This document shows, one piece after another, positions 1 through 64,000 of a stretch of 64,000 nt of DNA. The notes under the pieces are model-generated. The model saw nothing but the letters and a program-made list of their open reading frames with translations, was not told the DNA's origin and did not search any database. This DNA comes from Bacillota bacterium (GTDB lineage: Bacteria; Bacillota; Bacilli; Paenibacillales; NBRC-103111). The translations under genes were made by a program, and so were the position numbers. How positions within the stretch are numbered: position 1 is the first letter of the stretch; each line of letters starts with the position of its first letter. Location of the stretch: contig JAEWIS010000031.1 in the NCBI GenBank assembly GCA_023386955.1, positions 124,001 through 188,000 of the forward strand. The letters are read 5' to 3'.

Positions 1-146
1 ACCGTTGTTCCTTTAGCGGGATGGGACAAGGGCGGCTGGGGCAGCTTTTTGCTTTGATCGGATTCATACTGGTCCTTCCCGAAGATACTTTTCATAAACT
101 TGCGGTTGTCCTGAATTTGGCGGCGCACTTCATCCTCTGACAGCAT
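1..146 (-). CDS. Partial CDS, possible SagB/ThcOx-type nitroreductase N-terminus
   Basis: Minus-strand reading frame that opens at 146 and is still open at the window edge, giving the first 48 residues (begins MLSEDEVRRQIQDNRKFMKS). A GGAGGGG ribosome binding site lies just upstream of the ATG. The charged N-terminal helix followed by a 'DQ..KKLPQPPL' segment resembles the leader of SagB/ThcOx nitroreductase-fold proteins as I remember them, but the FMN-binding core is outside the window. The start is well supported; the family is a guess. The gene is divergent from the DUF4395 gene at 292. Confidence 0.5.
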   Translation of the reverse strand, partial: MLSEDEVRRQIQDNRKFMKSIFGKDQYESDQSKKLPQPPLSHPAKGTT

Positions 147-210
147 GTTTTTCCCCTCCATATGGTTCTGCTTCGTTGTGAAATATATCCAATTGTACCC
201 CAATCCCGCA

Positions 211-240
211 TTGACGGATAGCCCCGCCTCTTGTTACAAT
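211..240 (+). promoter_or_regulatory. Sigma-A promoter for the DUF4395 gene
   Basis: TTGACG (211-216) and TACAAT (235-240) are separated by 18 nt. They lie about 50 nt before the GTG start at 292 and its GGAGG site, in the divergent gap between two genes. Confidence 0.6.
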
Positions 241-291
241 AATCATAATTAATCCAATGTATTTAATAAGATTTAACGGAGGCGAATCCTC

Positions 292-708
292 GTGAAGGAA
301 ATCCCCATTGAATATGTTAAAGCCAACCAAACCGGCATTGTTCTGTCGGTTATCGTTTTTTTCGTGTCGGGCCAGCTATGGGTCATTGCCGTCTTGTGGC
401 TGATTCAGGTGATCGGGCTCTCCACCGGCGGGCGCTGGAATCTGTTCGCCGCCTTGGGCCGGCGGTTTCTCACCCCCAAGGGCAAGGAAACCCAAGCCGC
501 CGAGCTGCTGCGGTTTAACAATTCCCTGGCTGTGGCGTTCCTCAGCCTTTCCGTGGTGAGTCTGCTGCTGGGGTGGACCACGGCAGGTTATGTATTCGCT
601 GTGATGCTGCTGGGTGCGGCAGGGGCTGCTCTGTTGGGCTATTGTGTGGGATGCACCCTCTATTTCTGGGTGAAGCAAATCAGGGCCGGACGCCTGACCG
701 GGCGTTAG
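292..708 (+). CDS. DUF4395 family membrane protein
   Basis: 138-residue integral membrane protein of unknown function. It starts at GTG 292, with GGAGG about 9 nt upstream. The N-terminal 'EIPIEYVKANQTGIV' and 'WLIQVIGL' segments and the C-terminal 'GYCVGCTLYFW' motif are those of the DUF4395 family (family known, role unknown). Four hydrophobic helices are visible, near residues 14-30, 32-45, 78-95 and 98-125. The two cysteines of GYCVGC sit in or beside the last helix and could be redox-active or metal-binding; that is inference. Length is normal for the family. Confidence 0.85.
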   Translation: MKEIPIEYVKANQTGIVLSVIVFFVSGQLWVIAVLWLIQVIGLSTGGRWNLFAALGRRFLTPKGKETQAAELLRFNNSLAVAFLSLSVVSLLLGWTTAGYVFAVMLLGAAGAALLGYCVGCTLYFWVKQIRAGRLTGR

Positions 709-907
709 GCCGGATCTGCGCTCCCGAAGAGTCTGCCGTAAACCGTGCAGGCTCTTTTTGCTTTTTGGTAAGCATTCTCGGCTCAATCCTCTCTGAGGCT
801 CGCTCTTTGCTCCCCCGGTCCCGTCCCCGCATCCTCTTACCTTTTCGCCCCGGATGTGGCACAATAAGAGAACGGATTACAGCTGGAAATTCTATGCGAA
901 ATGAGGA

Positions 908-1564
908 ATGACGGTGCTGCCTCAGGAATGGGATTGGGTCAAAAGCAGGGACCCGGTTTGGGAGACACCTGCGCAAGAATGTTACTACTATGTATGGAGA
1001 TGGAAGGAGCTGGGCCTCCGCCGGTTTGTGGATTTGGGCTGTGGTTTGGGACGCCATGCGCTGCAGTTTGCCCAGGCAGGGTATGAGGTTACGGCCTTCG
1101 ACCTGTCTCAATCGGGGCTGGATGCCCTGGCGGCAACTGCAGCCGACCGGGAGCTAACCATGGAGCTGGTGAGAGGAGATGTACAGGCGCTGCCTTTTGC
1201 CGACAATACCTTCGACTGCCTTCTCTCCTACCATTGTATCTATCACACGGATCTGAAGGGGCTGGAGCAGGCCGTCCGGGAAATCGCCCGGGTCACCCGG
1301 CCCGGCGGAGAGATATTCCTGACCCTGAATTCCACGCTTAGCCCCAACTATACCAAGGCCGGGCCGGAATACCGGCGGCTGGATGTCCGGACGCTTCAAT
1401 ATGTGAAGGACGGGGAGGTAGGGACGCCCCACTGCTACGTGAACGCCCATGAGGCGGGCGAGCTGTTCTCCGGCTTCGAGATGCTGCAGTTCCGGCATGT
1501 GGAGGACCATTCCTTCCTGGGCAAAAAAGGCTGCCACTTCCATATCCACGCCCGGGTTTTGTAG
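908..1564 (+). CDS. Class I SAM-dependent methyltransferase
   Basis: 218-residue cytoplasmic methyltransferase with a Methyltransf_11-type Rossmann fold. The SAM-binding motif I is 'VDLGCGLGRHALQFA' (about residues 38-52), the acidic residue after strand 2 is in 'VTAFDLS', and motif IV is 'DCLLSYHCIYH'. The C-terminal third probably forms the substrate pocket; no substrate can be assigned. The ATG at 908 is preceded only by a weak AUGAGG-like site, so a slightly different start is possible. A second, unrelated methyltransferase follows in the same direction, but a 114-nt gap makes co-transcription uncertain. Confidence 0.85.
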   Translation: MTVLPQEWDWVKSRDPVWETPAQECYYYVWRWKELGLRRFVDLGCGLGRHALQFAQAGYEVTAFDLSQSGLDALAATAADRELTMELVRGDVQALPFADNTFDCLLSYHCIYHTDLKGLEQAVREIARVTRPGGEIFLTLNSTLSPNYTKAGPEYRRLDVRTLQYVKDGEVGTPHCYVNAHEAGELFSGFEMLQFRHVEDHSFLGKKGCHFHIHARVL

Positions 1565-1678
1565 CGGGTGTTAGCCAATTGTTCAAGGCTGGTGCAGACA
1601 GCATCACCCCCTATGATTATTAAAGAGGGGTGCAGACAGACACCGGCCCTATACATGCAAAGACGGGAGGGATTTCCC

Positions 1679-2431
1679 ATGGACAATACAGGTAAATTTA
1701 CTGGCAAAGCCGAGGTTTACGCCAAAGCCAGGCCGGGTTATCCGCAAGCTATGCTGGACCGCATTGCACAAGCTGCGGGGATTGGTGCAGGGGCCGAGGT
1801 AGCCGATATCGGCGCGGGTACGGGAATTTTCTCCAAGGCGCTGCTCGGCTGCGGCTGCCGGATTTACGGCGTGGAGCCTAACGCCGATATGCGGGGGGTG
1901 GCGGAGCGGAGCCTGGCTGCGGAGGACCGTTTTTTCCCGGTGGCTGGTACGGCGGAGGACACCACCCTCCCGGGAGGGAGCGTGGACGCGGTGACGGTAG
2001 CCCAGGCCTTCCACTGGTTTGATGCGGAAGCCTTCGGCCGGGAATGCCGGCGGATTCTGCGGCCCGGGGGCCAGGTGGTGCTGGTATGGAACTCCCGGAT
2101 CCATGACCGTGATTCAGTCCGGGAGAACGAAGCCATTATGCGGGAGTTTTGTCCCGCATTTACCGGCTTCAGCGGCGGGATCGCGTACCTGGATGACAGG
2201 ATCGGGAGCTTCTTCCACGGGGACTTTTCGGTGGAAACCTTCCCTAATGATCTGGCCTTCGACAAAGCCGGCTTTATCGCGCGCAACCTGTCCGGCTCCT
2301 ATTCCCTGCAAGCCGGTGATCCCCGGTATGCGGAGTATGTGGCGGCGCTGGAGGAGCTGTTTGACCGGTACGCTCTGGACGGCATCTACATGCAGCCTAA
2401 TGAAACAGTGGCTTATTGGGGCCGGCCGTAG
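1679..2431 (+). CDS. Class I SAM-dependent methyltransferase
   Basis: 250 residues. The start at 1679 is preferred over the upstream in-frame codon at 1568 because GGGAGG lies 8 nt before it and family similarity begins there ('FTGKAEVYAKARPGYP'). SAM motif I is 'VADIGAGTGIFSKALL', the ribose-binding acid is in 'GVEPNADM', and motif IV is 'VDAVTVAQAFHWFD'. The 'AQAFHWFD' signature is typical of the Bacillus/Paenibacillus type-11 methyltransferases that resemble trans-aconitate or demethylmenaquinone methyltransferases. Substrate unknown. It is followed by a G-rich tandem repeat and two repeat cassettes rather than by another gene. Confidence 0.85.
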   Translation: MDNTGKFTGKAEVYAKARPGYPQAMLDRIAQAAGIGAGAEVADIGAGTGIFSKALLGCGCRIYGVEPNADMRGVAERSLAAEDRFFPVAGTAEDTTLPGGSVDAVTVAQAFHWFDAEAFGRECRRILRPGGQVVLVWNSRIHDRDSVRENEAIMREFCPAFTGFSGGIAYLDDRIGSFFHGDFSVETFPNDLAFDKAGFIARNLSGSYSLQAGDPRYAEYVAALEELFDRYALDGIYMQPNETVAYWGRP

Positions 2432-2435
2432 GTCG

Positions 2436-2495
2436 CGGGGGCTGCTGCGGAGGGGCTGCTGTGGGGGGCTGCTACGGGGGGCTGCTGTGGGAGCT
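2436..2495 (+). repeat. G-rich imperfect tandem repeat
   Basis: Directly after the methyltransferase stop, a unit of about 15-16 nt (GGGGGCTGCTRYGG-like) is repeated four times with small changes. The + strand is very G-rich, with several runs of four or more G. No gene is visible in it. Confidence 0.75.
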
Positions 2496-2595
2496 GGCCG
2501 AGAGAGCGCAACTGTAGAGGCGAAACCATAAGCGGCAGGCTTTGGTGATCGACCATTGGCAGCCTACCATTGGTAACCGACCATTGGCGACACGC

Positions 2596-2778
2596 TAACG
2601 GAACTCAGCGACTCTTACAGGCAAAAATTGATGTTTTGCCAGGGCTAACGGAACTCAGACGCTCTTAGCCAGCTATAAAGCACCCAACACACAACAAATC
2701 CATCGCTAACGGTTGCTGAGTTCCGTTAAACTTTGGAAACACGCAAAATTATCTTCTAAGCGTCCGATAGTTCCGTTA
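2596..2778. repeat. Four-unit repeat cassette, TAACGG type (copy 1)
   Basis: Two direct units beginning TAACGGAACTCAG start at 2596 and 2646 (50 nt apart). Two inverted units end at 2728 and 2778 (again 50 nt apart). Total span is 183 nt. Each unit is about 23 nt and ends in a CTCTTAG/CGCTTAG-like tail. The spacer between units 1 and 2 holds its own hairpin (GGCAAAA/TTTTGCC). It lies in the gap between convergent gene ends (2431 + and 3222 -). Besides this cassette, the 790-nt gap holds the G-rich repeat at 2436 and the cassette at 2931; no gene is seen. Confidence 0.9.
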
Positions 2779-2930
2779 CGTTCCCTAACCATCAGCCACG
2801 GCAAATCTCCCCTGCATGAAACAAATAAACCGCCATGGCTGGATGCCTGGCGGTTTTTGGCAGTTGCCGGATAGTTTGTGCGGCGAATCTGGACTCCATT
2901 GGCCATGGAGTACCGGCTATCCGGTTATGT

Positions 2931-3105
2931 GGACTCAGGAGCCGTTATTTGCACAAAATAGGCACCTTTGCCGATTTCGCGGACACACGGTACGTTAATG
3001 CCTCTGCAAACTAACCAAAACGGTTGTTTTCGGACATTTAACGGATCGTGTGTCCGTTCAAATTGAAAAACACCAATTTTGTCCTAAATAGCGCCTCCTG
3101 AGTCC
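2931..3105. repeat. Four-unit repeat cassette, GGAC type (copy 1)
   Basis: Direct units start at 2931 (GGACTCAGGAGCCGTTATTT) and 2981 (GGACACACGGTACGTTAA). Inverted units end at 3055 and 3105. Span is 175 nt with 50-nt spacing on both sides. The outer pair is complementary over most of 20 nt and the inner pair over about 19 nt, so the whole can fold as nested stems. A small CAAAAC/GTTTTC hairpin sits near the centre. Confidence 0.9.
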
Positions 3106-3221
3106 GTTTGGGACAACCGCAGCAAAAAAACCGGCTAGGTTGCCCTGTACCGGTTTTCCGCCCCATGAGGGTTGTATGCTGTTGGGGTGCTGCTTGAACT
3201 GCACTTCTACTGATCTAGGCT

Positions 3222-4784
3222 TTATCTGCGGGACATGGTCACGCCGAGCTTGTTCTTGTACTTCTCGGTTGCTTCCTTGATAACATCCTTGCCGCCCTTG
3301 GAGAGCCATTCGTCCACTGCCTTCGGCCAATCGCTGATAGGCTCCTTGCCGTATACCATTTTCACCATATGGGTCAAAAGAACAGGCGGTGCGGTATCGG
3401 AGTTGGGAGCCACGTCCGGATTCTTCACCAGCGCGTCCAGACGGGGATCGAACTGGATGCCGTCGCGGCCTTCTTTTGCCAGAATCGTGTCATAAACCTT
3501 GATCAGGTTCTTGCCTTCCTCTGTCAGGCTGAGGGAACCCTTGTTGTAGGTGGTATCCTGCACCAGCCACAGGAAGGACTGGCGGTAGCGTTCTTCGTCA
3601 ATGCCGTTGGCTTCGGTAGGAGAGGTGTAGGAAATCTTGCCGTTCTCTTCCTTGTAGGTTTCGCCCTTGATGCCGAAGGTGAAGAAGGTTTCCGCCTCTT
3701 CGCTGAGCATCCAGTCGAAGAACTTGATAATGTCGGCGGCGTTTTTGGTGCCGGTCTTCACGAAGTAAGCCCGGGTCACGGAGCCGTACAGGTAGGAGCC
3801 GCCCTTACCGTCAGGACCAACGGGGGAAGGAATGATCTCCAGCTTGGCGCCGGGTACAGTGGATTTCAGCTGCTGCTCCCATTGGAGAAGCTCGTTGGCA
3901 TTCATGGTCCACATGCCTGCTTTGCCGGCCAGAATAGCGTTTTTGTAGTTGGTGGCGTTGATGGTGGCGAATTCCTTGTTGATGAGGCCTTCATCGTACA
4001 TGGTTTTGTAGGTTTGCAGTGCTTTCATCATATTCTCGTTGTCCATAAACTTGGGCTGAACCTGGCCGTTGACTTCCTCAAACATGGACAGGTACGGGTA
4101 AACGTCGTACGGGCCAAAGAAGGTATCCGCATACTTGAAATCCTGGCGGCCCATGTAGGGATTTTCCAGGCCCAGCTTCTTGAAGGCCCGCAGCACGTTC
4201 AAATACTCGTCCACGGTTTTCGGTACAGGCAACCCGGTTTGGTCCAGCAGGTCCTTGCGGATCCAGGTGGCACGGCGGGACGGGTTGGACAGGTACTCGG
4301 GGATGGCGTAAATTTTACCTTGGTAGGTTACGTTATCCCAGGCATCCTTGGGGATTTTCTTCAGCAGGTTGGGGCCGTACTGCTTGAGCAGATCGTCCAG
4401 GGGCATAAATACACCCGCCGCGACGGAGCCGGCCATTTCCTTGCCGTTGACACCGCCTGCGCCTTGGACTACGTCGGGAATATCATTGGTGGCGAACATC
4501 TGCACCATCTTCTGCTCATATTCCTTGTGGGGGACCAGAACGATGTCCAGATCGGAGTTGGTCATTTCCTCCAGCTTTTTCACCCATTTATCGTTGTTGA
4601 TATCGGGCGATTTTTCCACGTAGTTAAATGCCAACGTCCGAAGCGAGATGGAGAATTTGGTTTTTTCGGGGGCTTTGGAAGCACCGGGGGAGCTGCTTGC
4701 CCCTTCTTTGCTATCGTTGCCGCAACCGGCTGCTACACCGGCGGCCAACGCGGCGGTGAGACATACGCCAAGCCATTTTTTCAT
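3222..4784 (-). CDS. Extracellular solute-binding lipoprotein (LplA-like, family 1)
   Basis: 520-residue substrate-binding protein of an oligosaccharide ABC importer. The start at 4784 is chosen because the mature signal peptide begins there (MKKWLGVCLTAALAAGVAAGC; AAGC lipobox, lipidated Cys about residue 21) and GGGAGAGG precedes the ATG. The upstream 26 in-frame residues are not signal-like. The low-complexity linker after the Cys (SSSPGASKAPEK) and the body resemble LplA/YtcQ-type binding proteins. Its permeases are probably the Lpl-type pair at 14-16 kb, with the ATPase supplied in trans by an MsmX-like protein (established for this transporter type). It stands alone at the downstream end of the cluster, separated from the lyases by a repeat cassette and a possible catabolite operator. 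Confidence 0.88.
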   Translation of the reverse strand: MKKWLGVCLTAALAAGVAAGCGNDSKEGASSSPGASKAPEKTKFSISLRTLAFNYVEKSPDINNDKWVKKLEEMTNSDLDIVLVPHKEYEQKMVQMFATNDIPDVVQGAGGVNGKEMAGSVAAGVFMPLDDLLKQYGPNLLKKIPKDAWDNVTYQGKIYAIPEYLSNPSRRATWIRKDLLDQTGLPVPKTVDEYLNVLRAFKKLGLENPYMGRQDFKYADTFFGPYDVYPYLSMFEEVNGQVQPKFMDNENMMKALQTYKTMYDEGLINKEFATINATNYKNAILAGKAGMWTMNANELLQWEQQLKSTVPGAKLEIIPSPVGPDGKGGSYLYGSVTRAYFVKTGTKNAADIIKFFDWMLSEEAETFFTFGIKGETYKEENGKISYTSPTEANGIDEERYRQSFLWLVQDTTYNKGSLSLTEEGKNLIKVYDTILAKEGRDGIQFDPRLDALVKNPDVAPNSDTAPPVLLTHMVKMVYGKEPISDWPKAVDEWLSKGGKDVIKEATEKYKNKLGVTMSRR

Positions 4785-4829
4785 TGCGAACCTCTCCCTT
4801 TTTATCCATATAGGCGGATGACTGAGTGG

Positions 4830-4856
4830 GTAAAGCGCTTTTGTAAACGCTTTATC
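4830..4856. promoter_or_regulatory. Possible tandem cre-like / LacI-type operators upstream of the binding protein
   Basis: About 45-70 nt upstream of the binding-protein start, AAAGCGCTTT is followed by GTAAACGCTTTA. Both are imperfect matches to the CcpA cre core (TGWAARCGYTWNCW), with about two mismatches each. CcpA or LacI-family control would fit a sugar-uptake gene. This is inference from sequence similarity only. Confidence 0.4.
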
Positions 4857-4967
4857 TTTCATGGCTATATCTTATCGCCGGAGCGGGTTTGCCACAATGG
4901 AATGATTCCATGTGGGATTGTCATTTTTTTAGATTGGGGTTGGGTAGACTGTCGGGCCGCGGGCCTG

Positions 4968-5150
4968 TTACGGAACTCACAGACCCTTAGCGCCGAAAAA
5001 TGCACCAGTCGGAGCGGTAACGGAACTGGCAGGCCCTTAGCGCCAAAAAACCGCTGATTAGTCCACCGTTATCCCCTGTAAGAGCGCCTGAGTTCCGTTA
5101 GAGTTTAAACTAACCCGATTTTCCTCTGTAAGCGTCGCTGAGTTCCGTTA
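4968..5150. repeat. Four-unit repeat cassette, TAACGG type (copy 2)
   Basis: Direct units start at 4968 (TTACGGAACTCACAG...) and 5018 (TAACGGAACTGGCAG...). Inverted units end at 5100 and 5150 (reverse complement TAACGGAACTCAG...). Spacing is 50 nt on both sides and the span is 183 nt, identical to the copy at 2596. It lies between the lyase stop (5232, minus strand) and the binding-protein start. Confidence 0.9.
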
Positions 5151-5231
5151 CCCCACAGCTGTTGCTACTAGCGGGCATAGGCTGGGCATAACCGCAGCAG
5201 CGATAACGGAGGCCGGCGAATCCACCGCCGC

Positions 5232-7526
5232 TTAATACGGCTTGGCAACCTCCACCCGGCGGCTCACGCCTTGGTACGTAAAGTATAAGTGGACCCCATG
5301 TCCCTGGTCATCCATAAAATACGACACATAATCCTGCATCCCCGCCTTGCGCGGCGTCAGCAGGGTCACCATCCGGTGGCTGGCCGCTTCCCGGGTGGAC
5401 GCCGCCAGATGCCAGTGGGGCGGCTGCCCCTCCCACTCCGCCGGATCAACACCGGCAAACCCGCTCTCCTGGGACAGCACCAGGTCGCCGGAGGAGCTGT
5501 ACACAAAACGCCCTTCCATTTGGGCCTTGACCCCATTCACCAGGAACGTCTGCCCCTTCAGCGTCATGGGATACAGCGTATGGAACAGCCAATCCACCTG
5601 GCCCGGCTGCGCCAGATCCACCGCATCCACAATCACCACGTAGGCGCTGTCCATCAGATAATATTCCCGTGTATACCGCCGAATATAGGGTACATGCTCC
5701 CGGTAGGCTTCCGTAGCATCCATAGAGGTGAAGCTGACGCCGTCCCGGTGCCATGCCTCCAGCACTGTTCCCGTTGCGGCCATATTCTTGGTTTTGTCCG
5801 TACCCGCATACTGGCCCTGGCCATCGATAAGAATTACATTCTTGGAGCGGGTTGCCTTGCGCCATTGCATATGCATGGTGCTGTTGAACGCTACATAATA
5901 CCCGCTTTCAATCGCCAGCGGCTCCCCGTAGGCATGGAGCAGAAACGCATTCTGGTCCCCGTGGCTGTGGCTGACGGAGCCGTAGCGGCTGCTTTTGGCC
6001 AGGAGCATGATATGCTCTGTCGGATCGTCCATCCGGTGGTGCATCGCCACCCAGCCCACGTCCTGGAACCACTTCACAGGCTCCGCCGCAAGCGGCGCTA
6101 CCGCCTCCACCTGCGGGTAATCCCAGCGGTAGACCATTTCGTCGAAGCGGAAATCCCACCAGCCGTAATTGTAAAAGATCATCTGGCTGTCAGGGTTCAG
6201 CTCCCGCGTCTGCTCATAGTACCACTGGTACAGGCCATTGCCCGTCACCCCGGCGAACTGCCGGATATTGAAGCCCGTCTTCAGGTTCACCGGGTCCCCC
6301 AGGGAGGACTGGTCGCAGAAGCTGGCCCGCAGCGTGTCGGGACTGAGCGTATATAAGGGGAAATCCCCGGTTTTGCGAAAAAAAGGACGGTCATAGAAGT
6401 TGATGCCGGTGTACTTGCGGACCAGATTCAGTGCTTCGGTGACAAAGGCCATCTGAGTAGTCCAGTACATGGCCCCCTCCGCCCAGCCGCCGTCCTTGCC
6501 GCCCCAGGGGGTATACATCGCCGAAAAATATTCCAGTGCATAGTCAAGCCAATCCCGGGCTTCCTCTTCTTCACCAAGCATGGCCGTGCAGCAGGGGATC
6601 AGCACAGAGGACAAGGACCGGACCGCATGGCTGTCATAAGGCACATGGTGAATCCGCGAGCGTTCGATCACATGGAAGGCCACCTGGCGGGTGCGTTCAA
6701 GAAGCACCCGGCGTACAAACACACGCTCCTCCCCGGTCAGCTCCCCGTACAGCCAGTCATACCCCCAGGCCAAGGCCCCCGCCATACGGAACGCAGCTTC
6801 GTCATTGTAATCCCGGTGGGTTGTGCCGTCTGGATTCCATGAAGCAGCATGGAGCAGCCAGGCCTTGGCCTTCGCGATCAGCTCCGCATCCTCCAGAACC
6901 ACCCCTGCCACAGCCAGATGCCGGATGGCATAAAGCATCTCCTGGCAGTCGATGTACATCTGCCGCCACAAGGAAGCCACCCGTTTGTTGCCAGGGTAGG
7001 GCTGCGGCTCGGCAATCAGCGGCCGCTCCGCCCAAGGCACAACGGCTTCGGCCAGAAACCCGGCCCAGCCGGTGCTCTCGGGATCCCGCTTCACTGCATC
7101 GCGGAAGCGGGGCAGCTCCTCCGCCTGCAGCCACAGGCGGGGATGGGCAGCTGCGGCAGCCGTATACCGGCTGTCGCGGGTGGGCAAGGGTGTCTCCGGC
7201 ACGCCGGGAGCCACCGTGAAGGCTCTGATCTTGCTCCACTCGGAGAAGCTGCCGTCCTCGGCAACCAAGGCGTACCGCCAGTAGTAGCCGCCCGGTGCCA
7301 GAACCTCGTCCGGTGTAAACAGGTTATAAGGGATACCCGCATACTCCCGTGTGGTTTCCGGAGCAAAGCCAGGGTCCGCCGATAATTGCAGCCGGTAGGC
7401 GCCCCCCTCCAAAACCGCAGGCATCCAGGTAAAGCGGGGCGGATTTTCGGCAATTTCCGTATGCTCCTCCGGGGCGTAAGCCACATCGAGCACACCGTTA
7501 TGAGGTTGAAATAATGGTGTAGCCAT
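5232..7526 (-). CDS. Heparinase II/III-family polysaccharide lyase (DUF4962 N-terminus)
   Basis: 764 residues with no signal peptide, so probably cytoplasmic. An Ig/FnIII-like N-terminal segment (residues 25-105, 'GGYYWRYALVAEDGSFSEWS') precedes an alpha/alpha-toroid region with 'HPRLWLQAEELPRFRDAV' and 'AAFRMAGALAWGYDWLYGEL'. The C-terminal beta domain has the heparinase motif 'SVSHSHGDQNAFLLHAYGEP'. DUF4962/heparinase II-like enzymes cleave uronate-containing polysaccharides by beta-elimination (established for the fold). The substrate here is not determined and could be a glycosaminoglycan, alginate or bacterial polymer. The ATG at 7526 has GGAGG 8 nt upstream. It follows a second lyase with an 85-nt gap, probably in the same operon. 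Confidence 0.8.
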   Translation of the reverse strand: MATPLFQPHNGVLDVAYAPEEHTEIAENPPRFTWMPAVLEGGAYRLQLSADPGFAPETTREYAGIPYNLFTPDEVLAPGGYYWRYALVAEDGSFSEWSKIRAFTVAPGVPETPLPTRDSRYTAAAAAHPRLWLQAEELPRFRDAVKRDPESTGWAGFLAEAVVPWAERPLIAEPQPYPGNKRVASLWRQMYIDCQEMLYAIRHLAVAGVVLEDAELIAKAKAWLLHAASWNPDGTTHRDYNDEAAFRMAGALAWGYDWLYGELTGEERVFVRRVLLERTRQVAFHVIERSRIHHVPYDSHAVRSLSSVLIPCCTAMLGEEEEARDWLDYALEYFSAMYTPWGGKDGGWAEGAMYWTTQMAFVTEALNLVRKYTGINFYDRPFFRKTGDFPLYTLSPDTLRASFCDQSSLGDPVNLKTGFNIRQFAGVTGNGLYQWYYEQTRELNPDSQMIFYNYGWWDFRFDEMVYRWDYPQVEAVAPLAAEPVKWFQDVGWVAMHHRMDDPTEHIMLLAKSSRYGSVSHSHGDQNAFLLHAYGEPLAIESGYYVAFNSTMHMQWRKATRSKNVILIDGQGQYAGTDKTKNMAATGTVLEAWHRDGVSFTSMDATEAYREHVPYIRRYTREYYLMDSAYVVIVDAVDLAQPGQVDWLFHTLYPMTLKGQTFLVNGVKAQMEGRFVYSSSGDLVLSQESGFAGVDPAEWEGQPPHWHLAASTREAASHRMVTLLTPRKAGMQDYVSYFMDDQGHGVHLYFTYQGVSRRVEVAKPY

Positions 7527-7611
7527 AGGACATCCTCCATTAAGTCAAGGGCGGCACGCGGCCGCCCCGACACCATCTTTATGATAAAGCTTCAGACTTG
7601 CAGGTTAAGCA

Positions 7612-9843
7612 CTAATCCAACCGTACCAACCCCTGCACCGGATCAATAGCGAAGCTTCGGCTGAAGCTGGAGGCCCCAGGGACTCCCGCCTCCACTTGCA
7701 CAACCAGCCCTGCTCCGTCCCGTACCATTGTGGAGAGCCGAAGCGGCTCCCCTCCGGCCCGGTACACAGCCACAAACTCTGCAGCCGTTCCCTTCTGCCG
7801 CATCAGTAGTCCGCCAATGCTCTGGCTGGGGTCCTCGGCAATACCGGGTGTACGGATGTGGAACAGCTCCGCTTCCGGCGGTTGCAGCAGTGCAGCCTGA
7901 ACCCTAAAGCCGCCGCCCGATACACCCGCACCGTTCATGAGCCACGCCGCCGACTGGGCCGCAGACAAGGTGCTGCTCCGGCAGGCCAACAGCTCCACAT
8001 GGGCATACCCGTCCTCCGTACCGGCCGCCCGGGGCTCAATCGCAGTCCAGCTCTCCTCCTGAGGCAAAACAAGATCGGCGGACGGATGCATCCACCAGTC
8101 TACCGCCTCCACACCCTCCGTCTCCACGCGAAACCAGTCCACCAGGACCTCCCCGTCCAAAAGAAGATGGCGTTCCAGCACAGCGCCCGGATACGCGCCT
8201 TCCGAACGGAGCCGGATGCAGGTTCCGCGCTCATCGTCCCGGAACAGGGTGCATGCAGACGTATGGGGGGCCTGTGAGCGGCCGCCAATGCTCACCGTGT
8301 TGTGGCTGGCGGTGGTCGCATACCAGCCGAGGCGCAGAGCGGAGCCGTAGGGCACGGTGCCCAGCTCCGGCGCCACTTCCCCCAGCCGGTGCGTGATGGA
8401 CACATGCAGCTTGTCAAAATGCCCATGTGAGCCTCCATGCTCGCCGAAGTCCGTTTGAACGGACAAGGGGTTTCCTTTGTGCCGCAGGACGGCAAAGCCG
8501 GATTCCTCCAGCAGCAGGGACCGGCGCTCTTGACCGGCAGAGGCTGCAAACAGCTCTGCCTCGGACACCTCTCCTGCCTCGTTTTGCCGCGCCATCTCCG
8601 GCACCGCTTCAACCTCGCTCTGCCGCTCTCTCCCCGGCACCGTAGCCTCCTGGCTCTTCAGCAGGTCTGCTTCTGTAACCAGGCCGTTGCCGTACAGCAA
8701 CGCCTCCAGACCGCCCCGCTTTTCCGCCCCAAACATATAGCAGTAGCTGTGGGCCAATACCGGCAACAGATCCCGGTTCCCGTATACGGATAAACCGGCC
8801 TCGAACACTTCAACGATTTCCCGCGCAAAAGGAACGCGGTTATATGGGCCATCATGCAGCGCAGGCAGCTGCCCCGAATCACTTGCCAGCTCCGCCAGCA
8901 CCTGCAGCATACCCTGGAGCGACTGGCCCGCCTCTCCCTTGGCGCCATACAGATCCACGCCGAAGCGCAAACACATCTCGGCGGCTATCAGATAAGCCCG
9001 CAGCACGAACACATGGTAATAGGTGCTGCCCTCGAATTCGAAACCGTCGGGCTTTACGCCGATGGACAAATGGTGATAAAAGCCGCCCGGCCCGTCCAGC
9101 AGGCTCTGGAGCTTGGACCGCTCCGCCCCTTTGGCGGCGTATACGCAGGCCAGGCTGGCATTGAGCCAGGCCGTATAATTGTTTTCCGCATTCTTCTTCT
9201 CATGGATGAGAATGTGGCGGTACTGCTCCATGCTGCTCTCCAGCATGGTGAAGAAGGTCTGCAGCGCCGCTTCATCCGCGGGATCAAATTCCACTCCGCA
9301 GTCCTTCAGCAGCAAATATGCCCGGATCAAGGTAGTGGACCAGATGGCCTCCGTCAAGGCTTGATGGAAGGCTCTGCCCTTCAGCATCCAGGGCTGGGCC
9401 TCGGGATGGACGGGATAATGCGGGAACTGGCGGGCATACCCGGCCAGGATTTCCCGGGCTGTCTCTGCGCACCATTCCTCACCGTCGGCCGCGTATACCG
9501 CTGCCGCCTGCAGGGCGTATCGGGCCATGATCTGGTGCCGGAATACCAGCCAGGCCCCCCGGTACGGCTCCCCCTCCAGCACACAGCCGTGGGGGCAGCG
9601 GAATTGGACGGCGTCCTCCTCCATGGGGTCAAACAGCAGCTCCGCATGATGCTCGGGGCACACATACTGGTGCCACCAGCCGCCGGGCTCCAGAGGCAGC
9701 CGGATCTCCCGGGGGAGCGGCTGTCCGCCCCCTTCCGGTTGTCCCTCCGTTCTGCCCCGCCACTGCGCCAGCTCCGCCTTCAGCTCATCGGCTGCTTGAC
9801 GGGCCCAGCCCCATGCTGCGGTTTTGTCTCGGATGGTTTTCAT
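7612..9843 (-). CDS. Heparinase II/III-family exo-oligosaccharide lyase (PL15/PL17-like)
   Basis: 743 residues, no signal peptide. The alpha/alpha-barrel half contains 'NNYTAWLNASLACVYAAKG' and 'GFEFEGSTYYHVF'. The beta-sandwich half contains 'GGSHGHFDKLHVSI' and 'TASHNTVSIGG'. These Asn/His/Tyr positions are the kind used by oligo-alginate lyases such as Atu3025 (established for PL15). A cytoplasmic enzyme of this kind would release unsaturated uronate monomers from imported oligosaccharides. The start codon overlaps the SDR stop by 4 nt (ATGA, 9840-9843), indicating translational coupling. An acidic Glu/Ala-rich insert near residues 400-430 (between 'LLKSQEATV' and 'ELFAASAG') is unusual. 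Confidence 0.82.
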   Translation of the reverse strand: MKTIRDKTAAWGWARQAADELKAELAQWRGRTEGQPEGGGQPLPREIRLPLEPGGWWHQYVCPEHHAELLFDPMEEDAVQFRCPHGCVLEGEPYRGAWLVFRHQIMARYALQAAAVYAADGEEWCAETAREILAGYARQFPHYPVHPEAQPWMLKGRAFHQALTEAIWSTTLIRAYLLLKDCGVEFDPADEAALQTFFTMLESSMEQYRHILIHEKKNAENNYTAWLNASLACVYAAKGAERSKLQSLLDGPGGFYHHLSIGVKPDGFEFEGSTYYHVFVLRAYLIAAEMCLRFGVDLYGAKGEAGQSLQGMLQVLAELASDSGQLPALHDGPYNRVPFAREIVEVFEAGLSVYGNRDLLPVLAHSYCYMFGAEKRGGLEALLYGNGLVTEADLLKSQEATVPGRERQSEVEAVPEMARQNEAGEVSEAELFAASAGQERRSLLLEESGFAVLRHKGNPLSVQTDFGEHGGSHGHFDKLHVSITHRLGEVAPELGTVPYGSALRLGWYATTASHNTVSIGGRSQAPHTSACTLFRDDERGTCIRLRSEGAYPGAVLERHLLLDGEVLVDWFRVETEGVEAVDWWMHPSADLVLPQEESWTAIEPRAAGTEDGYAHVELLACRSSTLSAAQSAAWLMNGAGVSGGGFRVQAALLQPPEAELFHIRTPGIAEDPSQSIGGLLMRQKGTAAEFVAVYRAGGEPLRLSTMVRDGAGLVVQVEAGVPGASSFSRSFAIDPVQGLVRLD

Positions 9844-10601
9844 CGCATGAACAACCCTCCGTTGATCTCAATGGTTTCCCCGGTCAGGTAATCCGCCAGC
9901 TCCGACGCCAGGAACAGAGTAACCCGTCCCACATCCTGCGGTGCGCCTTCCCGTCCCAGCGGAATCTTGGCAATGGTTGCCTGCCGTGCAGCATCTGCAG
10001 TAAAGGTGGCGTGGAAGGCGGTTTGGCCGATGAAGCCCGGGGAAATAGCGTTGACATTAATGCCGTGTGGGGCCAGCTCCTTGGCCAGACCCTTGGAATA
10101 GGACCATACGGCTGCTTTGCTGGCTGCATAGATGGATGCGCCGGGGCCGCCGCCGTCATGGGCTGCCAGGGATGCCACGTTGATGATTTTGCCGGCCTTC
10201 TTGGCGATCATACCCGCGGCCACGGCCTTGCAGGCAAACACGCAGGATTTGAAGTTGACATCCATTACCTTGTTGTAATGCTCCTCATCCATCTCCGCAT
10301 TGGGCACCCGTTTGATCATACCCCCTGCGTTGTTCACCAGAATATCCACGGTTCCGCCAAAATGAGCCTCAATTTCCTTCACCATTTGGTCCAGCTCTGC
10401 AGGACTGGTGGCATCCGCCTTGAAGGCATGGGCTTCGCCGCCTGCCTGGCGGATGGCTTCAACAGCCTCAACCGGGTCACCGTACAAGTAGTTAATGGCC
10501 ACCTTGGCGCCGGAAGCAGCCAGAGTTTCGGCAATTTGGCGTCCCAAACCTGCGTTGGAACCGGTTACGAGTGCGATTTTACCTGTCAGATCGATATGCA
10601 T
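9840..10601 (-). CDS. SDR-family oxidoreductase, candidate unsaturated-uronate (DEH) reductase
   Basis: 253-residue classical short-chain dehydrogenase. Cofactor loop TGSNAGLGRQIA (residues 13-24), NNAGG, catalytic Ser in 'NVASLAAHDG', and YAASK active site. Annotation pipelines would probably call it 3-oxoacyl-ACP reductase-like. Because its stop overlaps the start of a PL15-like lyase by 4 nt, I infer a role on the lyase product: reduction of 4-deoxy-L-erythro-5-hexoseulose uronate to 2-keto-3-deoxygluconate, as done by the SDR A1-R in Sphingomonas alginate catabolism (known). AGGAGG lies upstream of the ATG at 10601. The SDR fold is certain; the substrate is not. Confidence 0.82.
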   Translation of the reverse strand: MHIDLTGKIALVTGSNAGLGRQIAETLAASGAKVAINYLYGDPVEAVEAIRQAGGEAHAFKADATSPAELDQMVKEIEAHFGGTVDILVNNAGGMIKRVPNAEMDEEHYNKVMDVNFKSCVFACKAVAAGMIAKKAGKIINVASLAAHDGGGPGASIYAASKAAVWSYSKGLAKELAPHGINVNAISPGFIGQTAFHATFTADAARQATIAKIPLGREGAPQDVGRVTLFLASELADYLTGETIEINGGLFMR

Positions 10602-10640
10602 ATGGATGAATCCTCCTAATAGTAGTTTGGTTGTTTTTTC

Positions 10641-10823
10641 TAACGGCGGTCACAGCCGCTATTCCCCCTCAAACGGGGGACTGCCATTTCTAACGGCGGC
10701 CAGAGACGCTATTTCCGCTGCAGGAGCTCATTTTGGAGCATATTCCGTGAAATAAGAGCGCTCACTTCCGTTACAATTTCAAAAAGCCGGTTTTGAGCCA
10801 AATAGCGGCGCTCGCTTCCGTTA
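10641..10823. repeat. Four-unit repeat cassette, TAACGG type (copy 3)
   Basis: Direct units start at 10641 and 10691 (TAACGGCGG...CGCTATT). Inverted units end at 10773 and 10823 (reverse complements TAACGGAAGTGAGCGCTCTTATTT-like). Spacing is 50/50 and the span is 183 nt. Spacers contain CCCCC/GGGGG and CAAAA/TTTTG mini-hairpins. It lies between the histidine kinase stop and the SDR start. From 10824 to 11067 I see only GC-rich non-coding sequence. Confidence 0.9.
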
Positions 10824-11067
10824 GAGCTGGGGGGAGCTGCGCGGGTAATCATCACGGGAAAGCTGCTGGTAGTTTACCGGAGTTCGCTCAGAGTCCCACC
10901 GGGTGCTCCACTTGGACAGCTCCCCCGGAGTCCACCCCGACCAGTCGCCCGGGGTTCCTGCCTGGAGCCCAGCTTGACGCACCCGCCCTTAAGCATCGCC
11001 TCTCGCATCCTTCGCGCCCAGTCCCTCGCCTGCCCTGCAGGGCTTCCCCTCAGCCCCTCCCCGCTCC

Positions 11068-12912
11068 CTACTTCCGCTCCGCCAGCTGGCTGTTGCGCCG
11101 CTCCGCGGGCATGGACAGGGTCATCCGTGTCCCTTCCCCTTGGCGGCTTTGCACGCTGAGCCCATACTCCTCGCCGAACACCATCTGGATCCGGCGGTGT
11201 ACGTTCATGAGCCCGATGCCGCCCCGGTGGTACAGGGAGTCGTCCTCCACTCCGGCCAACTGGTTCAGCTTCAGCTTCTCCCGGAGCCGGTCCAGCCGCT
11301 CCGGGGAGATGCCCACGCCGTTGTCCTCTACCATCACCAGGAACCGGCCGTCCTCAATCCGGGCATCGATGCGAATGGCATGATGGGCCTCGATTCCCCC
11401 GGGGAAGGCATGCTGGAAGATATTCTCGATTAGGGGCTGCAGCGTAAGCCGCACCGTTTTCTCCAGCAATAGCCCCGGCGGGATCACCACATCAATTTCG
11501 AACTCACGGTCGATGCGGTGCTTGAGAATGGTCATGTAGCTCAGGACATGGCGCAACTCGTTGGCGATGGTGATTTCCTCCAGATTGGTCTGGATGGAAT
11601 AACGGAGCATAAAGGCCATAGCCTCCACCATTTCGGTAATTTCGTCGGAATCCTGGATCACCGCGTAGCTCTTGATGGTTTCCAGCGTGTTATACAAAAA
11701 ATGCGGATTAATCTGCAGCTGCAAGGCCTGAAATTCCGCCTGCTGCCGCTCCAGCCGGGTTTCCTGAAGCTCCAGCGCCGCTTTTTGGGTGGTGAGCTCC
11801 GCTTCATACACCCGCTCAATCATCTGCGACAGGCGGCTGACCATAAGGTTATAGCTGCGCATCAGCCCGCCCAGCTCATCCTGGCGGTCATCGATGTCCA
11901 GACGCTGCCAGTTTCCTTTTTCCGTCTCCCGCATCCCTTCCTTCAACACCCGGATGGGCCGGGTAATGGATTGGCCGAAGCGGGTAGCCAGAAGCAGGGT
12001 TCCCGCCAGAGTCAGCACTCCAACAAGGATAGTGGTGGTGCGGATGGTGGCGATGGGCTCCCGGAGCTCACTGACCGGCATAGTCACAACCAGCTGCCAG
12101 TTGGAGTAGTCGGACTTCCGGGAGACGAACAGGTAATCCTTGCCCTCTACCCCCTCAATGTAGGAGGTATTGGGATGGGCCGCCACATTGGCCAAGAGCT
12201 CGGCCGGCAGCGTTTTGCCCGTAGCGGTGGGCTGGTACAAGGGTTTGCCGAATTCGTCCAGGATAAAGAAGAAGCCTCCCTGCCCCAAATCCAGCGGCTC
12301 CCAGATCCGGGCCAGCTCCTGGGCCTTGAACTCAATGGCCAATATCCCGTTGGGGCGGTACGAGGATACGCCGCGGATCTGCCGCACCATACTGATGATG
12401 CCGGCGTTGGGGACATTTTGCACATTGGTGTTGAGAATGGCGATTCTCCCGCTCTCCGGGGTCTGGGACGCCAGGGTCCGGTACCGCTCCTCCGCATTGA
12501 ACTGGGTGCTGTACGCCTGATTGGCGTTGTCGTCGCTGACCGCCTTGCCGCTTTCATTAATGATGTACATCAAGCTGATCTGCGGGTACAGAATAAACAA
12601 CGAGCGAAAGAGGTACTTCTGAATGTCATTGGTGTATTGGTAATAGGAATAGCTGTCCTCCGGGTCCATGTCCAGAAACTGCTTCACCTGGTAATAGGAC
12701 AGGATGGAATCGCTGGCCTTTTCATAATTTTGCAGGTACAAATCCGTCTGGTAGGAGGCACTGCGGATCACCTGGGCAATGGTCCGTTCCGTGGACCGGT
12801 CCAAGGCGCTGGAGGCCTGGAAGTACGAGATGAAACCCACCATGGACAAGGACAGCACGATCACCGTCAGAAAAGAGACGAACAGCTTGGTGGAAAGGCT
12901 TTTGCGCAGCAT
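11068..12912 (-). CDS. Sensor histidine kinase, YesM-like
   Basis: 614-residue membrane sensor kinase. Transmembrane helix 1 lies near residues 9-30, an extracellular dCache-like sensor region spans about 32-290, helix 2 lies near 295-315, then comes HAMP ('ITRPIRVLKEGM'). A coiled linker leads to the His_kinase domain with 'INPHFLYNTLETIKSYA' (phospho-His about residue 405), followed by an HATPase ('VEDNGVGISPERL', 'GGIGLMNVHRRI'). YesM-type kinases sense extracellular carbohydrate signals, often through an ABC binding protein (known for the family). The start overlaps the response regulator stop by 1 nt (TAATG). Confidence 0.92.
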   Translation of the reverse strand: MLRKSLSTKLFVSFLTVIVLSLSMVGFISYFQASSALDRSTERTIAQVIRSASYQTDLYLQNYEKASDSILSYYQVKQFLDMDPEDSYSYYQYTNDIQKYLFRSLFILYPQISLMYIINESGKAVSDDNANQAYSTQFNAEERYRTLASQTPESGRIAILNTNVQNVPNAGIISMVRQIRGVSSYRPNGILAIEFKAQELARIWEPLDLGQGGFFFILDEFGKPLYQPTATGKTLPAELLANVAAHPNTSYIEGVEGKDYLFVSRKSDYSNWQLVVTMPVSELREPIATIRTTTILVGVLTLAGTLLLATRFGQSITRPIRVLKEGMRETEKGNWQRLDIDDRQDELGGLMRSYNLMVSRLSQMIERVYEAELTTQKAALELQETRLERQQAEFQALQLQINPHFLYNTLETIKSYAVIQDSDEITEMVEAMAFMLRYSIQTNLEEITIANELRHVLSYMTILKHRIDREFEIDVVIPPGLLLEKTVRLTLQPLIENIFQHAFPGGIEAHHAIRIDARIEDGRFLVMVEDNGVGISPERLDRLREKLKLNQLAGVEDDSLYHRGGIGLMNVHRRIQMVFGEEYGLSVQSRQGEGTRMTLSMPAERRNSQLAERK

Positions 12913-13943
12913 TATTCAATCCCCAGCTGACTGCGGTATTCTGACGGGGACAGGCCGGTATATTTCTTGAAGGTTTTGGTGAAATGGGGGTGATCCGCAT
13001 AGCCCACCTCAAAGGAAATATCCGTAATCCTGTAATGGGACTGCCCCAGCAGCTTCTTGGCCCGCTCCATCCTGCGGCTGATCCGGTAGTGGACGAAGGT
13101 TTCCCCTGTCACCTGCTTGAACAGCTGGCTGAAATATGACGGATTCAGACCCAGCAGCTCGGCAACCTCCTCCAGAGAAATTTCCCGGGCCAGATTCTCC
13201 TCCATAAACGCCTTGGCTTCCTCCACCGGGTCCTTGGCCTTGCCCTTGCGCTTCACCCGCAGCTCCTGGAGAATGTCCCGCACCGCCTGGGCGAACCTGG
13301 CGAATAATTCCGCAGGGGAAGCCGTATCCGGCAGCCCAAGCACACTTTGGGCAGGGTTGACGGAGCTGGCGAGGAGCCGCCGGATCAACAGCGTATAACC
13401 CTCCTCCAGCAGCTCTTTGTGCTGGCTGCGGCTCATTTTGCGCCGGAGCACCTCCTGCTCCCATTCCTGGAGCACCGACTGCAGCTTCTCCTGCTCCAGG
13501 TTCCACACCGCATCATGCAGCCGCTCCACCCAGCCGTCCAGCTTGGCAACGGCTACGAAGCCGGCGGGCTCATTGGCCGCCTCCTCCAGCTTGGCAATGG
13601 TTTTCTGCAGCTCCGCCCGGCCTACCGGCTTCAGGAGGTACTCCTTCACCCCATAGGAAACGCATTGGCGGGCATACTCGAAATCCCCGTAGCCGGAAAC
13701 CACAACCACCTGAGTCTCACAGTCCATGCCGGAAAGCCGCCGGCACAGCTCTAAACCGTCCATGCGGGGCATCCGGATATCGGTGAACAAATAATCGGGC
13801 TGATCCTCCATCATGAGAGCCAGCGCTTCCTCTCCGTCCGCGGCCAGGCGGATATCCGCCGTTGGCCCGATAATCTGCCGGACCATAACGGAAAGACCTT
13901 TTCGGATTACTGGCTCGTCATCCACAATGACGATTTTTCTCAT
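12912..13943 (-). CDS. AraC-type response regulator, YesN-like
   Basis: 343 residues. The start at 13943 is chosen because the receiver domain begins there (MRKIVIVDDEPVIRKGL) and AAGGGGG precedes it; a 30-residue upstream extension has no family match. The receiver (residues 1-120) has the phospho-acceptor Asp in 'LFTDIRMPRMDGL' and the conserved Lys in 'YLLKPV'. The C-terminal AraC HTH (about 245-343) includes 'LAREISLEEVAELLGLN' and 'SFEVGYADHPHFTKTFKKY'. It pairs with the downstream kinase and probably activates the transporter and lyase genes around it. Confidence 0.92.
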   Translation of the reverse strand: MRKIVIVDDEPVIRKGLSVMVRQIIGPTADIRLAADGEEALALMMEDQPDYLFTDIRMPRMDGLELCRRLSGMDCETQVVVVSGYGDFEYARQCVSYGVKEYLLKPVGRAELQKTIAKLEEAANEPAGFVAVAKLDGWVERLHDAVWNLEQEKLQSVLQEWEQEVLRRKMSRSQHKELLEEGYTLLIRRLLASSVNPAQSVLGLPDTASPAELFARFAQAVRDILQELRVKRKGKAKDPVEEAKAFMEENLAREISLEEVAELLGLNPSYFSQLFKQVTGETFVHYRISRRMERAKKLLGQSHYRITDISFEVGYADHPHFTKTFKKYTGLSPSEYRSQLGIE

Positions 13944-14091
13944 GCTGGAAGCCCCCTTTTGCTGTGTCCGGTCTAGTCTGCTGAAACGCCTGTCCAAGAA
14001 GAAATTCCCAATAGCGGCGCGGCTTTCGGCCAAACAGACCGGCTCATGCTCCGAACGTGCACATGTGTTTTATTGTACCACAATCGGGCAA

Positions 14092-14973
14092 TCAGGATTT
14101 TACGGAGCCTACCATCATCCCCTGTACAAAATGCCGCTGCAGGAAAGGATACACCATGATAATGGGAAGCGTGGCGATAATGATGACCGCCATTTTGATC
14201 CCCTCCGGAGAGGTGTGGGCCAGGGCGCTGAAGGCCGAGGAAGCGGGGTCGATGCTGATGTCATCGCTCTCAAACAGCTTCTTCAGCTTCACCTGCAGGG
14301 GCCATAAGGACGGCTTATTGATGTAATACAGGGCATTCATGTATGCATTCCAGTGTCCGACCGCGTAGAAAATTCCCAGGGAAGCCATAACCGGCTTGGA
14401 CAAAGGCAGCACGATGCTGTAGATAATCCGCAGCTCGCCGCAGCCGTCGATCCGGGATGCATCGATAAGCTCGGACGGGATCTGCATGAAAAAGCTGCGC
14501 ATCACGAAGAAGTTAAAGGCACTGATGGCGCCGGGAATCATCAACGCCCACAGGGTGTTCATCAGACCCACATTTTTGATCAGGATAAAGTTAGGAATCA
14601 GGGGTGCGGTGAATACCATGGTGAACAGCACCATCAGCACAATGTACTTGCGGCCCACAAATTCGGGGCGGGATACCGGATAGGCCAAGGAAGAAGTGGC
14701 CGCCAGGTTGATTAATGTGCCCATCAGGGTAATGTAGACCGACACGCCGAAGGCCCGCCAGATGGATTGGTCGCTGAACACGTATTCATAGTTGATCATG
14801 GTGAATTCCTTGGGCCACAGGCCTACCCGGCCGTTAATAATGGCGTCGGAGGTGCTGAAGGACTGGGCGATAACGTTCAGGAACGGCAGGAACATCGCCA
14901 TGGCAATCAGCGTCAGCAGCACCAGGTTGAAGATATTGAAGATATTTTGTCCGCGGGTATAACGCGCTCTCAT
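14092..14973 (-). CDS. Carbohydrate ABC transporter permease, LplC/YtcP-like
   Basis: 293-residue inner-membrane permease with six predicted helices. The EAA loop that contacts the ATPase reads 'ELIDASRIDGCGELRIIYSI' followed by 'VLPLSKPVM' (about residues 186-214). GGAGGTG lies 6 nt before the ATG at 14973. It forms the heteromeric channel with the LplB-like permease just upstream (54-nt gap). No ATPase is encoded nearby, as is usual for this subfamily, which shares MsmX-type ATPases (known). Confidence 0.92.
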   Translation of the reverse strand: MRARYTRGQNIFNIFNLVLLTLIAMAMFLPFLNVIAQSFSTSDAIINGRVGLWPKEFTMINYEYVFSDQSIWRAFGVSVYITLMGTLINLAATSSLAYPVSRPEFVGRKYIVLMVLFTMVFTAPLIPNFILIKNVGLMNTLWALMIPGAISAFNFFVMRSFFMQIPSELIDASRIDGCGELRIIYSIVLPLSKPVMASLGIFYAVGHWNAYMNALYYINKPSLWPLQVKLKKLFESDDISIDPASSAFSALAHTSPEGIKMAVIIIATLPIIMVYPFLQRHFVQGMMVGSVKS

Positions 14974-15027
14974 TGTTCACACCTCCTAAGGGCTTTCCGC
15001 CAGGAAAGCCGGCATCGTAAGCATAGA

Positions 15028-15984
15028 CTAATACAGGGATTCGCCGGTGGTTTTTTTGCTCAGGAAGTTCCCGATGAACACCAGCATCAGCCCCACCACG
15101 GACTTGAACAGCCCGACGGCAGTGGTATAGCTGTATTGCTGGGACAAGAGGCCTGCCTTGTAGATGTAGGTGTCGAGGATTTCACCGTTGCCTGTATTCA
15201 GCGCATTCAGGAATACCCATACCCGCTCAAAGCCCAAATCCAGGAACTTGCCGATATGCAGCAGGAACAGGATCATGATGGTGGGGATCAAGGACGGCAG
15301 CGTAATGGCCATGGTTTGCTTCCAGCGTCCCGCTCCGTCCACCTCGGCGGCTTCGTACAAATCGGGGTTGATGCCCGCCAGCGCCGCCAGATAAATAATG
15401 GTGCCGTAGCCCGAGTCCCGCCAGATGCCGGAGCCGATGAGCACGGTGCGGATGTAGGAATTTTCACCAAGGAAGTAGATCGGCTCGAAGCCCATCCATT
15501 CAAGCACATGGTTCACGATGCCTGTAGACGGAGACAGAATGCCCAAAGCGATACCGCTGATAATAACCCAGGACAGGAAGTGGGGCATGTAAACCACGGT
15601 TTGCAGCACCCGTTTGTACACCACCAGCCGGATTTCGTTCAAGAGCAGGGCCAGAATAATCGGCGCCGGGAAGGCAAATACCAGGTCGTACAATCCCAGC
15701 AGAATCGTATTGGTCAGGATCCGCAGGAAGTCCTGGTACTGGAACATGGTCTTGAAATGCTCCAGCCCGACCCATTCACTGCCGGTAAAACCCTTGAAGA
15801 TGTTGTAGTTCTGAAACGCAATGACCGACCCGGCCAGCGGCACATATTTGAAGATGATGAAATAGATGATCCCGGGCAAGGCAATCAGGTACAAGGTTCT
15901 GTATTTCCACATGTATGTGAAAAGAGAATGTTTGGTCGCCGTCTTGTAGCTTACCCGATCCGCGGCTGTTACTTTAGCAGCCAT
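15028..15984 (-). CDS. Carbohydrate ABC transporter permease, LplB-like
   Basis: 318-residue permease with a polar N-terminal tail and six helices. The EAA motif is 'LYEAAEVDGAGRWKQTMAIT' followed by 'LPSLIP' (about residues 205-231). AGGGAGGAAA precedes the ATG. It is the first gene of the polysaccharide cluster apart from a small tautomerase and is followed by its partner permease. Together with the lipoprotein at 3222 it probably imports oligosaccharides for the cytoplasmic lyases. Confidence 0.92.
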   Translation of the reverse strand: MAAKVTAADRVSYKTATKHSLFTYMWKYRTLYLIALPGIIYFIIFKYVPLAGSVIAFQNYNIFKGFTGSEWVGLEHFKTMFQYQDFLRILTNTILLGLYDLVFAFPAPIILALLLNEIRLVVYKRVLQTVVYMPHFLSWVIISGIALGILSPSTGIVNHVLEWMGFEPIYFLGENSYIRTVLIGSGIWRDSGYGTIIYLAALAGINPDLYEAAEVDGAGRWKQTMAITLPSLIPTIMILFLLHIGKFLDLGFERVWVFLNALNTGNGEILDTYIYKAGLLSQQYSYTTAVGLFKSVVGLMLVFIGNFLSKKTTGESLY

Positions 15985-16063
15985 ATTCCGTTTCCTCCCT
16001 AGAGTTTTGCGTTAGGGCGTGTATGAAAACTCACCCTAGCAAAACCAGCATCGTAAGTGTAAC

Positions 16064-16243
16064 CTACGTTTTTCGCAAATTCGCCGGGGCGTTATCGTCC
16101 AGCGGAATTTCGTTGAATTCGATGGTAATGTATTGCTCCTCCCGTTGGATAATCCGGGACAGCTCCTTGGTAAAAACGGTTACGATTTCCTCCTTTTGCT
16201 CGGGGGTGCGCCCTTCATACATCTTGATGGTAATATGAGGCAT
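16064..16243 (-). CDS. 4-oxalocrotonate tautomerase family protein
   Basis: 59 residues, missed by simple length cut-offs. After Met removal the N-terminus is Pro (MPHITIKMYEGRTPEQKEEI), the catalytic Pro1 of the tautomerase superfamily. The beta-alpha-beta pattern and length (about 60) match the 4-OT family. AAGGAGGGA lies upstream of the ATG at 16243. It precedes the lplB-like gene by 79 nt on the same strand, so it may belong to the cluster; a role in tautomerising an unsaturated uronate product is possible but speculative. Confidence 0.8.
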   Translation of the reverse strand: MPHITIKMYEGRTPEQKEEIVTVFTKELSRIIQREEQYITIEFNEIPLDDNAPANLRKT

Positions 16244-16480
16244 CCCATTCCCTCCTTCCCTTTAGTTAAGTCACTGAATCTGCCTTTATCGTACCGTGAT
16301 TCCGCCAATCCCAAAATGGAGTCCCTGTGAGTCGGTTTGTGTTTTTTTTAGGTGCGGACAAGCTGAAGACCGTCGTATTTCCGGCACCCGATAGAACGCT
16401 ATAAAAAAACTGTCGTTTGTATTTACATAGACATTATGATAAATTGTTTATGTAATTATAGACGAAATGAGGTTTTGTTT

Positions 16481-17605
16481 ATGGATAAATCCTTGTACGA
16501 GGCCTCGGTAGAGGAACTGAAGCTTGGCTACCGGCAGGAGGTACGGCAGAGGATTTGCCTGTGCTGCGGCTTTGAGACTGAAACCGGCGTAGTTTATCCC
16601 GGTGACGGCCGTTTTTATGATGCGGAGCGTTATATGGAGCTGCATATAGAAGAAAAGCACGGCGGTATGCTCTCTTATCTGCTGGCCCTGGACAAAAGCG
16701 CCACCGGCCTGACGGGCACCCATAAGCGGCTTTTGGAGCTGGCCGCCCAAGGAATGGGTGACGACCGGATTCAGAAGGAAATGGGCATCGGCAGTCCATC
16801 GACCATCCGCAACCACCGTTTTGCCTTACGGGAGAAGGAACGCCAGGCCCGGCTGTTTCTGGCTGTGATGGAGCTGTTGTCCGGCCAAGGGTCCAAAGCC
16901 TCAGGCACCCTGTCCGGCACAACCCCTGCCCCACATGGCTCGAAAGCAAAACGGACCAATCAGGATGAATTGGCCGCCTTCTTTCCTCTGGGTACAGAAG
17001 GTCCCCTGGCCCGTTATCCCTCACGAAGCAAGCCGCTTCAGCTGGTGCTGGGTGTGATTGCCGAGCATTTCGCCTATGGGAAGCTCTATACCGAGCAAGA
17101 GGTTAATGATGTCCTGGAGCCCGTATATGCGGATTATGCCCTGCTGCGGCGGAGTCTGGTGGATTATGGGTATATGGAGCGAAAAAAAGATGGAAGTGAG
17201 TATTGGCGCTTAGCGCGCAGAAAGGAAGATGACGCTGTGGATCGGCGGAAGGAATTGCAGGAGCAGGCGAAGGAGATCAAGATTGAAGCGGGGGTTTATG
17301 GCATCCGCAATCTCAAAAGCGGCAAAATTCTGGTGGAAAGCACCCCGAACCTTAAGAAACTTAACGGACTTAAGCTTTCTCTTGATTTGGGCAGCCATAT
17401 GAACCGCCAGCTCCAGAAGGATTGGACGGCATTGGGGGAGGACTCCTTTGCTTTTGAGGTGCTGGAAAAACTAAAGAGACCGGAAACCGGCCCCTTCGAC
17501 GAAAAACGCGAGCTGAAAAAACTGAAGGAAAAATGGCTGCGGGAGTTAATGCCCTTCGGTGAGCAGGGCTACAACTCGGATAAGGAGCGTCCGGAGGAAC
17601 AATAA
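16481..17605 (+). CDS. Zinc-ribbon / HTH / DUF2087 regulator with GIY-YIG-like C-terminus
   Basis: 374-residue multidomain cytoplasmic protein. N-terminus: 'CLCCGFETETG' cysteines and 'YMELHIEEKHGG' (possible zinc site, residues 25-65). Middle: LuxR-like HTH ('LLELAAQGMGDDRIQKEMGI', 80-110). DUF2087 region 'YGKLYTEQEVNDVLEPVYAD' with 'VDYGYMERKKDGSEYWR' (about 190-245). C-terminus: 'GVYGIRNLKSGKILVEST' plus a Lys-rich tail, resembling a GIY-YIG nuclease-like fold but with altered motifs. The domain order suggests a transcriptional regulator; the target is unknown. The start at 16481 fits the first conserved residues; an in-frame codon at 16436 has no good ribosome binding site. Confidence 0.75.
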   Translation: MDKSLYEASVEELKLGYRQEVRQRICLCCGFETETGVVYPGDGRFYDAERYMELHIEEKHGGMLSYLLALDKSATGLTGTHKRLLELAAQGMGDDRIQKEMGIGSPSTIRNHRFALREKERQARLFLAVMELLSGQGSKASGTLSGTTPAPHGSKAKRTNQDELAAFFPLGTEGPLARYPSRSKPLQLVLGVIAEHFAYGKLYTEQEVNDVLEPVYADYALLRRSLVDYGYMERKKDGSEYWRLARRKEDDAVDRRKELQEQAKEIKIEAGVYGIRNLKSGKILVESTPNLKKLNGLKLSLDLGSHMNRQLQKDWTALGEDSFAFEVLEKLKRPETGPFDEKRELKKLKEKWLRELMPFGEQGYNSDKERPEEQ

Positions 17606-17608
17606 GGC

Positions 17609-17959
17609 TTATACATCCGCCTCATATACCAGCAGCTTCACTAATGAGCCGGAGCGGTTCTCCAGGCCATGGCTCCAGCCCGGTTTATTGAGAATCACAT
17701 CTCCCGGCTTCACCTCACGCTCCTCCCCGTTCACGGTCATGAGGCCATGTCCTTCCACTATGACATATACCTCCTCATTGGTGTCCTTATGGGTATGATA
17801 GCCGATGGAGGTGCCCGGGGGCAGCTCCATGTAATAGAAAAACCGGAGCTTGCTGTCATGATCTTCTTCACTGAACAGCTTCACGGAACGGACCTCACCC
17901 TTGCCCTTGTGGCTGCTGGCGGTTTTGAGCGGGGCATCCAAATAATTGCGTACGATCAT
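17609..17959 (-). CDS. Cupin domain protein
   Basis: 116-residue single-domain cupin. Motif 1 'GTSIGYHTHKDTNEEVYVIVEG' supplies metal ligands His, His, Glu. Motif 2 'PGDVILNKPGWSHGLEN' supplies the final His. Such small cupins bind metal and a small acid or sugar; the function is not defined. It converges with the DUF2087 gene, with stops 3 nt apart, leaving no room for a dedicated terminator. Confidence 0.88.
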   Translation of the reverse strand: MIVRNYLDAPLKTASSHKGKGEVRSVKLFSEEDHDSKLRFFYYMELPPGTSIGYHTHKDTNEEVYVIVEGHGLMTVNGEEREVKPGDVILNKPGWSHGLENRSGSLVKLLVYEADV

Positions 17960-18061
17960 CGGGCAGTCTCCTTCCTTTACATGCGGTTTCTCGCGGGGAA
18001 ATTCACCTCTTGATTATAATTCATTTCACATAGGTATTCTATTTATGAAGAGGTGATTGAT

Positions 18062-18646
18062 ATGTCCCCGCCACGGGAGCAAACGATCCGTTTATTCGCT
18101 GCGCTGCCCCTGCCCCTGCCATTAAAGGATATCCTAAAAACAGATATGGAGCAGCTGCAAAAACAATATCCTTTCCAAAAATGGGTCCATCCCCAGGACC
18201 TGCATCTGACGCTGGTATTCCTCGGTGACATGGCCTCCTCTGCCGTTGATGCGGTGGCGGAGCGTCTGCGGGAGGCTGCCGCAGGCCTTCATCCATTCCC
18301 TCTACGGCTGGAGGAGGCCGGAGTATTCGGACCGCCACGCACACCCCGGGTGTTATGGGCGGGCCTTCAGGGCGAGGTCGCCAGGCTCAGGGAGCTGCAG
18401 GCCCGTGTGTCAGATTGCCTGACGTCCTTGGGGTATACACCGGAGGAGCGGGCTTATTCGCCCCACCTGACCCTGGCCCGCCAATATACAGGAAGCTCTC
18501 CCGTGTCCAAGGAGGCGTTGGCTGCTGTCTTCCCCAAGGGGGCTGCGGCGTATGCGTGGACGGCTGACCGGCTGGTACTGTACCGGAGCCATCTGGGGAA
18601 GCTGCCCATGTATGAGGAGCTTGTGTCTGTGCCCTTTTCCGGATAG
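18062..18646 (+). CDS. thpR: RNA 2',3'-cyclic phosphodiesterase (ThpR)
   Basis: 194-residue 2H phosphoesterase. The two catalytic His motifs are 'LHLTLVFLG' and 'PHLTLAR', with the opening 'TIRLFAALPLP' typical of ThpR/LigT. The enzyme hydrolyses 2',3'-cyclic phosphates on RNA ends (known). The ATG at 18062 is preferred because AGAGGTGA lies 7-13 nt upstream; a GTG at 18053 overlaps that site. A bidirectional terminator follows. Confidence 0.9.
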   Translation: MSPPREQTIRLFAALPLPLPLKDILKTDMEQLQKQYPFQKWVHPQDLHLTLVFLGDMASSAVDAVAERLREAAAGLHPFPLRLEEAGVFGPPRTPRVLWAGLQGEVARLRELQARVSDCLTSLGYTPEERAYSPHLTLARQYTGSSPVSKEALAAVFPKGAAAYAWTADRLVLYRSHLGKLPMYEELVSVPFSG

Positions 18647-18727
18647 AGCGGCTCTCTAGAGGGCCGCGGCGCAGCTTTCACCTTTTACTGTGATAACGCA
18701 TTGCCGGAAATAAACGACAAACAACCC

Positions 18728-18769
18728 AAAAACCGCCGCCCCTGTTTATAACAGGAGCAGCGGTTTTTT
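18728..18769. terminator. Bidirectional intrinsic terminator
   Basis: Imperfect inverted repeat AAAACCGCYGC..CCTGTT / AACAGG..GCAGCGGTTTT flanked by A and T tracts on both sides. It lies between the convergent ends of thpR and the livJ-like gene. Confidence 0.85.
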
Positions 18770-18792
18770 CATACCTGAGCTGTTGCTACGGC

Positions 18793-19986
18793 TTACGGGT
18801 TTACCTTTGCTTTAAACACTTGTTTGCCGTCCTTGTACTCCAGCACAACTGCGGACTTAACCGGGTCGTGGGTTTCATTCAGAGTCAGGGAGCCGGTAGC
18901 CAGCTTCAGATCCTTAGTTTTGGCCAGGGCATCGGTGATCTTCTGGGGCTCTACGGAGTTGGCGCGTTTGATGGCGTCAACCAGCATGTTTACAGCGTCA
19001 TAGCCCAGGGCAGCCAGAGAGTCGGGAGTTTCATTGTTGTTGTCCTTCTTGAAGGCTTCAACGAATTTCTTGATCTCTGCAGAGCTGTCATCAGCTGCAT
19101 AGTGGTTGGACAGATAGGTGTTGTTCAGAGCGTCCTTACCGGCAATCTCCAGCAGCTGCGGGGAATCCCAGCCGTCGCCGCCCATGATAGGAGCCTTGAT
19201 ACCCAGCTCACGGGCTTGCTTCACGATCTTGCCAACTTCTTCATAATATCCGGGAACGTAGATGAATTCCGGGTTCTTTTCCTTGATACGGGTCAAGACG
19301 GCTTTGAAGTCAGTATCCTTTTGTTGGTAGGATTCTTCAGCTACAATAGTGCCGCCGTTTTTGGTGAAGGTTTCCTTAAAGAACTTTTGGAGACCCTTGG
19401 AATAGTCAGAGGAGGAGTCCAGATAGATGGCTGCATTCTTCACCTTCAGCTCCTTGGAGGCGAAGTCCGCTGCCACTTTACCTTGGAAGGGGTCAATGAA
19501 GCAAACACGGAATACATAATCATTCACCTTACCGGTACGCTCGTCCACGGTCACCTTAGGGTTGGTGGCGGAGGTGGTGATCAACGGCACTTTCTTCTCT
19601 TGTGCAACCGGCACGGCGCCCAAGGTGTTGGTGGAGGTTACGGGCCCGATCAGCGCCACAACCTTGTCGTTGGAGATCAGCTTCTGTGCTGCCCGTGTTG
19701 CTTCCTCGGACTTGGAGGCATTATCGGCTTGAACCAGCTCAAGCTGCTTGCCCAGCACGCCGCCGGCAGCATTGATTTCCTTCACCGCCAGCTTCAATCC
19801 CTTCATCGAAGAGTTGCCGAAGGAAGCTTGCCCGCCGGTCATCTCGAAGTTGGCTCCAATCTTGATGGTACCCCCTGCACCTGCATCCCCGCCGCTTGCG
19901 GTGGTCTCTTTTTTCTCCCCGCAGCCTGCCAGGGGGGCGACTGTCAGCACAAGTGCCGTAGCCGCAGCGATCCATGTTTTCTTCAT
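18793..19986 (-). CDS. livJ: Branched-chain amino acid ABC transporter substrate-binding lipoprotein
   Basis: 397 residues. The start at 19986 is set by the lipoprotein signal (MKKTWIAAATALVLTVAPLAGC; LAGC lipobox) and GGAAGG upstream; a 30-residue upstream extension is not signal-like. The mature part begins 'IKIGANFEMTGGQASFGNSS', the LivJ/periplasmic type-1 fold start, with 'VALIGPVTSTNT' binding-site segments. It is last in the liv operon, separated from livF by a hairpin-rich 143-nt gap that may raise its relative expression. Confidence 0.93.
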   Translation of the reverse strand: MKKTWIAAATALVLTVAPLAGCGEKKETTASGGDAGAGGTIKIGANFEMTGGQASFGNSSMKGLKLAVKEINAAGGVLGKQLELVQADNASKSEEATRAAQKLISNDKVVALIGPVTSTNTLGAVPVAQEKKVPLITTSATNPKVTVDERTGKVNDYVFRVCFIDPFQGKVAADFASKELKVKNAAIYLDSSSDYSKGLQKFFKETFTKNGGTIVAEESYQQKDTDFKAVLTRIKEKNPEFIYVPGYYEEVGKIVKQARELGIKAPIMGGDGWDSPQLLEIAGKDALNNTYLSNHYAADDSSAEIKKFVEAFKKDNNNETPDSLAALGYDAVNMLVDAIKRANSVEPQKITDALAKTKDLKLATGSLTLNETHDPVKSAVVLEYKDGKQVFKAKVNP

Positions 19987-20061
19987 GTTTGATTCCCTTC
20001 CTTCTCCTATTAATGATGGATTGTATATTCTGAACGTGTCTGGGGCACGTTTCATTCGTGA

Positions 20062-20120
20062 AGGGGGCTCCCCCAAAAGTAATCGGAATAAGCTACAGAG
20101 CTTTACGTCACTTTTGGGGG
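20062..20120 (-). repeat. Long inverted repeat between livF and livJ with a competing short hairpin
   Basis: CCCCCAAAAGT (20070-20080) and ACTTTTGGGGG (20110-20120) form a perfect 11-bp stem. The same CCCCC can instead pair with GGGGG at 20063-20067 across a 2-nt loop. In the minus-strand transcript the G run after the stem can therefore pair with C runs on either side. It may set the ratio between ATPase and binding-protein mRNA (inference). Confidence 0.7.
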
Positions 20121-20129
20121 TATCGTTGC

Positions 20130-20837
20130 TTAGTGGCCGCCGAGATAGGCTGCCTTGATCTCCTCGGATTGCGACAGCTCTGCAGCATTGCCGGACAATA
20201 CGATATTGCCGGTTTCGAGTACATAGGCACGATGGGCGATCTTCAAGGCCTGGTTGGCGTTTTGCTCTACAAGCAGAACTGTGGTGCCTTGTTTGTTGAT
20301 TTCCTCGACGGTGCGGAAGATGTCTTGAACAAGGAGCGGTGCAAGCCCCATGGAGGGCTCATCCAGCAGCAGCAGCTTGGGACGGGACATCAGCGCCCGG
20401 CCGATAGCCAGCATTTGCTGCTCCCCGCCTGACAGGGTGCCGGACTGCTGCTTTTTGCGTTCAAGCAGCCGGGGGAAACGTTCGTACACACCTTCCATAT
20501 CCTTCTTGATCTCCTGATGATCCTTGCGCAGGTAAGCACCCAGCTCCAGGTTTTCCTCCACGGTCATATTGGCGAATACCCGGCGGCCTTCAGGACAATG
20601 GATCAATCCCTGCATCACGATGGAGGTAGCCGACTGCCCGGCGATGGATTTGCCCAGGAACTTGATGTCTCCGGTTTTCGGCTTCAATAAGCCGGACAGG
20701 GTTTTCAGCAGGGTGGACTTGCCTGCTCCGTTAGCGCCAATCAGGGTGACGATTTCCCCCTCCAGCACCTCCAGACTAACTCCCTGAAGCGCATGGATGG
20801 CTCCGTAATACACATTGATGTCTTCAACCTTCAGCAT
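20130..20837 (-). CDS. livF: Branched-chain amino acid ABC transporter ATPase
   Basis: 235 residues. Walker A 'GANGAGKSTLLKTLSG', signature 'TLSGGEQQMLAIGRALM', Walker B 'LLLLDEPSMGLAP', switch His replaced in 'LLVEQNA' as usual for LivF. The ATG at 20837 lies 4 nt after the livG stop, with GGAGG inside the end of livG, so the two are translationally coupled. Confidence 0.95.
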   Translation of the reverse strand: MLKVEDINVYYGAIHALQGVSLEVLEGEIVTLIGANGAGKSTLLKTLSGLLKPKTGDIKFLGKSIAGQSATSIVMQGLIHCPEGRRVFANMTVEENLELGAYLRKDHQEIKKDMEGVYERFPRLLERKKQQSGTLSGGEQQMLAIGRALMSRPKLLLLDEPSMGLAPLLVQDIFRTVEEINKQGTTVLLVEQNANQALKIAHRAYVLETGNIVLSGNAAELSQSEEIKAAYLGGH

Positions 20838-20841
20838 GAAA

Positions 20842-21621
20842 TTAAGCCTCCTGTCCCAAGTATGCCTCGATTACCTTCGGATTCGAGCGGATCATCTCCG
20901 GCGTGCCGTTGGCAATCAGCATACCCCGGTCCAGTACATAAATACGGTCACACACACCCATAACCAGACCCATGTCATGCTCGATCAGAAGGATGGTCAG
21001 ATTGAATTCCTCCCGGATCCAGCGGATCAGATGCATCAGCTCTTCGGTTTCATTGGGGTTCATGCCGGCGGCCGGCTCATCCAGCAGGAGCAGCTTGGGC
21101 CGGGAGGCCAGGGCACGGGCAATTTCCAGGCGGCGCTGGTTGCCGTAGCTTAGGTTTTTGGCCAGCTCATCCTTCATATGGTCCAGTTTAAAAATTTTGA
21201 GCAGATTCAATGCCTCGTTGGTGATTTCCTGCTCGCCCTTGAAAAACGCCGGAAGCCTCAGGAAGGTGGTCCACACGCTGTGCTTGGCATGCTGGTGGAA
21301 AGCAATCTTTACGTTTTCCTCTACGGTCATGTTTCCGAACAACCGGATATTTTGGAAGGTGCGTGCTGCACCTTTCCAGTTGATTCTATAAGGCTTCATA
21401 CCTCCGATGGACTCGCCGGAGAGCAGCACCTGTCCTTCGGAAGGCTCGTATACGCCCGTCAACAGATTGAACAGGGTTGTTTTGCCGGCACCGTTGGGGC
21501 CGATGAGTCCGATGAGCTCACCCTCATTCAGATACAGGGAAACATCGGTCAAGGCCTTCAGACCACCGAAGGTACGGCTGGCCTGTTTGACATTAAGAAG
21601 CGCTAGGGATGTCGCCGTCAT
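20842..21621 (-). CDS. livG: Branched-chain amino acid ABC transporter ATPase
   Basis: 259 residues. Walker A 'GPNGAGKTTLFNLLTG', long LivG-type insert 'FKGEQEITNEALNLLKIF', signature 'NLSYGNQRRLEIARAL', Walker B 'LLLLDEPAAGMNP'. The second ATG (21621) is favoured because AAGGAG is 9 nt upstream; the ATG at 21627 would be only 3 nt from it. The start lies inside the end of livM (about 29-nt overlap). Confidence 0.95.
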   Translation of the reverse strand: MTATSLALLNVKQASRTFGGLKALTDVSLYLNEGELIGLIGPNGAGKTTLFNLLTGVYEPSEGQVLLSGESIGGMKPYRINWKGAARTFQNIRLFGNMTVEENVKIAFHQHAKHSVWTTFLRLPAFFKGEQEITNEALNLLKIFKLDHMKDELAKNLSYGNQRRLEIARALASRPKLLLLDEPAAGMNPNETEELMHLIRWIREEFNLTILLIEHDMGLVMGVCDRIYVLDRGMLIANGTPEMIRSNPKVIEAYLGQEA

Positions 21622-22579
21622 GGACATTCGCTCCTTTCTTCCGGAACCATTTGGTTATGAATTTATAATTGAACTCCTTGTTGCCCATCATGCCGCCCGG
21701 ACGGAAGATCATCATAATAATCAGCGCCAGGGAGTAAATGATCATACGCAATTCGGGATAATCCTGCAGCAGAGTGAAGATCATGGTAAGTGCAACAGCT
21801 CCGACAATGGCTCCCGTGGTGCTGCCCAGGCCGCCTAATACGACCATAACCAGAATTTCGAAGGATTTCAGGAAGTTAAAGCTGGTGGGATTAATAACAT
21901 AGAACTTGTGGGCATAAAGCGCTCCGCCGACACCGGCGAAGAAGGACCCGATCACAAAGGCGATGACCTTGTAGATGGTGGTATTGATTCCCATGGATTC
22001 GGCAGCAATCTCATTCTCGCGAATGGCAATGCAGGCCCGGCCGTGGGTGGAGCGTACGAAGTTCTGGATGACGATTATCGTGATGACGGTGAAGAGGAAT
22101 ACCCATCCCCAGGTGGTTTTGGCGGGAATACCGCTGAGTCCTGATGCGCCGCCTACATATTCCGTATTCAGCAGGGCAATCCGGATGATTTCCCCAAGAC
22201 CCAGGGTGGCAATAGCCAGATAGTCGCCCTTCAGACGAAGGGTAGGCAAGCCTATGAGCAAGCCGAACAGGGCAGCTACAGTTCCCCCGGCTACAATCGC
22301 CAGCGGAAATGCCCAGTCGAAGTCCAATGTGAGAATGGCTGACGTATAAGCACCGATGGACATAAACCCGGCATGGCCCAGGGAGAATTGTCCGGTAAAA
22401 CCGTTAATGAGGTTTAGCGATACGGTGAGGATGATATTGATACAAATGAGGATCAGGGTGGTTTCGGCCACATCATTCAATGTTCCGCCGGACACCAGCA
22501 CCTGGAAGATAAAGAAGACGACGAGACAGCCAACCAGCATGGAGGCAAAGGGTTTTGCTGCTTTCAGCATGGCCGGCAC
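21593..22579 (-). CDS. livM: Branched-chain amino acid ABC transporter permease
   Basis: 328 residues, multiple membrane helices. LivM signature segments 'NLINGFTGQFSLGHAGFMSI' and 'ALFGLLIGLPTLRLKGDYLA', plus the ATPase-contact loop 'RENEIAAESMGINTTIYKV'. It starts at GTG 22579 directly after the livH stop (an in-frame ATG follows at 22570). The C-terminus has a basic tail, and its last codons overlap livG. Confidence 0.94.
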   Translation of the reverse strand: MPAMLKAAKPFASMLVGCLVVFFIFQVLVSGGTLNDVAETTLILICINIILTVSLNLINGFTGQFSLGHAGFMSIGAYTSAILTLDFDWAFPLAIVAGGTVAALFGLLIGLPTLRLKGDYLAIATLGLGEIIRIALLNTEYVGGASGLSGIPAKTTWGWVFLFTVITIIVIQNFVRSTHGRACIAIRENEIAAESMGINTTIYKVIAFVIGSFFAGVGGALYAHKFYVINPTSFNFLKSFEILVMVVLGGLGSTTGAIVGAVALTMIFTLLQDYPELRMIIYSLALIIMMIFRPGGMMGNKEFNYKFITKWFRKKGANVHDGDIPSAS

Positions 22580-23479
22580 CTACACTTTCTCCCGGATGTT
22601 CTTGCCGAACAGGCCGGAGGGTTTGAAGATCAGGATGAGGATCAGCACGGCGAAGGCAACGCCGTCGCGCCACATGGAGTAACCCACGGAGGAAACGCCG
22701 GTTTCTACGGTTCCCAGAAGCAAGCCGCCTACAAGAGCACCGGGAATACTGCCGATTCCGCCCAAAACGGCGGCAACGAAGGCCTTCAAGCCGGGAAGCA
22801 TACCCATCAGCGGGTCAACGGAATTGTATGTCATGCCGAAGATAACGCCGGCTGCAGCTGCAAGTGCGGAGCCGATGGCAAAGGTGGAGGAGATGGTCCG
22901 GTCCACATTAATGCCCATCAAGCGGGCTGCTTCCATATCGAAGGATACGGCACGCATGGCCTTGCCTGTTTTGGTCTTTTGGACAATGTATTGCAGGACA
23001 ACCATCAGCAGAACCGTAATCAGCAGAATCATAATTTGGTTGGAATCAATCTGCAGGCCCAAAATTTCAAATTGCTTCTTGGCGATGATCTCAGGGAAAC
23101 CCTTGGGCTGCGGACCGACAATAAAGATGCCGCCATTCTCCAGCAGGAACGAAACGCCCACTGCCGTAATCAGAATGGAAATCCGCGATGCATTCCGCAG
23201 CGGACGGTACGCGATCCGTTCGATGACCATGCCGAGAATCGCACTGAAGGCCATGGAGAATATCAATGCAACAAGAAACACAACAACCGGGGGAAGATTG
23301 TATTGATCCAAACCCTTGGCAATATAGAGGCCTGCGAAGGCGCCTACCATAAACACGTCGCCGTGTGCGAAGTTGATCAGCTTAATAATGCCGTAAACCA
23401 TGGTATAGCCCAAAGCGATGAGTGCGTAAATGCTTCCCACCGACAGACCATTGATGATCTGTTGAATGTAATATTCCAT
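22580..23479 (-). CDS. livH: Branched-chain amino acid ABC transporter permease
   Basis: 299 residues. 'GYTMVYGIIKLINFAHGDVF' and the coupling loop 'DMEAARLMGINVDRTISSTF' are LivH hallmarks. It is first gene of the operon livH-livM-livG-livF-livJ, with GAGAGGTG upstream of the ATG at 23479 and a promoter at 23515-23544. Confidence 0.95.
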   Translation of the reverse strand: MEYYIQQIINGLSVGSIYALIALGYTMVYGIIKLINFAHGDVFMVGAFAGLYIAKGLDQYNLPPVVVFLVALIFSMAFSAILGMVIERIAYRPLRNASRISILITAVGVSFLLENGGIFIVGPQPKGFPEIIAKKQFEILGLQIDSNQIMILLITVLLMVVLQYIVQKTKTGKAMRAVSFDMEAARLMGINVDRTISSTFAIGSALAAAAGVIFGMTYNSVDPLMGMLPGLKAFVAAVLGGIGSIPGALVGGLLLGTVETGVSSVGYSMWRDGVAFAVLILILIFKPSGLFGKNIREKV

Positions 23480-23514
23480 TAGTACACCTCTCGTATGTTA
23501 GGAATGTGTGAGTA

Positions 23515-23544
23515 ATTATAACATCATATGTCGCGGGTTGTAAA
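23515..23544 (-). promoter_or_regulatory. Sigma-A promoter of the liv operon
   Basis: Minus strand: TTTACA (23544-23539), 18 nt, TATAAT (23520-23515), about 36 nt before the livH start. An inverted repeat TACACA-N5-TGTGTA (23662-23678) lies about 120 nt further upstream and could be an operator; no regulator can be named. Otherwise the 333-nt gap holds only the ydjO terminator. Confidence 0.65.
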
Positions 23545-23760
23545 TAATAATTTAATCCCCCTTTTGTTCCGTCATTCAAAAACAAACGTCTCCCCAGCGA
23601 GGACAAAAATGATTTATTGCTTCATAGATTAACACAAAAGCGGGGACTTGTGATATAAGTTTACACACAAAATGTGTACAGTTTTTTAACAATGGTTATT
23701 AAGGTGGTCAATTCCTAAAAGGTTCCCTGCTTTCCGGTTTTTTCCCGGCTTAACGAAATA

Positions 23761-23792
23761 AAAAAAAGGCGGCCGGACTTGGTCCGCCGCCT
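23761..23792 (-). terminator. Intrinsic terminator of the ydjO-like gene
   Basis: GC-rich stem AGGCGG(C)CGGA / TCCGCCGCCT with loop CTTGG, followed on the minus strand by an uninterrupted U tract. Confidence 0.85.
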
Positions 23793-23812
23793 GCATGTAT
23801 GGTTGGATCTCA

Positions 23813-24022
23813 TTATCTGCCCTTCATCTCCGGGTTATTGTTATGGATCGGAGGAAGCTGTCTCGTGCCGCTTGTCATTGGAGATTGGCATTTCCAGCAC
23901 GTGGGGATGGACTCAAAGGAAAAGTTATTCCTCATCCAGCACGTACATTCCTCGTTCGAGCATACCCAAACAGCCGTTGCCTCGCAGGGAATCTCTTCCC
24001 TCCATTTATTCCGTGAATACAT
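23813..24022 (-). CDS. ydjO: Cold-inducible YdjO-family zinc-binding small protein
   Basis: 69 residues. 'VWVCSNEECTCWMRNNFSFE' and 'PTCWKCQSPMTSGTRQLPPI' match the YdjO family, with four or more Cys that could bind zinc as two Cys-x(n)-Cys knuckles (CSNEEC and CWKC). AGGAGGG precedes the ATG at 24022. YdjO is known as cold-inducible in Bacillus, and a cold-shock protein gene lies 165 nt upstream on the same strand with its own terminator. Molecular role unknown. Confidence 0.85.
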   Translation of the reverse strand: MYSRNKWREEIPCEATAVWVCSNEECTCWMRNNFSFESIPTCWKCQSPMTSGTRQLPPIHNNNPEMKGR

Positions 24023-24130
24023 GAATATCCCTCCTGGCTTTCCGGATAATCTTTTTCGGACTAAATCGAGGTTAGCGGACTAGAGGCGCCGCCGCTTACG
24101 CTCACGGGTCAGTGTATCATACAGCACAAA

Positions 24131-24173
24131 AAAATAAAAAGCCGCCCCCAACCATTAAGGCTAAGGAGCAGCT
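24131..24173 (-). terminator. Intrinsic terminator of the csp gene
   Basis: Stem AGCTGCTCC / GGGGCGGCT (two G-U pairs) around 24141-24173, followed on the minus strand by a U-rich tract. Confidence 0.8.
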
Positions 24174-24187
24174 ATGATCGTCAGATC

Positions 24188-24388
24188 TTACAGCTTAACA
24201 ACGTTTTCGGCTTGCGGGCCGCGGTTGCCTTGAACTACGTTGAACTCAACGCGTTGGCCTTCGTCCAAAGTCTTGAAGCCTTCGCCAACGATAGCGCTGA
24301 AGTGAACGAATACATCGTTGCCGCCTTCAACTTCGATGAAACCGAAGCCCTTTTCTGCGTTGAACCATTTAACTGTACCTGTTTGCAT
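24188..24388 (-). CDS. Cold shock protein (CspA/CspB family)
   Basis: 66 residues. RNA-binding motifs RNP1 'KGFGFIEV' and RNP2 'VFVHFSAI' are intact, with the usual '[17 protein letters not shown]' start. GGAGGT lies before the ATG at 24388; a 9-residue upstream extension is not part of the family. It is a single-stranded RNA/DNA chaperone in the cytoplasm. The promoter at 24528-24556 gives a leader of roughly 130 nt, consistent with post-transcriptional cold control as in other csp genes. Confidence 0.95.
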
Positions 24389-24527
24389 GGTATTACCTCC
24401 AAAAAGTTTGTTCAATATGGCCTACTTATTCCTAAAAATAAAAAATCCGCATAATAGGAAAAGGTTTTGAGTTGAGATAGATAACCTTTGCCATTATGTG
24501 AATTCAGGTTTCCATATCGTTGAAATC

Positions 24528-24556
24528 ATCATACCACATTGCGGACAGCATTACAA
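24528..24556 (-). promoter_or_regulatory. Sigma-A promoter of csp
   Basis: Minus strand: TTGTAA (24556-24551), 17 nt, TATGAT (24533-24528). The transcript would carry a long AU-rich leader typical of cold-shock genes. Confidence 0.6.
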
Positions 24557-24583
24557 ATTTTCGGGAGAATATTTTTTAGTTAT

Positions 24584-24620
24584 AAAAAAATCCTCCGGAG
24601 GGCAGCCCCCCGAAGGATTT
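24584..24620 (-). terminator. Intrinsic terminator of the mini-CDGSH gene
   Basis: AATCCTTCGGGGG / CCTCCGGAGGATT stem-loop followed by a U run on the minus strand, about 50 nt past the stop at 24672. Confidence 0.85.
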
Positions 24621-24671
24621 TCTCTTCCTAATTAAATAGGTCCGTCCGCAATCCTGCGGGAGATCCTGCCC

Positions 24672-24749
24672 TTACTTGTCTTTCTTGGCGTGAGAGCCGT
24701 CGCAGTTCCCAGAACCGTTCTTCGTGTTGCCGCATGCACATTTACCCAT
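24672..24749 (-). CDS. 25-residue CDGSH-like mini-protein
   Basis: Very short ORF with full gene context: strong GGAGGTG ribosome binding site 7 nt before the ATG, a promoter (TTTACA-17-TACTAT) and a strong terminator. The peptide starts MGKCACGNTKNGSGNCDGSH and ends AKKDK. It holds C-x-C, then C-D-G-S-H, the ligand set of CDGSH 2Fe-2S proteins (three Cys and one His), but in a far smaller scaffold and with one extra residue in the spacing and no Pro. Whether it binds a cluster or zinc is unknown. A Fur-like box lies upstream. I am confident it is expressed; its function is open. Confidence 0.75.
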   Translation of the reverse strand: MGKCACGNTKNGSGNCDGSHAKKDK

Positions 24750-24788
24750 CAGGAGCACCTCCGTCTTGTTTATAATTATTTTTTTATA

Positions 24789-24847
24789 ATAGTAACACTA
24801 GAACTTACTTTTGTAAAGCCGTACATTTTAAGTAAGAATGATTCTCA
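24789..24847 (-). promoter_or_regulatory. Promoter and Fur-like box of the mini-CDGSH gene
   Basis: Minus strand: TTTACA (24817-24812), 17 nt, TACTAT (24794-24789). Upstream at 24847-24833 is TGAGAATCATTCTTA, matching the 7-1-7 Fur consensus TGATAATNATTATCA at 11-12 of 14 positions. The box is outside the -35/-10 core, so iron control is plausible but not certain. Confidence 0.5.
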
Positions 24848-24983
24848 ATTGCAACTGCAAATATTAATGTACCATTAAGCTTGTCTTCAGGCCTCATTCA
24901 GCTTGCCCCGCCATAATAAACTCTGCGGGCGTATTCGCCGCCTGACGGCCAATTTATTTAAATAAAGAAGGGATGTTACGTAA

Positions 24984-25877
24984 TTGAAAAACACATCAGG
25001 AATAAGCCGCATTTGGATGGTTTCCTCCTTTGTTCTGCTGGCAGCGCTTGTTATTTATATCATTATTTATCCCCCCGGAAAAACGGAGGATGAAACTGTA
25101 GCCAAGGTGAACGGAAGCCCCATCGTGAAATCACAGCTGTACAGCGCCTTGGTGAAGGCTGGCGGTCCACAGACACTTGAAACCATGATCAGCGAGGAAT
25201 TGGTGAAGCAGGAAAGTGATAAGGCCAATATTCAAGTTACCGATGCCGATCTGGAAAAAGAAATGGAGCAGATTAAGAAGTCTTTTGGTTCCGACGAGGA
25301 GTTCGCACAAGCTCTTGCTACCTATAATATGACCCTGGACTCCCTGAAGAAGGACATGCATGTCCAGGTACAGCTGCGCAAGCTGCTGGAGCCTCAGGTG
25401 AAGATTACGGATGAGGAGATCAAAACCTACTACGACAGCAATCTGGATTCCCTGAAAACCCCCGAACAGGTCCGTGCTTCTCACATCCTGGTAGCTACCA
25501 AGGAAGAAGCCGATGCTGTGTTGGCCAGCCTGCAGGGCGGAGCCGATTTCGCCGCTCTCGCCAAGGAAAAATCCACCGATACTGCTTCCAAGGAAGCTGG
25601 CGGGGACCTGGACTTTTTCCCCAAGGGACTGATGGAGGAGCCTTTCGAAACAGCAGCCTTCGCCCTTAAGACCGGCGAGCTGAGCAGTGTAGTGGAAACC
25701 AGCCACGGGTTCCATGTCATTAAGGCAACCGATCACAAGGATGCGGCAACGCCTACCCTGGAGGAGAAGAAAGAGGAGATCCGCCAAACTCTTTCGGAGC
25801 AGCAAATTTCTACCCTGTCCCAAAGCTGGCTTCAGGAAAAACGTGCCGCGGCCAGTGTGGAAACCTTCTTGGAATAG
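24984..25877 (+). CDS. PrsA-like peptidyl-prolyl cis-trans isomerase (parvulin)
   Basis: 297 residues. An N-terminal membrane anchor ('IWMVSSFVLLAALVIYIII', about residues 11-29) without a lipobox Cys is followed by a SurA_N/PrsA chaperone region and a parvulin domain ('VRASHILVATKEEADAVLAS' ... 'GELSSVVETSHGFHVIKATD', about 165-265). It acts outside the membrane in folding exported proteins (known for PrsA). Start is TTG 24984 with AGAAGGGATG upstream. The anchored rather than lipidated form distinguishes it from classical PrsA. Confidence 0.88.
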   Translation: MKNTSGISRIWMVSSFVLLAALVIYIIIYPPGKTEDETVAKVNGSPIVKSQLYSALVKAGGPQTLETMISEELVKQESDKANIQVTDADLEKEMEQIKKSFGSDEEFAQALATYNMTLDSLKKDMHVQVQLRKLLEPQVKITDEEIKTYYDSNLDSLKTPEQVRASHILVATKEEADAVLASLQGGADFAALAKEKSTDTASKEAGGDLDFFPKGLMEEPFETAAFALKTGELSSVVETSHGFHVIKATDHKDAATPTLEEKKEEIRQTLSEQQISTLSQSWLQEKRAAASVETFLE

Positions 25878-26073
25878 CCACTCATGCTGCACCCAAGACC
25901 GATGAAATGTCAGTGAAGGCCCTTAAACCGGCCTTGCCGAATCCGAGACTTCCATAACACATCTCTGACCTGCCTTCCCTGAATGCCCGGTTTATTATGC
26001 TTTTCTTCCGGGGTTTGTTACAATATAAAGGAACTTAATTGTAAACCTGACTGGGGAAAGGACGGAAATATTC

Positions 26074-26637
26074 ATGTATGATGTAGCGATTATCGGAGCA
26101 GGACCCACCGGCGCAAGCGCCGCGCTGTTTGCAGCCAAGGCGGGCAAAAAAACATTGGTGATCGACGCCAACCAAAGCATTACCAAACGCGCATGGATCG
26201 AAAATCATTACGGCGTAAATGAAATTACCGGTCCGGATCTGGTGGAGAACGGCAAAAAGCAGGCCGCCAAATTCGGTGCGGAAATCATTACCGCCAAGGC
26301 TGTGAAGATTACGGCTGACGGCGAGACGCTGACTGTTGAAACGGATTCCGAGTCCTATCAAGCGGCCAAGGTAATTGTTGCCACCGGTCTGGCTACCGAT
26401 CTGGCGGAAGCCTCCGGCATCGGCACCAAGCCGGGCACTGAGCCGCGGGTGAAAACCGTCGTGGCTACCGACGCCACCGGCCAAACCAATGTGCCGGGCG
26501 TGTACGCCGCAGGCGCTGCTGCAGGAACCAGCCTGCACACCATCGTTACCGCAGGTGACGGAGCGCGGGTAGCCATTGAGGTGCTGAGTGTCCTGAACGG
26601 CGAGCGTTATGTGGACCATGACGTGCTGAAGGCATAA
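26074..26637 (+). CDS. FAD-only thioredoxin reductase-like oxidoreductase
   Basis: 187 residues, about 60% of a thioredoxin reductase. It has the N-terminal FAD motif 'DVAIIGAGPTGASAALFAAK' and the C-terminal FAD motif 'TNVPGVYAAGAAAG', but no NAD(P)-binding insert and no cysteine anywhere, so the CxxC redox pair is absent. Family members of this size exist in Bacillus-like genomes and are annotated only as FAD-dependent oxidoreductases. The ORF is intact with an AAAGGA site, so it is probably a dedicated short form rather than a fragment. Electron donor and acceptor unknown. Confidence 0.8.
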   Translation: MYDVAIIGAGPTGASAALFAAKAGKKTLVIDANQSITKRAWIENHYGVNEITGPDLVENGKKQAAKFGAEIITAKAVKITADGETLTVETDSESYQAAKVIVATGLATDLAEASGIGTKPGTEPRVKTVVATDATGQTNVPGVYAAGAAAGTSLHTIVTAGDGARVAIEVLSVLNGERYVDHDVLKA

Positions 26638-26655
26638 AAGGCGATTAGCGAAAAG

Positions 26656-26693
26656 AAAGCCGGTTCCCCGGATGGCGGGGGCCGGCTTTTTTG
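26656..26693 (+). terminator. Intrinsic terminator after the FAD-only oxidoreductase
   Basis: AAAGCCGG(t)TCCCCG / CGGGGgCCGGCTTT stem followed by a T run on the + strand. Confidence 0.88.
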
Positions 26694-26843
26694 GTATGCG
26701 CGGGGTGGCGGGGTGGCGGAATATCAAACGGCGGCGTGGCTAATGGCGGTGAGGAGCATGTCTATTCATTGCCGACAACATTGTAATGTACTTCTCAACT
26801 CCGTGTTATATAAAGTCCAAGCCATTTCTGAACAGACTCATCC

Positions 26844-27017
26844 TGCAAAAGTGCAGCTATTTTGCTGGAATTCCGCCTCCCCTTGTCCCCAAATGCAAAA
26901 GTGCAGCTATTTTCCGCCGCAAGGTACATCTTGCTCCCATCAGACGAAAATAACTGCACTTTTGCAGGATAGACCGTTAAAACCAAGGTTTGTTTACTAA
27001 ATAAATGCACTTTTGCA
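26844..27017. repeat. Four-unit repeat cassette, TGCAAAAGTGCA type (copy 1)
   Basis: Direct units start at 26844 and 26894 (TGCAAAAGTGCAGCTATTTT). Inverted units end at 26966 and 27017 (reverse complements TGCAAAAGTGCAGTTATTTT and TGCAAAAGTGCATTTATTT). Span is 174 nt with 50/51-nt spacing. It lies between convergent gene ends (26637 + and 27133 -). The rest of this 495-nt gap has no gene; small ORFs across it merely translate the repeats. Confidence 0.92.
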
Positions 27018-27132
27018 TTTCGGATAAGGGTGGGAGTAACGTGCCCACGTGCGCGGTCCTAGTGGAACACGGAGTATGAAAAGGCAATCAGCATCTGGAG
27101 GGGGAGCACTGTTCAACCCTCCATAGCAAGGA

Positions 27133-28233
27133 TTAGCCTTCGCCGCGGGACAGAGCTGCCCGGCCCAGCCGGTCCGCCTCCCGCAGCGCCGCCAGCACGT
27201 CGCCGGGCGTTATGGGGAACGGCATGTTCCCCATGGGATTCTGCGGCAAGCAGGCAGCTTGGGCGGCAGGCCATAACCGGCTGTCCTCCACTTCACCCAG
27301 CCCGATTTGCGCCAGGGTGACAGGCAGTCCCAGGCCGGTGGAAAATCCCAACACCTCCTCCACCTCATTGGCCGGCGCCTGCTCCAGCACCAGCTGCACC
27401 AGGGTGCAGAAGGCCACGATCTCCCCATGAAGATAAGAGCGTGTCTCCGGCAGAAGAGTCAGGCCGTTGTTCACCGCATGGGCGGCGGCCAGACCGCCGT
27501 TCTCAAAGCCCAGGCCGCTTAGCAGCAGCACCGCCTCCACCACCCGCTCCAGCGCCTCACCGGCGCGGTCTGCGGCGCAGGCGGCCTTGGCCGCAGCGGC
27601 GTCCGCCAGCAGCACCTCGTAGCAGCGCCGGGCGATGGCTTCGCCTGCTTGGCTTACACCGGAGCCGCCCGCTGCCCGGCTGTTGGCTCTGGCCTCGAAC
27701 CAGGTGGACAGGCCGTCTCCCATGCCCGCTACCAGGAAACGGACGGGCGCCCGGGCGATGATGCCTGTGTCCACCAGCACCACCTCCGGCGGCTTGGCCA
27801 AGGTGATGTACCGGGAAAGCTCACCCGTGTCCCGGTACACCACAGAAACCGCGCTGCACGGTGCATCCGTAGAGGCAATGGTGGGCACGATGATAACAGG
27901 CAGGTTCAACTCATGGGCCACCGCCTTGGCCGTATCCAAAGCGCTGCCGCCGCCTAAGCCCACCACCGCCGTACAGGCCTCCTGGGCACATAGCTCGGCC
28001 AGCCAGCTGATTTCCCCTTCCGTGCATCGCCCGGAGAAGTCTCCATAGATAAGCGGAAACGGCTCCGCCCGCAAAGCCTCCTCCAGCATGTGGCTGACCC
28101 GCTGGCGGTCGTCCTTGCCGGCCACCAGAAATACCTTGCCTTCTCCAGCTACCCGGCGGACATATCCGCCCAGCTCCAGCAGCCGGTTGTCCCCTTGGGT
28201 ATAGATCGACGGGGAAATAAAGCTGCGTTTCAT
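27133..28233 (-). CDS. GldA-like iron/zinc-containing glycerol dehydrogenase family protein
   Basis: 366 residues. Cofactor loop 'VVGLGGGSALDTAKAVAHEL', metal ligands in 'AGMGDGLSTWFEA' (Asp), 'AAAHAVNNGLT' (His) and 'SYLHGEIVAF' (His), and 'VPTIASTDAPCSAVSVVY' are characteristic of glycerol dehydrogenase GldA. It oxidises a polyol with NAD+; glycerol is likely but unproven. The start at 28233 is favoured because AAAGGAG lies 8 nt upstream; the GTG at 28242 abuts that site. Confidence 0.88.
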   Translation of the reverse strand: MKRSFISPSIYTQGDNRLLELGGYVRRVAGEGKVFLVAGKDDRQRVSHMLEEALRAEPFPLIYGDFSGRCTEGEISWLAELCAQEACTAVVGLGGGSALDTAKAVAHELNLPVIIVPTIASTDAPCSAVSVVYRDTGELSRYITLAKPPEVVLVDTGIIARAPVRFLVAGMGDGLSTWFEARANSRAAGGSGVSQAGEAIARRCYEVLLADAAAAKAACAADRAGEALERVVEAVLLLSGLGFENGGLAAAHAVNNGLTLLPETRSYLHGEIVAFCTLVQLVLEQAPANEVEEVLGFSTGLGLPVTLAQIGLGEVEDSRLWPAAQAACLPQNPMGNMPFPITPGDVLAALREADRLGRAALSRGEG

Positions 28234-28311
28234 CCTAAACACTCCTTTGCCATAAACCTGTCCGTCCCTTCCAGGAACGGCACTTACTCGGCCGGCCCCC
28301 GGTTAAGCAGA

Positions 28312-28875
28312 TCAGTCTGCTGCGGAACCGTCGAACCGGATGCTTTTCAGCACCTGGCTGCCGTCCAATGTCTTTACTTCAAATAACGAACCCTCCAGCA
28401 CCCCATAGGAAGCAGGGAAATTTTCCTTGGGCAGGGTAATGGAGCCCGGATTCAGCAGATAGAGGCCGCCGCGCTCCTCTGCAACAGGAACATGGGTATG
28501 GCCTTGGATGAACACATCACCCGGAGACAGCGCCGGCAGCTCGTCCATATTGTGATGATGGCCGTGTGTAACAAAAATCCGTCTGCCCTCGTGGAACAAA
28601 ATCACATACTCCGCCAGAATGGGGAATTCCACCAGCATCTGGTCCACCTCGCTGTCGCAATTGCCGCGGACCGTCACGATTTTGTCCTTTACACTATTCA
28701 GCCGTGCCGCCACTTCCTTGGGATTATAATCCTCCGGCAGCGGATTGCGGGGGCCATGATACATCAGATCCCCCAGGCTGACCAGATAATCCGCCCCCTC
28801 CCGCTCAAACGCCGCAAGCGCCCGGTCCAGGCAGGAGATGGAGCCATGAATATCCGACAGAAAAAACAGCTTCAT
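28312..28875 (-). CDS. YfcE-family metallophosphodiesterase
   Basis: 187 residues. Metal-binding motifs in order: 'LFFLSDIHG' (DxH), 'SLGDLMY' (GD), 'TVRGNCDSE' (GNCD), 'VTHGHH' and 'IQGHTHVP' (GHTH). All five motif groups of calcineurin-like YfcE phosphodiesterases are present. The start at 28875 is chosen at the first conserved residue. It is a phosphodiesterase on small substrates; the natural one is unknown. Confidence 0.9.
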   Translation of the reverse strand: MKLFFLSDIHGSISCLDRALAAFEREGADYLVSLGDLMYHGPRNPLPEDYNPKEVAARLNSVKDKIVTVRGNCDSEVDQMLVEFPILAEYVILFHEGRRIFVTHGHHHNMDELPALSPGDVFIQGHTHVPVAEERGGLYLLNPGSITLPKENFPASYGVLEGSLFEVKTLDGSQVLKSIRFDGSAAD

Positions 28876-28964
28876 GCTTGTTCGCCTCGCTTTCTCAATC
28901 ATACATATGGGTAACTATACCAGATTTTCACACCAAAAATCAGCCGCCCTATCTAAAAATCAAA

Positions 28965-29006
28965 TTGACACATCCCTAGCCCACAGCTATAATGATTGTA
29001 TACAAT
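28965..29006 (+). promoter_or_regulatory. ohrR promoter with OhrR operator
   Basis: TTGACA (28965-28970), 17 nt, TATAAT (28988-28993): a perfect sigma-A promoter. The 12-nt palindrome ATTGTATACAAT (28995-29006), continued by TTAATTTTAC, overlaps the transcription start and matches the core of the Bacillus OhrR operator as known. This indicates direct repression of ohrR-gpx by OhrR. Confidence 0.88.
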
Positions 29007-29055
29007 TTAATTTTACATCAACTAGATACAAACAAGAAGGAGGACCCGCACCACC

Positions 29056-29529
29056 ATGGAATCGCAGTCGTATATGGATTTGGATAAACAGCTTTGCTTC
29101 GCATTGTACGCTTGCTCCAAGGAAATCACCAAGATGTACCGCCCCCTTCTGGCGCCGCTGGGACTCACCTATACCCAGTACATCACCCTGTTGGCCATCT
29201 GGAAGGAAGGTCGGATGAAGGTCAAGGATTTGGGCGAGGTGCTTTACCTGGATTCGGGCACGCTGACCCCCCTTCTGAAGAAGCTGGAGTCCAGTGGGTT
29301 CGTGAAACGGACCCGGGACGCCCAGGACGAGCGCAATGTCTGGATCGAAGTCACAGAGGAAGGGCGCAAGCTCCGGGAGCAAGCTGCGCATATCCCGCAA
29401 ACCGCCTTTTGCCGCAGCGGCATGACTCCGGAGGAGGCCATTTCCCTTCACCGTCAATTAAAGGAGCTGCTTGCCCGGCTGGACGGCTTCGTTCCATTTC
29501 AACTTCCGCATACCGAGCTTGAAACTTGA
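29056..29529 (+). CDS. ohrR: Organic peroxide-sensing MarR-family repressor OhrR
   Basis: 157-residue winged-helix repressor. 'DLDKQLCFALYACSKEI' carries the peroxide-sensing Cys (Cys14, equivalent to Cys15 of Bacillus OhrR), followed by the Tyr-rich dimer segment 'LGLTYTQYITLLAIWK' and the wing 'TRDAQDERNVWIEVTEEG'. Additional Cys residues are present in the N-terminal helix (CACSKE context) and near residue 117. It sits under a perfect promoter with an OhrR-type operator and just upstream of a glutathione peroxidase, so it likely represses that gene until oxidised by organic hydroperoxide. Confidence 0.93.
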   Translation: MESQSYMDLDKQLCFALYACSKEITKMYRPLLAPLGLTYTQYITLLAIWKEGRMKVKDLGEVLYLDSGTLTPLLKKLESSGFVKRTRDAQDERNVWIEVTEEGRKLREQAAHIPQTAFCRSGMTPEEAISLHRQLKELLARLDGFVPFQLPHTELET

Positions 29530-29558
29530 ATAATCCACTATACCAAGGAGGCCATATC

Positions 29559-30053
29559 ATGTCCGTTCATGATTTTTCCGTCAAAAATATCCGCGGCGAA
29601 GAGGTATCTCTCTCCCAATACGCCGGCAAGCTGCTGCTGATTGTCAATACGGCCAGCAAGTGCGGGCTCACTCCCCAATATGACGGCTTGCAAAAGCTCT
29701 ACGAGCAGTACGGGCCGGAAAAGCTGATGATCCTGGGTTTCCCCTGCAACCAGTTCAACCATCAGGAGCCGGGCAGTGAGGATGAAATCGCCTCCTTCTG
29801 CAAGCTCAATCACGGCGTCACCTTCCCGCTGTTTGCCAAAATCGATGTGAACGGCGACAATGCCGATCCTCTCTACAAATATTTGACCAAGGAAGCTCCG
29901 GGACTGTTGGGCATCAAAGCGATCAAGTGGAACTTCACCAAGTTCCTCGTGGACGGAAACGGCAAGGTGCTGAAGCGTTTCGCCCCCACCGATGCCCCGG
30001 AGGAAATCGGCAAGTTTATCGAGAAGCTGCTGGCCTCCGGCGCACACGCCTAA
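29559..30053 (+). CDS. gpx: Glutathione/thioredoxin peroxidase (BsaA-like)
   Basis: 164 residues. Peroxidatic Cys in 'NTASKCGLTPQYDGL' (about residue 36), 'FPCNQF' with a second Cys, and 'WNFTKFLVDGNG' (Trp and Asn of the catalytic set). It contains Cys, not selenocysteine. In Firmicutes these enzymes generally use thioredoxin as reductant. The start at 29559 has AAGGAGG 8 nt upstream; it lies 29 nt after ohrR and is presumably co-transcribed. Its pairing with OhrR in place of the usual ohr gene is noteworthy. Confidence 0.93.
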   Translation: MSVHDFSVKNIRGEEVSLSQYAGKLLLIVNTASKCGLTPQYDGLQKLYEQYGPEKLMILGFPCNQFNHQEPGSEDEIASFCKLNHGVTFPLFAKIDVNGDNADPLYKYLTKEAPGLLGIKAIKWNFTKFLVDGNGKVLKRFAPTDAPEEIGKFIEKLLASGAHA

Positions 30054-30065
30054 ACGCATACAAAC

Positions 30066-30103
30066 AAGACCCTCCACCTGCCTTGCGGCGGGCGGGGGGT
30101 CTT
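30066..30103. terminator. Bidirectional terminator between gpx and the aminopeptidase gene
   Basis: AAGACCC..CC..CC..GC / GGCGGGCGGGGGGTCTT stem with short T/A-rich flanks, between convergent gene ends. Confidence 0.7.
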
Positions 30104-30115
30104 TGTATGTTGGGA

Positions 30116-31375
30116 TCAGCCCAGTGTGCCCGGGGCCCAATTGCCATTGCGGAACACAGCTTCAACGGTGCCGTCATAACGTTCGCCGTCAATATCCATA
30201 TCCGCCGAACCCAGCATAAAGTCGGTGTGGACCAGACTCACGTTGGCGCCGCGGGCAATCAGCTCCTCCTTGGAATAGGTAGTGCCGTTCTCTATGTTGG
30301 TGGGATAGGCGCTGCCCAGAGCCAAGTGGCAGGAGGCATTCTCGTCGATGCCAGTGTTATAAAAAATCCGGCGCAGGTCCGAAATTGGGGAATGGTACGG
30401 CACCAAGGCCACCTCACCCAAATAGCGGGCATTTTCATCCGTATCCAAAAGCGCTGCCAAATGCTCCTCTCCCACCTCAGCCTGGAAGCCGACTACCTTG
30501 CCGTCCTTGAAGGTCAGGGAGAATCCGTCTACGAGACGGCCGTTCAGGTTCAAGGGCATGGTGCTCTTCACAGTGCCGTTTACGCCGGTGCGCTTCGGCA
30601 TGGTGTATACCTCTTCGGTAGGCATGTTGGCCACAAAATAAACGCCGAAGCCGTTGTTTTTGCCGCCGCCCAGCCAACGGTGATTCTCAGCCAGCTCCAC
30701 CACCAGATCGGTGCCCGGGGCTTTGAAGTGGAGGGACTTGTAGTTCTTGGCGTTCAATGCATTGCGCTTGGCCAGAAGCACATCCAGATGCTCCTTCCAG
30801 GCAGCTACCGGATCGGGCGTATCCACCCGGTTCATCTTGAAAAGGGTCTGCCACATGGCATCCACCCGCTCGTTCTCAGGCAGGTCGGCGAATACCTTGG
30901 AGGCCCACGCATGGGTAGGAGCCTTCACCAGACACCAGCTGAAGTCGCTGTTGCGGACATAACGCTGGAAGGTTTGCCGGGCCAAGGAAGCGGCCTTGTT
31001 GGCACGGGACACCTTTTTGCCGTCGATGCCGTTGTACAGATCCGGGTCTGGCACCTTGATGTTCAAAAGCGCGCCGCCGCCTTCTGCCAGCTGCTCCATC
31101 ATCTTGGCCGTCCATTGGGGATAAAAATCGAAGCTTTCATCCGGCGCATGCTCGAAACGGGCACGGGTGACCTGCTCGTCATCCCATTGAACCTGCACAT
31201 ACTTGGCACCCGCCTGGTAGGCCCGGCGGACAATCTTGCGGGTCAGCTCCATTGTTTCCAGCGGGGATTCGATAAACAGCACCTGCCCGGGTTGGATGTT
31301 CACCCCGATCCGGAGCACCAGCTCCGCATATTTTTCCAGCATGTTATCGAATTCCTGATGATTCATACCGCTCAT
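30116..31375 (-). CDS. M29-family metallo-aminopeptidase (AmpS/PepS-like)
   Basis: 419 residues, the usual length. Features of M29 thermophilic aminopeptidases: 'ELVLRIGVNIQPGQVLFI', 'WCLVKAPTHAWASKVF', metal-binding segments 'VGFQAEVGEEHL', 'LGEVALVPYHSPIS', 'ENASCHLALGSAYP' and 'LVHTDFMLGSADMDIDG'. It is cytoplasmic and removes N-terminal residues from peptides. It converges with gpx. Confidence 0.93.
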   Translation of the reverse strand: MSGMNHQEFDNMLEKYAELVLRIGVNIQPGQVLFIESPLETMELTRKIVRRAYQAGAKYVQVQWDDEQVTRARFEHAPDESFDFYPQWTAKMMEQLAEGGGALLNIKVPDPDLYNGIDGKKVSRANKAASLARQTFQRYVRNSDFSWCLVKAPTHAWASKVFADLPENERVDAMWQTLFKMNRVDTPDPVAAWKEHLDVLLAKRNALNAKNYKSLHFKAPGTDLVVELAENHRWLGGGKNNGFGVYFVANMPTEEVYTMPKRTGVNGTVKSTMPLNLNGRLVDGFSLTFKDGKVVGFQAEVGEEHLAALLDTDENARYLGEVALVPYHSPISDLRRIFYNTGIDENASCHLALGSAYPTNIENGTTYSKEELIARGANVSLVHTDFMLGSADMDIDGERYDGTVEAVFRNGNWAPGTLG

Positions 31376-31417
31376 AGCAAAAACCTCCTGTTGATTGTTT
31401 GTTAGAAATGCGTGTGT

Positions 31418-32857
31418 TTACGCGCCCGCTCCTGCCTGCGGTTCCGCATCACGGATAGAGATTCTTCTGGCGGAAATGGCCAGGGCCACCAGACATACAC
31501 CTGCAGCCGTCCAGAAAACGGCATGCAGAGCGCCCAGCATTGCCTCCGCCTCCGGCCTGACGCCAGACAACTGATTCAACCGGGTGGAATACAAGGAAAC
31601 GGACAGGGCAATACCCGTCACCATCCCCACGTTGCGCACCAGAGCGTTCAGCCCGCCCGCCGTCCCCAGCTTGGACTTGGGTACGGCCCCCATGATGCTG
31701 GAGTTGTTGGGAGACTGGAACAAACCGCCGCCGATGCCGAACAAGGCCAGGTGCAGACCTACGGTCCAGGCAGATTCCTGTGTGCCCAGGGTGTTCAGCA
31801 GCATAAAGGCCAGCGCGTTAATGCCCAGCCCGGCCGTAGTCAGAAGCTTGTACCCGATGCGGTCGGAAAGCCAGCCGGAGAATGGGGCCACCACGGCCAT
31901 AAACACCGGGTTCACCATCATGACATAACCGGTCTTCTCGGGGGAGAAGCCCAGCACCCCCTGCATGTAGAAGGGCATCATCACATTAATGAAAAAGAGG
32001 GCAATGAAGGAAAACAACGCTGCGATGTTGCCTACGGCAAAGGTGCGGTTCCGGTACAGGGTGAAGTCCAGCATCGGATAACGCGTCCGCCGCTCCCAAT
32101 AATAGAAGAGAGCAAGAACTACCAGCGAAGCGAGGCCGCCTGCGATTACCGCTCCCGTCATCCAGCCCCATTCCTGGGCATTGGAGAGAATGTAGAGCAG
32201 CGCCGATATCCCCACCATAAACAGCACAGACCCGGTGTAATCGAAGGGCTCCTGGGGCTTCTTATCCCCGCTTCGGGGCAGGATCACCAATCCGGCGGCA
32301 AAGCCGATAATCCCGATGGGCACGTTGATCCAGAAGATCGACGGCCAGCCCAGATGGTCCACCAGAATTCCGCCGATGCCCGGTCCGGTCAGAGAGCCCA
32401 GGGACACCATGGTGCCGACGATGCCAATGGCCTTGCCCCGGTCGCCGGCGGTGAAGGTCTCCGCCACAATGGCCTGGCTGTTGGTCATCAGACACGATGC
32501 CCCTAGCGCCTGGAGAATCCGGGAGAGGATCAGAGCCGTCAGTGTGCCCGACCAGGCGCACAGGGCTGAACCCAAGGCAAACAGCAAAAAGCCGCCGTTG
32601 TACACCCGGCTGCGTCCGAACAAATCGGAGAGTTTGCCCATAATCGGCAGCGTGGCGCAAATGGTCAGCAGGTATGCGGTCAGCACCCACTGGACGTCAT
32701 GGAGGGGAACCGCAAGCTCATGTGAAATGGTGGGCAGAGCCACATTGGCTATGCTGCCGTCCAGCGTGGCCATAAAGGTACCCACTGAAACATTGGCCAG
32801 AACCGCCCACCGGCTGAAGCTGCGTCCTGCTCCGGAGGGAGACGCTGAAGGATTCAT
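31418..32857 (-). CDS. DHA2-family MFS multidrug transporter (EmrB/QacA type)
   Basis: 479 residues with about 14 hydrophobic helices. 'FMATLDGSIANVALPTIS' (motif D1), 'GKLSDLFGRSRVYNGGFLLF' (motif A) and 'GPGIGGILVDHLGWPSIFWI' (motif C, antiporter signature) identify a proton-driven drug exporter of the DHA2 family. Substrate unknown. It precedes ampS by 42 nt on the same strand. Confidence 0.92.
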   Translation of the reverse strand: MNPSASPSGAGRSFSRWAVLANVSVGTFMATLDGSIANVALPTISHELAVPLHDVQWVLTAYLLTICATLPIMGKLSDLFGRSRVYNGGFLLFALGSALCAWSGTLTALILSRILQALGASCLMTNSQAIVAETFTAGDRGKAIGIVGTMVSLGSLTGPGIGGILVDHLGWPSIFWINVPIGIIGFAAGLVILPRSGDKKPQEPFDYTGSVLFMVGISALLYILSNAQEWGWMTGAVIAGGLASLVVLALFYYWERRTRYPMLDFTLYRNRTFAVGNIAALFSFIALFFINVMMPFYMQGVLGFSPEKTGYVMMVNPVFMAVVAPFSGWLSDRIGYKLLTTAGLGINALAFMLLNTLGTQESAWTVGLHLALFGIGGGLFQSPNNSSIMGAVPKSKLGTAGGLNALVRNVGMVTGIALSVSLYSTRLNQLSGVRPEAEAMLGALHAVFWTAAGVCLVALAISARRISIRDAEPQAGAGA

Positions 32858-33057
32858 GCGGATGACACTCCTATCTCTCGTTGAAATTTGCTTTCCTCGC
32901 GCACATTCTATTGATTATACACCCGCACTTGGGCTCTTGTGAAATCCTTTATCCCCGGGTAGCCGCATAGGCATCCGCCCGCACCCTCCCTATCCGCCTG
33001 CATAGGCTGGAGTACAAGAAGCATACGAGCTTTTTGCATACGGGAGGTGGCGTACAG

Positions 33058-34464
33058 ATGGATATTACACTGGTTTCGGTCCATTGGCTGTATCTGCTGT
33101 TTATTGTGCTCATTATCGGCTTCATGATCCGGCGTCTGGATACGACGGTGCTGTGCATCTCCGGGATTTTTCTGCTGGGGCTATTGGCCACCGGCGATCT
33201 TCCCCGATCCGTCAGCGGGGTCTTCGGCAGCTTCATCTATGCCATCAAAGAGCTGCTGGGCACCATTCTGATCATCTCCATCATCGTAGGACTCAGCCGG
33301 GTGCTGACCCGGTCCGGCATCAATGAAACCATGATCTCCCCCTTCGCCCGGCTGATCCGGAGTCCCGGATTGGCGTATTGGGTGACCGGTATCCTGATGA
33401 TGGTGATCTCCTGGTTCTTCTGGCCGTCTCCCGCCGTGGCGCTGATCGGCGCGGTGCTGCTTCCAGTCGCTGTCCGGGCCGGGCTGCCTGCTCTGGGTGT
33501 AGCGATGGCGATGAACTTGTTCGGACACGGCATCGCCCTCTCCAGCGATTACATTATCCAAGGCGCACCCAAGCTGACTGCGGATGCTGCCGGTATCCCT
33601 GTAGGCGATGTGGTCGCCGCAAGTGTTCCGCTGGTGCTGGTGATGGGCGCCGTGACCACCGCCGTAAGCTTCTGGTATATGCGCCGGGATATGAAAAGCG
33701 GAGCCCTGACCATGAGCACCGGGCTGAAGGCGGACGTAGCCGCAGCAGGCTCTCCATCCGGCAGCGCTTCGGCTCCCCTCTCCCCCAGGATGCGGTTGTT
33801 CTTCGCCATCTTGGTGCCAGTTCTGTTTGCACTGGATGTGATGCTGATGTTTACGATGAATCTGCAAGGCGGGGATGCCACCGCTCTGATAGGCGGCACT
33901 GCGCTTCTCCTGATGCTGTTCATTTCCATGGCTGTCCACCGCAAAAAAGGGCTGGAGGAAGCGACCACCTATATGACTGACGGCTTTTTATTCGGCTTCC
34001 GGATCTTCGGCCCCGTCATCCCCATCGCCGCCTTCTTCTACCTGGGGGACTCCGCCTTCTTCGAGCTGTTCGGCAAGGTGCTGCCGGAGGGCTCCCACGG
34101 CATCGTCAATGACCTGGGCAGCGCCCTGGCCTCCGCCGTGCCCCTGAATCCCGCCGTCGGCGCGGTGACGCTGACTGCTGTCGGCGCCATTACCGGGCTG
34201 GACGGCTCGGGCTTCTCCGGCATATCGCTGGCGGGCTCCATCGCCAATCTCTTCGCCGCCTCCATCGGCCACGGCATCGCCACGCTGACGGCCATGGGCC
34301 AGATCGCCGCCATCTGGGTAGGAGGCGGCACGCTGATCCCGTGGGCGCTGATTCCGGCAGCCGCCATCTGCGGCGTGGACCCCTTCGAGCTGGCCCGCCG
34401 GAACGTGAAGCCCGTGGTGATCGGGCTGGCTGTCACAACGGTTTTCGCCATGTTCCTGCTGTGA
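33058..34464 (+). CDS. Multi-pass permease of the ion-transporter type, substrate unknown
   Basis: 468 residues. The start at 33058 is set by GGGAGGTGG about 8 nt upstream; an earlier in-frame codon adds only 8 polar residues. About 12 hydrophobic helices. Two Gly-rich half-repeats, 'MAMNLFGHGIALSSDYIIQG' and 'GAITGLDGSGFSGISLAGSI' plus 'AASIGHGIATLTAMGQIAA', resemble the re-entrant loops of IT-superfamily carriers (GntP, CitM, NhaC types). I cannot assign a substrate. It is followed by repeat cassettes and converges with the glutamate-type dehydrogenase. Confidence 0.78.
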   Translation: MDITLVSVHWLYLLFIVLIIGFMIRRLDTTVLCISGIFLLGLLATGDLPRSVSGVFGSFIYAIKELLGTILIISIIVGLSRVLTRSGINETMISPFARLIRSPGLAYWVTGILMMVISWFFWPSPAVALIGAVLLPVAVRAGLPALGVAMAMNLFGHGIALSSDYIIQGAPKLTADAAGIPVGDVVAASVPLVLVMGAVTTAVSFWYMRRDMKSGALTMSTGLKADVAAAGSPSGSASAPLSPRMRLFFAILVPVLFALDVMLMFTMNLQGGDATALIGGTALLLMLFISMAVHRKKGLEEATTYMTDGFLFGFRIFGPVIPIAAFFYLGDSAFFELFGKVLPEGSHGIVNDLGSALASAVPLNPAVGAVTLTAVGAITGLDGSGFSGISLAGSIANLFAASIGHGIATLTAMGQIAAIWVGGGTLIPWALIPAAAICGVDPFELARRNVKPVVIGLAVTTVFAMFLL

Positions 34465-34488
34465 CGGGTCCGGGATGGGCGGGACCCC

Positions 34489-34579
34489 TTTACAAAACCA
34501 ACCTGCCGCCCGCCGTCCCGGTTGAACGGACCGTGGTTCCTTTACAAAACCAACCTACTACCCCCCGTCCCGGGCTATC
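34489..34579 (+). repeat. Partial tandem duplication next to a repeat cassette
   Basis: TTTACAAAACCAACCT recurs at 34489 and 34541 (52 nt apart), each followed by a CCGTCCCGG...GGACCGTGGTTCC block. It looks like an extra, degenerate direct unit added to the GGAC cassette at 34580. Confidence 0.7.
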
Positions 34580-34754
34580 GGACCGTGGTTCCGTTATTTT
34601 GCCAAAAAACCCGTTTTTGGTGGTTTCGCGGACACACGGTACGTTATTTCTCTCTGCAGGCCTCCAAAACGGCTGATTCCCTGCAAATAGCGTCTCCTCA
34701 GTCCGCATAAGTGGAAAAACAACTCGTTTTCGCCAAATAGGGGCTCCTCAGTCC
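34580..34754. repeat. Four-unit repeat cassette, GGAC type (copy 2)
   Basis: Direct units start at 34580 (GGACCGTGGTTCCGTTATTT) and 34630 (GGACACACGGTACGTTATTT). Inverted units end at 34704 and 34754 (reverse complements GGACTGAGGAG...CTATTT). Spacing is 50/50 and the span is 175 nt, equal to the other GGAC copy. A CCAAAAA/TTTTTGG hairpin fills the spacer between the direct units. It lies in a 634-nt convergent gap with no gene. Confidence 0.88.
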
Positions 34755-34917
34755 TTTACGCAAGGGGATGCAGTTGGCTGGGCGCTCCAGCGTCTGCTCC
34801 AGGCGGTACAGGCGGGTGCGGTCGGTGACAGAAGGTCGGTAAGCCGCTGCAGTCAGTCCTTCAACTAAACAAAGAGCCGCCAGCGGAAGGTTGGTGCTTC
34901 CGTTAGCGGCCTTTTGA

Positions 34918-35095
34918 GCAGGTGGGGCTGGCGGGATTAGTGGTGCTGATGGGGCTCGTGGAGCTGGTGGGGCTGGTGAGGTGAATAAAGCTAGTAGAAC
35001 AGGTGTGGTAGTGAGGCTGGTGCAACTGGTTGGACTGGTGGGGCTAGGGGCTAGTGGAGCTGGTGGAGCTAGTGAGGCAACCGCTAGGGCTGCTG
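34918..35095. repeat. GT-rich degenerate microsatellite
   Basis: Degenerate repeats of CTGGTGGGG / GGAGCTAGTG type (3- and 9-nt periodicity), running from 34918 up to the stop codon of the dehydrogenase. ORFs through it translate as simple Ser/Asn/Pro or Gly/Ala strings. No gene is seen. Confidence 0.7.
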
Positions 35096-35098
35096 GGA

Positions 35099-36361
35099 TT
35101 ACTGGGGTTGCTGGGTTGCAGCATCCTGCCCCCGGGGCTGGAACAGCAGCTCTGCCGCTTCCCGCTCATACAGGCCCAGCCGTTTGGCCTCGGCCAGCAG
35201 ACGGGAGGTGTTGCGCCGGCACAGCGCTTCGATGTCCTGCAGCACCTCCGCCGCTCCCGAGCGGACGTGGCCGAAGATGGCGGCGTCATAAAACCGGATG
35301 GCCCCCAAATTGGCCACAAAGTCATTGACCACATGGATGCCATGTTCCTTCAGCACCGCATCCCCCTCCGGGGAAACCGGAATGTTGGCTCCCTCCACCA
35401 CAAGCGCCGCCCTCACCTGATGGGCATTGCCTGCATGAATCACATCCTCCAGCGCCGCCGGAACCAGAATCTCGCAGTCGATGTCCAGCCATTCCCCATT
35501 GGGCCGCACCCGGTCCTCCGGGCGAAAGCTGGCCGAAGCGAGCTCCCCGTGCTTCATCCGGCCCTGCACCAACGCAGGCACATCCAGTCCGGCGGGATTT
35601 TCCACCAGCAGATTGGCATCCGCTATGCCGACCACCCGGTATCCCATCCGGTGCAGCAAAAACGCGCAGCTTGCCCCCACGCAGCCAAACCCCTGCACGA
35701 CCACCCGGGCCCCTGCACCTCCCGCCCGGTCTGCGGAGACAGTAGCGTTAGGATGAGCCCCAGTGCCAGTGCCAGTGACAGTGCCATTCCCGCTGCCCGT
35801 CCCCCCTTTGCGATCAGCGGCCTGCCGCAGAGCCCTCCAAGCCTCATCGGCACAATAGGCCGCCCCATAGCCGGTCACCGCATCGTTGAGCAGAAACGTT
35901 CCGTCCACCGTTTCCCCCAGCAGCCTCCGGTAAGCCTGAAGCCCTTCCATCACATGGGAGTTGCGCTTCATCGCAGGAGTGATCAGTTCCACCTGCAGCT
36001 CCTCCATAATGGCCAGCACATCCTCAAAGGCGACACCCAAATCCCCGCCCAGCGATACCCCTGCCTGCATATAAGGCTTCATGGCTCTCAGGAAACGGCC
36101 CAGCACCGCCTTGGCGTCCGGGGCCTTATAATCATAGGCAATGCCCGCCTTGCAGCCGCCGGTGGTCACACTGCCGCCGGCTTCATATTTATAGGCCATG
36201 ACCTTGGCCAGACGCTCCACCTCCCGGCGGGTAACGGCCGGATGCATGCGGGTGCCGCCGCTGGCATACCCCTGCACAAAACGGTGAACGACCACCCAAC
36301 CGGCAGCATCGGTCAAATGGTCGTTCCACTCCAGCACCAGGTACGGCTTTTCATTTCCCAT
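35099..36361 (-). CDS. Glu/Leu/Phe/Val dehydrogenase family protein
   Basis: 420 residues. The N-terminal amino-acid binding domain has the catalytic Lys region 'TTGGCKAGIAYDY'; the NAD domain has 'VVVQGFGCVGASCAFLLHRM' and 'DCEILVPAALEDVI'. It oxidatively deaminates an amino acid; the exact substrate is not readable. The start at 36361 has GGAGGGG upstream. Odd feature: a low-complexity insert of about 30 residues (GGTGSGNGTVTGTGTG and following) between the two domains, encoded by CAGTGC-like tandem repeats at 35757-35800. The stop borders a GT-rich microsatellite. Confidence 0.85.
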   Translation of the reverse strand: MGNEKPYLVLEWNDHLTDAAGWVVVHRFVQGYASGGTRMHPAVTRREVERLAKVMAYKYEAGGSVTTGGCKAGIAYDYKAPDAKAVLGRFLRAMKPYMQAGVSLGGDLGVAFEDVLAIMEELQVELITPAMKRNSHVMEGLQAYRRLLGETVDGTFLLNDAVTGYGAAYCADEAWRALRQAADRKGGTGSGNGTVTGTGTGAHPNATVSADRAGGAGARVVVQGFGCVGASCAFLLHRMGYRVVGIADANLLVENPAGLDVPALVQGRMKHGELASASFRPEDRVRPNGEWLDIDCEILVPAALEDVIHAGNAHQVRAALVVEGANIPVSPEGDAVLKEHGIHVVNDFVANLGAIRFYDAAIFGHVRSGAAEVLQDIEALCRRNTSRLLAEAKRLGLYEREAAELLFQPRGQDAATQQPQ

Positions 36362-36471
36362 ACGCTTCCCCTCCCACAAGTGTCTCAAGGAATGGTGCCT
36401 GCATGCCATGCAAGCCTGCCTGATGTTCCTTTTTATACACTATGCATAGGAGGGAGCGTGTGTCCCCCTGC

Positions 36472-37791
36472 CTACCTGCCGAACACCTCCGCCGGAAGAG
36501 TGACTCTTTCCCAATTTTCTCCGCCGTCCCGTGTCCTCAAAAGCGCGTGGCTCTCCCGGTTGGCTTCCGCCAGCAGCCAGCCCAGCCGCTCATCCGCAAA
36601 GCAGATCCGGCTGACGCCTACAATGTCCGCAATGGGCGCCGTCTCCCATTTTTTGCCGCCGTCTCCGGTCACCATCAGCCCGCCCTCAATAGGGCCTGCT
36701 CCGGGAGTCAGCGCCACAAAGCCTCTGTCCGCGGAGAGGAAATGCATATCTCTGGCATACGGCCGCCCGCCGCGGAATTGGCTGATCTTCCGCCAATTGC
36801 CGGGTTCTTCGGCAGCGCTGCTGTAGTAGGAAGCCTCCAGGTTGGCGGGATTGAACAATAACACGGAGGCTGTATGCCCACCCGGCGCAGAAACGCCGAT
36901 CACCGTCTGCCCCCGCTCCGCCTCCGGCAGCTCATCCAGCCGCCAGCCGCTGCCGCCATTGTCCGTGTAGGCCACAGCGGGTATCCGGCAGCCGTCATCC
37001 ACCTCAGCGGGCTTCGCGCTCCCGGCACAGCCCGGCGCCACCACGTAGCCTGCCGCCCAACCCTGCAGTTGGCCGGTAAACACCGCCTTCTCCGGGACAA
37101 AGCCCTCCAGCTTGCCATTGAAGGCCGCGGCTTCCCAAGAGGCGCCGCCGTCACGGGTGAGCAGAAGCTGATGAGCCGCAACCGCATATCCCCACCCTTT
37201 TGGACTGACAGACAGAACCTCTGCCGTATACGGATTCCCCTCCTGTCGGGAAGTTTGCGTTTCCCACCGTGGAGTCCAATGAGCCCCGCCGTCCGTTGTT
37301 TCATAGATGCCCTTGGACGAACATCCGAGAATCCCCTTCTGCTCCTGGCAGTCCGAGTTCCCCACCACAAACCCGCGGTCCCGCTCCACAGCTGCAAGTG
37401 CGGTTATATACATGCCGTCCGTCCCCACCTTGGTCCAATCCGTACCCCCGGTGGAGGTCCGACCCACAAAGGGGCCAGACGTATTTTCCCCGGCTACCCA
37501 GCCGACCTTGTCGTTGACAAAATCCATCTGGTCAATCCGGAACCATAAATCCGTGTCATCCTCCTCCGGTGAAGCCCCCACTCCCGGCGTACCTGAACTT
37601 GCCTGCGCCACCGAAGGTGCGGAAGACGGCGGCAACGAACCTGCTTGAGGGGTCGCAGCATGAAGCTCCGGGCTGCCGGAAGTCCCCGGCAACGCCTCCC
37701 CATTTGGACCACAGCCGGTTAACAAAACACCAGTAAGGGTGCAGAGCAGCGCCCAACGCAAAAAAGACCTTGCACGTTCCCTCGTATTCAT
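36472..37791 (-). CDS. Lipoprotein with BNR/Ycf48-like beta-propeller repeats
   Basis: 439 residues. Lipobox LLTGC (Cys about residue 27), a low-complexity Pro/Ser/Ala linker, then repeated 'GxxW..T.DGGxxW' units: 'STGGTDWTKV', 'TDGGAHWTPR', 'RDGGASWEAA', 'DNGGSGWRLD', 'GDGGKKWETA', 'RDGGENWERV'. Six such BNR repeats suggest a six- or seven-bladed propeller anchored outside the membrane. Function unknown; sialidase-like catalytic residues are not evident. AAAGGAG precedes the ATG. Confidence 0.85.
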   Translation of the reverse strand: MNTRERARSFLRWALLCTLTGVLLTGCGPNGEALPGTSGSPELHAATPQAGSLPPSSAPSVAQASSGTPGVGASPEEDDTDLWFRIDQMDFVNDKVGWVAGENTSGPFVGRTSTGGTDWTKVGTDGMYITALAAVERDRGFVVGNSDCQEQKGILGCSSKGIYETTDGGAHWTPRWETQTSRQEGNPYTAEVLSVSPKGWGYAVAAHQLLLTRDGGASWEAAAFNGKLEGFVPEKAVFTGQLQGWAAGYVVAPGCAGSAKPAEVDDGCRIPAVAYTDNGGSGWRLDELPEAERGQTVIGVSAPGGHTASVLLFNPANLEASYYSSAAEEPGNWRKISQFRGGRPYARDMHFLSADRGFVALTPGAGPIEGGLMVTGDGGKKWETAPIADIVGVSRICFADERLGWLLAEANRESHALLRTRDGGENWERVTLPAEVFGR

Positions 37792-37889
37792 TCACACCAC
37801 TCCTTTTCACCGTACCCTTAAAGCCATACGGATCTGCTGGATATGAATTAGACGCGGAACCGCAAGGCCCGGTTTAATAGCACGGGGCA

Positions 37890-38261
37890 TTATGCCCGGC
37901 TGAAGGTTTTTTGGATCGCTTCGGATACTCTTTCCTTTTGGATCGGCTTCACCACAAAATCGCTGGCGCCGCTGCGGATGGCATCCAGCACCATTTCCCG
38001 CTGGCCCATGGCCGAACACATGACAACTTTAGCGGAAGCATCCATCGTCTTAATCTTCCGGAGAGCACTGACTCCATCCATCTCAGGCATGGTAATATCC
38101 ATGGTGATTAAATCGGGTCTTACGAAATGGTACATATTGACCGCTTCCGCGCCGTTCTGCGCTTCCGCCACCACCTCATGGCCCAATTCCTCCATAATGG
38201 TCCGCATGACCATCCGCATAAATGCCGTATCGTCCACAACCATTATTTTTTTCTTCTCCAT
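37890..38261 (-). CDS. cheY: CheY-like single-domain response regulator
   Basis: 123 residues, receiver domain only. Acid pocket 'VVDDTAFMR', phospho-acceptor in 'LITMDITMPEMDG', Thr/Ser in 'VVMCSAMGQ' and Lys in 'DFVVKPI'. The start at 38261 follows AAAGGAG; an 11-residue extension is unlikely. This resembles Firmicute CheY, but no chemotaxis or flagellar gene is in the window, so it is an orphan here. Confidence 0.9.
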   Translation of the reverse strand: MEKKKIMVVDDTAFMRMVMRTIMEELGHEVVAEAQNGAEAVNMYHFVRPDLITMDITMPEMDGVSALRKIKTMDASAKVVMCSAMGQREMVLDAIRSGASDFVVKPIQKERVSEAIQKTFSRA

Positions 38262-38383
38262 TAATTCCACTCCTTTGGCTGGTGGTTTTGTCATCTGTTA
38301 CAATCAATGATACTACGTGGCTATGAACAAATACTGAACATGTGATGAAAGACCCAAACATTTTCCCATATGCGACAAAAAAG

Positions 38384-38420
38384 ACAAAAAAAGCCGTTCA
38401 GATTTCTCTGAAAGCGGCTT
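38384..38420 (-). terminator. Intrinsic terminator of mtlD
   Basis: AAGCCG..CAGA / TCTG..CGGCTT hairpin followed by a U run on the minus strand, 29 nt after the mtlD stop. Confidence 0.85.
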
Positions 38421-38448
38421 ATTTTGCTATAGTTTGTCATCTCTGCAA

Positions 38449-39636
38449 TTACCGTCCGTCAGCCAGCTTGTAACCGGCCGCATAACGCTCGTTCAGCCTG
38501 TAGTACCTGCTGACAATTTCCTTGTGCAGGGGATGGCGCACCGGAATGCCGGTCAGTTCCCCCAGAGCCGATTGGATACCCTTCTGGCGGATCACCCTTT
38601 GTACCCGGACCGCATCTTCATCGCTGTTACTGTCAAAATGAAGCGCAGCTGCGATGGCATCGGCCAGATTGGAAACCGGCAGTCCCAGCCGGGAAGCCAG
38701 CATAGCCGGCCGTACCAGGCGGTTGTTGTAGGAGAGCTTGGACAAGGGCGAACGGGCCACCCGCTCGATCCGGTCCGTCAAACCCGGATTGGCAAAACGC
38801 TCCAGGGTTTTCTCGATATAGGCCACATGGGCTTTTTCATCGAGCCCGTATTTTTCCACCAGCATCCGCCCGGTTTCCTGCATCACCCTCCGTACCTTGA
38901 TTTTGACCAATGGCTTTCTCATGGCCTCCTGGATGGTCAGGCAGCCGGCCAGGTATCCGAAGTAGGCGGCGACGCAATGGCCGGTGTTCACCGTGAACAG
39001 CTTCCGCTCCATGTAAGCCTCCAGCTCATCAGTAAGGATAATTCCCTGAATGGCCGGGAAGTCCTCCGCCGTGCCGCGTTTGTCCACCACCCACTCGAAG
39101 AAGGGCTCCACCTTAACGGCAAGAGGATCCTCCTGCTGCTGCACAGGCACAATCCGGTCCACGATGGAATCCGGAAAATAAACCAGCCTCTCCGCCTGTC
39201 CGTGCAGCGCGGGGTCGAGGTGGGCGTATACCCATTTTTTGAGCTGGGAGCTGCCACGGATGGTATTCTCACAGGCAATGACGTGAAGCACGCGGGGATT
39301 CTCCCGCAGGCGCAGCTCGATTCCACGGGCTATTGAGCCTGCAATATGCTTCAATGAGCCGGCGCCTACCGCCGTTGTCACCAGATCCGCCTCCGCCACC
39401 TGGCCCGCCACCGCTTCCCCGTCAGAGATGCGCAACGCTGTCACGTTCCGGACCACGGACACATCCTCGCCTCCCAGACCGCCTGCCAGCATGACTGTAT
39501 ATTGCCCCCGTTTTTGAAGCAGGGCAATCTGCCGCTCATTCCGGGCCACAAAACAAACCTCATAGCCTGACCCGGAGAGCTGCATGCCGATGAACCCTCT
39601 GCCGATGTTCCCGGCGCCAAATTGCACTGCTTTCAT
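38449..39636 (-). CDS. mtlD: Mannitol-1-phosphate 5-dehydrogenase
   Basis: 395 residues. NAD-binding 'MKAVQFGAGNIGRGFIGMQL' at the N-terminus and the catalytic Lys-Asn-His set of polyol long-chain dehydrogenases in 'ERKLFTVNTGHCVAAYFGYL'. It interconverts mannitol-1-phosphate and fructose-6-phosphate with NAD(H) (known). No mannitol PTS or MtlR gene is nearby. Instead a HAD phosphatase with a c-di-AMP riboswitch lies upstream on the same strand (132-nt gap, no clear terminator), suggesting a biosynthetic role. Confidence 0.93.
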   Translation of the reverse strand: MKAVQFGAGNIGRGFIGMQLSGSGYEVCFVARNERQIALLQKRGQYTVMLAGGLGGEDVSVVRNVTALRISDGEAVAGQVAEADLVTTAVGAGSLKHIAGSIARGIELRLRENPRVLHVIACENTIRGSSQLKKWVYAHLDPALHGQAERLVYFPDSIVDRIVPVQQQEDPLAVKVEPFFEWVVDKRGTAEDFPAIQGIILTDELEAYMERKLFTVNTGHCVAAYFGYLAGCLTIQEAMRKPLVKIKVRRVMQETGRMLVEKYGLDEKAHVAYIEKTLERFANPGLTDRIERVARSPLSKLSYNNRLVRPAMLASRLGLPVSNLADAIAAALHFDSNSDEDAVRVQRVIRQKGIQSALGELTGIPVRHPLHKEIVSRYYRLNERYAAGYKLADGR

Positions 39637-39768
39637 GTTCTTCCACTCCTTTATTTTTTTGAATTTTCTGTCTTTTTATGCGGTAAAGGCTTCTAGAGCG
39701 TGTTGGCTAACACATCCCGGCCCCCGGACCGGAAATGCTCACAGCCCGGAGACAGGTCAGTTGTAAGC

Positions 39769-40431
39769 TCAGCTGCCCTGGGGGTTGGTTACCAAGTGGC
39801 GGAAGTCCAGGTCACAAAGAGAATCCAGCCTGTAATTGCAGGGCTCGAATTCCAGCAGGGAGGTAATCCGGTTGGGGATTACCACACTGTACATTCCTGC
39901 GGCCGCCGCCGCCCGGGCTCCATTGGGGGAGTCCTCAATGGCCACCGCCTCGTGGGGCGCCACTCCCAGACAGGCCAGCGTCTGCAGGTACAGCTCGGGA
40001 TCGGGCTTCACCTTTTCCACATCATCCGCCGTCCGGATACACTCGAAATAATCTGCGATACCCAGCCTGCTCAGATAACGGTCGATCCACTCCCGGGAGG
40101 AGCTGGAGGCCAGACCGATGCGCAGGCCCGCTTCCTTGGCCGCCTTCAGGTAATCCAGCACCCCGGGGCGCAGGAGCTCCTTCTCCATCAAAGCGGTATG
40201 CTGGGCGCGGACAGAGGTACGCAGGGTGTCCAGATTCACCGGCAGCTTCAGCTCCGTCACAAGGTACTCGTAGGGATTAAAGGTATGGAGGCTGGTTCCG
40301 ATACACCCAGAGTACAGCTCCACTGTCAAATCCACATTATGCTCCCGGTATGCGTCCCGGAAAGCCTCGTACCAAGCCGTCTCCGTATCAATAATCGTCC
40401 CGTCAAAATCAAAAATAATCGCTTTAAGCAT
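39769..40431 (-). CDS. HAD-superfamily phosphatase (YhcW/beta-PGM-like)
   Basis: 220 residues. Motif I 'IIFDFDGTIIDTETAWYEAF' (nucleophile and general-acid Asp), cap domain at about 15-90, motif II 'GLASSSSREW', motif III Lys in 'VEKVKPDPELY', motif IV 'AIEDSPNGARAA'. The start at 40431 has AAGGGAG upstream, and the start matches family members such as YhcW. It probably dephosphorylates a sugar or polyol phosphate. It is the first gene after a c-di-AMP riboswitch, and mtlD follows, so mannitol-1-phosphate is a reasonable candidate substrate (inference). Confidence 0.87.
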   Translation of the reverse strand: MLKAIIFDFDGTIIDTETAWYEAFRDAYREHNVDLTVELYSGCIGTSLHTFNPYEYLVTELKLPVNLDTLRTSVRAQHTALMEKELLRPGVLDYLKAAKEAGLRIGLASSSSREWIDRYLSRLGIADYFECIRTADDVEKVKPDPELYLQTLACLGVAPHEAVAIEDSPNGARAAAAAGMYSVVIPNRITSLLEFEPCNYRLDSLCDLDFRHLVTNPQGS

Positions 40432-40552
40432 GTGTTCCGTCTCCCTTCCGGATTGTGTTTTTTCTCTCTTGCTCCACGGCGGAAGCGGAGGAAACAGACG
40501 CACGGACACCAGCAGGGGTCATGGAATGGGCCGGAGTAGATATTGTAGGACA

Positions 40553-40724
40553 GCACAAAAAGAGCCCTGAAGAACAGGGCCCGACTCTACTTTGTCAAAA
40601 GCAAAGAAATGACCCATCTCCTGCTGACGAGGTTAGCTGACGGGCTCGGGTAGATGGTACCCTACATCTTAAGATGACTCGCCCCAATTGCGTGGTTCCC
40701 CCGCTTTCCGGCCGCAGCCGAAAA
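40553..40724 (-). ncRNA. c-di-AMP riboswitch (ydaO/yuaA class) with terminator
   Basis: Minus-strand RNA with the ydaO hallmarks in order: GGGGGAACCACG, GGGGCGAGTC, an AGATGTAGGGTACCATCT helix, CCCGAGCCCGTCAGCTAACC and TCGTCAGC (aptamer about 40724-40611). An intrinsic terminator follows (40588-40553; GGGCCCTG / CAGGGCTC then TTTTT). Known ydaO switches repress when c-di-AMP is bound. The next gene downstream is the HAD phosphatase at 40431, then mtlD. Confidence 0.93.
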
Positions 40725-40738
40725 CTAAGCGTATTTTT

Positions 40739-40767
40739 ATAATAATCAGAACTATTGGAAATGTCAA
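40739..40767 (-). promoter_or_regulatory. Sigma-A promoter of the riboswitch transcript
   Basis: Minus strand: TTGACA (40767-40762), 17 nt, TATTAT (40744-40739). Transcription would start a few nucleotides before the aptamer. Confidence 0.85.
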
Positions 40768-40821
40768 TTTATTTTCATGACTTATTTTCAAAAACAGGCG
40801 GCGGGGGTATATCCCCGAAAC

Positions 40822-40857
40822 AAAAGGACAGCAAACAGTAAGGCCTGTCTGCTGTCC
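40822..40857 (-). terminator. Intrinsic terminator of the siderophore-binding gene
   Basis: GGACAGC..ACAG / CTGT..GCTGTCC hairpin followed by UUUU on the minus strand, just past the stop at 40868. Confidence 0.8.
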
Positions 40858-40867
40858 GGTTATATTC

Positions 40868-41878
40868 TTACTTCACGATGCTTTTGAGCACATCGTCAAT
40901 GATCATGGAGTTGGCTACCGCCCCGCTGTAGAGCCAGCTTTTGGCCTTGTCGAACTGGAAAACCTGGTTGTTCTTAACAGCCGGAATGGTGCCCCACACC
41001 GGATCCTTCAGGGCCTCGGAGCCGGTGGCCGTATCGCTGTTCACGAGGAAGATATAGTCAGCATCCAAGGTCGCCAGCTTCTCCATGGAAATCGAATTCC
41101 AGTTGGCCTTGCCGGCAGCGGAAATTTCCTTCACGGCGGCAGGCACGGTAAAGCCCAGGTCCTTATAAAGCACGGTTCCGCTGGAACGGGCTTCGCTGAC
41201 CACGAAGAATTTATTGCCTACCAGCCAGATAGCGGCGGCGGACTTGGCTCCGGAGGCTTTTTGCAGCTTGTCCTTGGCATCCTTGGCTTTTTGGTCATAC
41301 GTATCCAAAGCCTTCTGAGCTTCCGCCTTCTTGTCCAGAACCTCGCCGACCTTTAGCAGCGCCTGGCGCCAGTCACCATTGATTTCGTCACCCAGGACAA
41401 AGGTAGGCGCAATCTTGGAATACTGGCTGTATTTGTCCCCGGCTACGGTGCTGGTATCCCCGATGATCAGCAGGTCGGGATTGAAGCCCGCTACCGCCTC
41501 AAACGGCAGATCGCTGGGAACAGGCGGGATTGCGGACAGATGGTCGTTCAGGTAATCCTGCTTCGAGCCCTTGGAGGTCCCCCATTGGGCAATAGGCATC
41601 ACGCCGATGGAGATCAGATGATCCTCCAGATAGGAGGCGATGATGCGTTTGGGATTGGCGGGAATTTTCACGTCATGGCCCAGACCGTCCTTCAGGGTGC
41701 GCTCCGCGGGCGCTGCGGAGGCGGCGGAGGCTGGTGCGGAAGCGGCTGAAGATGCGGCCGGAGACGAGGAGGCACCGCCCGTGTCATTGCTGTTGCTGCC
41801 GCAAGCGGCCAGGGTCAAGGACAAGGCCGTCGCACCGGCCAGGATGGCAAACCATTTCTTCGTATAGCGATTATTCAC
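40868..41878 (-). CDS. Iron-siderophore ABC transporter substrate-binding lipoprotein
   Basis: 336 residues. Lipobox LAAC (Cys about 26), Ala/Ser-rich linker, then a type III (helical backbone) binding fold: 'HDVKIPANPKRIIASYLEDH', 'GFNPDLLIIGDTS', 'LDADYIFLVNSD'. It binds ferric siderophores at the outer face of the membrane (family knowledge). No permease or ATPase is next to it, so it probably feeds a transporter encoded elsewhere. A strong Fur box lies 128 nt upstream of the start. Confidence 0.9.
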   Translation of the reverse strand: MNNRYTKKWFAILAGATALSLTLAACGSNSNDTGGASSSPAASSAASAPASAASAAPAERTLKDGLGHDVKIPANPKRIIASYLEDHLISIGVMPIAQWGTSKGSKQDYLNDHLSAIPPVPSDLPFEAVAGFNPDLLIIGDTSTVAGDKYSQYSKIAPTFVLGDEINGDWRQALLKVGEVLDKKAEAQKALDTYDQKAKDAKDKLQKASGAKSAAAIWLVGNKFFVVSEARSSGTVLYKDLGFTVPAAVKEISAAGKANWNSISMEKLATLDADYIFLVNSDTATGSEALKDPVWGTIPAVKNNQVFQFDKAKSWLYSGAVANSMIIDDVLKSIVK

Positions 41879-42005
41879 AATATGCTCCCCCTATGATATC
41901 GAATGTGATGGTAAGTTGAGACGGATGGGGCTGGATTTTGACAAGATCAAACTAGGAGCCACACCAGGATGTAATGGTAGAAATAGGTTTTAGACCGATA
42001 TTGAT

Positions 42006-42024
42006 GATAACAATTATCATTATC
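42006..42024 (-). promoter_or_regulatory. Fur box upstream of the siderophore-binding gene
   Basis: GATAACAATTATCATTATC matches the 19-nt Fur consensus at 16 positions and is embedded in a longer TTGAT...ATCAA palindrome (42001-42028), overlapping a likely promoter. Iron repression is expected. Confidence 0.88.
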
Positions 42025-42151
42025 AATGTCAAGAGGGATTGTTCCGGCTTTGAGTATTCAGTCTTTGAGTATTCCGGCTTTTGAGGGGGAAGCGGATCCA
42101 GGCAAATCCCTGTATCTAAAAGCCTACCCGGTGAGTTACGAGTATGCCAAA

Positions 42152-42326
42152 TGCAAAAGTGCAGTTATTCTATGGACCCGCCGCTGAGATAGGGGTCCGA
42201 AATGCAAAAGTGCATCTATTTCCCGCGATTACCACCCAACTGGAGGTTTTAGCGAAAAATAGATGCACTTTTGCAGGATAACATGTACAAATGGGGATTA
42301 TAGTCAAAAATAACTGCACTTTTGCA
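42152..42326. repeat. Four-unit repeat cassette, TGCAAAAGTGCA type (copy 2)
   Basis: Direct units start at 42152 and 42203 (TGCAAAAGTGCAGTTATT, TGCAAAAGTGCATCTATTT). Inverted units end at 42275 and 42326. Spacing is 51/51 and the span is 175 nt. The rest of the gap up to 42600 shows only short degenerate GTGACGT/GCAGGAT-like repeats and no gene. Confidence 0.92.
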
Positions 42327-42600
42327 GGATAGCACAAGTAGAATAGTCACGCGCGAGGTGGCTATGTGCAGGATAGCACACACGGAATAGTGACGTGCAA
42401 AATCGTATCATGCAGGACCTGAACACCACGATCTTGTGCTTCACGACCTTGCAAATTACGACCATGCAAGCTTCAATCGAGCACAACACGATCGTGACGT
42501 AATGGATTGTGACGTACAGGATTGCAACTGATTACATGCAGACTGGCCGGCTCTCCGTTGGAGCTATTCCGACGGTCGGATGTGGGAATCCGTCACAACG

Positions 42601-44376
42601 TTAACCCCTTGTTTCCTGCCATACGGCCTCTGCCTGCTGCAGCCGGAACAGCCGCCAGTATTCGCCCTGCATATGGAGCAGTTCTTCATGGGTGCCGCGC
42701 TCCACAATTTGTCCGTTCTTGAGCACAAGGATATGGTCCATCCGCTCCAGCCCCGTCAGCTTGTGGGTGATCCACAGCACGGACCTTCCCGGGAAGGCCA
42801 CCTCCTCCGCTTGGCGCAGGAACGCTTCCTCCGTGACACTGTCCAGCCCCGCCGTGGGCTCATCGAACAGGAGCACCGGAGCGTTGCGAAGCAGTGCCCG
42901 GGCCAGCCCCAGCCGCTGGCGTTCGCCCCCGGACAGCCGGGAGCCCCATTCCCCGATTAGCGTGTCGTAGCCCTCCGGCAGGTTCATGATGGTGTCGTGG
43001 ATCTGCGCCGCCTTGGCGGCTTGCTCTATCTCTTCGTCCGTTGCTTCCGGACAGGCCAGCAGGAGATTGTCCCGGACCGATTCGTTGAACAGCTGCACAT
43101 GCTGTGATATCACGGCAAACCGGTCCCGCACTGCCTCCTCCGGCAGCCGAGCCAGCTCCTGTCCGTCCAGCTGCACGCTACCGGCCTCGTAGGGCCGGAG
43201 CTTCAGCAGGACCTGGAGCAGCGAGCTTTTGCCGGCGCCGCTCTCTCCTACCACGGCCACCCGCCGTCCCATCGGGAGGCCGAAGCTGATGCTATCCAGG
43301 GCCGCCGGCTCGGATGGCCCGTACCGAAACGCCATCCGCTCCACGTGGATGGCGAAGCCTGCTTCCGGCAGCGTCTGCGCGGCTGCCGGAGCTGCACTGG
43401 CGGATGGCGCCTCCGGGCCGCCGGCATCCGCCAGCTTGAACAGCCGTTCGGCGGCCGCCATAATGCCGCCGAACTGCTGAAAGGTCTGCGGCAGCGGCGC
43501 CACTGCCTCGAAGCTGGCCAAGGCCACCATGGCTAGCACCGGCAGGGCAATGCCGCTGAGCGCCTGCGCGGCCACCAGCGGGATGGCCGCCAAGAGCATC
43601 AGCCACATGGCCGCCTGGGTGCAGGCCACCATCAAACCGGACGCCACGGCGGCTGTCCGGTTCTGACCCTTCTGCAGCGCCGACAACCGGCGCTGGTCCG
43701 CCTCCACCCGGGCGGCTGCCTCCTCCGCCCGGCCGTACACCAGGAGCTCCGGCAAGCCCATGATCAGGTCATTGGCATTGGCATAGAGCTCCCCGCGGCA
43801 GGCGGCGGTTTCTTGCCCTCTCCGCCGTCCAGCCAGATGAGACAGGGCGGGAACCGCCACGCCTCCCAGCACCAGCATCACGGCCAGGATCAGGCCGAAG
43901 CGGATATCCCACCAGGCTACGATCCCGATGCCGAGAAGCGCTGCCAGCACGGCTACCAGCGGAGGTGATAAAACCCGCAGATAAAAGTTCTGCAGCTCGT
44001 TCACATCGCTGACCACCGAACCCAGCACATCCCCGCTGCGCCGGTCCTCCAGAAGCACTGTGCCTCTGGGTTCAATGCGGGTATATATCCACGTGCGCAA
44101 ATCCGCCAGCACCCGGAAGGTGACGTCATGGGAGGCCAGCCGCTCCAGATAACGGAAGACACCCCGGGAGAGTCCGAAGAAACGTACTCCCACAATGGGC
44201 ACCCAAACCAGCAGCACCGTCTCCGGCCGCAAGGCGGCTTTGGCGATGAGATAGCCGGAGGCCCCCATCAGTCCGATATTGGCGCCGATGGTCAGGAAGC
44301 CAAGCAGCACCGCCAGGAAAGACCGGCCCTTGTAACGGCCGACAAAAGCCAATGTTCTGCGGAAGGTGCTGTTCAT
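42601..44376 (-). CDS. cydC: Thiol reductant ABC exporter, CydC subunit
   Basis: 591 residues: six-helix exporter domain (about 1-310), then ATPase with Walker A 'VGESGAGKSSLLQVLL', signature 'RLSGGERQRLGLARALL', Walker B 'VLLFDEPTAGLD' and 'WITHKL'. With CydD it exports glutathione/cysteine-type thiols needed for cytochrome bd assembly (known). The ATG overlaps the cydD stop by 4 nt. Internal 'PEAPSASAAPAAAQTLPEA' is an Ala/Pro-rich linker. Confidence 0.93.
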   Translation of the reverse strand: MNSTFRRTLAFVGRYKGRSFLAVLLGFLTIGANIGLMGASGYLIAKAALRPETVLLVWVPIVGVRFFGLSRGVFRYLERLASHDVTFRVLADLRTWIYTRIEPRGTVLLEDRRSGDVLGSVVSDVNELQNFYLRVLSPPLVAVLAALLGIGIVAWWDIRFGLILAVMLVLGGVAVPALSHLAGRRRGQETAACRGELYANANDLIMGLPELLVYGRAEEAAARVEADQRRLSALQKGQNRTAAVASGLMVACTQAAMWLMLLAAIPLVAAQALSGIALPVLAMVALASFEAVAPLPQTFQQFGGIMAAAERLFKLADAGGPEAPSASAAPAAAQTLPEAGFAIHVERMAFRYGPSEPAALDSISFGLPMGRRVAVVGESGAGKSSLLQVLLKLRPYEAGSVQLDGQELARLPEEAVRDRFAVISQHVQLFNESVRDNLLLACPEATDEEIEQAAKAAQIHDTIMNLPEGYDTLIGEWGSRLSGGERQRLGLARALLRNAPVLLFDEPTAGLDSVTEEAFLRQAEEVAFPGRSVLWITHKLTGLERMDHILVLKNGQIVERGTHEELLHMQGEYWRLFRLQQAEAVWQETRG

Positions 44377-46514
44377 GCCGTCTCACCTCCCTCCGCATTG
44401 GTTACCGTCAAACCAGCCGCATCAGCCTGCTGCTGGTTATCTGCTTCCCCTTTAGCCCCCGCCGCTTCCACGGATTTTGCTTTTGCTTCTACTTCTACTT
44501 TTGCCTCTACTTTCGCTTCTACTTCTACTTCTACTTCTACTTCTACTTCTACCTCTACTTCTACTTTTGGTATCGCTTCTGCTTTCACTTTCGCTTCTAA
44601 TTCTACTTCTGCTTCTGCTTCACCCCGCATCAATGCCGCTGCGGCTTCCAAACCTTCTCCGCCCTGCGCCCGCACCATCCGCGCATAGACGCTGCCGCTA
44701 ACCGCCAGCAGCTCCTCCGGCCGGCCCGCCTCTACGATGCGGCCCTGCTCCAGCACCACCAGCCAGTCCGCATGGCGGACCGTATCCAGCCGGTGGGCGG
44801 CCATCAGAACGGTGCGTCCGCGCACCAGCTCCGTCCACGCCTCCTGCACCAGCGCCTCATTCTGCGCATCCAATTGCGCCGTCGGTTCATCCAACAGCAG
44901 CACCGGCGCATCCCGGAGCAGCGCCCGGGCAATAGACAGCCTCTGCATCTGGCCGCCGCTTAAGCGGACAGCCTCGCCGATAGGCGTGTCGTAACCCTGG
45001 GGCAGCCGGGCGATGAATTCATCCGCCCGAGCCAGCCTTGCCGCGGCCAGTACCTCGTCCCGTGAAGCGCCGGGACTACCCAGCCGGATATTGTCCAACA
45101 CAGTGCCCTGAAACAGATGGGTCGTCTGGGCCACCACCGCCAGCTTGCTGCGCCACCAGAACATGGACAGCTCCGCCATATCGGTGCCGTTCACGCGGAT
45201 GTTCCCCTCCGTAGGCCGCAGGAAACCCTGCAGCAGCTCCAAGAGGGTGCTTTTGCCCGCGCCGGTATGTCCGATCACAGCCACCCGCTGGCCCGGCTCC
45301 ACCGTGAGGTTGATGCCGTACAAAGCCAAGGGAAGCTCGGCCGAAGCCGCCGTTCCCCCGTCTTCAGGCAGCTTGTCCGCCGTCCTCCCCACATTGGCAC
45401 CGCCACCGGCTTCCTGCTCTTCCTGCTGCGCAGCTTGCTCTTCGTCAGCCGCCGCTTTCTCCACCCGGGGATAACGAAAACCCACCTCCGCCAGCTCGAT
45501 CCGGTAGCCGCCTCCAGCCACTGCAGGCTCCGGCTTCTGCCCGTCGGGCCGCTCCGTCCAGCCCGGCGCCTCCGCGTCCAGCAGCTCGAAAATCCGCTCC
45601 GCGGCAATACGCCCGTTCATCCCCGTATGGAACTGGGTGCCTAACGCCCGCACCGGGCCGTAATATTCCGGCGCCAGCAGAAGCACAGCGTAGGCGTTGT
45701 AAAAATCAATACTGCCGTCAATAAGCCGCAGCCCCAGGAACACGGCCACCACTGCGGTGCACAGGGTAGCAAACAGCTCCATCACAAAGGCGGACATAAA
45801 GGCCAGCCGCAGCGTGCCCATAGTGGCCTTACGGTGTTCCTCACCGATGCGGGCAATAATCCGGATCTGCTCCCGGCTGCGGTTGAAGATCCGAAGTGTC
45901 GGCAGACCTCTTACCACATCGTGGAAGTGGCCGCTCAAATAACCCAGGAGCCGGTACTGCTTGGCCGTTTTGGCCTTGGTGGTCATCCCGATAATAATCA
46001 TGAAGAAAATCAAAAGCGGCATGGTTACCGCTAGAATTAACGTAGAGGTCAGATCCATACGCAGCGTGGCACATAACACGGCAATCGGAATCAGCGTGGA
46101 CAAGGCCACCTGGGGAATATACCGGGCCAGGAAGCTCTCCAGCTGCTCCACACCCTCATACAGCGTGGAGAGCAGCTCGCCGCTGCGCTCCTTTTTAATC
46201 GCCTGCGGTCCAAGCTCCGCCAGCTTGCGGACCATCCGCACCCGCAGGTCCTCCTTGATCCGGGCAGCCATGTCCGTGGACACCCATTCCCCGGCAATAT
46301 GGACCAATACCCTTAGGCCAATCCATCCCAATAGAACAAAAAGAGCGGGGAGAAGCTCCTCCAGCCCTTCCCCGCCCAAAAATACCCGATCTGTAATTCT
46401 GGCGATCCACACGGCCTCCAGAATAATCAGAATGCCGCCGGCCAAGCCCAGGCATACGCTCGCTGCAAATAACACACGGGCGGCCGGCGCGCTTTTCATA
46501 AGACGCTTCATCAT
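44373..46514 (-). CDS. cydD: Thiol reductant ABC exporter, CydD subunit, with repetitive acidic tail
   Basis: 713 residues, about 130 longer than usual. Exporter domain 1-310, ATPase with Walker A 'IGHTGAGKSTLLELLQ', signature 'RLSGGQMQRLSIARALL', Walker B 'VLLLDEPTAQLD', 'MAAHRLD'. Two extra low-complexity stretches: one before the ATPase ('ADEEQAAQQEEQEAGGG') and a C-terminal tail of about 85 residues made largely of Glu-Val and Lys-Val/Ala repeats (EVEVEVEV...), encoded by a GARGTA hexanucleotide repeat at 44484-44622. The tail follows the catalytic domain and probably does not affect it. The start lies 1 nt after the cydB stop. Confidence 0.92.
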   Translation of the reverse strand: MMKRLMKSAPAARVLFAASVCLGLAGGILIILEAVWIARITDRVFLGGEGLEELLPALFVLLGWIGLRVLVHIAGEWVSTDMAARIKEDLRVRMVRKLAELGPQAIKKERSGELLSTLYEGVEQLESFLARYIPQVALSTLIPIAVLCATLRMDLTSTLILAVTMPLLIFFMIIIGMTTKAKTAKQYRLLGYLSGHFHDVVRGLPTLRIFNRSREQIRIIARIGEEHRKATMGTLRLAFMSAFVMELFATLCTAVVAVFLGLRLIDGSIDFYNAYAVLLLAPEYYGPVRALGTQFHTGMNGRIAAERIFELLDAEAPGWTERPDGQKPEPAVAGGGYRIELAEVGFRYPRVEKAAADEEQAAQQEEQEAGGGANVGRTADKLPEDGGTAASAELPLALYGINLTVEPGQRVAVIGHTGAGKSTLLELLQGFLRPTEGNIRVNGTDMAELSMFWWRSKLAVVAQTTHLFQGTVLDNIRLGSPGASRDEVLAAARLARADEFIARLPQGYDTPIGEAVRLSGGQMQRLSIARALLRDAPVLLLDEPTAQLDAQNEALVQEAWTELVRGRTVLMAAHRLDTVRHADWLVVLEQGRIVEAGRPEELLAVSGSVYARMVRAQGGEGLEAAAALMRGEAEAEVELEAKVKAEAIPKVEVEVEVEVEVEVEVEAKVEAKVEVEAKAKSVEAAGAKGEADNQQQADAAGLTVTNAEGGETA
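44484..44622 (-). repeat. In-frame hexanucleotide microsatellite in cydD
   Basis: CTTCTA (minus strand TAGAAG/GAAGTA) repeats, nearly perfect over 44516-44565 and degenerate around it, coding for Glu-Val and Lys-Val/Ala runs. Unit length 6 keeps the frame, so slippage would change tail length only. Confidence 0.9.
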
Positions 46515-46515
46515 A

Positions 46516-47520
46516 TTAGTAGTCCAGGTGATCCTTGATGCTGACCCGCTTGCGGAACGCCCAGTAGGTCCAGCCCTGGTAAGCCAGCACCAGCGGTATG
46601 GTGCACAGAGCGATAACAGTCATTACCTTCAGGGAATATTCATTGGAAGCGGCGTTATGGATGGTCAGGCTCCAGTCCGGGTTGAGCGAGCTGATCATCA
46701 CCCGGGGATACAGACACATGAATACTGTTACAGTGGACAAAACAATGGTCAAGCCGGTCATGATGAAGGCCCAGCCTTCTTTTTTGGCCTTCAGGAAATA
46801 ACGGACCGACACCAGACAGATGCCTGCCAGAATCGGAACGGCGCCAGGGTTGACCCCGGAGAACATATCCGTTTCGAAGTAGCTCAGAATAACGAAGACA
46901 AAAACGGAGATGGTGGCCAGCGCCCCTACCTTCAGGGCAAATTGGTGAGCCCGCTCACGCAGATGCTCGTCGGTTTTGAGAGCCAGGAACAGCGCGCCGT
47001 GAAGCAGGAACAGCAGAACCACGCTCACACCCGCCACAACGGAATAGATGCTGATCAGGTCCCAGAAGGAGCCGACATAGTTCATGTCCTTGTCGATGGG
47101 CACACCGCGCATCAGGTTGGCCAAGGCTACGCCCCACAGAAGCGGAGGCAGCAGGCTGCCGAAGAAGATGGTCCAGTCCCAGAGGCTTCTCCACTTGGGA
47201 TTCTGGAGCTTGCTGCGGAACTCGAAGGATACGCCGCGTCCGATGAGAGCCAGCAGCATCAGGAACAAAGCCATATAAAATCCGCTGAACAGCGTCGCAT
47301 ACCAATGGGGGAATGCAGCGAACATGGCGCCGCCTGCCGTAATCAGCCAGACCTCATTGCCGTCCCAGACCGGGCCGATGGTGTTGATCAGCACCCGGCG
47401 CTCCACATCCTCCTTGCCCAGGAAAGGCACCAGCATACCCACGCCGAAGTCGAAGCCCTCCAGGAAGAAAAAGCCGACAAACAGCACTGTGATCAGAATA
47501 AACCATAGGGTTTCATACAT
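46516..47520 (-). CDS. cydB: Cytochrome bd ubiquinol/menaquinol oxidase subunit II
   Basis: 334 residues, about nine helices. 'YETLWFILITVLFVGFFFLE' and 'GFDFGVGMLVPFLG' at the N-terminus and 'GPVWDGNEVWLITAGGAMFA' are CydB signatures. It is the structural subunit of the membrane quinol oxidase, between cydA (23-nt gap) and cydD. Confidence 0.96.
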   Translation of the reverse strand: MYETLWFILITVLFVGFFFLEGFDFGVGMLVPFLGKEDVERRVLINTIGPVWDGNEVWLITAGGAMFAAFPHWYATLFSGFYMALFLMLLALIGRGVSFEFRSKLQNPKWRSLWDWTIFFGSLLPPLLWGVALANLMRGVPIDKDMNYVGSFWDLISIYSVVAGVSVVLLFLLHGALFLALKTDEHLRERAHQFALKVGALATISVFVFVILSYFETDMFSGVNPGAVPILAGICLVSVRYFLKAKKEGWAFIMTGLTIVLSTVTVFMCLYPRVMISSLNPDWSLTIHNAASNEYSLKVMTVIALCTIPLVLAYQGWTYWAFRKRVSIKDHLDY

Positions 47521-47543
47521 GACGTTGCCGCCTCGCTTTCATC

Positions 47544-48923
47544 TTATAATTTGGTGGGATGGGCAATGTGGCCGTGCAAATCGCCTCCGGCCTCCACACC
47601 CTTCTTCACGAAGTGCACGAACAGATACACCAAAGCAGCTGCGATCAGCCCATACACCACAGTGAAGCCGATGAGCGAGGTTAATACCATGCCGGCGGAT
47701 ACCGTAGGCGACACGCCGTCCGTTGTCTTTTGCAGACCGAACACAACCCATGGCTGACGGCCTACCTCGGTCATAATCCATCCGGTGGAATTGGCGATAA
47801 AGGGAAGTGCGATGGTCCAGACCATCAGCTTCAGGTAAAGCTTGTTATTCATCAACCGGTTCCGCACCATAGCCACTACACCGTACAAAGCGGCAAGGAT
47901 CATCAGCGTGCCGGAGCCGACCATAAGCCGGAAGCTCCAGAAGGTGGTGCGGACAGGCGGTATATAATTTCCGGGGCCGTAGAGCGCCTGGTATTCCTCA
48001 TTAATCTGGTTCATACCCTTGACGCTGCCATGCAGCTTGTTATAGGCAAGAATACTGAGTACACTAGGCACCTGCACCTCTGCCATGTTCTCTTTGCTGG
48101 CAGGATCAATAATGGCGAACAGTGTAAACGGCGCCGAATCTCCCGTTGTGTTCCACAGCGCCTCCGCAGCGGCCATTTTCATAGGCTGGGACACCATCAG
48201 ATGCTGCGCCTGGCTGTGGCCGACTACAGCGGTCAGCACGCTGGATACCAGCGCTACCACAATACCCAATTGGAAGGTAGGCTTGAACATCTCTACCTCA
48301 TGCTTGCGCACCAGCTTGTAGGCGCTGATGCCGGCCATGAAGAAGGAGCCTGTCGCCAGTGCACCAAAGACAACGTGGGGGAATTCCACCCACAGCTGGG
48401 GATTAGCCAGCAGGGCGAAGAAGTCGATCATTTCCGCCCGTCCGTTCTGGATGGCATACCCCACCGGCTCCTGCATAAAGGAGTTAGCGGTGAGAATCCA
48501 CAATGCGGACAAGGTCGTGCCGATGGCCACCAGCCAGATTGCAGCCAAGTGAACCTTCTTGTTCAGACGGTCCCAACCGAAAATCCAGACGCCCAGGAAG
48601 GTGGATTCCAGGAAGAAGGAGACCAATGCTTCCACAGCCAGCGGGCCGCCGAACACTGCTCCCACGTACCGGGAGTAATCGGACCAGTTCATACCGAACT
48701 GGAACTCCTGCATAATCCCTGTTACCACACCCACGGCGAAGTTCAGCAGGAACAGCTTGCCCCAGAACTGAGACATTTTCTTGTAGTTGTCATCCTTCTT
48801 CACTACATAAAGCGTGTTGAGGATGGCGATCAGAAACACTAAACCAATCGTAAGCGGAACAAACAAAAAGTGATAGACCGTGGTAATACCAAACTGCCAT
48901 CGAGCCAGAATCACCGAATCCAA
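47544..48923 (-). CDS. cydA: Cytochrome bd quinol oxidase subunit I
   Basis: 459 residues. Haem ligand His in 'FGITTVYHFLFVPLTIGL' (His18), 'GRQPWVVFGLQKT' and 'STGWIMTEVGRQPW' near the haem b/d site, 'MQEFQFGMNWSDYSRYVGAV' in the N-terminal half. The length and short Q-loop are of the Firmicute type. It reduces O2 to water with high affinity. First gene of cydABDC order cydA-cydB-cydD-cydC. Confidence 0.96.
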   Translation of the reverse strand: MDSVILARWQFGITTVYHFLFVPLTIGLVFLIAILNTLYVVKKDDNYKKMSQFWGKLFLLNFAVGVVTGIMQEFQFGMNWSDYSRYVGAVFGGPLAVEALVSFFLESTFLGVWIFGWDRLNKKVHLAAIWLVAIGTTLSALWILTANSFMQEPVGYAIQNGRAEMIDFFALLANPQLWVEFPHVVFGALATGSFFMAGISAYKLVRKHEVEMFKPTFQLGIVVALVSSVLTAVVGHSQAQHLMVSQPMKMAAAEALWNTTGDSAPFTLFAIIDPASKENMAEVQVPSVLSILAYNKLHGSVKGMNQINEEYQALYGPGNYIPPVRTTFWSFRLMVGSGTLMILAALYGVVAMVRNRLMNNKLYLKLMVWTIALPFIANSTGWIMTEVGRQPWVVFGLQKTTDGVSPTVSAGMVLTSLIGFTVVYGLIAAALVYLFVHFVKKGVEAGGDLHGHIAHPTKL

Positions 48924-49009
48924 AGCTCCTCATCTCCCTTTCTAGAGTACAGCGCAGCCCAATATGGCCGCACCAAACAGCCGAATCTCGTGCCGGCCTG
49001 CAGGGTACT

Positions 49010-49044
49010 TTGTGAACTAAAATGATTATAAGATAGTTCTATCT
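49010..49044 (-). promoter_or_regulatory. cyd promoter region with palindrome
   Basis: Minus-strand -10 TATAAT (49030-49025). A perfect 6-2-6 palindrome AGATAGTTCTATCT (49031-49044) lies directly upstream, where a repressor could block RNA polymerase. TTGTGAA (49010-49016) resembles a Rex half-site near the transcription start. No good -35 is seen. The regulator is not identified. The rest of the gap to 49272 shows no gene. Confidence 0.45.
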
Positions 49045-49272
49045 TTTAAAATAGTACGGATCAATATAAAAATCCCTGTTCCATCTAGAATTCGATTTTT
49101 AGACACAATTTATACCTGGAACTTCGCTTGATTTTCTTCAAAATGTTCCCAAATTGATATGGAATAAAAAGAGGAGTTGGTTATAACCGATTTTCCACTT
49201 GTAGCCAAGTCCCCCAACAGAGTAAGGTTAGAGTGGAAAGCATTGACACTAAGAGCCGGAGGGAAAGAAGCC

Positions 49273-52200
49273 ATGGAAAGCATCCCGACAATGACAGCCG
49301 GAACGGTCCGCATTGTGGAGTACAACCACTCCTACGCCGCTGCCGTAGCGGACATGTGGAACAGAAGCACGGAGAGCTGGGGCGGCGGCCACAGCAGACG
49401 GACACCCGAAAGCGTCATTCAGGATATGGACAGTACGATCAATCTTCACGTATTTTTGGCTATGGACGGGGAGGAAGTGGTGGGCTTCTGCAGCTTCTCC
49501 CACTACCAGTTGGACGAGGGGGCGCTTTATGTGCCCTTGCTCAATGTCCGGCCTGATTACCATAACCGGAAGGTGGGCAAAGCTCTGATTCTGCATGCCG
49601 TATCCAAAACGGTGGAGCTGGGCTGGCCCCGTCTGGACCTGTTCACCTGGGCCGGCAATACGAAAGCAGTACCGATGTACAAGAAGTGCGGGTTTTTCTG
49701 GGAAAAGAAGGACGACGGCGTCCATCTGATGAATTACATTCCCACCGTGCTGCAAACGGAGGCCCTGGCGCCGTATTTGAAGAACCTGGATTGGTACTCG
49801 GACAGCACCCGCCCCATCCAGATCCAGCCCGACGGGGAAACCCTCAGCGGGAAGTTCGATATTTTCCGGTATTCCTGGCAGAAGGACGGGCAGGAGCTCC
49901 AGGTGGATTTCGAAAAAACCGGGCGGGGGATCTGGGCTATCGATACACCCAACTATGAGATCCGCACGGAAATTGCCGGGCATGATCTGGTGTTTGGAAG
50001 AACCTACCCTGTTCGTTACCATATCCGCAGCAAAACCGGCGAGCCGGTGATTTGTGAGATTTCAGGCCAAGATTCCAGGAACATCCGGCTGGAGCTCAAC
50101 CGTACGGTAACGGTTACCGACACGGAAATCGTCGAAGGCCAGTTCCGGGTTGATCCGGTGGAGGAGGAGCAAAGCAGCTGGAAAACCCATCCTGTTGTCC
50201 TCTCCCAGTGGACCATCAATGGACGTAAGGCTGAGCTGCGGGCGGGCATCGCACCGTTGTTTCCGGCCAAGCTGGTTATGGCGGGTCAGGAGCTGGAGCA
50301 TTATGCCGGCACACGAGAAATCCTGTTCCTGAATATTGAGAACCAGCTAGCCGAAGAGACCGAATACCGGTTTTCCCTGCCCGAAGCGGAATTTATCCGG
50401 TTTGAGAATCCTTACATCACCGTCCAGGTTGCAGGCCTTGGCAAAGCCTCGGTAGCGGTGGCTTATGAGCTGCATACGTTTGGCGTTTATTCCGCCTCTC
50501 TGGCTGTAGAAGCCGCAAACTCTGCATCCGGAGAAACCTTCGCTTTCGAGCATGCCGTAAGTCTGGTTTTCCGCGGGCATACGGGGCGGTTTGAGGGCCA
50601 GGACCGGAAATACGCCTATGCGGCCTGCGGACCCAACATGCTGGCGCTCAACAAGGAAAACAATGAGCTTCGGGTTCGCCGCACACATATGGGCGGAGCC
50701 CTGTTCTGGGGTTATCCCAAGCTGGGCAAACCTTATTCCTCGGAATTCAGCAAAAAGAAGCCCGCGCAAATCCGCCTGGAACGAGACGGTGACTCCCAGC
50801 TGCTGGAGGCGGCTTATTCATCCGCCGACCACCCGGGTGCGGTGATCAAATCCGTGGCACGGGTATGGGAAACCGGCTTTATCGAGCATTATTATACGGT
50901 GGAGAATCATTCGGACATCCCATTGGCTGACGATCTGAAGCTGCTGGATTGCTTCCGTTATGAGCTGAAGGATGCTGTGCTGCCGTACGATGGGCTTTAT
51001 CTTACCTTAAACGACGCCCCGGCCCAGCATCTGGACCAATGGGAGCCGCGGAGGGTCAGCGAAAATTGGATATACTCCCGCAATGAAAAAATCAGCTACG
51101 GTATATTTTGGGCCGAAGACCAGCAGCTGGTAAAATCCGATTGGCTGTTTGGTCTGGAGCATCCTGTAGGCGGCATACCGGCCGGAGGCTCAGTCCGCAC
51201 CGCGTCCACCTGGGTGGCGATCGGGGTGTTCCCCGACTGGCAGGACTTCCGGGCTTACGTGCGACGGGCCCGTGAGGAAAATCCTCCCCATTTGACCGGT
51301 TATCTGGAGCTGAAGGCCAACGGAGGCAATCCTTTCATCCATGGAAGCTACCAAGTGGAGGCTGTGGATCATAAGCTGTCGCCCCTGTCCGGCACAATAA
51401 CCTTGCAATCCGCAGACGGAATCGCTCTGGAGAGCCGTGAGATAGATGCGGAGGAAAATCTTCACGCTGTTACCCTGGAGCGTTCCCAGCCTGCTGGCTT
51501 GGGCCAGGCAGACCGGCTGCGGTTGGTTTATGAAGGCCAGGATGCTCGCATGGAACGCTGCACTGTGGTGTTCCCTGTATCGCGGGACACCGTGACTGTC
51601 GATACACTCAACGGGGAAGCGGGAGAGCTTCTGCGTTGCTCCAACGGCATCATAACACTGGACGTTTCGCCTGGGTTCGGCGCCTCTGCCCATTCCCTTG
51701 TTTACCAGGGCAGAGAATGGCTGCACAGCTCTTACCCGTCTCCCGGTCCGCGCTCCTGGTGGAATCCGTGGCTGGGCGGTTTAGGCATCGAGGTGGAGGG
51801 TATGTCCCCCTTAAGCCTGCATCAGGAGACACGCAGCGCCGGGGCAGTACAGCTGGAGGATACCAGCGGCAACAGCTGGTCCGGCATCCGGCTCCGCCTG
51901 CAGGTGGAGCAGCATGAGCGGAACCGCGGCTTGACGGTAGACCAGTATTATCTGATGCTGCCGGGAGTCCCCGTGCTGGCCAAGGTTAACCGGGTCATCA
52001 ACCGGACCGGGCTTGGCCATCCGAAGCTACAGATTATGGACCGGAACTTCTTCAGGCCCGCCGCCGCTCATGACACCGGCTGGACCCAAAAGGAAGAGCG
52101 GATTCTTTTTAAGCTCGGTACCAGTGAAGATGAATGGAAGATGAATGGTTATTTGGCTCTTGGCTCCACGGAGCATGAGGATCTGCTTCAAGCAGCCTTC

Positions 52201-52395
52201 AACCCGGACAACACAAACGGGTTTGTCTATTTCAACAATCTTCTCTTCACTCAGGGAACGGCTCATAATCTGCTTCTTCCCGACGGGGAAGAAAAATGGA
52301 CCAAGCCGGTTTTCTATATTCTTGGCCGGGAACGGTTTATTCCGGAGGAGCTTGCTGCGCTTACCCGGCTTCGTTTTAGCTTAAAGGAGGAGTAA
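49273..52395 (+). CDS. GNAT acetyltransferase fused to a large beta-rich domain, function unknown
   Basis: 1040 residues. The start at 49273 has GGAGGG about 9 nt upstream; an earlier TTG at 49177 would overlap its own ribosome binding site. Residues 10-165 are a GNAT domain with acetyl-CoA loop 'VRPDYHNRKVGKALILHAVS' and 'YKKCGFFWEK'. The remaining about 870 residues are soluble and beta-rich, with Ig-like stretches (around 200-480) and a C-terminal part resembling carbohydrate-active beta-sandwiches ('WWNPWLGGLGIEVEGMSPLS', 'NRVINRTGLGHPKL'), but I recognise no named family. No signal peptide. It overlaps no neighbour and is 6 nt upstream of an amidohydrolase, so the two probably act together. 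Confidence 0.7.
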   Translation: MESIPTMTAGTVRIVEYNHSYAAAVADMWNRSTESWGGGHSRRTPESVIQDMDSTINLHVFLAMDGEEVVGFCSFSHYQLDEGALYVPLLNVRPDYHNRKVGKALILHAVSKTVELGWPRLDLFTWAGNTKAVPMYKKCGFFWEKKDDGVHLMNYIPTVLQTEALAPYLKNLDWYSDSTRPIQIQPDGETLSGKFDIFRYSWQKDGQELQVDFEKTGRGIWAIDTPNYEIRTEIAGHDLVFGRTYPVRYHIRSKTGEPVICEISGQDSRNIRLELNRTVTVTDTEIVEGQFRVDPVEEEQSSWKTHPVVLSQWTINGRKAELRAGIAPLFPAKLVMAGQELEHYAGTREILFLNIENQLAEETEYRFSLPEAEFIRFENPYITVQVAGLGKASVAVAYELHTFGVYSASLAVEAANSASGETFAFEHAVSLVFRGHTGRFEGQDRKYAYAACGPNMLALNKENNELRVRRTHMGGALFWGYPKLGKPYSSEFSKKKPAQIRLERDGDSQLLEAAYSSADHPGAVIKSVARVWETGFIEHYYTVENHSDIPLADDLKLLDCFRYELKDAVLPYDGLYLTLNDAPAQHLDQWEPRRVSENWIYSRNEKISYGIFWAEDQQLVKSDWLFGLEHPVGGIPAGGSVRTASTWVAIGVFPDWQDFRAYVRRAREENPPHLTGYLELKANGGNPFIHGSYQVEAVDHKLSPLSGTITLQSADGIALESREIDAEENLHAVTLERSQPAGLGQADRLRLVYEGQDARMERCTVVFPVSRDTVTVDTLNGEAGELLRCSNGIITLDVSPGFGASAHSLVYQGREWLHSSYPSPGPRSWWNPWLGGLGIEVEGMSPLSLHQETRSAGAVQLEDTSGNSWSGIRLRLQVEQHERNRGLTVDQYYLMLPGVPVLAKVNRVINRTGLGHPKLQIMDRNFFRPAAAHDTGWTQKEERILFKLGTSEDEWKMNGYLALGSTEHEDLLQAAFNPDNTNGFVYFNNLLFTQGTAHNLLLPDGEEKWTKPVFYILGRERFIPEELAALTRLRFSLKEE

Positions 52396-52401
52396 CACGC
52401 G

Positions 52402-53277
52402 ATGCCTATTATCGACATCCACATCCACCTGTCGAATATTGAAAGCTTCCGGCAAACGGCTGAACAGCTTTCCTTCGTCGATTATTCGGCGGAGGGTTTG
52501 CAGCGGGAATTTGAACAGAATGACGTTGTTCTTGGGGTTGGCATGGGGGTAACAGAGCAGACAGCTGGTGCTTTTCCCGACAGTTCTTCTCCCAATCCCA
52601 TGCTGCTGGACCTGGAGCCCGAGGTGCCCGCCTTCCTGATGGAATGCGTCGGCATCAATCCCTCCCGGTTAAGTGGGCCCGATGCCTCGGCGGAGCTGGA
52701 CCGGATCGAGGCCCGCCTGAAGCGGAAGGAAACCGCCGGCATCAAGCTGTATGCAGGTTATTACCACTATTACGTCTACGACCGGATATACGGGCCGGTG
52801 TACGAGCTGGCTAAGCATTATGGCCTGCCCGTGGTCATCCATACCGGGGACACCTACTCCATGAACGGCCTGCTCAAGTATGCCCATCCCCTGACCGTGG
52901 ATGAGCTGGCCTTGCAGCAGCGGGAGGTCACCTTTATGCTTTGCCACCTGGGGGACCCCTGGGTGATGGACGCCGCTGAGGTCATCGCCAAAAACCCTAA
53001 TGTCTACGCCGATTTATCCGGTCTGGTAGTCGGAGACAGGGAGAAATTCGACCGTTTTATGAATGAGCAGCTGTTTATGGACCACTTCCGCAGGGCGCTG
53101 GTGTATGCCGACCGGTATGACAAAATGCTCTTCGGCACCGATTGGCCCCTGGCCTCTGTGGAGCTGTACAGTGAATTTATCCGGCGGCTCGTCCCAGAGA
53201 AATTCCATGAGGATGTGTTCTACAACAACGCATTGCACACATTCCCAAGGATCCGCCAAAAACTGCTGGGCACATAA
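52402..53277 (+). CDS. Amidohydrolase-family (TIM-barrel) metal-dependent hydrolase
   Basis: 291 residues. HxH motif 'PIIDIHIHLS', then 'VVIHTGDTYS' (His), 'MLCHLGDPW' (His) and 'LFGTDWPL' (Asp) give the complete Amidohydrolase_2 metal set. AAAGGAGG precedes the ATG, 6 nt after the GNAT fusion stop. It probably hydrolyses or decarboxylates a product of its partner; substrate unknown. Confidence 0.85.
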   Translation: MPIIDIHIHLSNIESFRQTAEQLSFVDYSAEGLQREFEQNDVVLGVGMGVTEQTAGAFPDSSSPNPMLLDLEPEVPAFLMECVGINPSRLSGPDASAELDRIEARLKRKETAGIKLYAGYYHYYVYDRIYGPVYELAKHYGLPVVIHTGDTYSMNGLLKYAHPLTVDELALQQREVTFMLCHLGDPWVMDAAEVIAKNPNVYADLSGLVVGDREKFDRFMNEQLFMDHFRRALVYADRYDKMLFGTDWPLASVELYSEFIRRLVPEKFHEDVFYNNALHTFPRIRQKLLGT

Positions 53278-53285
53278 CCGGATAA

Positions 53286-53321
53286 AAGAAAAGAAGGGCT
53301 GGGGTTCTCCCCCGCCCTTTT
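53286..53321. terminator. Bidirectional terminator between amidohydrolase and ABC exporter genes
   Basis: AAGGGCtGGGG / CCCCCGCCCTT hairpin with A-rich and T-rich flanks between convergent stops. Confidence 0.8.
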
Positions 53322-53326
53322 CATGT

Positions 53327-55198
53327 TTATACGACCTTCTTAAACTGGCTGGTATACAGCCGGAAGTAAAATCCTTCTGCCGCCAGCAGCTCATCATGGG
53401 TTCCCCGTTCAATAATCCGCCCGCCGTCGATGACCAAGATCTGATCGGCGTCCCGGATGGTGGACAACCGGTGGGCAATGACAAAGCTGGTTCTTCCCTT
53501 CATCAAGGTGCGCATGGCGGACTGGATGTGCATCTCCGTCCGGGTATCGATGCTGCTGGTTGCCTCGTCCAGAATCAGAATGGCCGGGTCAGCCAGAATG
53601 GCCCGGGCAATGGTGAGAAGCTGGCGCTGCCCGTGGCTCAGGTTGCTGCCCTCAGCCGCCAGCACCGTATTATATCCGTTGGGCAGCTTGCGGATGAAGC
53701 TGTCGGCGTTGGCCAGCTTGGCCGCCGCGATGACTTCCTCGTCTGTGGCATCCAGCTTGCCGTAGCGGATATTCTCCCGGATGCTGTCGGAGAACAGCGC
53801 CGCATCCTGCAGCACAATCCCGAGCCCAGTGCGCAGGCTATTTTTGTCGATGGTAGAGAGCTCCGCTCCATCCACCGTAACCGATCCGCTTTCCAGCTCG
53901 TAGAAGCGGGTTAACAGATTAACCACCGTGGTTTTGCCGGCACCGGTTGGCCCTACCAGAGCTATCATATCTCCGGGGCGGGCATGGAGGCTAACCCCCT
54001 TCAACACAGACACACCCTCCTTATAGCCAAAAGAGACATCCCGGAAGATCACCTCACCCTTAGGCGTCTGCCACAGCTTTCCTTCCGTCTGGTCTTCATA
54101 TTCGTCAGGGGTATCCATTACCTCAAAAACCCGCTCCGCCCCTGCAATAGCCGCTTGTATCATATTGAACTGGTTAGCCAGATCATTAATGGGCCTGCTG
54201 AATTGGCGGGAGTAGTTCAGGAAGCTGACCACCGTCCCGATGCTAACCATGGAATTAAGAGCCATCCAGCCCCCGGCAGACGCGATCAAAGCAAATCCCA
54301 GGTTGTTAATCACGTTCATAACCGGGCCCATCATACCCGACAGAACCTGCGCCTTAATGGACGTATTGGTCAGTTCCTTGTTAATCGCGGCAAACCGTGC
54401 GATAGAGGTTTCCTCCCGGCAGAAGGTCGCCACCACCTTTTGACCCGAAACCGTTTCTTCAATAAAACCGTTCATTTCCCCCAGACTCTTCTGTTGTCCG
54501 CTGAAATACTTCCGGGTAAAGCTGGCGATTTTCCGGGTGACCAAAAGCGTAACCGGCACTGTTACCAGATTGAGCAGGGTCAGCCATACATTCAGGGAGA
54601 GCATAATCCCCAGCGCACCGGCGAGGGTCAGTACGCCTGTAATCAGTTGGGTGACGCTCTGGTTTAGCGTATTGGAGACATTGTCTATGTCATTGGTGGT
54701 CCGGCTCATCAGTTCTCCGTGGGTTTTGCTGTCAAAAAAACGGAGCGGCAGCTTCTGCAGCCTGCCGACCAGATCGTTCCTAAGCTCCCAAATCGCACGT
54801 TGGGAAACCCGGTTCATCATATACAGCTGGAGCCAGTTCATCACCGCCCCTGCCGCATACACAATAATAAGCACGATGCACAGCCGCAGCAGACCGTTTA
54901 CATCCCCCGGAAGAATGTACTTGTCAATGGCAGTACCGATGAGATAAGGACCGATCAGGCCAAGTCCGGCTCCGAAGGCAGTCAGCACAAACACCAGGAT
55001 TAATCCGGTGCGCTGTCTCCGCAGATAATCCCATAAACGGCGGATTGTGCCTTTGGCATCCTTGGGACGCACCTTGGGCAGCATTCCCCGCATAGCCCCC
55101 GGTCCGGGACCCCCGGGACCTCCCGGCCCTCCTGGCATACCCGGCACGGGAGCCGGGCCGCCGCGGCCGACCGTACGGTTAACGTTCGCTTCCGGCAT
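53327..55198 (-). CDS. Heterodimeric ABC exporter subunit, catalytic (YfiC-like)
   Basis: 623 residues. N-terminal Pro/Gly-rich extension (PGMPGGPGGPGGPGPG), six-helix domain, ATPase with Walker A 'VGPTGAGKTTVVNLLT', signature 'NLSHGQRQLLTIARAI', Walker B 'AILILDEATSSID' (catalytic Glu present) and 'VIAHRLS' (switch His). It pairs with the upstream subunit, which has a degenerate site. The start overlaps the upstream stop by 20 nt. Confidence 0.92.
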   Translation of the reverse strand: MPEANVNRTVGRGGPAPVPGMPGGPGGPGGPGPGAMRGMLPKVRPKDAKGTIRRLWDYLRRQRTGLILVFVLTAFGAGLGLIGPYLIGTAIDKYILPGDVNGLLRLCIVLIIVYAAGAVMNWLQLYMMNRVSQRAIWELRNDLVGRLQKLPLRFFDSKTHGELMSRTTNDIDNVSNTLNQSVTQLITGVLTLAGALGIMLSLNVWLTLLNLVTVPVTLLVTRKIASFTRKYFSGQQKSLGEMNGFIEETVSGQKVVATFCREETSIARFAAINKELTNTSIKAQVLSGMMGPVMNVINNLGFALIASAGGWMALNSMVSIGTVVSFLNYSRQFSRPINDLANQFNMIQAAIAGAERVFEVMDTPDEYEDQTEGKLWQTPKGEVIFRDVSFGYKEGVSVLKGVSLHARPGDMIALVGPTGAGKTTVVNLLTRFYELESGSVTVDGAELSTIDKNSLRTGLGIVLQDAALFSDSIRENIRYGKLDATDEEVIAAAKLANADSFIRKLPNGYNTVLAAEGSNLSHGQRQLLTIARAILADPAILILDEATSSIDTRTEMHIQSAMRTLMKGRTSFVIAHRLSTIRDADQILVIDGGRIIERGTHDELLAAEGFYFRLYTSQFKKVV

Positions 55199-56921
55199 AT
55201 AGAACCTCCTCCTCTCCCAGTTGGGACCTGTAGATATCCCGGTAAACGGGGCTATGGGCCATCAGCTCCCGGTGATTGCCCGAAGCGGCAACCGTGCCGT
55301 CCTCCAACACCAAAATCCGGTCCGCTTCCATAACCGAGGAGATACGTTGGGCAATAATCAGGCTGGTGGTTTCCTTCATCCGCTCCCGCAGCGCCTTCTG
55401 AATGCGGGACTCCGTTCCCAGATCGACAGCACTTGTGCTGTCGTCAAAAATCAGCACCGCGGGCTTCATCAGCAGCGCCCGGGCAATAGATATCCGCTGC
55501 TTTTGCCCGCCGGACAAATTGACTCCCCGTTGACCCAGCACGGTCTCATAACCCTGAGGCAGCCCTGTGATAAATTCATGCGCCTGAGCGGCTTGAGCCG
55601 CCGCCTCTACCTCCTCCAAGGTGGCGTCCGGCATGCCGAAGGCAATGTTCTCCCGAATCGTCCCGGAGAACAGAACGGCTTCCTGAAGCACCATGCCGAT
55701 GCTGCCTCTTAACCCCTCCAAGGGATAATCCCGGACATCGGTGCCGTCGATAAGAACCCGTCCCTCCCCAGCCTCATATAAGCGGGGAATCAGGCTGACC
55801 AGAGTGGATTTGCCGGACCCGGTTGCGCCAAGGATCGCCAACGTTTCCCCCGGCTGCACCGTAAAATTAATATCCCGGAGCACCCTTTCGCCCCCGTCAT
55901 ACGCAAAGCCGACTCCCTCGAACTCGATTCGCCCCTTGCGGATGCGCTCCGCCAATACACGGTCCGGGTTCTTAATTTCCGGCTCCTTTTCCAGAACCTC
56001 CACAATACGCTCCGATGAAGCCGTAGCCCGTGAAATATTAGCCAGCATCATCCCGACCATCAATAACGAGGAAAGCAGCTGTGTCACATAGTTGATGAAC
56101 GCTGCCAAGTCCCCAATGGGCAATGTGTTATCCCAAAATAAATTGCCGCCCAGCCACAGCACGGTAACAATCGTGCCGTTCAGAAGCAGGAACATCACCG
56201 GTGACAGTGTAGCCATCATCACATTGGCCCGGAGCGCAACAGCCATATAGTCATCATTGGCCTCGGTAAACCGCTTGGTTTCGTAATCCGACCGCACAAA
56301 GGCCTTCACTACCCGGATGCCTGCCAGGTTTTCCTGAAGGACCGTATTCATCCGGTCCAGCCTTTTCTGGACCTTGGCAAACAAGGGGAAGCCTTTGCGG
56401 GTAATCATGGCCACTACAGTGAACAGCACCGGAACCACCACCACCAGAATCATGGCCAGCTTCCAGCTAATCGTGAATGCCAGAATCAGGCTGCCCACCG
56501 CAAGAAAGGGAGAACGGACCATCATCCGCAGAAGCATCTGCACAAACAGCTGCACCTGCGAAACGTCATTGGTAAGCCTTGTAATCAGAGATGCAGTGTG
56601 CATCTTCTCCAGATTCCGGAAGGAAAAGCGCTGCACCTTGTTAAATACTGCCTCACGCAAGTCCGCCCCAAACCGCATAGCCGCGATGGTGGAAAAAATC
56701 CCGCAGCCTACGCCTCCAATCATTCCGATCAGGGAGGTTACCAGCATCATGAGCCCCGTTCTCCGGATTTCATCCAGATTTCCGGCCAGCACCCCCTGGT
56801 CCACAATCTGCGCCATCAATTTGGGCTGCAGAAGGTCCATGGATACCTCCAGCACCATGAGGAGCGGACCCAGCAGGGCTGCCTTCCAGTATGGCTTTAT
56901 ATATTTCACAAGCTTCCGCAT
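55179..56921 (-). CDS. Heterodimeric ABC exporter subunit, degenerate site (YfiB-like)
   Basis: 580 residues from the ATG at 56921 (MRKLVKYIKPYWK), which has GGGGTGA about 9 nt upstream. A longer frame from 56960 lacks a ribosome binding site but is possible. Six-helix domain, then Walker A 'LGATGSGKSTLVSLIP', signature 'NLSGGQKQRISIARALL', Walker B 'AVLIFDDSTSAVD' in which the catalytic Glu is Asp, and 'IIAQRIS' in which the switch His is Gln. Such asymmetric exporters handle drugs or lipids; substrate unknown. Controlled by the MarR gene in front. Confidence 0.9.
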   Translation of the reverse strand: MRKLVKYIKPYWKAALLGPLLMVLEVSMDLLQPKLMAQIVDQGVLAGNLDEIRRTGLMMLVTSLIGMIGGVGCGIFSTIAAMRFGADLREAVFNKVQRFSFRNLEKMHTASLITRLTNDVSQVQLFVQMLLRMMVRSPFLAVGSLILAFTISWKLAMILVVVVPVLFTVVAMITRKGFPLFAKVQKRLDRMNTVLQENLAGIRVVKAFVRSDYETKRFTEANDDYMAVALRANVMMATLSPVMFLLLNGTIVTVLWLGGNLFWDNTLPIGDLAAFINYVTQLLSSLLMVGMMLANISRATASSERIVEVLEKEPEIKNPDRVLAERIRKGRIEFEGVGFAYDGGERVLRDINFTVQPGETLAILGATGSGKSTLVSLIPRLYEAGEGRVLIDGTDVRDYPLEGLRGSIGMVLQEAVLFSGTIRENIAFGMPDATLEEVEAAAQAAQAHEFITGLPQGYETVLGQRGVNLSGGQKQRISIARALLMKPAVLIFDDSTSAVDLGTESRIQKALRERMKETTSLIIAQRISSVMEADRILVLEDGTVAASGNHRELMAHSPVYRDIYRSQLGEEEVLYAGSER

Positions 56922-56968
56922 TGTTGCTAGTTCACCCCGTTTATCCTTTGATTCATTCATCGAATTTA

Positions 56969-56982
56969 ATTAGTCAGCTAAT
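56969..56982. promoter_or_regulatory. Second MarR-type operator between regulator and exporter genes
   Basis: ATTAGTCAGCTAAT is a near palindrome (one central mismatch) resembling the operator at 57487. It overlaps the MarR stop codon region. Confidence 0.5.
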
Positions 56983-57451
56983 CCTTATGCCCCGACGTTC
57001 CGTCAATACCTCCGTTCCGTTCGGCATCCTTGAGATTCTCATACATCTGCAAAAGCAACCGGCGAAAAATCATCTTCTCCTCCGGTGTAAAGTTTTGAAA
57101 TGAGGTTTTCTCCATCAGGTCGATCATATTCCGTACCTCCTGATGGGCAAGCCGGCCCCGCTCCGTCAGGTAAACACGGGATATCCGCTGATCCGCTTCA
57201 TCCGCCCTGCGCTCCAAAAGCCCGGTTTTTTCCATCCGGGCAATCATCACATTCAGGGTGGCAGGAGTAATCCCCATCTGCTCCGCCAGCTCCTTCTGGC
57301 TCTGCCCGTCCCGCTCCGTAAGCGCCCGCAAAAGCGGAGGCTGCCCCGGATAAACCTCCCGCCCCGAGAGGTAGGATGACACCGTTTGATGATGCAGCTT
57401 GGATACCCTGCGGAACACCGTGTCCACATGCTCCACCTTGTAAATATCCAC
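56978..57451 (-). CDS. MarR-family transcriptional regulator
   Basis: 157 residues. Winged helix with 'GQSQKELAEQMGITPATLNV' (HTH) and 'RRADEADQRISRVYLTERG' (wing). GTG start at 57451 is placed 8 nt after GGAGG; an ATG-started frame there is out of phase and not family-like. It lies upstream of the exporter genes and probably represses them and itself. Confidence 0.9.
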   Translation of the reverse strand: MDIYKVEHVDTVFRRVSKLHHQTVSSYLSGREVYPGQPPLLRALTERDGQSQKELAEQMGITPATLNVMIARMEKTGLLERRADEADQRISRVYLTERGRLAHQEVRNMIDLMEKTSFQNFTPEEKMIFRRLLLQMYENLKDAERNGGIDGTSGHKD

Positions 57452-57486
57452 TCATAGCCCCTCCTTTGATCCGCCTGTAGATTTAT

Positions 57487-57498
57487 TTAGTCGACTAA
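57487..57498. promoter_or_regulatory. MarR operator upstream of the exporter operon
   Basis: TTAGTCGACTAA is a perfect 12-nt palindrome 36 nt upstream of the MarR start, in an A/T-rich promoter region. Together with the site at 56969 it suggests autoregulation. Confidence 0.65.
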
Positions 57499-57763
57499 TC
57501 GTTATTGTAAAACACATCCCCACCTTCGTCAATCCCACCAGCATTCCACTCTCCCTGCAGTTCTCAGCTCTCTCGCCTATAACGGGATTATATTAGCACG
57601 CTGATTTCCAACTTTGAAACTGACGTTTTCCTCCTTACCATAGCAATCCAGCCCCGGATATATTGCTTTGCACTCCCTTTTCGGGTATTATCCCCTTCGC
57701 TCAGGACTCAGCCCACCAGCTGTTCTCTTAACCCGCAGTCAAAAATTCTGAATGTCACAAACT

Positions 57764-57812
57764 TCTCCAAACAAACTCTTTCAAACAAACTCTTTCAAAC
57801 AAACTCTTCAAA
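57764..57812. repeat. Short tandem repeat in a gene-free stretch
   Basis: TTTCAAACAAACTC-like unit (about 14 nt) repeated three times. The surrounding stretch 57500-58160 is A/T-rich with no convincing gene; a 65-codon minus-strand ORF at 57954-58151 has no ribosome binding site or family features. Confidence 0.8.
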
Positions 57813-58160
57813 ACAACATCCTTCAAAACAAAGAAACCACCGTCCCCACCCGCTGGTCATCGAAACAATTGAACGTAAACACCTGTCCGGTTGAGAGAGA
57901 AAAGGTGTGGGCAACATGGACTTAAATCAAATATATCTGGATAGTAGATGACATTAACGAGATGCACTGGGTCGGAGAGTTAAGCGAGCATGTCCAAATT
58001 GGGGAATATTAGTTAAAAATGATCTTAGGAAAGGCACAAGTGACTTCGGTTCCCAGTGATGAAAGGGAAGAATGGGCTTCCTAAATTTTTCTAGCACTTT
58101 GCTTTGAATATAGGAAGCTGGGAAACATCCACGAGTCAGCCCCCGGTTCAAAAGGAAGAG

Positions 58161-59051
58161 TTAGAAATTAGAGATAGAAGAAGATGCAGGACAAGCGCAC
58201 ATGCGGCTTATTTCCCGGAAAAGAGGCAGACCCTGCAACAATAAATTCATGCGGCAGCAAAACTCATCCAAATACCGTTGGCGGTATTTGGAGCCAATGC
58301 CGCAAAAGGTGCTATGCAGCCATTCTCCGGCAAGTCTTGTCAAAGGCAGTCCCTTTTTGCGTTTGCCCGAAACAAAACGGTTTACTTTCGTAAGCCCAGG
58401 CTGCTTCACTGACCCCATATATTGATTACAAAACTCCTCAACGATATCCCTAGAGAGCTGACCTCCCTCATAGTCTTCCGTCTGTACCGCCTGCATGTGC
58501 ACACGGCATGCTTCGTCCTGCTCAGTTAATGAAACGCAGACGATTACGGATGGATTCGTGGGAGGGTCCGCGAGGGAAGACGTCGGATGGGAATAGGTTA
58601 AGGTTTCGCTATGAAGGCACATTCTTCCTGATGGAGGAAGCAATTGCTTCCCTTCGGACAGGGCACCGCGGATGGCGTGCAGCATGCTCCAGGCGGTTTT
58701 GTATGTTACATGGATTAATCCTGCAAGGGTAGTAGCGCTCATCCCCTCCTTCGGATTGGCCAAATGATAGATGGCAGTGAACCACTTGATCAAGGAAGTC
58801 CGGGTACACTCCATAATTGTGCCGGCAGTCAGCGAGGTTTGATGCTTACAGCAGGTGCATTCATAGAGCGGCTGCTTACGGGTGTGAATGGTATACGCTT
58901 GCCCATGCCCACAATACGGGCACACAAAGCCATTGGGCCACTTCAGGTGGAATAGATATTCCTCACAGGCTTTTTCGGAGGACTGTAGCCGAAGGAATAG
59001 CCCCGCCTCTTCCTGCTCGGATATATTGAGGCTGGAGATTTGATCTTTCAT
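58161..59051 (-). CDS. IS1595-like transposase, probably inactive
   Basis: 296 residues. The N-terminal zinc ribbon 'FVCPYCGHGQAYTI' with 'YECTCCKHQTSLTAGTIMEC' and the helix 'LIKWFTAIYHLANPKEGMSA' are IS1595/ISXO2-type transposase features; the C-terminus has 'YLDEFCCRMN'. Where the first catalytic Asp of the DDE core should be (the family's VDE motif) there is 'LHSETL' instead, so the protein is probably not catalytically competent. No inverted terminal repeats were identified around it. The start at 59051 follows GAGAGG. It could be a domesticated or decayed copy. Confidence 0.6.
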   Translation of the reverse strand: MKDQISSLNISEQEEAGLFLRLQSSEKACEEYLFHLKWPNGFVCPYCGHGQAYTIHTRKQPLYECTCCKHQTSLTAGTIMECTRTSLIKWFTAIYHLANPKEGMSATTLAGLIHVTYKTAWSMLHAIRGALSEGKQLLPPSGRMCLHSETLTYSHPTSSLADPPTNPSVIVCVSLTEQDEACRVHMQAVQTEDYEGGQLSRDIVEEFCNQYMGSVKQPGLTKVNRFVSGKRKKGLPLTRLAGEWLHSTFCGIGSKYRQRYLDEFCCRMNLLLQGLPLFREISRMCACPASSSISNF

Positions 59052-59344
59052 TACATTACCTCTCATCCTATCTCCTCCGCTTCATCCACACCATAATTTT
59101 TTCAAAAACAAGAACGTATATTCCCATTATATCAAACGTTAGTTCTCATTTCAAGGGTTTTCCTTCCAATATACTGAAATTTTTCTCAACTTTTTGTCCT
59201 GACTGAAGGGGATAATACACGGAAAGGGACGTAAAGGGCATTATATAACCCCAGCGAGATAATGGTAAATTATGTTATTTAACTTGGGAGGATGAAGTCT
59301 AAACTTTAGGATTGGAGGGGAAATTGGGCGGAAAAGGTTAAGAG

Positions 59345-59376
59345 TTGGGTTGGGTTGGGTTGGGTTGGGTTGGGTT
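59345..59376 (+). repeat. GGGTT tandem repeat, potential G-quadruplex
   Basis: Six GGG runs each separated by TT, next to the terminator at 59388. The + strand could form an intramolecular quadruplex. The rest of 59067-59450 holds no gene. Confidence 0.85.
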
Positions 59377-59387
59377 GAGGAGAGATC

Positions 59388-59423
59388 TAAAAACCCACCG
59401 CCAGTTTGGGGACTGGCGGTGGG
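59388..59423 (-). terminator. Intrinsic terminator of the large beta-helix gene
   Basis: Perfect stem CCCACCGCCAGT / ACTGGCGGTGGG with a 6-nt loop, followed by TTTTT on the minus strand, 28 nt past the stop. Confidence 0.93.
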
Positions 59424-59450
59424 TGGATGAGGGAAGGTTTTATTGATTGG

Positions 59451-62400
59451 TTAGTTTTTGACTTCTACGGTAATGGGTTGGCTCGTGGTTGCTCCTGCTC
59501 CGTTGATCAGCTCCACTACATATTCATAACGGCCCGGGGACCGGTTGTGGAGCTGGACGGTTGCTTGTTGGGCGGCCGGGGTGGCGGCCTGGAGCGGCTG
59601 CTCTGCAATCAGGCTGCCGTTTTCGTACAGCCGGAGAAGGGTTCCATTGGTGCCCCACCACAGGTTCATCTGCACCTGGTAGCTGCCGTCGCCGTCCCAG
59701 TTGTCGTGGGAGAGTACGGGCTGCCCGGGAACTGCTTGGGCGACGGTGACCTGATGCGGATCGCTGCGGGTGGTGCCGAAGGCATTGATCAGCTCCGCTT
59801 CATATACATACACACCGTTTGGTTTATAGGTTACCGCGGTGACTGTGGATTGGGCACCGGGGCTGTTCTCCGCCAATTGCTGTGTATCAATCAGCATGCC
59901 GTTTTCATAAAGCTTATAGGTGCTGCCATTATTGCCCCACCACATATCCATCTTAATGGTATAGCTTCCATCCAGCAGACCGGTATCATGGCCGTTATTA
60001 TCTGACAGGACGGGCTTGCCGGGAGCTTTGGCCGGATCCGGCTTAGGGACCACTCTGACCTTGTGAGTAGCCTTTACATCGGGCAAAGCTGCGGCGGCGA
60101 CGGTAATAACAGCTTCTCCGACGCTTAGACCCCGCACAGTCCCGCTGGCATCCACCGATGCTACGTTCGAATCGCTGCTGATCCAAACCAGCTCCTTGTC
60201 GGAGGCATTCACCGGCAGGACGCTAGCCGCCAAGGCAGCGGTTTGCCCCACCTGCAGCTCCGGCTGGGCAGGCTGAAGCTCTATACCCGTTACAGCCACA
60301 GGTAGCTGCTTAAACACAATATCATCGAGCATCAGATAGCTGAAGCCGCCGGTGTAGAAGCCCACCTTGCCGGAGGCTTGATGGCCGGGATCCGCTGCTT
60401 CCAGCCGTAACTCTCCGTTTACGTACAGCTTGATATTGGCGCCGTCGGCCAACACACGGATTTGGTACACCGTATCGGGCTGAAGATCCTGGCCGGGCAG
60501 CACATTCTGCTTGACTGTAGCCCATGCGGCGTTGTACAGCAGCCACTTGGATGTTCCGTCTCCCGTGGTTCTGTAGCCGATCCGGCTGGGTCCGCCGGTG
60601 GCATTTTGGCGGTCAAAAATATAGAATGTAGTCGCATCGGGAAGGGTCGGTGGTGTTTTCAGCTTGAAGCTGAGATCATAGCTGCTGAATTCCTTGTTCA
60701 CCACGGCGGAGGCCCCGTTCAGGATCTTGTACCAGCGGTTGCCGTCCACGTTGACAATGCTGCGGTTGGGATCCACCGGCCAGCCGTTGCCACCGGACTC
60801 AAAGTCCGTTGTATGCATGACGTTGGATACAATCATTTTAGCCGAGGCGGCAGCATTGGGATTCTCCGCCGATACGGCGGTTATCACGGCTTCTCCTGTG
60901 GATATCCCGGTAACCACGCCGTTCGCATCCACAGTTGCCACCTGCGGGTTGCCGGATGACCAATTTACCCCCGTATTGGCCGCATTGGAAGGATCGAAGG
61001 AGGCATGCAGCGCCAGCGTTTCGCCTACGGTCATGTTGGCCTGGGTTTTATCCAGCAGCAAGCCGGATACGGCTGTGGTAGGCAAGGTGAACTTGATGTC
61101 GTCAAACCAAAGGTAGCTGAAGTTGCTGACGTAAAAGCCCACCTTGCCCACAGGATTATGGGTCGGATCGGAAGCCTTCAGCCGCAGCTGGTCGTTAACA
61201 TAGACGCTGATGTCCGCTCCTTTGACCAATGCCTTGATTTTGTACTCCGTGTTGGGCTTGAGGTCATGATCCGGAAAGGTCACTTCCTTGACTGTCCCCC
61301 AGGCGGTGTTATACAGCAGCCAACGGGAGGTTCCATCCGCATTGGTTTTGTAGCCGATCCGGCTGGAGTTGGGTCCTACCTGCCGGTCGAAGATATACAT
61401 GGTCGCATACGCAGGGATGGTATCCGGCGTCCGCAGCTTAAAGCTCAGCTCATACTCCGTATAATCCTTTTGGGTCAGGGAGGTAGCACCGTTCTTGATC
61501 CTGTACCAGCGGTTGTCTCCTATTTTCTCAATGGCCCGGTTGCCGTCCAGCGTCCAATCCCCCGGATCCACTTCAAAATCGGCAAAGTCGATAACCCCGT
61601 CTCCCTCATCGACGGTAACCTGGACCGTTTCCTTCATGAGCGGATTTTCCACGGAGGACACTGTAATAACAGCTTCACCCATAGATACACCCTTGATGAT
61701 GCCCTTGCTGTCTACTGACGCCACTTCTGGGCGGTCGGACTGATAGCTCAGGGCGGAGTTGGTGGCATTCCACGGGAGGACCGCAGCCTGAATGGAAGCG
61801 CTCTTAAACACTCCCAACGTGATATTCTTGTTGTACACATACACTTCCCGGACCGGGTAATGGTCGGCGCCGTGAAGAGTGCCTGCTTTGCCGATCACTC
61901 CGATATCTCCAAAGGGAATAGCAGTAAAGCCGGGAATACGGTTGAACACCTCCGCATTGGCGTTCAGCTCCAGATTGCCTCCGGCCAGGTCCACAAAACC
62001 GGGGTCGCTGTCGGCAATCCAGTTGCCGGAATATTGGACAAGATTGAATTTGTCATAAGCGCCGTTGGCATTGGTGGTTTTGTCCCGGGCTCTCACCGGA
62101 TTGTAGATCACATTGTTGGTAAAGGTGTTGGTTGTCGGATAGTAGCGGTTTTCGGTGAAGAAATCTGCCAGCTCCGGATATTTCGCCATATGGGGTGTGC
62201 CGACGTAATTGTTATTGGCCGCAAACAGCTCCTGCCATTTCGTCATGTAGTTCTTCGGAATCTGGTTCTCGGGCTTATCCCCCAAATACAGATCCGCATA
62301 ATCATACGGGAACTTGCTGTCAATGAAGATATTATTGCGGGTGATGATATGGGAGCCGCCGTTGTTCTTGATAGCAGAGTTGCCCATCTTGCTGAAGATG

Positions 62401-64000
62401 TTCTCTTCAATGGTGATGCCCATGGTGAAGTTGTCCGGGTAAACCCCTTCCACACCGGCCTTGGATTCCCCGATGTTGTGGAAGTAGTTGCGCCGGATGA
62501 CTGTTCCCCGCTCCTGCGGCGAAGCGCCCAAATTCATGTAGATGGCGCCTAAATCGGAGAAGGATTTGCACACATCATAGATGTCATTGTATTCCACCAA
62601 ATGGTCGTTGCCAAAAATCAGAATCCCCGGATGCGGCGCATCATGAAGCTCGTTGTGGGACATCCTGTTCCCCGCTCCCGACAAATGGACGCCGGGGTTG
62701 TAGGCTTTATGGTAGAACGCAAAGTCGTGGATATGCGAGTTTTCCACGAAGTTATTCCCCGGGGCAAGGGTGGTTTTATTGCCCCCCGTAACCGTAACGG
62801 CTGTGCCTCCGATGTGATGGATATGGGAATTGGCTACCCCGTTGTACGTGCCGGGAGCCCCGCTGAAATCATTGTAATAAAACCGGCTTTGGGTATTCAG
62901 AAGCACGCCGCTGTTGGTGAAATTGCGGATTTCGCAATGGTTCAAGAGCATATGGGTACCGCCCATAAAAACGGCTGCCGAGTCTCTGCCGTTCTCCAGA
63001 ATCATATCCTCAAAGGTAATGTAGGAGGCATTCAGGGCATTGATCATGGGTGTTTTGAGAACGGTTACAGTAATCTCCGGATTGCCTTGATTAAAAGAAG
63101 CGTTAGGCAGGAAATACAGCTTCCCGTTCTGCCGGTCTATGTAATACTCCCCCGGCATATCGATTTCTTCCAGCAGATTCTGGGCAAAGTGGAAGTCCGG
63201 ATACCAGTTGTCGTTAAAAATGCCGCTCATTTCCCCATAACGGAGGGTAATGGTTTTGTTGGCTGTATCAATAGAGGCAATCTTATTGTACGACCATTCC
63301 CAGCTATACCCGAAAATTCCATCCAGCCAAATGTCATCCGCCTGGCTCCAATATTGGGGACGGTCATAGGCGTAAGAAAACGTACCACCGCGGGTATGCA
63401 CCTCGTCCCGGTTGCTGCGGGTAGGACCCTTGTCCAGCACCTGATCCATCCTTACCGTACTGGTGTTAGGCCAACGTGCCAGGGTCATGCCTTGCCCTTC
63501 CACATACAGTTCCATGGGAGGAACCTTGCTCAGGTCATTGGCCAAATAATAACCATGGCGGCTCAGCTCGCCGTAATCTGTCAGGCCATGGGCCGCCAGA
63601 TTCACCTCCAGCACCTTGGTGCGCGCCTCCGGGTCAATGATCCGGTTCAGCACATTGGTATCAGTGACCGGGGTGAACCAGCTTTTCTGCAGGTTGGCTC
63701 CGCCGTCCAAGTGGACGGTTTCACCTGGATAAGCCTGGTACTTGATGATCTTGCCGGCTTCGCCGGAATCCTCCTCCCGGAGCTCGAAGCTTTGGCTCCT
63801 CTCATACACACCACCGCGCAAATATACGGTGACGCCTCCTTCGGGCAAACCGCCGGCGGCCTTAAGCTGGCGGATGGTGTCCCGGGCTTTTTCCAAAGAG
63901 AGAAAGGGAGCATTCAGGGTACCGGGGTTGGAATCGCTTCCATCTGTGGCCACATAAAAGACCTGGCCAGGTGCCTGTCCCTCCGTTGTTGTAACCGCTC
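59451..64000 (-). CDS. Large secreted-type protein: parallel beta-helix, Ig-like and carbohydrate-binding repeats (partial)
   Basis: Stop at 59451; the frame is open to the window edge, so more than 1516 residues are visible and the true start is outside. The visible part begins 'GQVFYVATDGSDSNPGT', the classic opening of right-handed beta-helix proteins, followed by helix turns (residues about 60-700). Then come two LamG/jelly-roll-like modules, each paired with a BIG_2 Ig-like domain ('GVSMGEAVITVSS', 'GISTGEAVITAVS', 'GLSVGEAVITVAA'). It ends with two FnIII/ChiA-N-like modules ('WWGNNGSTYKLYENGMLIDT', 'WWGTNGTLLRLYENGSLIAE'). It is probably exported and acts on or binds a polysaccharide; catalytic residues are not identified. 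A strong terminator and a GGGTT repeat follow. Confidence 0.88.
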   Translation of the reverse strand, partial: AVTTTEGQAPGQVFYVATDGSDSNPGTLNAPFLSLEKARDTIRQLKAAGGLPEGGVTVYLRGGVYERSQSFELREEDSGEAGKIIKYQAYPGETVHLDGGANLQKSWFTPVTDTNVLNRIIDPEARTKVLEVNLAAHGLTDYGELSRHGYYLANDLSKVPPMELYVEGQGMTLARWPNTSTVRMDQVLDKGPTRSNRDEVHTRGGTFSYAYDRPQYWSQADDIWLDGIFGYSWEWSYNKIASIDTANKTITLRYGEMSGIFNDNWYPDFHFAQNLLEEIDMPGEYYIDRQNGKLYFLPNASFNQGNPEITVTVLKTPMINALNASYITFEDMILENGRDSAAVFMGGTHMLLNHCEIRNFTNSGVLLNTQSRFYYNDFSGAPGTYNGVANSHIHHIGGTAVTVTGGNKTTLAPGNNFVENSHIHDFAFYHKAYNPGVHLSGAGNRMSHNELHDAPHPGILIFGNDHLVEYNDIYDVCKSFSDLGAIYMNLGASPQERGTVIRRNYFHNIGESKAGVEGVYPDNFTMGITIEENIFSKMGNSAIKNNGGSHIITRNNIFIDSKFPYDYADLYLGDKPENQIPKNYMTKWQELFAANNNYVGTPHMAKYPELADFFTENRYYPTTNTFTNNVIYNPVRARDKTTNANGAYDKFNLVQYSGNWIADSDPGFVDLAGGNLELNANAEVFNRIPGFTAIPFGDIGVIGKAGTLHGADHYPVREVYVYNKNITLGVFKSASIQAAVLPWNATNSALSYQSDRPEVASVDSKGIIKGVSMGEAVITVSSVENPLMKETVQVTVDEGDGVIDFADFEVDPGDWTLDGNRAIEKIGDNRWYRIKNGATSLTQKDYTEYELSFKLRTPDTIPAYATMYIFDRQVGPNSSRIGYKTNADGTSRWLLYNTAWGTVKEVTFPDHDLKPNTEYKIKALVKGADISVYVNDQLRLKASDPTHNPVGKVGFYVSNFSYLWFDDIKFTLPTTAVSGLLLDKTQANMTVGETLALHASFDPSNAANTGVNWSSGNPQVATVDANGVVTGISTGEAVITAVSAENPNAAASAKMIVSNVMHTTDFESGGNGWPVDPNRSIVNVDGNRWYKILNGASAVVNKEFSSYDLSFKLKTPPTLPDATTFYIFDRQNATGGPSRIGYRTTGDGTSKWLLYNAAWATVKQNVLPGQDLQPDTVYQIRVLADGANIKLYVNGELRLEAADPGHQASGKVGFYTGGFSYLMLDDIVFKQLPVAVTGIELQPAQPELQVGQTAALAASVLPVNASDKELVWISSDSNVASVDASGTVRGLSVGEAVITVAAAALPDVKATHKVRVVPKPDPAKAPGKPVLSDNNGHDTGLLDGSYTIKMDMWWGNNGSTYKLYENGMLIDTQQLAENSPGAQSTVTAVTYKPNGVYVYEAELINAFGTTRSDPHQVTVAQAVPGQPVLSHDNWDGDGSYQVQMNLWWGTNGTLLRLYENGSLIAEQPLQAATPAAQQATVQLHNRSPGRYEYVVELINGAGATTSQPITVEVKN

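Follow-up and report, generated by a model that had tools for sequence, protein, structure and literature searches.

Why should a short intergenic element of a Paenibacillus genome change its sequence from copy to copy and yet hold its dimensions almost to the nucleotide? The question is raised by seven cassettes in a stretch of 64,000 nucleotides (contig JAEWIS010000031.1, positions 124,001 to 188,000; hereafter the window), each of which consists of four units of about 24 nt, two of them direct and the following two inverted. The host was identified as a member of Paenibacillus with Paenibacillus sp. YN15 as the nearest named relative; a protein of 764 amino acids encoded at 5232-7526 (minus strand) shows in its best segments 92% identity to YN15 (locus L001) and 93% to a Paenibacillaceae MAG (locus L002). 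In the following, G001 denotes YN15, G002 the Paenibacillaceae MAG and G003 the source of locus L003. The cassettes of the window are:

2596..2778: cassette 1, family F1 (TAACGGAACT..CTCTTA), units at about 2596-2619, 2646-2669, 2705-2728 and 2755-2778; score 60, spacing 50/59/50
2931..3105: cassette 2, family F2 (GGA-N7-TCC and YTATTT), unit starts 2931, 2981, 3036 and 3086; score 60, spacing 50/55/50
4968..5150: cassette 3, family F1, at a locus shared with L001 and L002; score 64
10641..10823: cassette 4, family F7 (TAACGGC-N7-GCCGCTATT); score 58
26844..27017: cassette 5, family F3 (TGCAAAAGTGCA and NNTATTT), unit starts 26844, 26894, 26947 and 26998; score 74
34580..34754: cassette 6, family F2, unit starts 34580, 34630, 34685 and 34735; score 60
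42152..42326: cassette 7, family F3, unit starts 42152, 42203, 42256 and 42307; score 72

The original prediction had placed two direct and two inverted units at 2596..2778 and had named six further copies. The units were found exactly there, and a scanner which looks for four matching 20-mers, a direct pair followed by an inverted pair, at an allowed spacing of 44-61 and without any sequence input, recovered precisely the same seven cassettes with scores of 58-74, the next candidate reaching 49. A mirror control, inverted without being complemented, reached 55 in the window, several of its hits falling on the cassettes themselves. The predicted lengths were likewise recovered (183 nt in the three copies with TAACGG, 174-175 nt in the other four). 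Three unit types with a common geometry had been proposed; the common geometry stood, whereas the TAACGG copies turned out to be two families instead of one, with the head CGGAACT at 2596 and 4968 and the heads CGGCGG/CGGAAG at 10641. In our reading, the register appears to be fixed by the unit tails, YTATTT or, in one family, CTCTTA, and since about 35 nt separate the inner tails in every type, the difference in length seems to sit in the unit heads. Shuffles would lead one to expect 0.09 occurrences of the string TAACGGAACT; the window has 7. That all copies lie just downstream of a gene 3' end is a fair but weak description, as four of the seven stand between codirectional and three between convergent genes, at 42-499 nt from the neighbouring ORF by our simple ORF calling.

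Some smaller features of the window may be recorded here. Three copies of a motif with ACCATTGG, 14 nt apart, occupy 2542-2588 directly before the first cassette, and a weak F2 match (score 12.2) is found 52 nt ahead of the first unit of cassette 6. The Rfam search of the window returned only a c-di-AMP riboswitch (RF00379; 40607-40741, minus strand; 82.6 bits), away from the cassettes.

Beyond the window, the genus was sampled by 80 named loci round one gene, 1.75 Mb in total, in which the scan at score 56 yielded 33 hits in 21 loci against 6 control hits in 5 loci. The first spacing was 49-52 in 32 of these 33 hits; two of the 33, in L047 and L059, are tandem arrays. Five genomes were scanned with the spacing range widened to 40-65. 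In contig 1 of YN15 (520 kb) 28 of 44 hits lay at 50-52 (control 1 of 25), most of the remaining ones belonging to a 54-nt coding repeat; the corresponding figures were 14 of 19 at 50-51 in G040 (control 1 of 15), 7 of 7 at 51-52 in G025 (no control hits) and 4 of 7 at 51, one of them in a tandem array, in G008 (control 0 of 4), and in G007 no cassettes were found across 200 kb. Altogether 42 cassettes with a score of at least 54 were counted across 746 kb of YN15 (contigs 1, 22 and 12), or about one per 18 kb, which by extrapolation gives some 400 in the whole genome. A set of 102 cassettes, drawn at the same score of at least 54 and without a mirror control of its own, may include weak members that are due to chance. 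From this set onward spacing was limited to 49-53, by which the 54-nt-spaced repeats at 148-152 kb of YN15 contig 1, which look like repetitive coding DNA, were excluded; L001, which overlaps YN15 contig 22, was dropped from the neighbour-gene analysis and later analyses. The arrays in L047 (about 2050-2400) and L059 (about 13000-13370) have a period near 52 nt and more than four copies, and are possibly related to the cassettes, possibly not. An array of AAGACGGTTTTTCC-like repeats with periods of 51 and 63 nt lies at joined position 88.4-89.2 kb (approximately) of G008 (L202-L211), and in L040 (1100-1850) about 750 nt, flanks included, accommodate three successive members of the GAAACTACAG family, two complete and one partial, in the manner of a tandem duplication.

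At least eight unit families were distinguished in YN15:

F1: CGGAACT..CTCTTA; YN15 and window
F2: CGGA-N7-TCCG-TTATTT; YN15 and window
F3: TGCAAAAGTGCA-NN-TATTT; YN15 and window
F4: AGCGGAA..TTTCCGCTAT; set from YN15 and window
F5: around GCATACAATGTATGCTATT; set from YN15 and window
F6: CGAATC..CGCTATT; set from YN15 and window
F7: CGGC-N7-GCCG-CTATT; YN15 and window
Eighth type: ATATGAAATTTCATAT; set from YN15 and window

Other Paenibacillus species possess further families with 49-52 nt spacing, for example GATG-N5-CATC-GYTAAAA in G025 and CTGC-N6-GCAG-GCTTTT in G040. Exact F3 units number 77 in G001, 75 in G002 and 19 in G003 (reversed control: none), and a direct pair that matches F3 exactly was present in 7 genomes out of 104 of the bacterial family, with tails that are mostly different outside G001 and G002. 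To the eye the units look palindromic; when measured, palindromy exceeded that of flank DNA in F4, F5, F7 and the unassigned units (t 7.0, 3.6, 3.3 and 2.5, respectively) and was no greater than in flank DNA in F1, F2, F3 and F6; column shuffles of six unit profiles revealed no significant dyad, the best being F5, whose value was reached by 20 of 300 shuffles. A fifth unit, sought in 101 cassettes, stood out at no offset. Unit clusters (n=124) comprised 86 complete ++-- sets at the chosen threshold, 11 with three of four units, 19 single hits and 8 others; for want of a unit profile, F4 and the ATATGAAATTTCATAT type lie outside the unit-hit, cluster and neighbour-spacing counts. Deletion derivatives with three or two units were seen at L165:10395, L160:7244 and L170:6992.

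Divergent sequence at constant spacing had been taken to suggest that the structure itself is selected, and this is strongly supported by the spacing, by the divergence of the spacers and by a rhythm in AT content. Profile hits of at least score 18, taken without use of the geometry, gave 193 same-strand neighbours, of which 185 lay at 50-52 nt: 103 at 50, 61 at 51 and 21 at 52, besides four at 53 and one each at 46, 54, 63 and 83. F2 neighbours stood at exactly 50 in 39 of 39 cases, and across the 1.3 Mb examined the spacing was kept. The spacers themselves diverge: comparing YN15 copies in register (unit hits of at least score 14, better of two orientations), median spacer identity was 0.37 in F1 (16 cassettes), 0.51 in F2 (17), 0.56 in F3 (31), 0.37 in F5 (8) and 0.41 in F7 (11), and the family maxima ran from 0.49 to 0.93; the corresponding medians for units were 0.71-0.80. 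The length of the outer spacers was nevertheless constant in 34 of 34 cases in F2, 28 of 32 in F1, 49 of 62 in F3, 12 of 16 in F5 and 19 of 22 in F7. The direct spacing of 50-52 amounts to five helical turns, and the inner unit centres, where they could be set, are 59 and 62 apart (F5 and F7), about six turns. The centre of F1 comes in two sizes that differ by about one helical turn, the inner anchors being separated by 87-89 nt in 12 cases, 78 in four and 81 in one (138-139 in two incomplete ones); at locus 4968, L001 has 11 nt in the centre that the window and L002 copies lack.

The rhythm in AT content runs in phase through the whole cassette, from one border to the other. When halves whose tails stand 49-53 apart are aligned by these unit tails, GC switches between high and low about every five bases through spacers and centre, and AT peaks lie at about 0, 10, 20, 31, 40, 51, 61, 71, 82 and 90 bp from the dyad, the rhythm fading at the border. 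The oscillation is in phase with the units, is present in the spacers as well and has its best period at 10.1-10.2 bp. Power at 10.2 bp was 0.584 inside 95 YN15 cassettes versus 0.015 in their flanks, and 1.075 versus 0.022 for 52 other cassettes, namely the seven of the window, which belonged to the pattern-discovery set, and 45 from 20 other genome stretches, which did not. Spacer-only AT profiles of the two sets correlated at 0.86 (flanks 0.14). L047:2101 and L059:13136, arrays of about the same period, and three array hits of G008 at 88-89 kb were dropped from these analyses. Symmetry confines the phase of a whole element to values near 0 or 180; each half was therefore tested separately: without units, 32 family-or-genome groups yielded R of 0.71 and 0.72 (Rayleigh p 1e-7 and 5e-8), and the test per cassette (147) R of 0.64 and 0.62, compared with 0.02 and 0.01 in 291 flank controls. 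In the 18 groups with at least two cassettes, 14 and 15 were within 45 degrees of zero. The sole group in antiphase in both halves was F1 of YN15 (-170 degrees as a whole, 159 and -178 in the two halves). A centre with one additional turn would produce this, and the F1 copies of the window, with their short centre, are in phase. Off-phase groups were further F5 (about 50 degrees in each half), F6 and L023 (left half) and F4 (-45 in the right half).

Some cassettes occupy orthologous loci. Four orthologous pairs (cassette 4 at 10641 of the window with YN15; L235, L237 and L242 of G002 with YN15), picked for recognisable copies and with unit windows set by geometry, contain no gap in 416 unit positions, five one-nt gaps in 313 spacer positions and 31 gaps in 584 flank positions, the last number being inflated by fixed 80-nt flank windows. 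Units showed substitution identities of 0.80-0.91, spacers of 0.57-0.87 and flanks of 0.66-0.82. At the 10641 locus the cassette is present in L001, and the L002 copy lacks the first unit. Turnover is high: among 14 cassettes of the window and G002 with an inspectable counterpart region in YN15, partly judged by alignment extents, five kept their geometry (window 10641, window 4968 with a longer centre, L235, L237, L242), three were decayed (window 2931, L241, L243), three had as counterpart a different family, whole or in part (L240:5429, L251:1272, L251:7007) and three had no cassette in YN15 (window 2596, L232, L240:8439). The decayed trace of cassette 2 (2931), as we read it, seems to be kept by YN15 at the matching place. 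At L240:5429 and L251:7007 of G002, where one species has an F3 cassette, the other species has an F5 cassette or what remains of an F2 one; such a swap of families at one intergenic region may reflect chance, site preference or functional replacement.

With genes called by our simple ORF rule, 48 of 49 cassettes (42 of YN15 and seven of the window) lie outside ORFs, 18 in convergent, 26 in codirectional and 5 in divergent context. The 220 intergenic regions of at least 120 nt, cassette-bearing ones included, comprise 41 convergent, 125 codirectional and 54 divergent ones (Fisher p 0.012 for convergent enrichment, 0.035 for divergent). A bidirectional 3'-end element, one of three alternatives offered originally, may apply; the enrichment between convergent genes is modest. 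No recurrent neighbour gene was detected among 529 proteins round 152 cassettes, the large clusters of which look, from our reading of the sequence starts, like common regulator and transporter families.

Of those three alternatives, phased protein-binding sites are the one that the spacing, spacer and rhythm data favour. On balance we lean towards the view that the cassette is a dyad-symmetric site for bent or wrapped DNA, with a predicted protein at four places, carried about in part as a passenger and maintained because its helical geometry is under selection. Each cassette would serve as docking site for a complex of protein and DNA in which about 18 helical turns (175-195 bp) are bent or wrapped, and the four units would bind four copies, perhaps dimers, of one sequence-specific protein, every unit family having its own protein or specificity. 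All four units would face the same side of the helix, about 3 and 8 turns away from the dyad in both directions, and the spacers would require only AT-rich steps each 10.1-10.2 bp and no given sequence, letting the DNA curve round the protein. Cassettes would arrive partly as passengers of MITEs, after which selection would hold the geometry. Left-handed wrapping, of which nucleosomes are an example, should bring the period below the approximately 10.5 bp that free DNA has, and E. coli gyrase wraps in the opposite sense; from the period below 10.5 we infer a left-handed sense, as we do a binding protein and the wrapping itself. The role would most likely consist in fixing or buffering supercoils or in forming a boundary downstream of genes. 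Against this reading, no binding protein was identified and no gene recurs beside the cassettes, several site families per genome are unusual for one host architectural protein, the F5, F6 and L023 groups stray from the common phase, turnover between species is high, and dimer-like, palindromic units occur in some families only. A wider formulation, which we put forward tentatively and hold to be somewhat less likely than not, would see in the cassettes a nucleosome-like type of site in Paenibacillus and relatives: dispersed, sequence-degenerate cassettes of about 18 turns, wrapped by a protein predicted to bind at four places, with a recognition sequence that repeatedly diverged under a geometry kept genus-wide.

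The main rival, unlikely in our judgement and still to be taken seriously, is a minimal non-autonomous transposon with two transposase sites five turns apart at each end. Ends 180 bp apart would meet only if the DNA is bent and phased, and so the geometry would be selected at each transposition and not in resident copies. It would account for copy families within a genome with some spacer identities of up to 0.78-0.93 (F1, F2, F3, F7), for homology between F2 copies of YN15 that stops within about 22 nt of the cassette in 14 of 16, for the prevalence of complete sets among unit clusters (86 of 124) and for an occupancy that varies between close species. It is opposed by the ends themselves: no target-site duplication was found there, the largest excess in 64 cassettes (symmetric offsets -8 to +4, k 2-10) being 4 versus 1.2 expected. 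Nor was an autonomous element with split halves present among the unit clusters of 1.34 Mb, mostly of G001; neighbouring genes have no recurrent member, and the four orthologous loci, chosen as recognisable and compared with inflated flank gaps, hold their length while flanks gain gaps. Joining of flanks across 3.99 Mb gave no clean empty site, the hits being the same locus or tandem arrays; the YN15 regions opposite two G002 cassettes have no cassette, their flanks being too diverged to show a junction. One F3 cassette searched against plasmid records and one F2 cassette against phage records had no match. Like MITEs, the cassettes are dispersed and have inverted-repeat ends; unlike them, they come without target-site duplication at the ends, with internal copies of the end repeat at fixed phase and with one architecture across sequence families. 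Neither outcome named in advance as speaking against the original prediction, a loss of the spacing or MITE remnants with target-site duplications, came about, although some copies do lie inside larger MITEs. Several F3 copies are inside a MITE with GTAACTACTCAGC-type ends, among them the one carried by a MITE of about 600 bp with such ends at L164 9700-10380 (YN15 contig 22), which is flanked by a target repeat of about 8-13 bp and of which the window near 24860 represents the empty site; more copies exist in other YN15 stretches, and two F6 copies sit between GGCTGTCCGAAAAGT ends. Hence at least some cassettes spread as passengers. RAYT/Y1 mobility was considered for the remaining spread and rejected, PF01797 (REP-associated Y1 transposase) being found in two of eight genomes (G001, G003) and missing in six. 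Cassettes are present without it in G002, with its 75 exact F3 units, G004 and G008. REP/BIME-like elements moved by a RAYT are accordingly largely refuted and hardly credible here, even though the cassettes share with them short, tailed units, often in inverted pairs, some palindromic, an intergenic place, many families and a high copy number, hundreds per genome by extrapolation. They differ in having four units at fixed helical phase, periodic AT between the units and palindromic units in some families only; the GTAG or CGTC tag by which REPs are defined (PMC3733652) is found in none of six family consensuses, whose tails are YTATT(T) or CTCTTA.

A bent and protein-bound site has also to be weighed against strong DNA gyrase sites, comparable to BIMEs or the Mu strong gyrase site, at which gyrase wraps phased DNA and cleaves at the dyad; we consider this improbable. 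The E. coli gyrase motif is described as symmetric, with a 36-bp centre and 47-bp arms with periodic GC, of period 10.75 over 130 bp (PMC6379681), and cleavage sites are reported there as enriched downstream of highly transcribed operons (PMC6379681, PMC12393610). The cassettes resemble it in their symmetry, a centre of about 36 bp (some 35 nt between inner tails), arms with phased GC and the place downstream of genes, more often between convergent genes than other intergenic regions are; they differ in a length of about 183 bp, a period of 10.1-10.2 and family-specific repeated sites, and the spacer signal at 10.75 is 0.034 and 0.013 versus peaks of 0.082 and 0.118. We know of no need of gyrase for four specific sites that differ between families. 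More improbable still is a structured RNA in which unit 1 pairs with unit 4 and unit 2 with unit 3, the resulting nested hairpin serving as a terminator in both directions or as a stabiliser of 3' ends. Single strands do fold as nested hairpins on both strands, as computed without a shuffle control, and the position outside ORFs would suit it. The suggestion of a nested hairpin found little support in the 102 cassettes, where nested partners are less alike than direct neighbours (35.8 versus 37.1 of 52, Wilcoxon p 0.015), the opposite being true of F1 (nested 36.3, direct 33.5) and F4 (38.2 and 36.8, all of 52), and both being equal in F2. RNAalifold, run on 18 F2 cassettes (14 of the 16 of YN15, two of the window, two found in G002), gave a covariation term of 0.03 kcal/mol with two-sided changes in 3 of 27 predicted pairs, and a dyad-phased AT rhythm of 10.2 bp is a feature of double-stranded DNA.

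Among other known systems, octameric Lrp-family regulators (BarR, Grp) are described with promoter operators of four to five sites, 15-bp semi-palindromes with spacers of 15-17 bp and about 31 bp apart, one DNA being wrapped round one oligomer (PMC10201364). The number of four sites is alike; spacing here is 50-52 and about 60, and the cassette is a dispersed repeat. Eukaryotic nucleosome positioning sequences likewise alternate in AT/GC content with a period of about 10.2 bp, for 150-190 bp on and around a dyad; in contrast to them, the cassettes are bacterial and have four family-specific sites; to our knowledge, no histone is known here. A description of these cassettes was sought in openly licensed full texts and not found, and the unit sequence strings, searched for in papers, gave among the matches listed only unrelated ones. 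The P. vortex genome paper mentions repeats of about 37 bp on average at most scaffold ends, the passage concerned giving no description of them. Ordinary repeat finders would split or miss families that share geometry more than sequence, which may explain the absence of a published description. The cassettes lead to the question of what protein in bacteria recognises some 180 bp by sequence and bends or wraps them symmetrically about a dyad, and to what end downstream of genes; should the rival be true, they would instead form a class of mini-transposons whose ends are helically phased and for which no enzyme is known. Either way, a spacing of about 51-61-51 combined with the 10.2-bp rhythm can serve as a rule for annotation, and by our own arithmetic (42 cassettes of 183 nt in about 89 kb) roughly 8-9% of the intergenic DNA consists of cassettes in those parts of YN15 that were covered.
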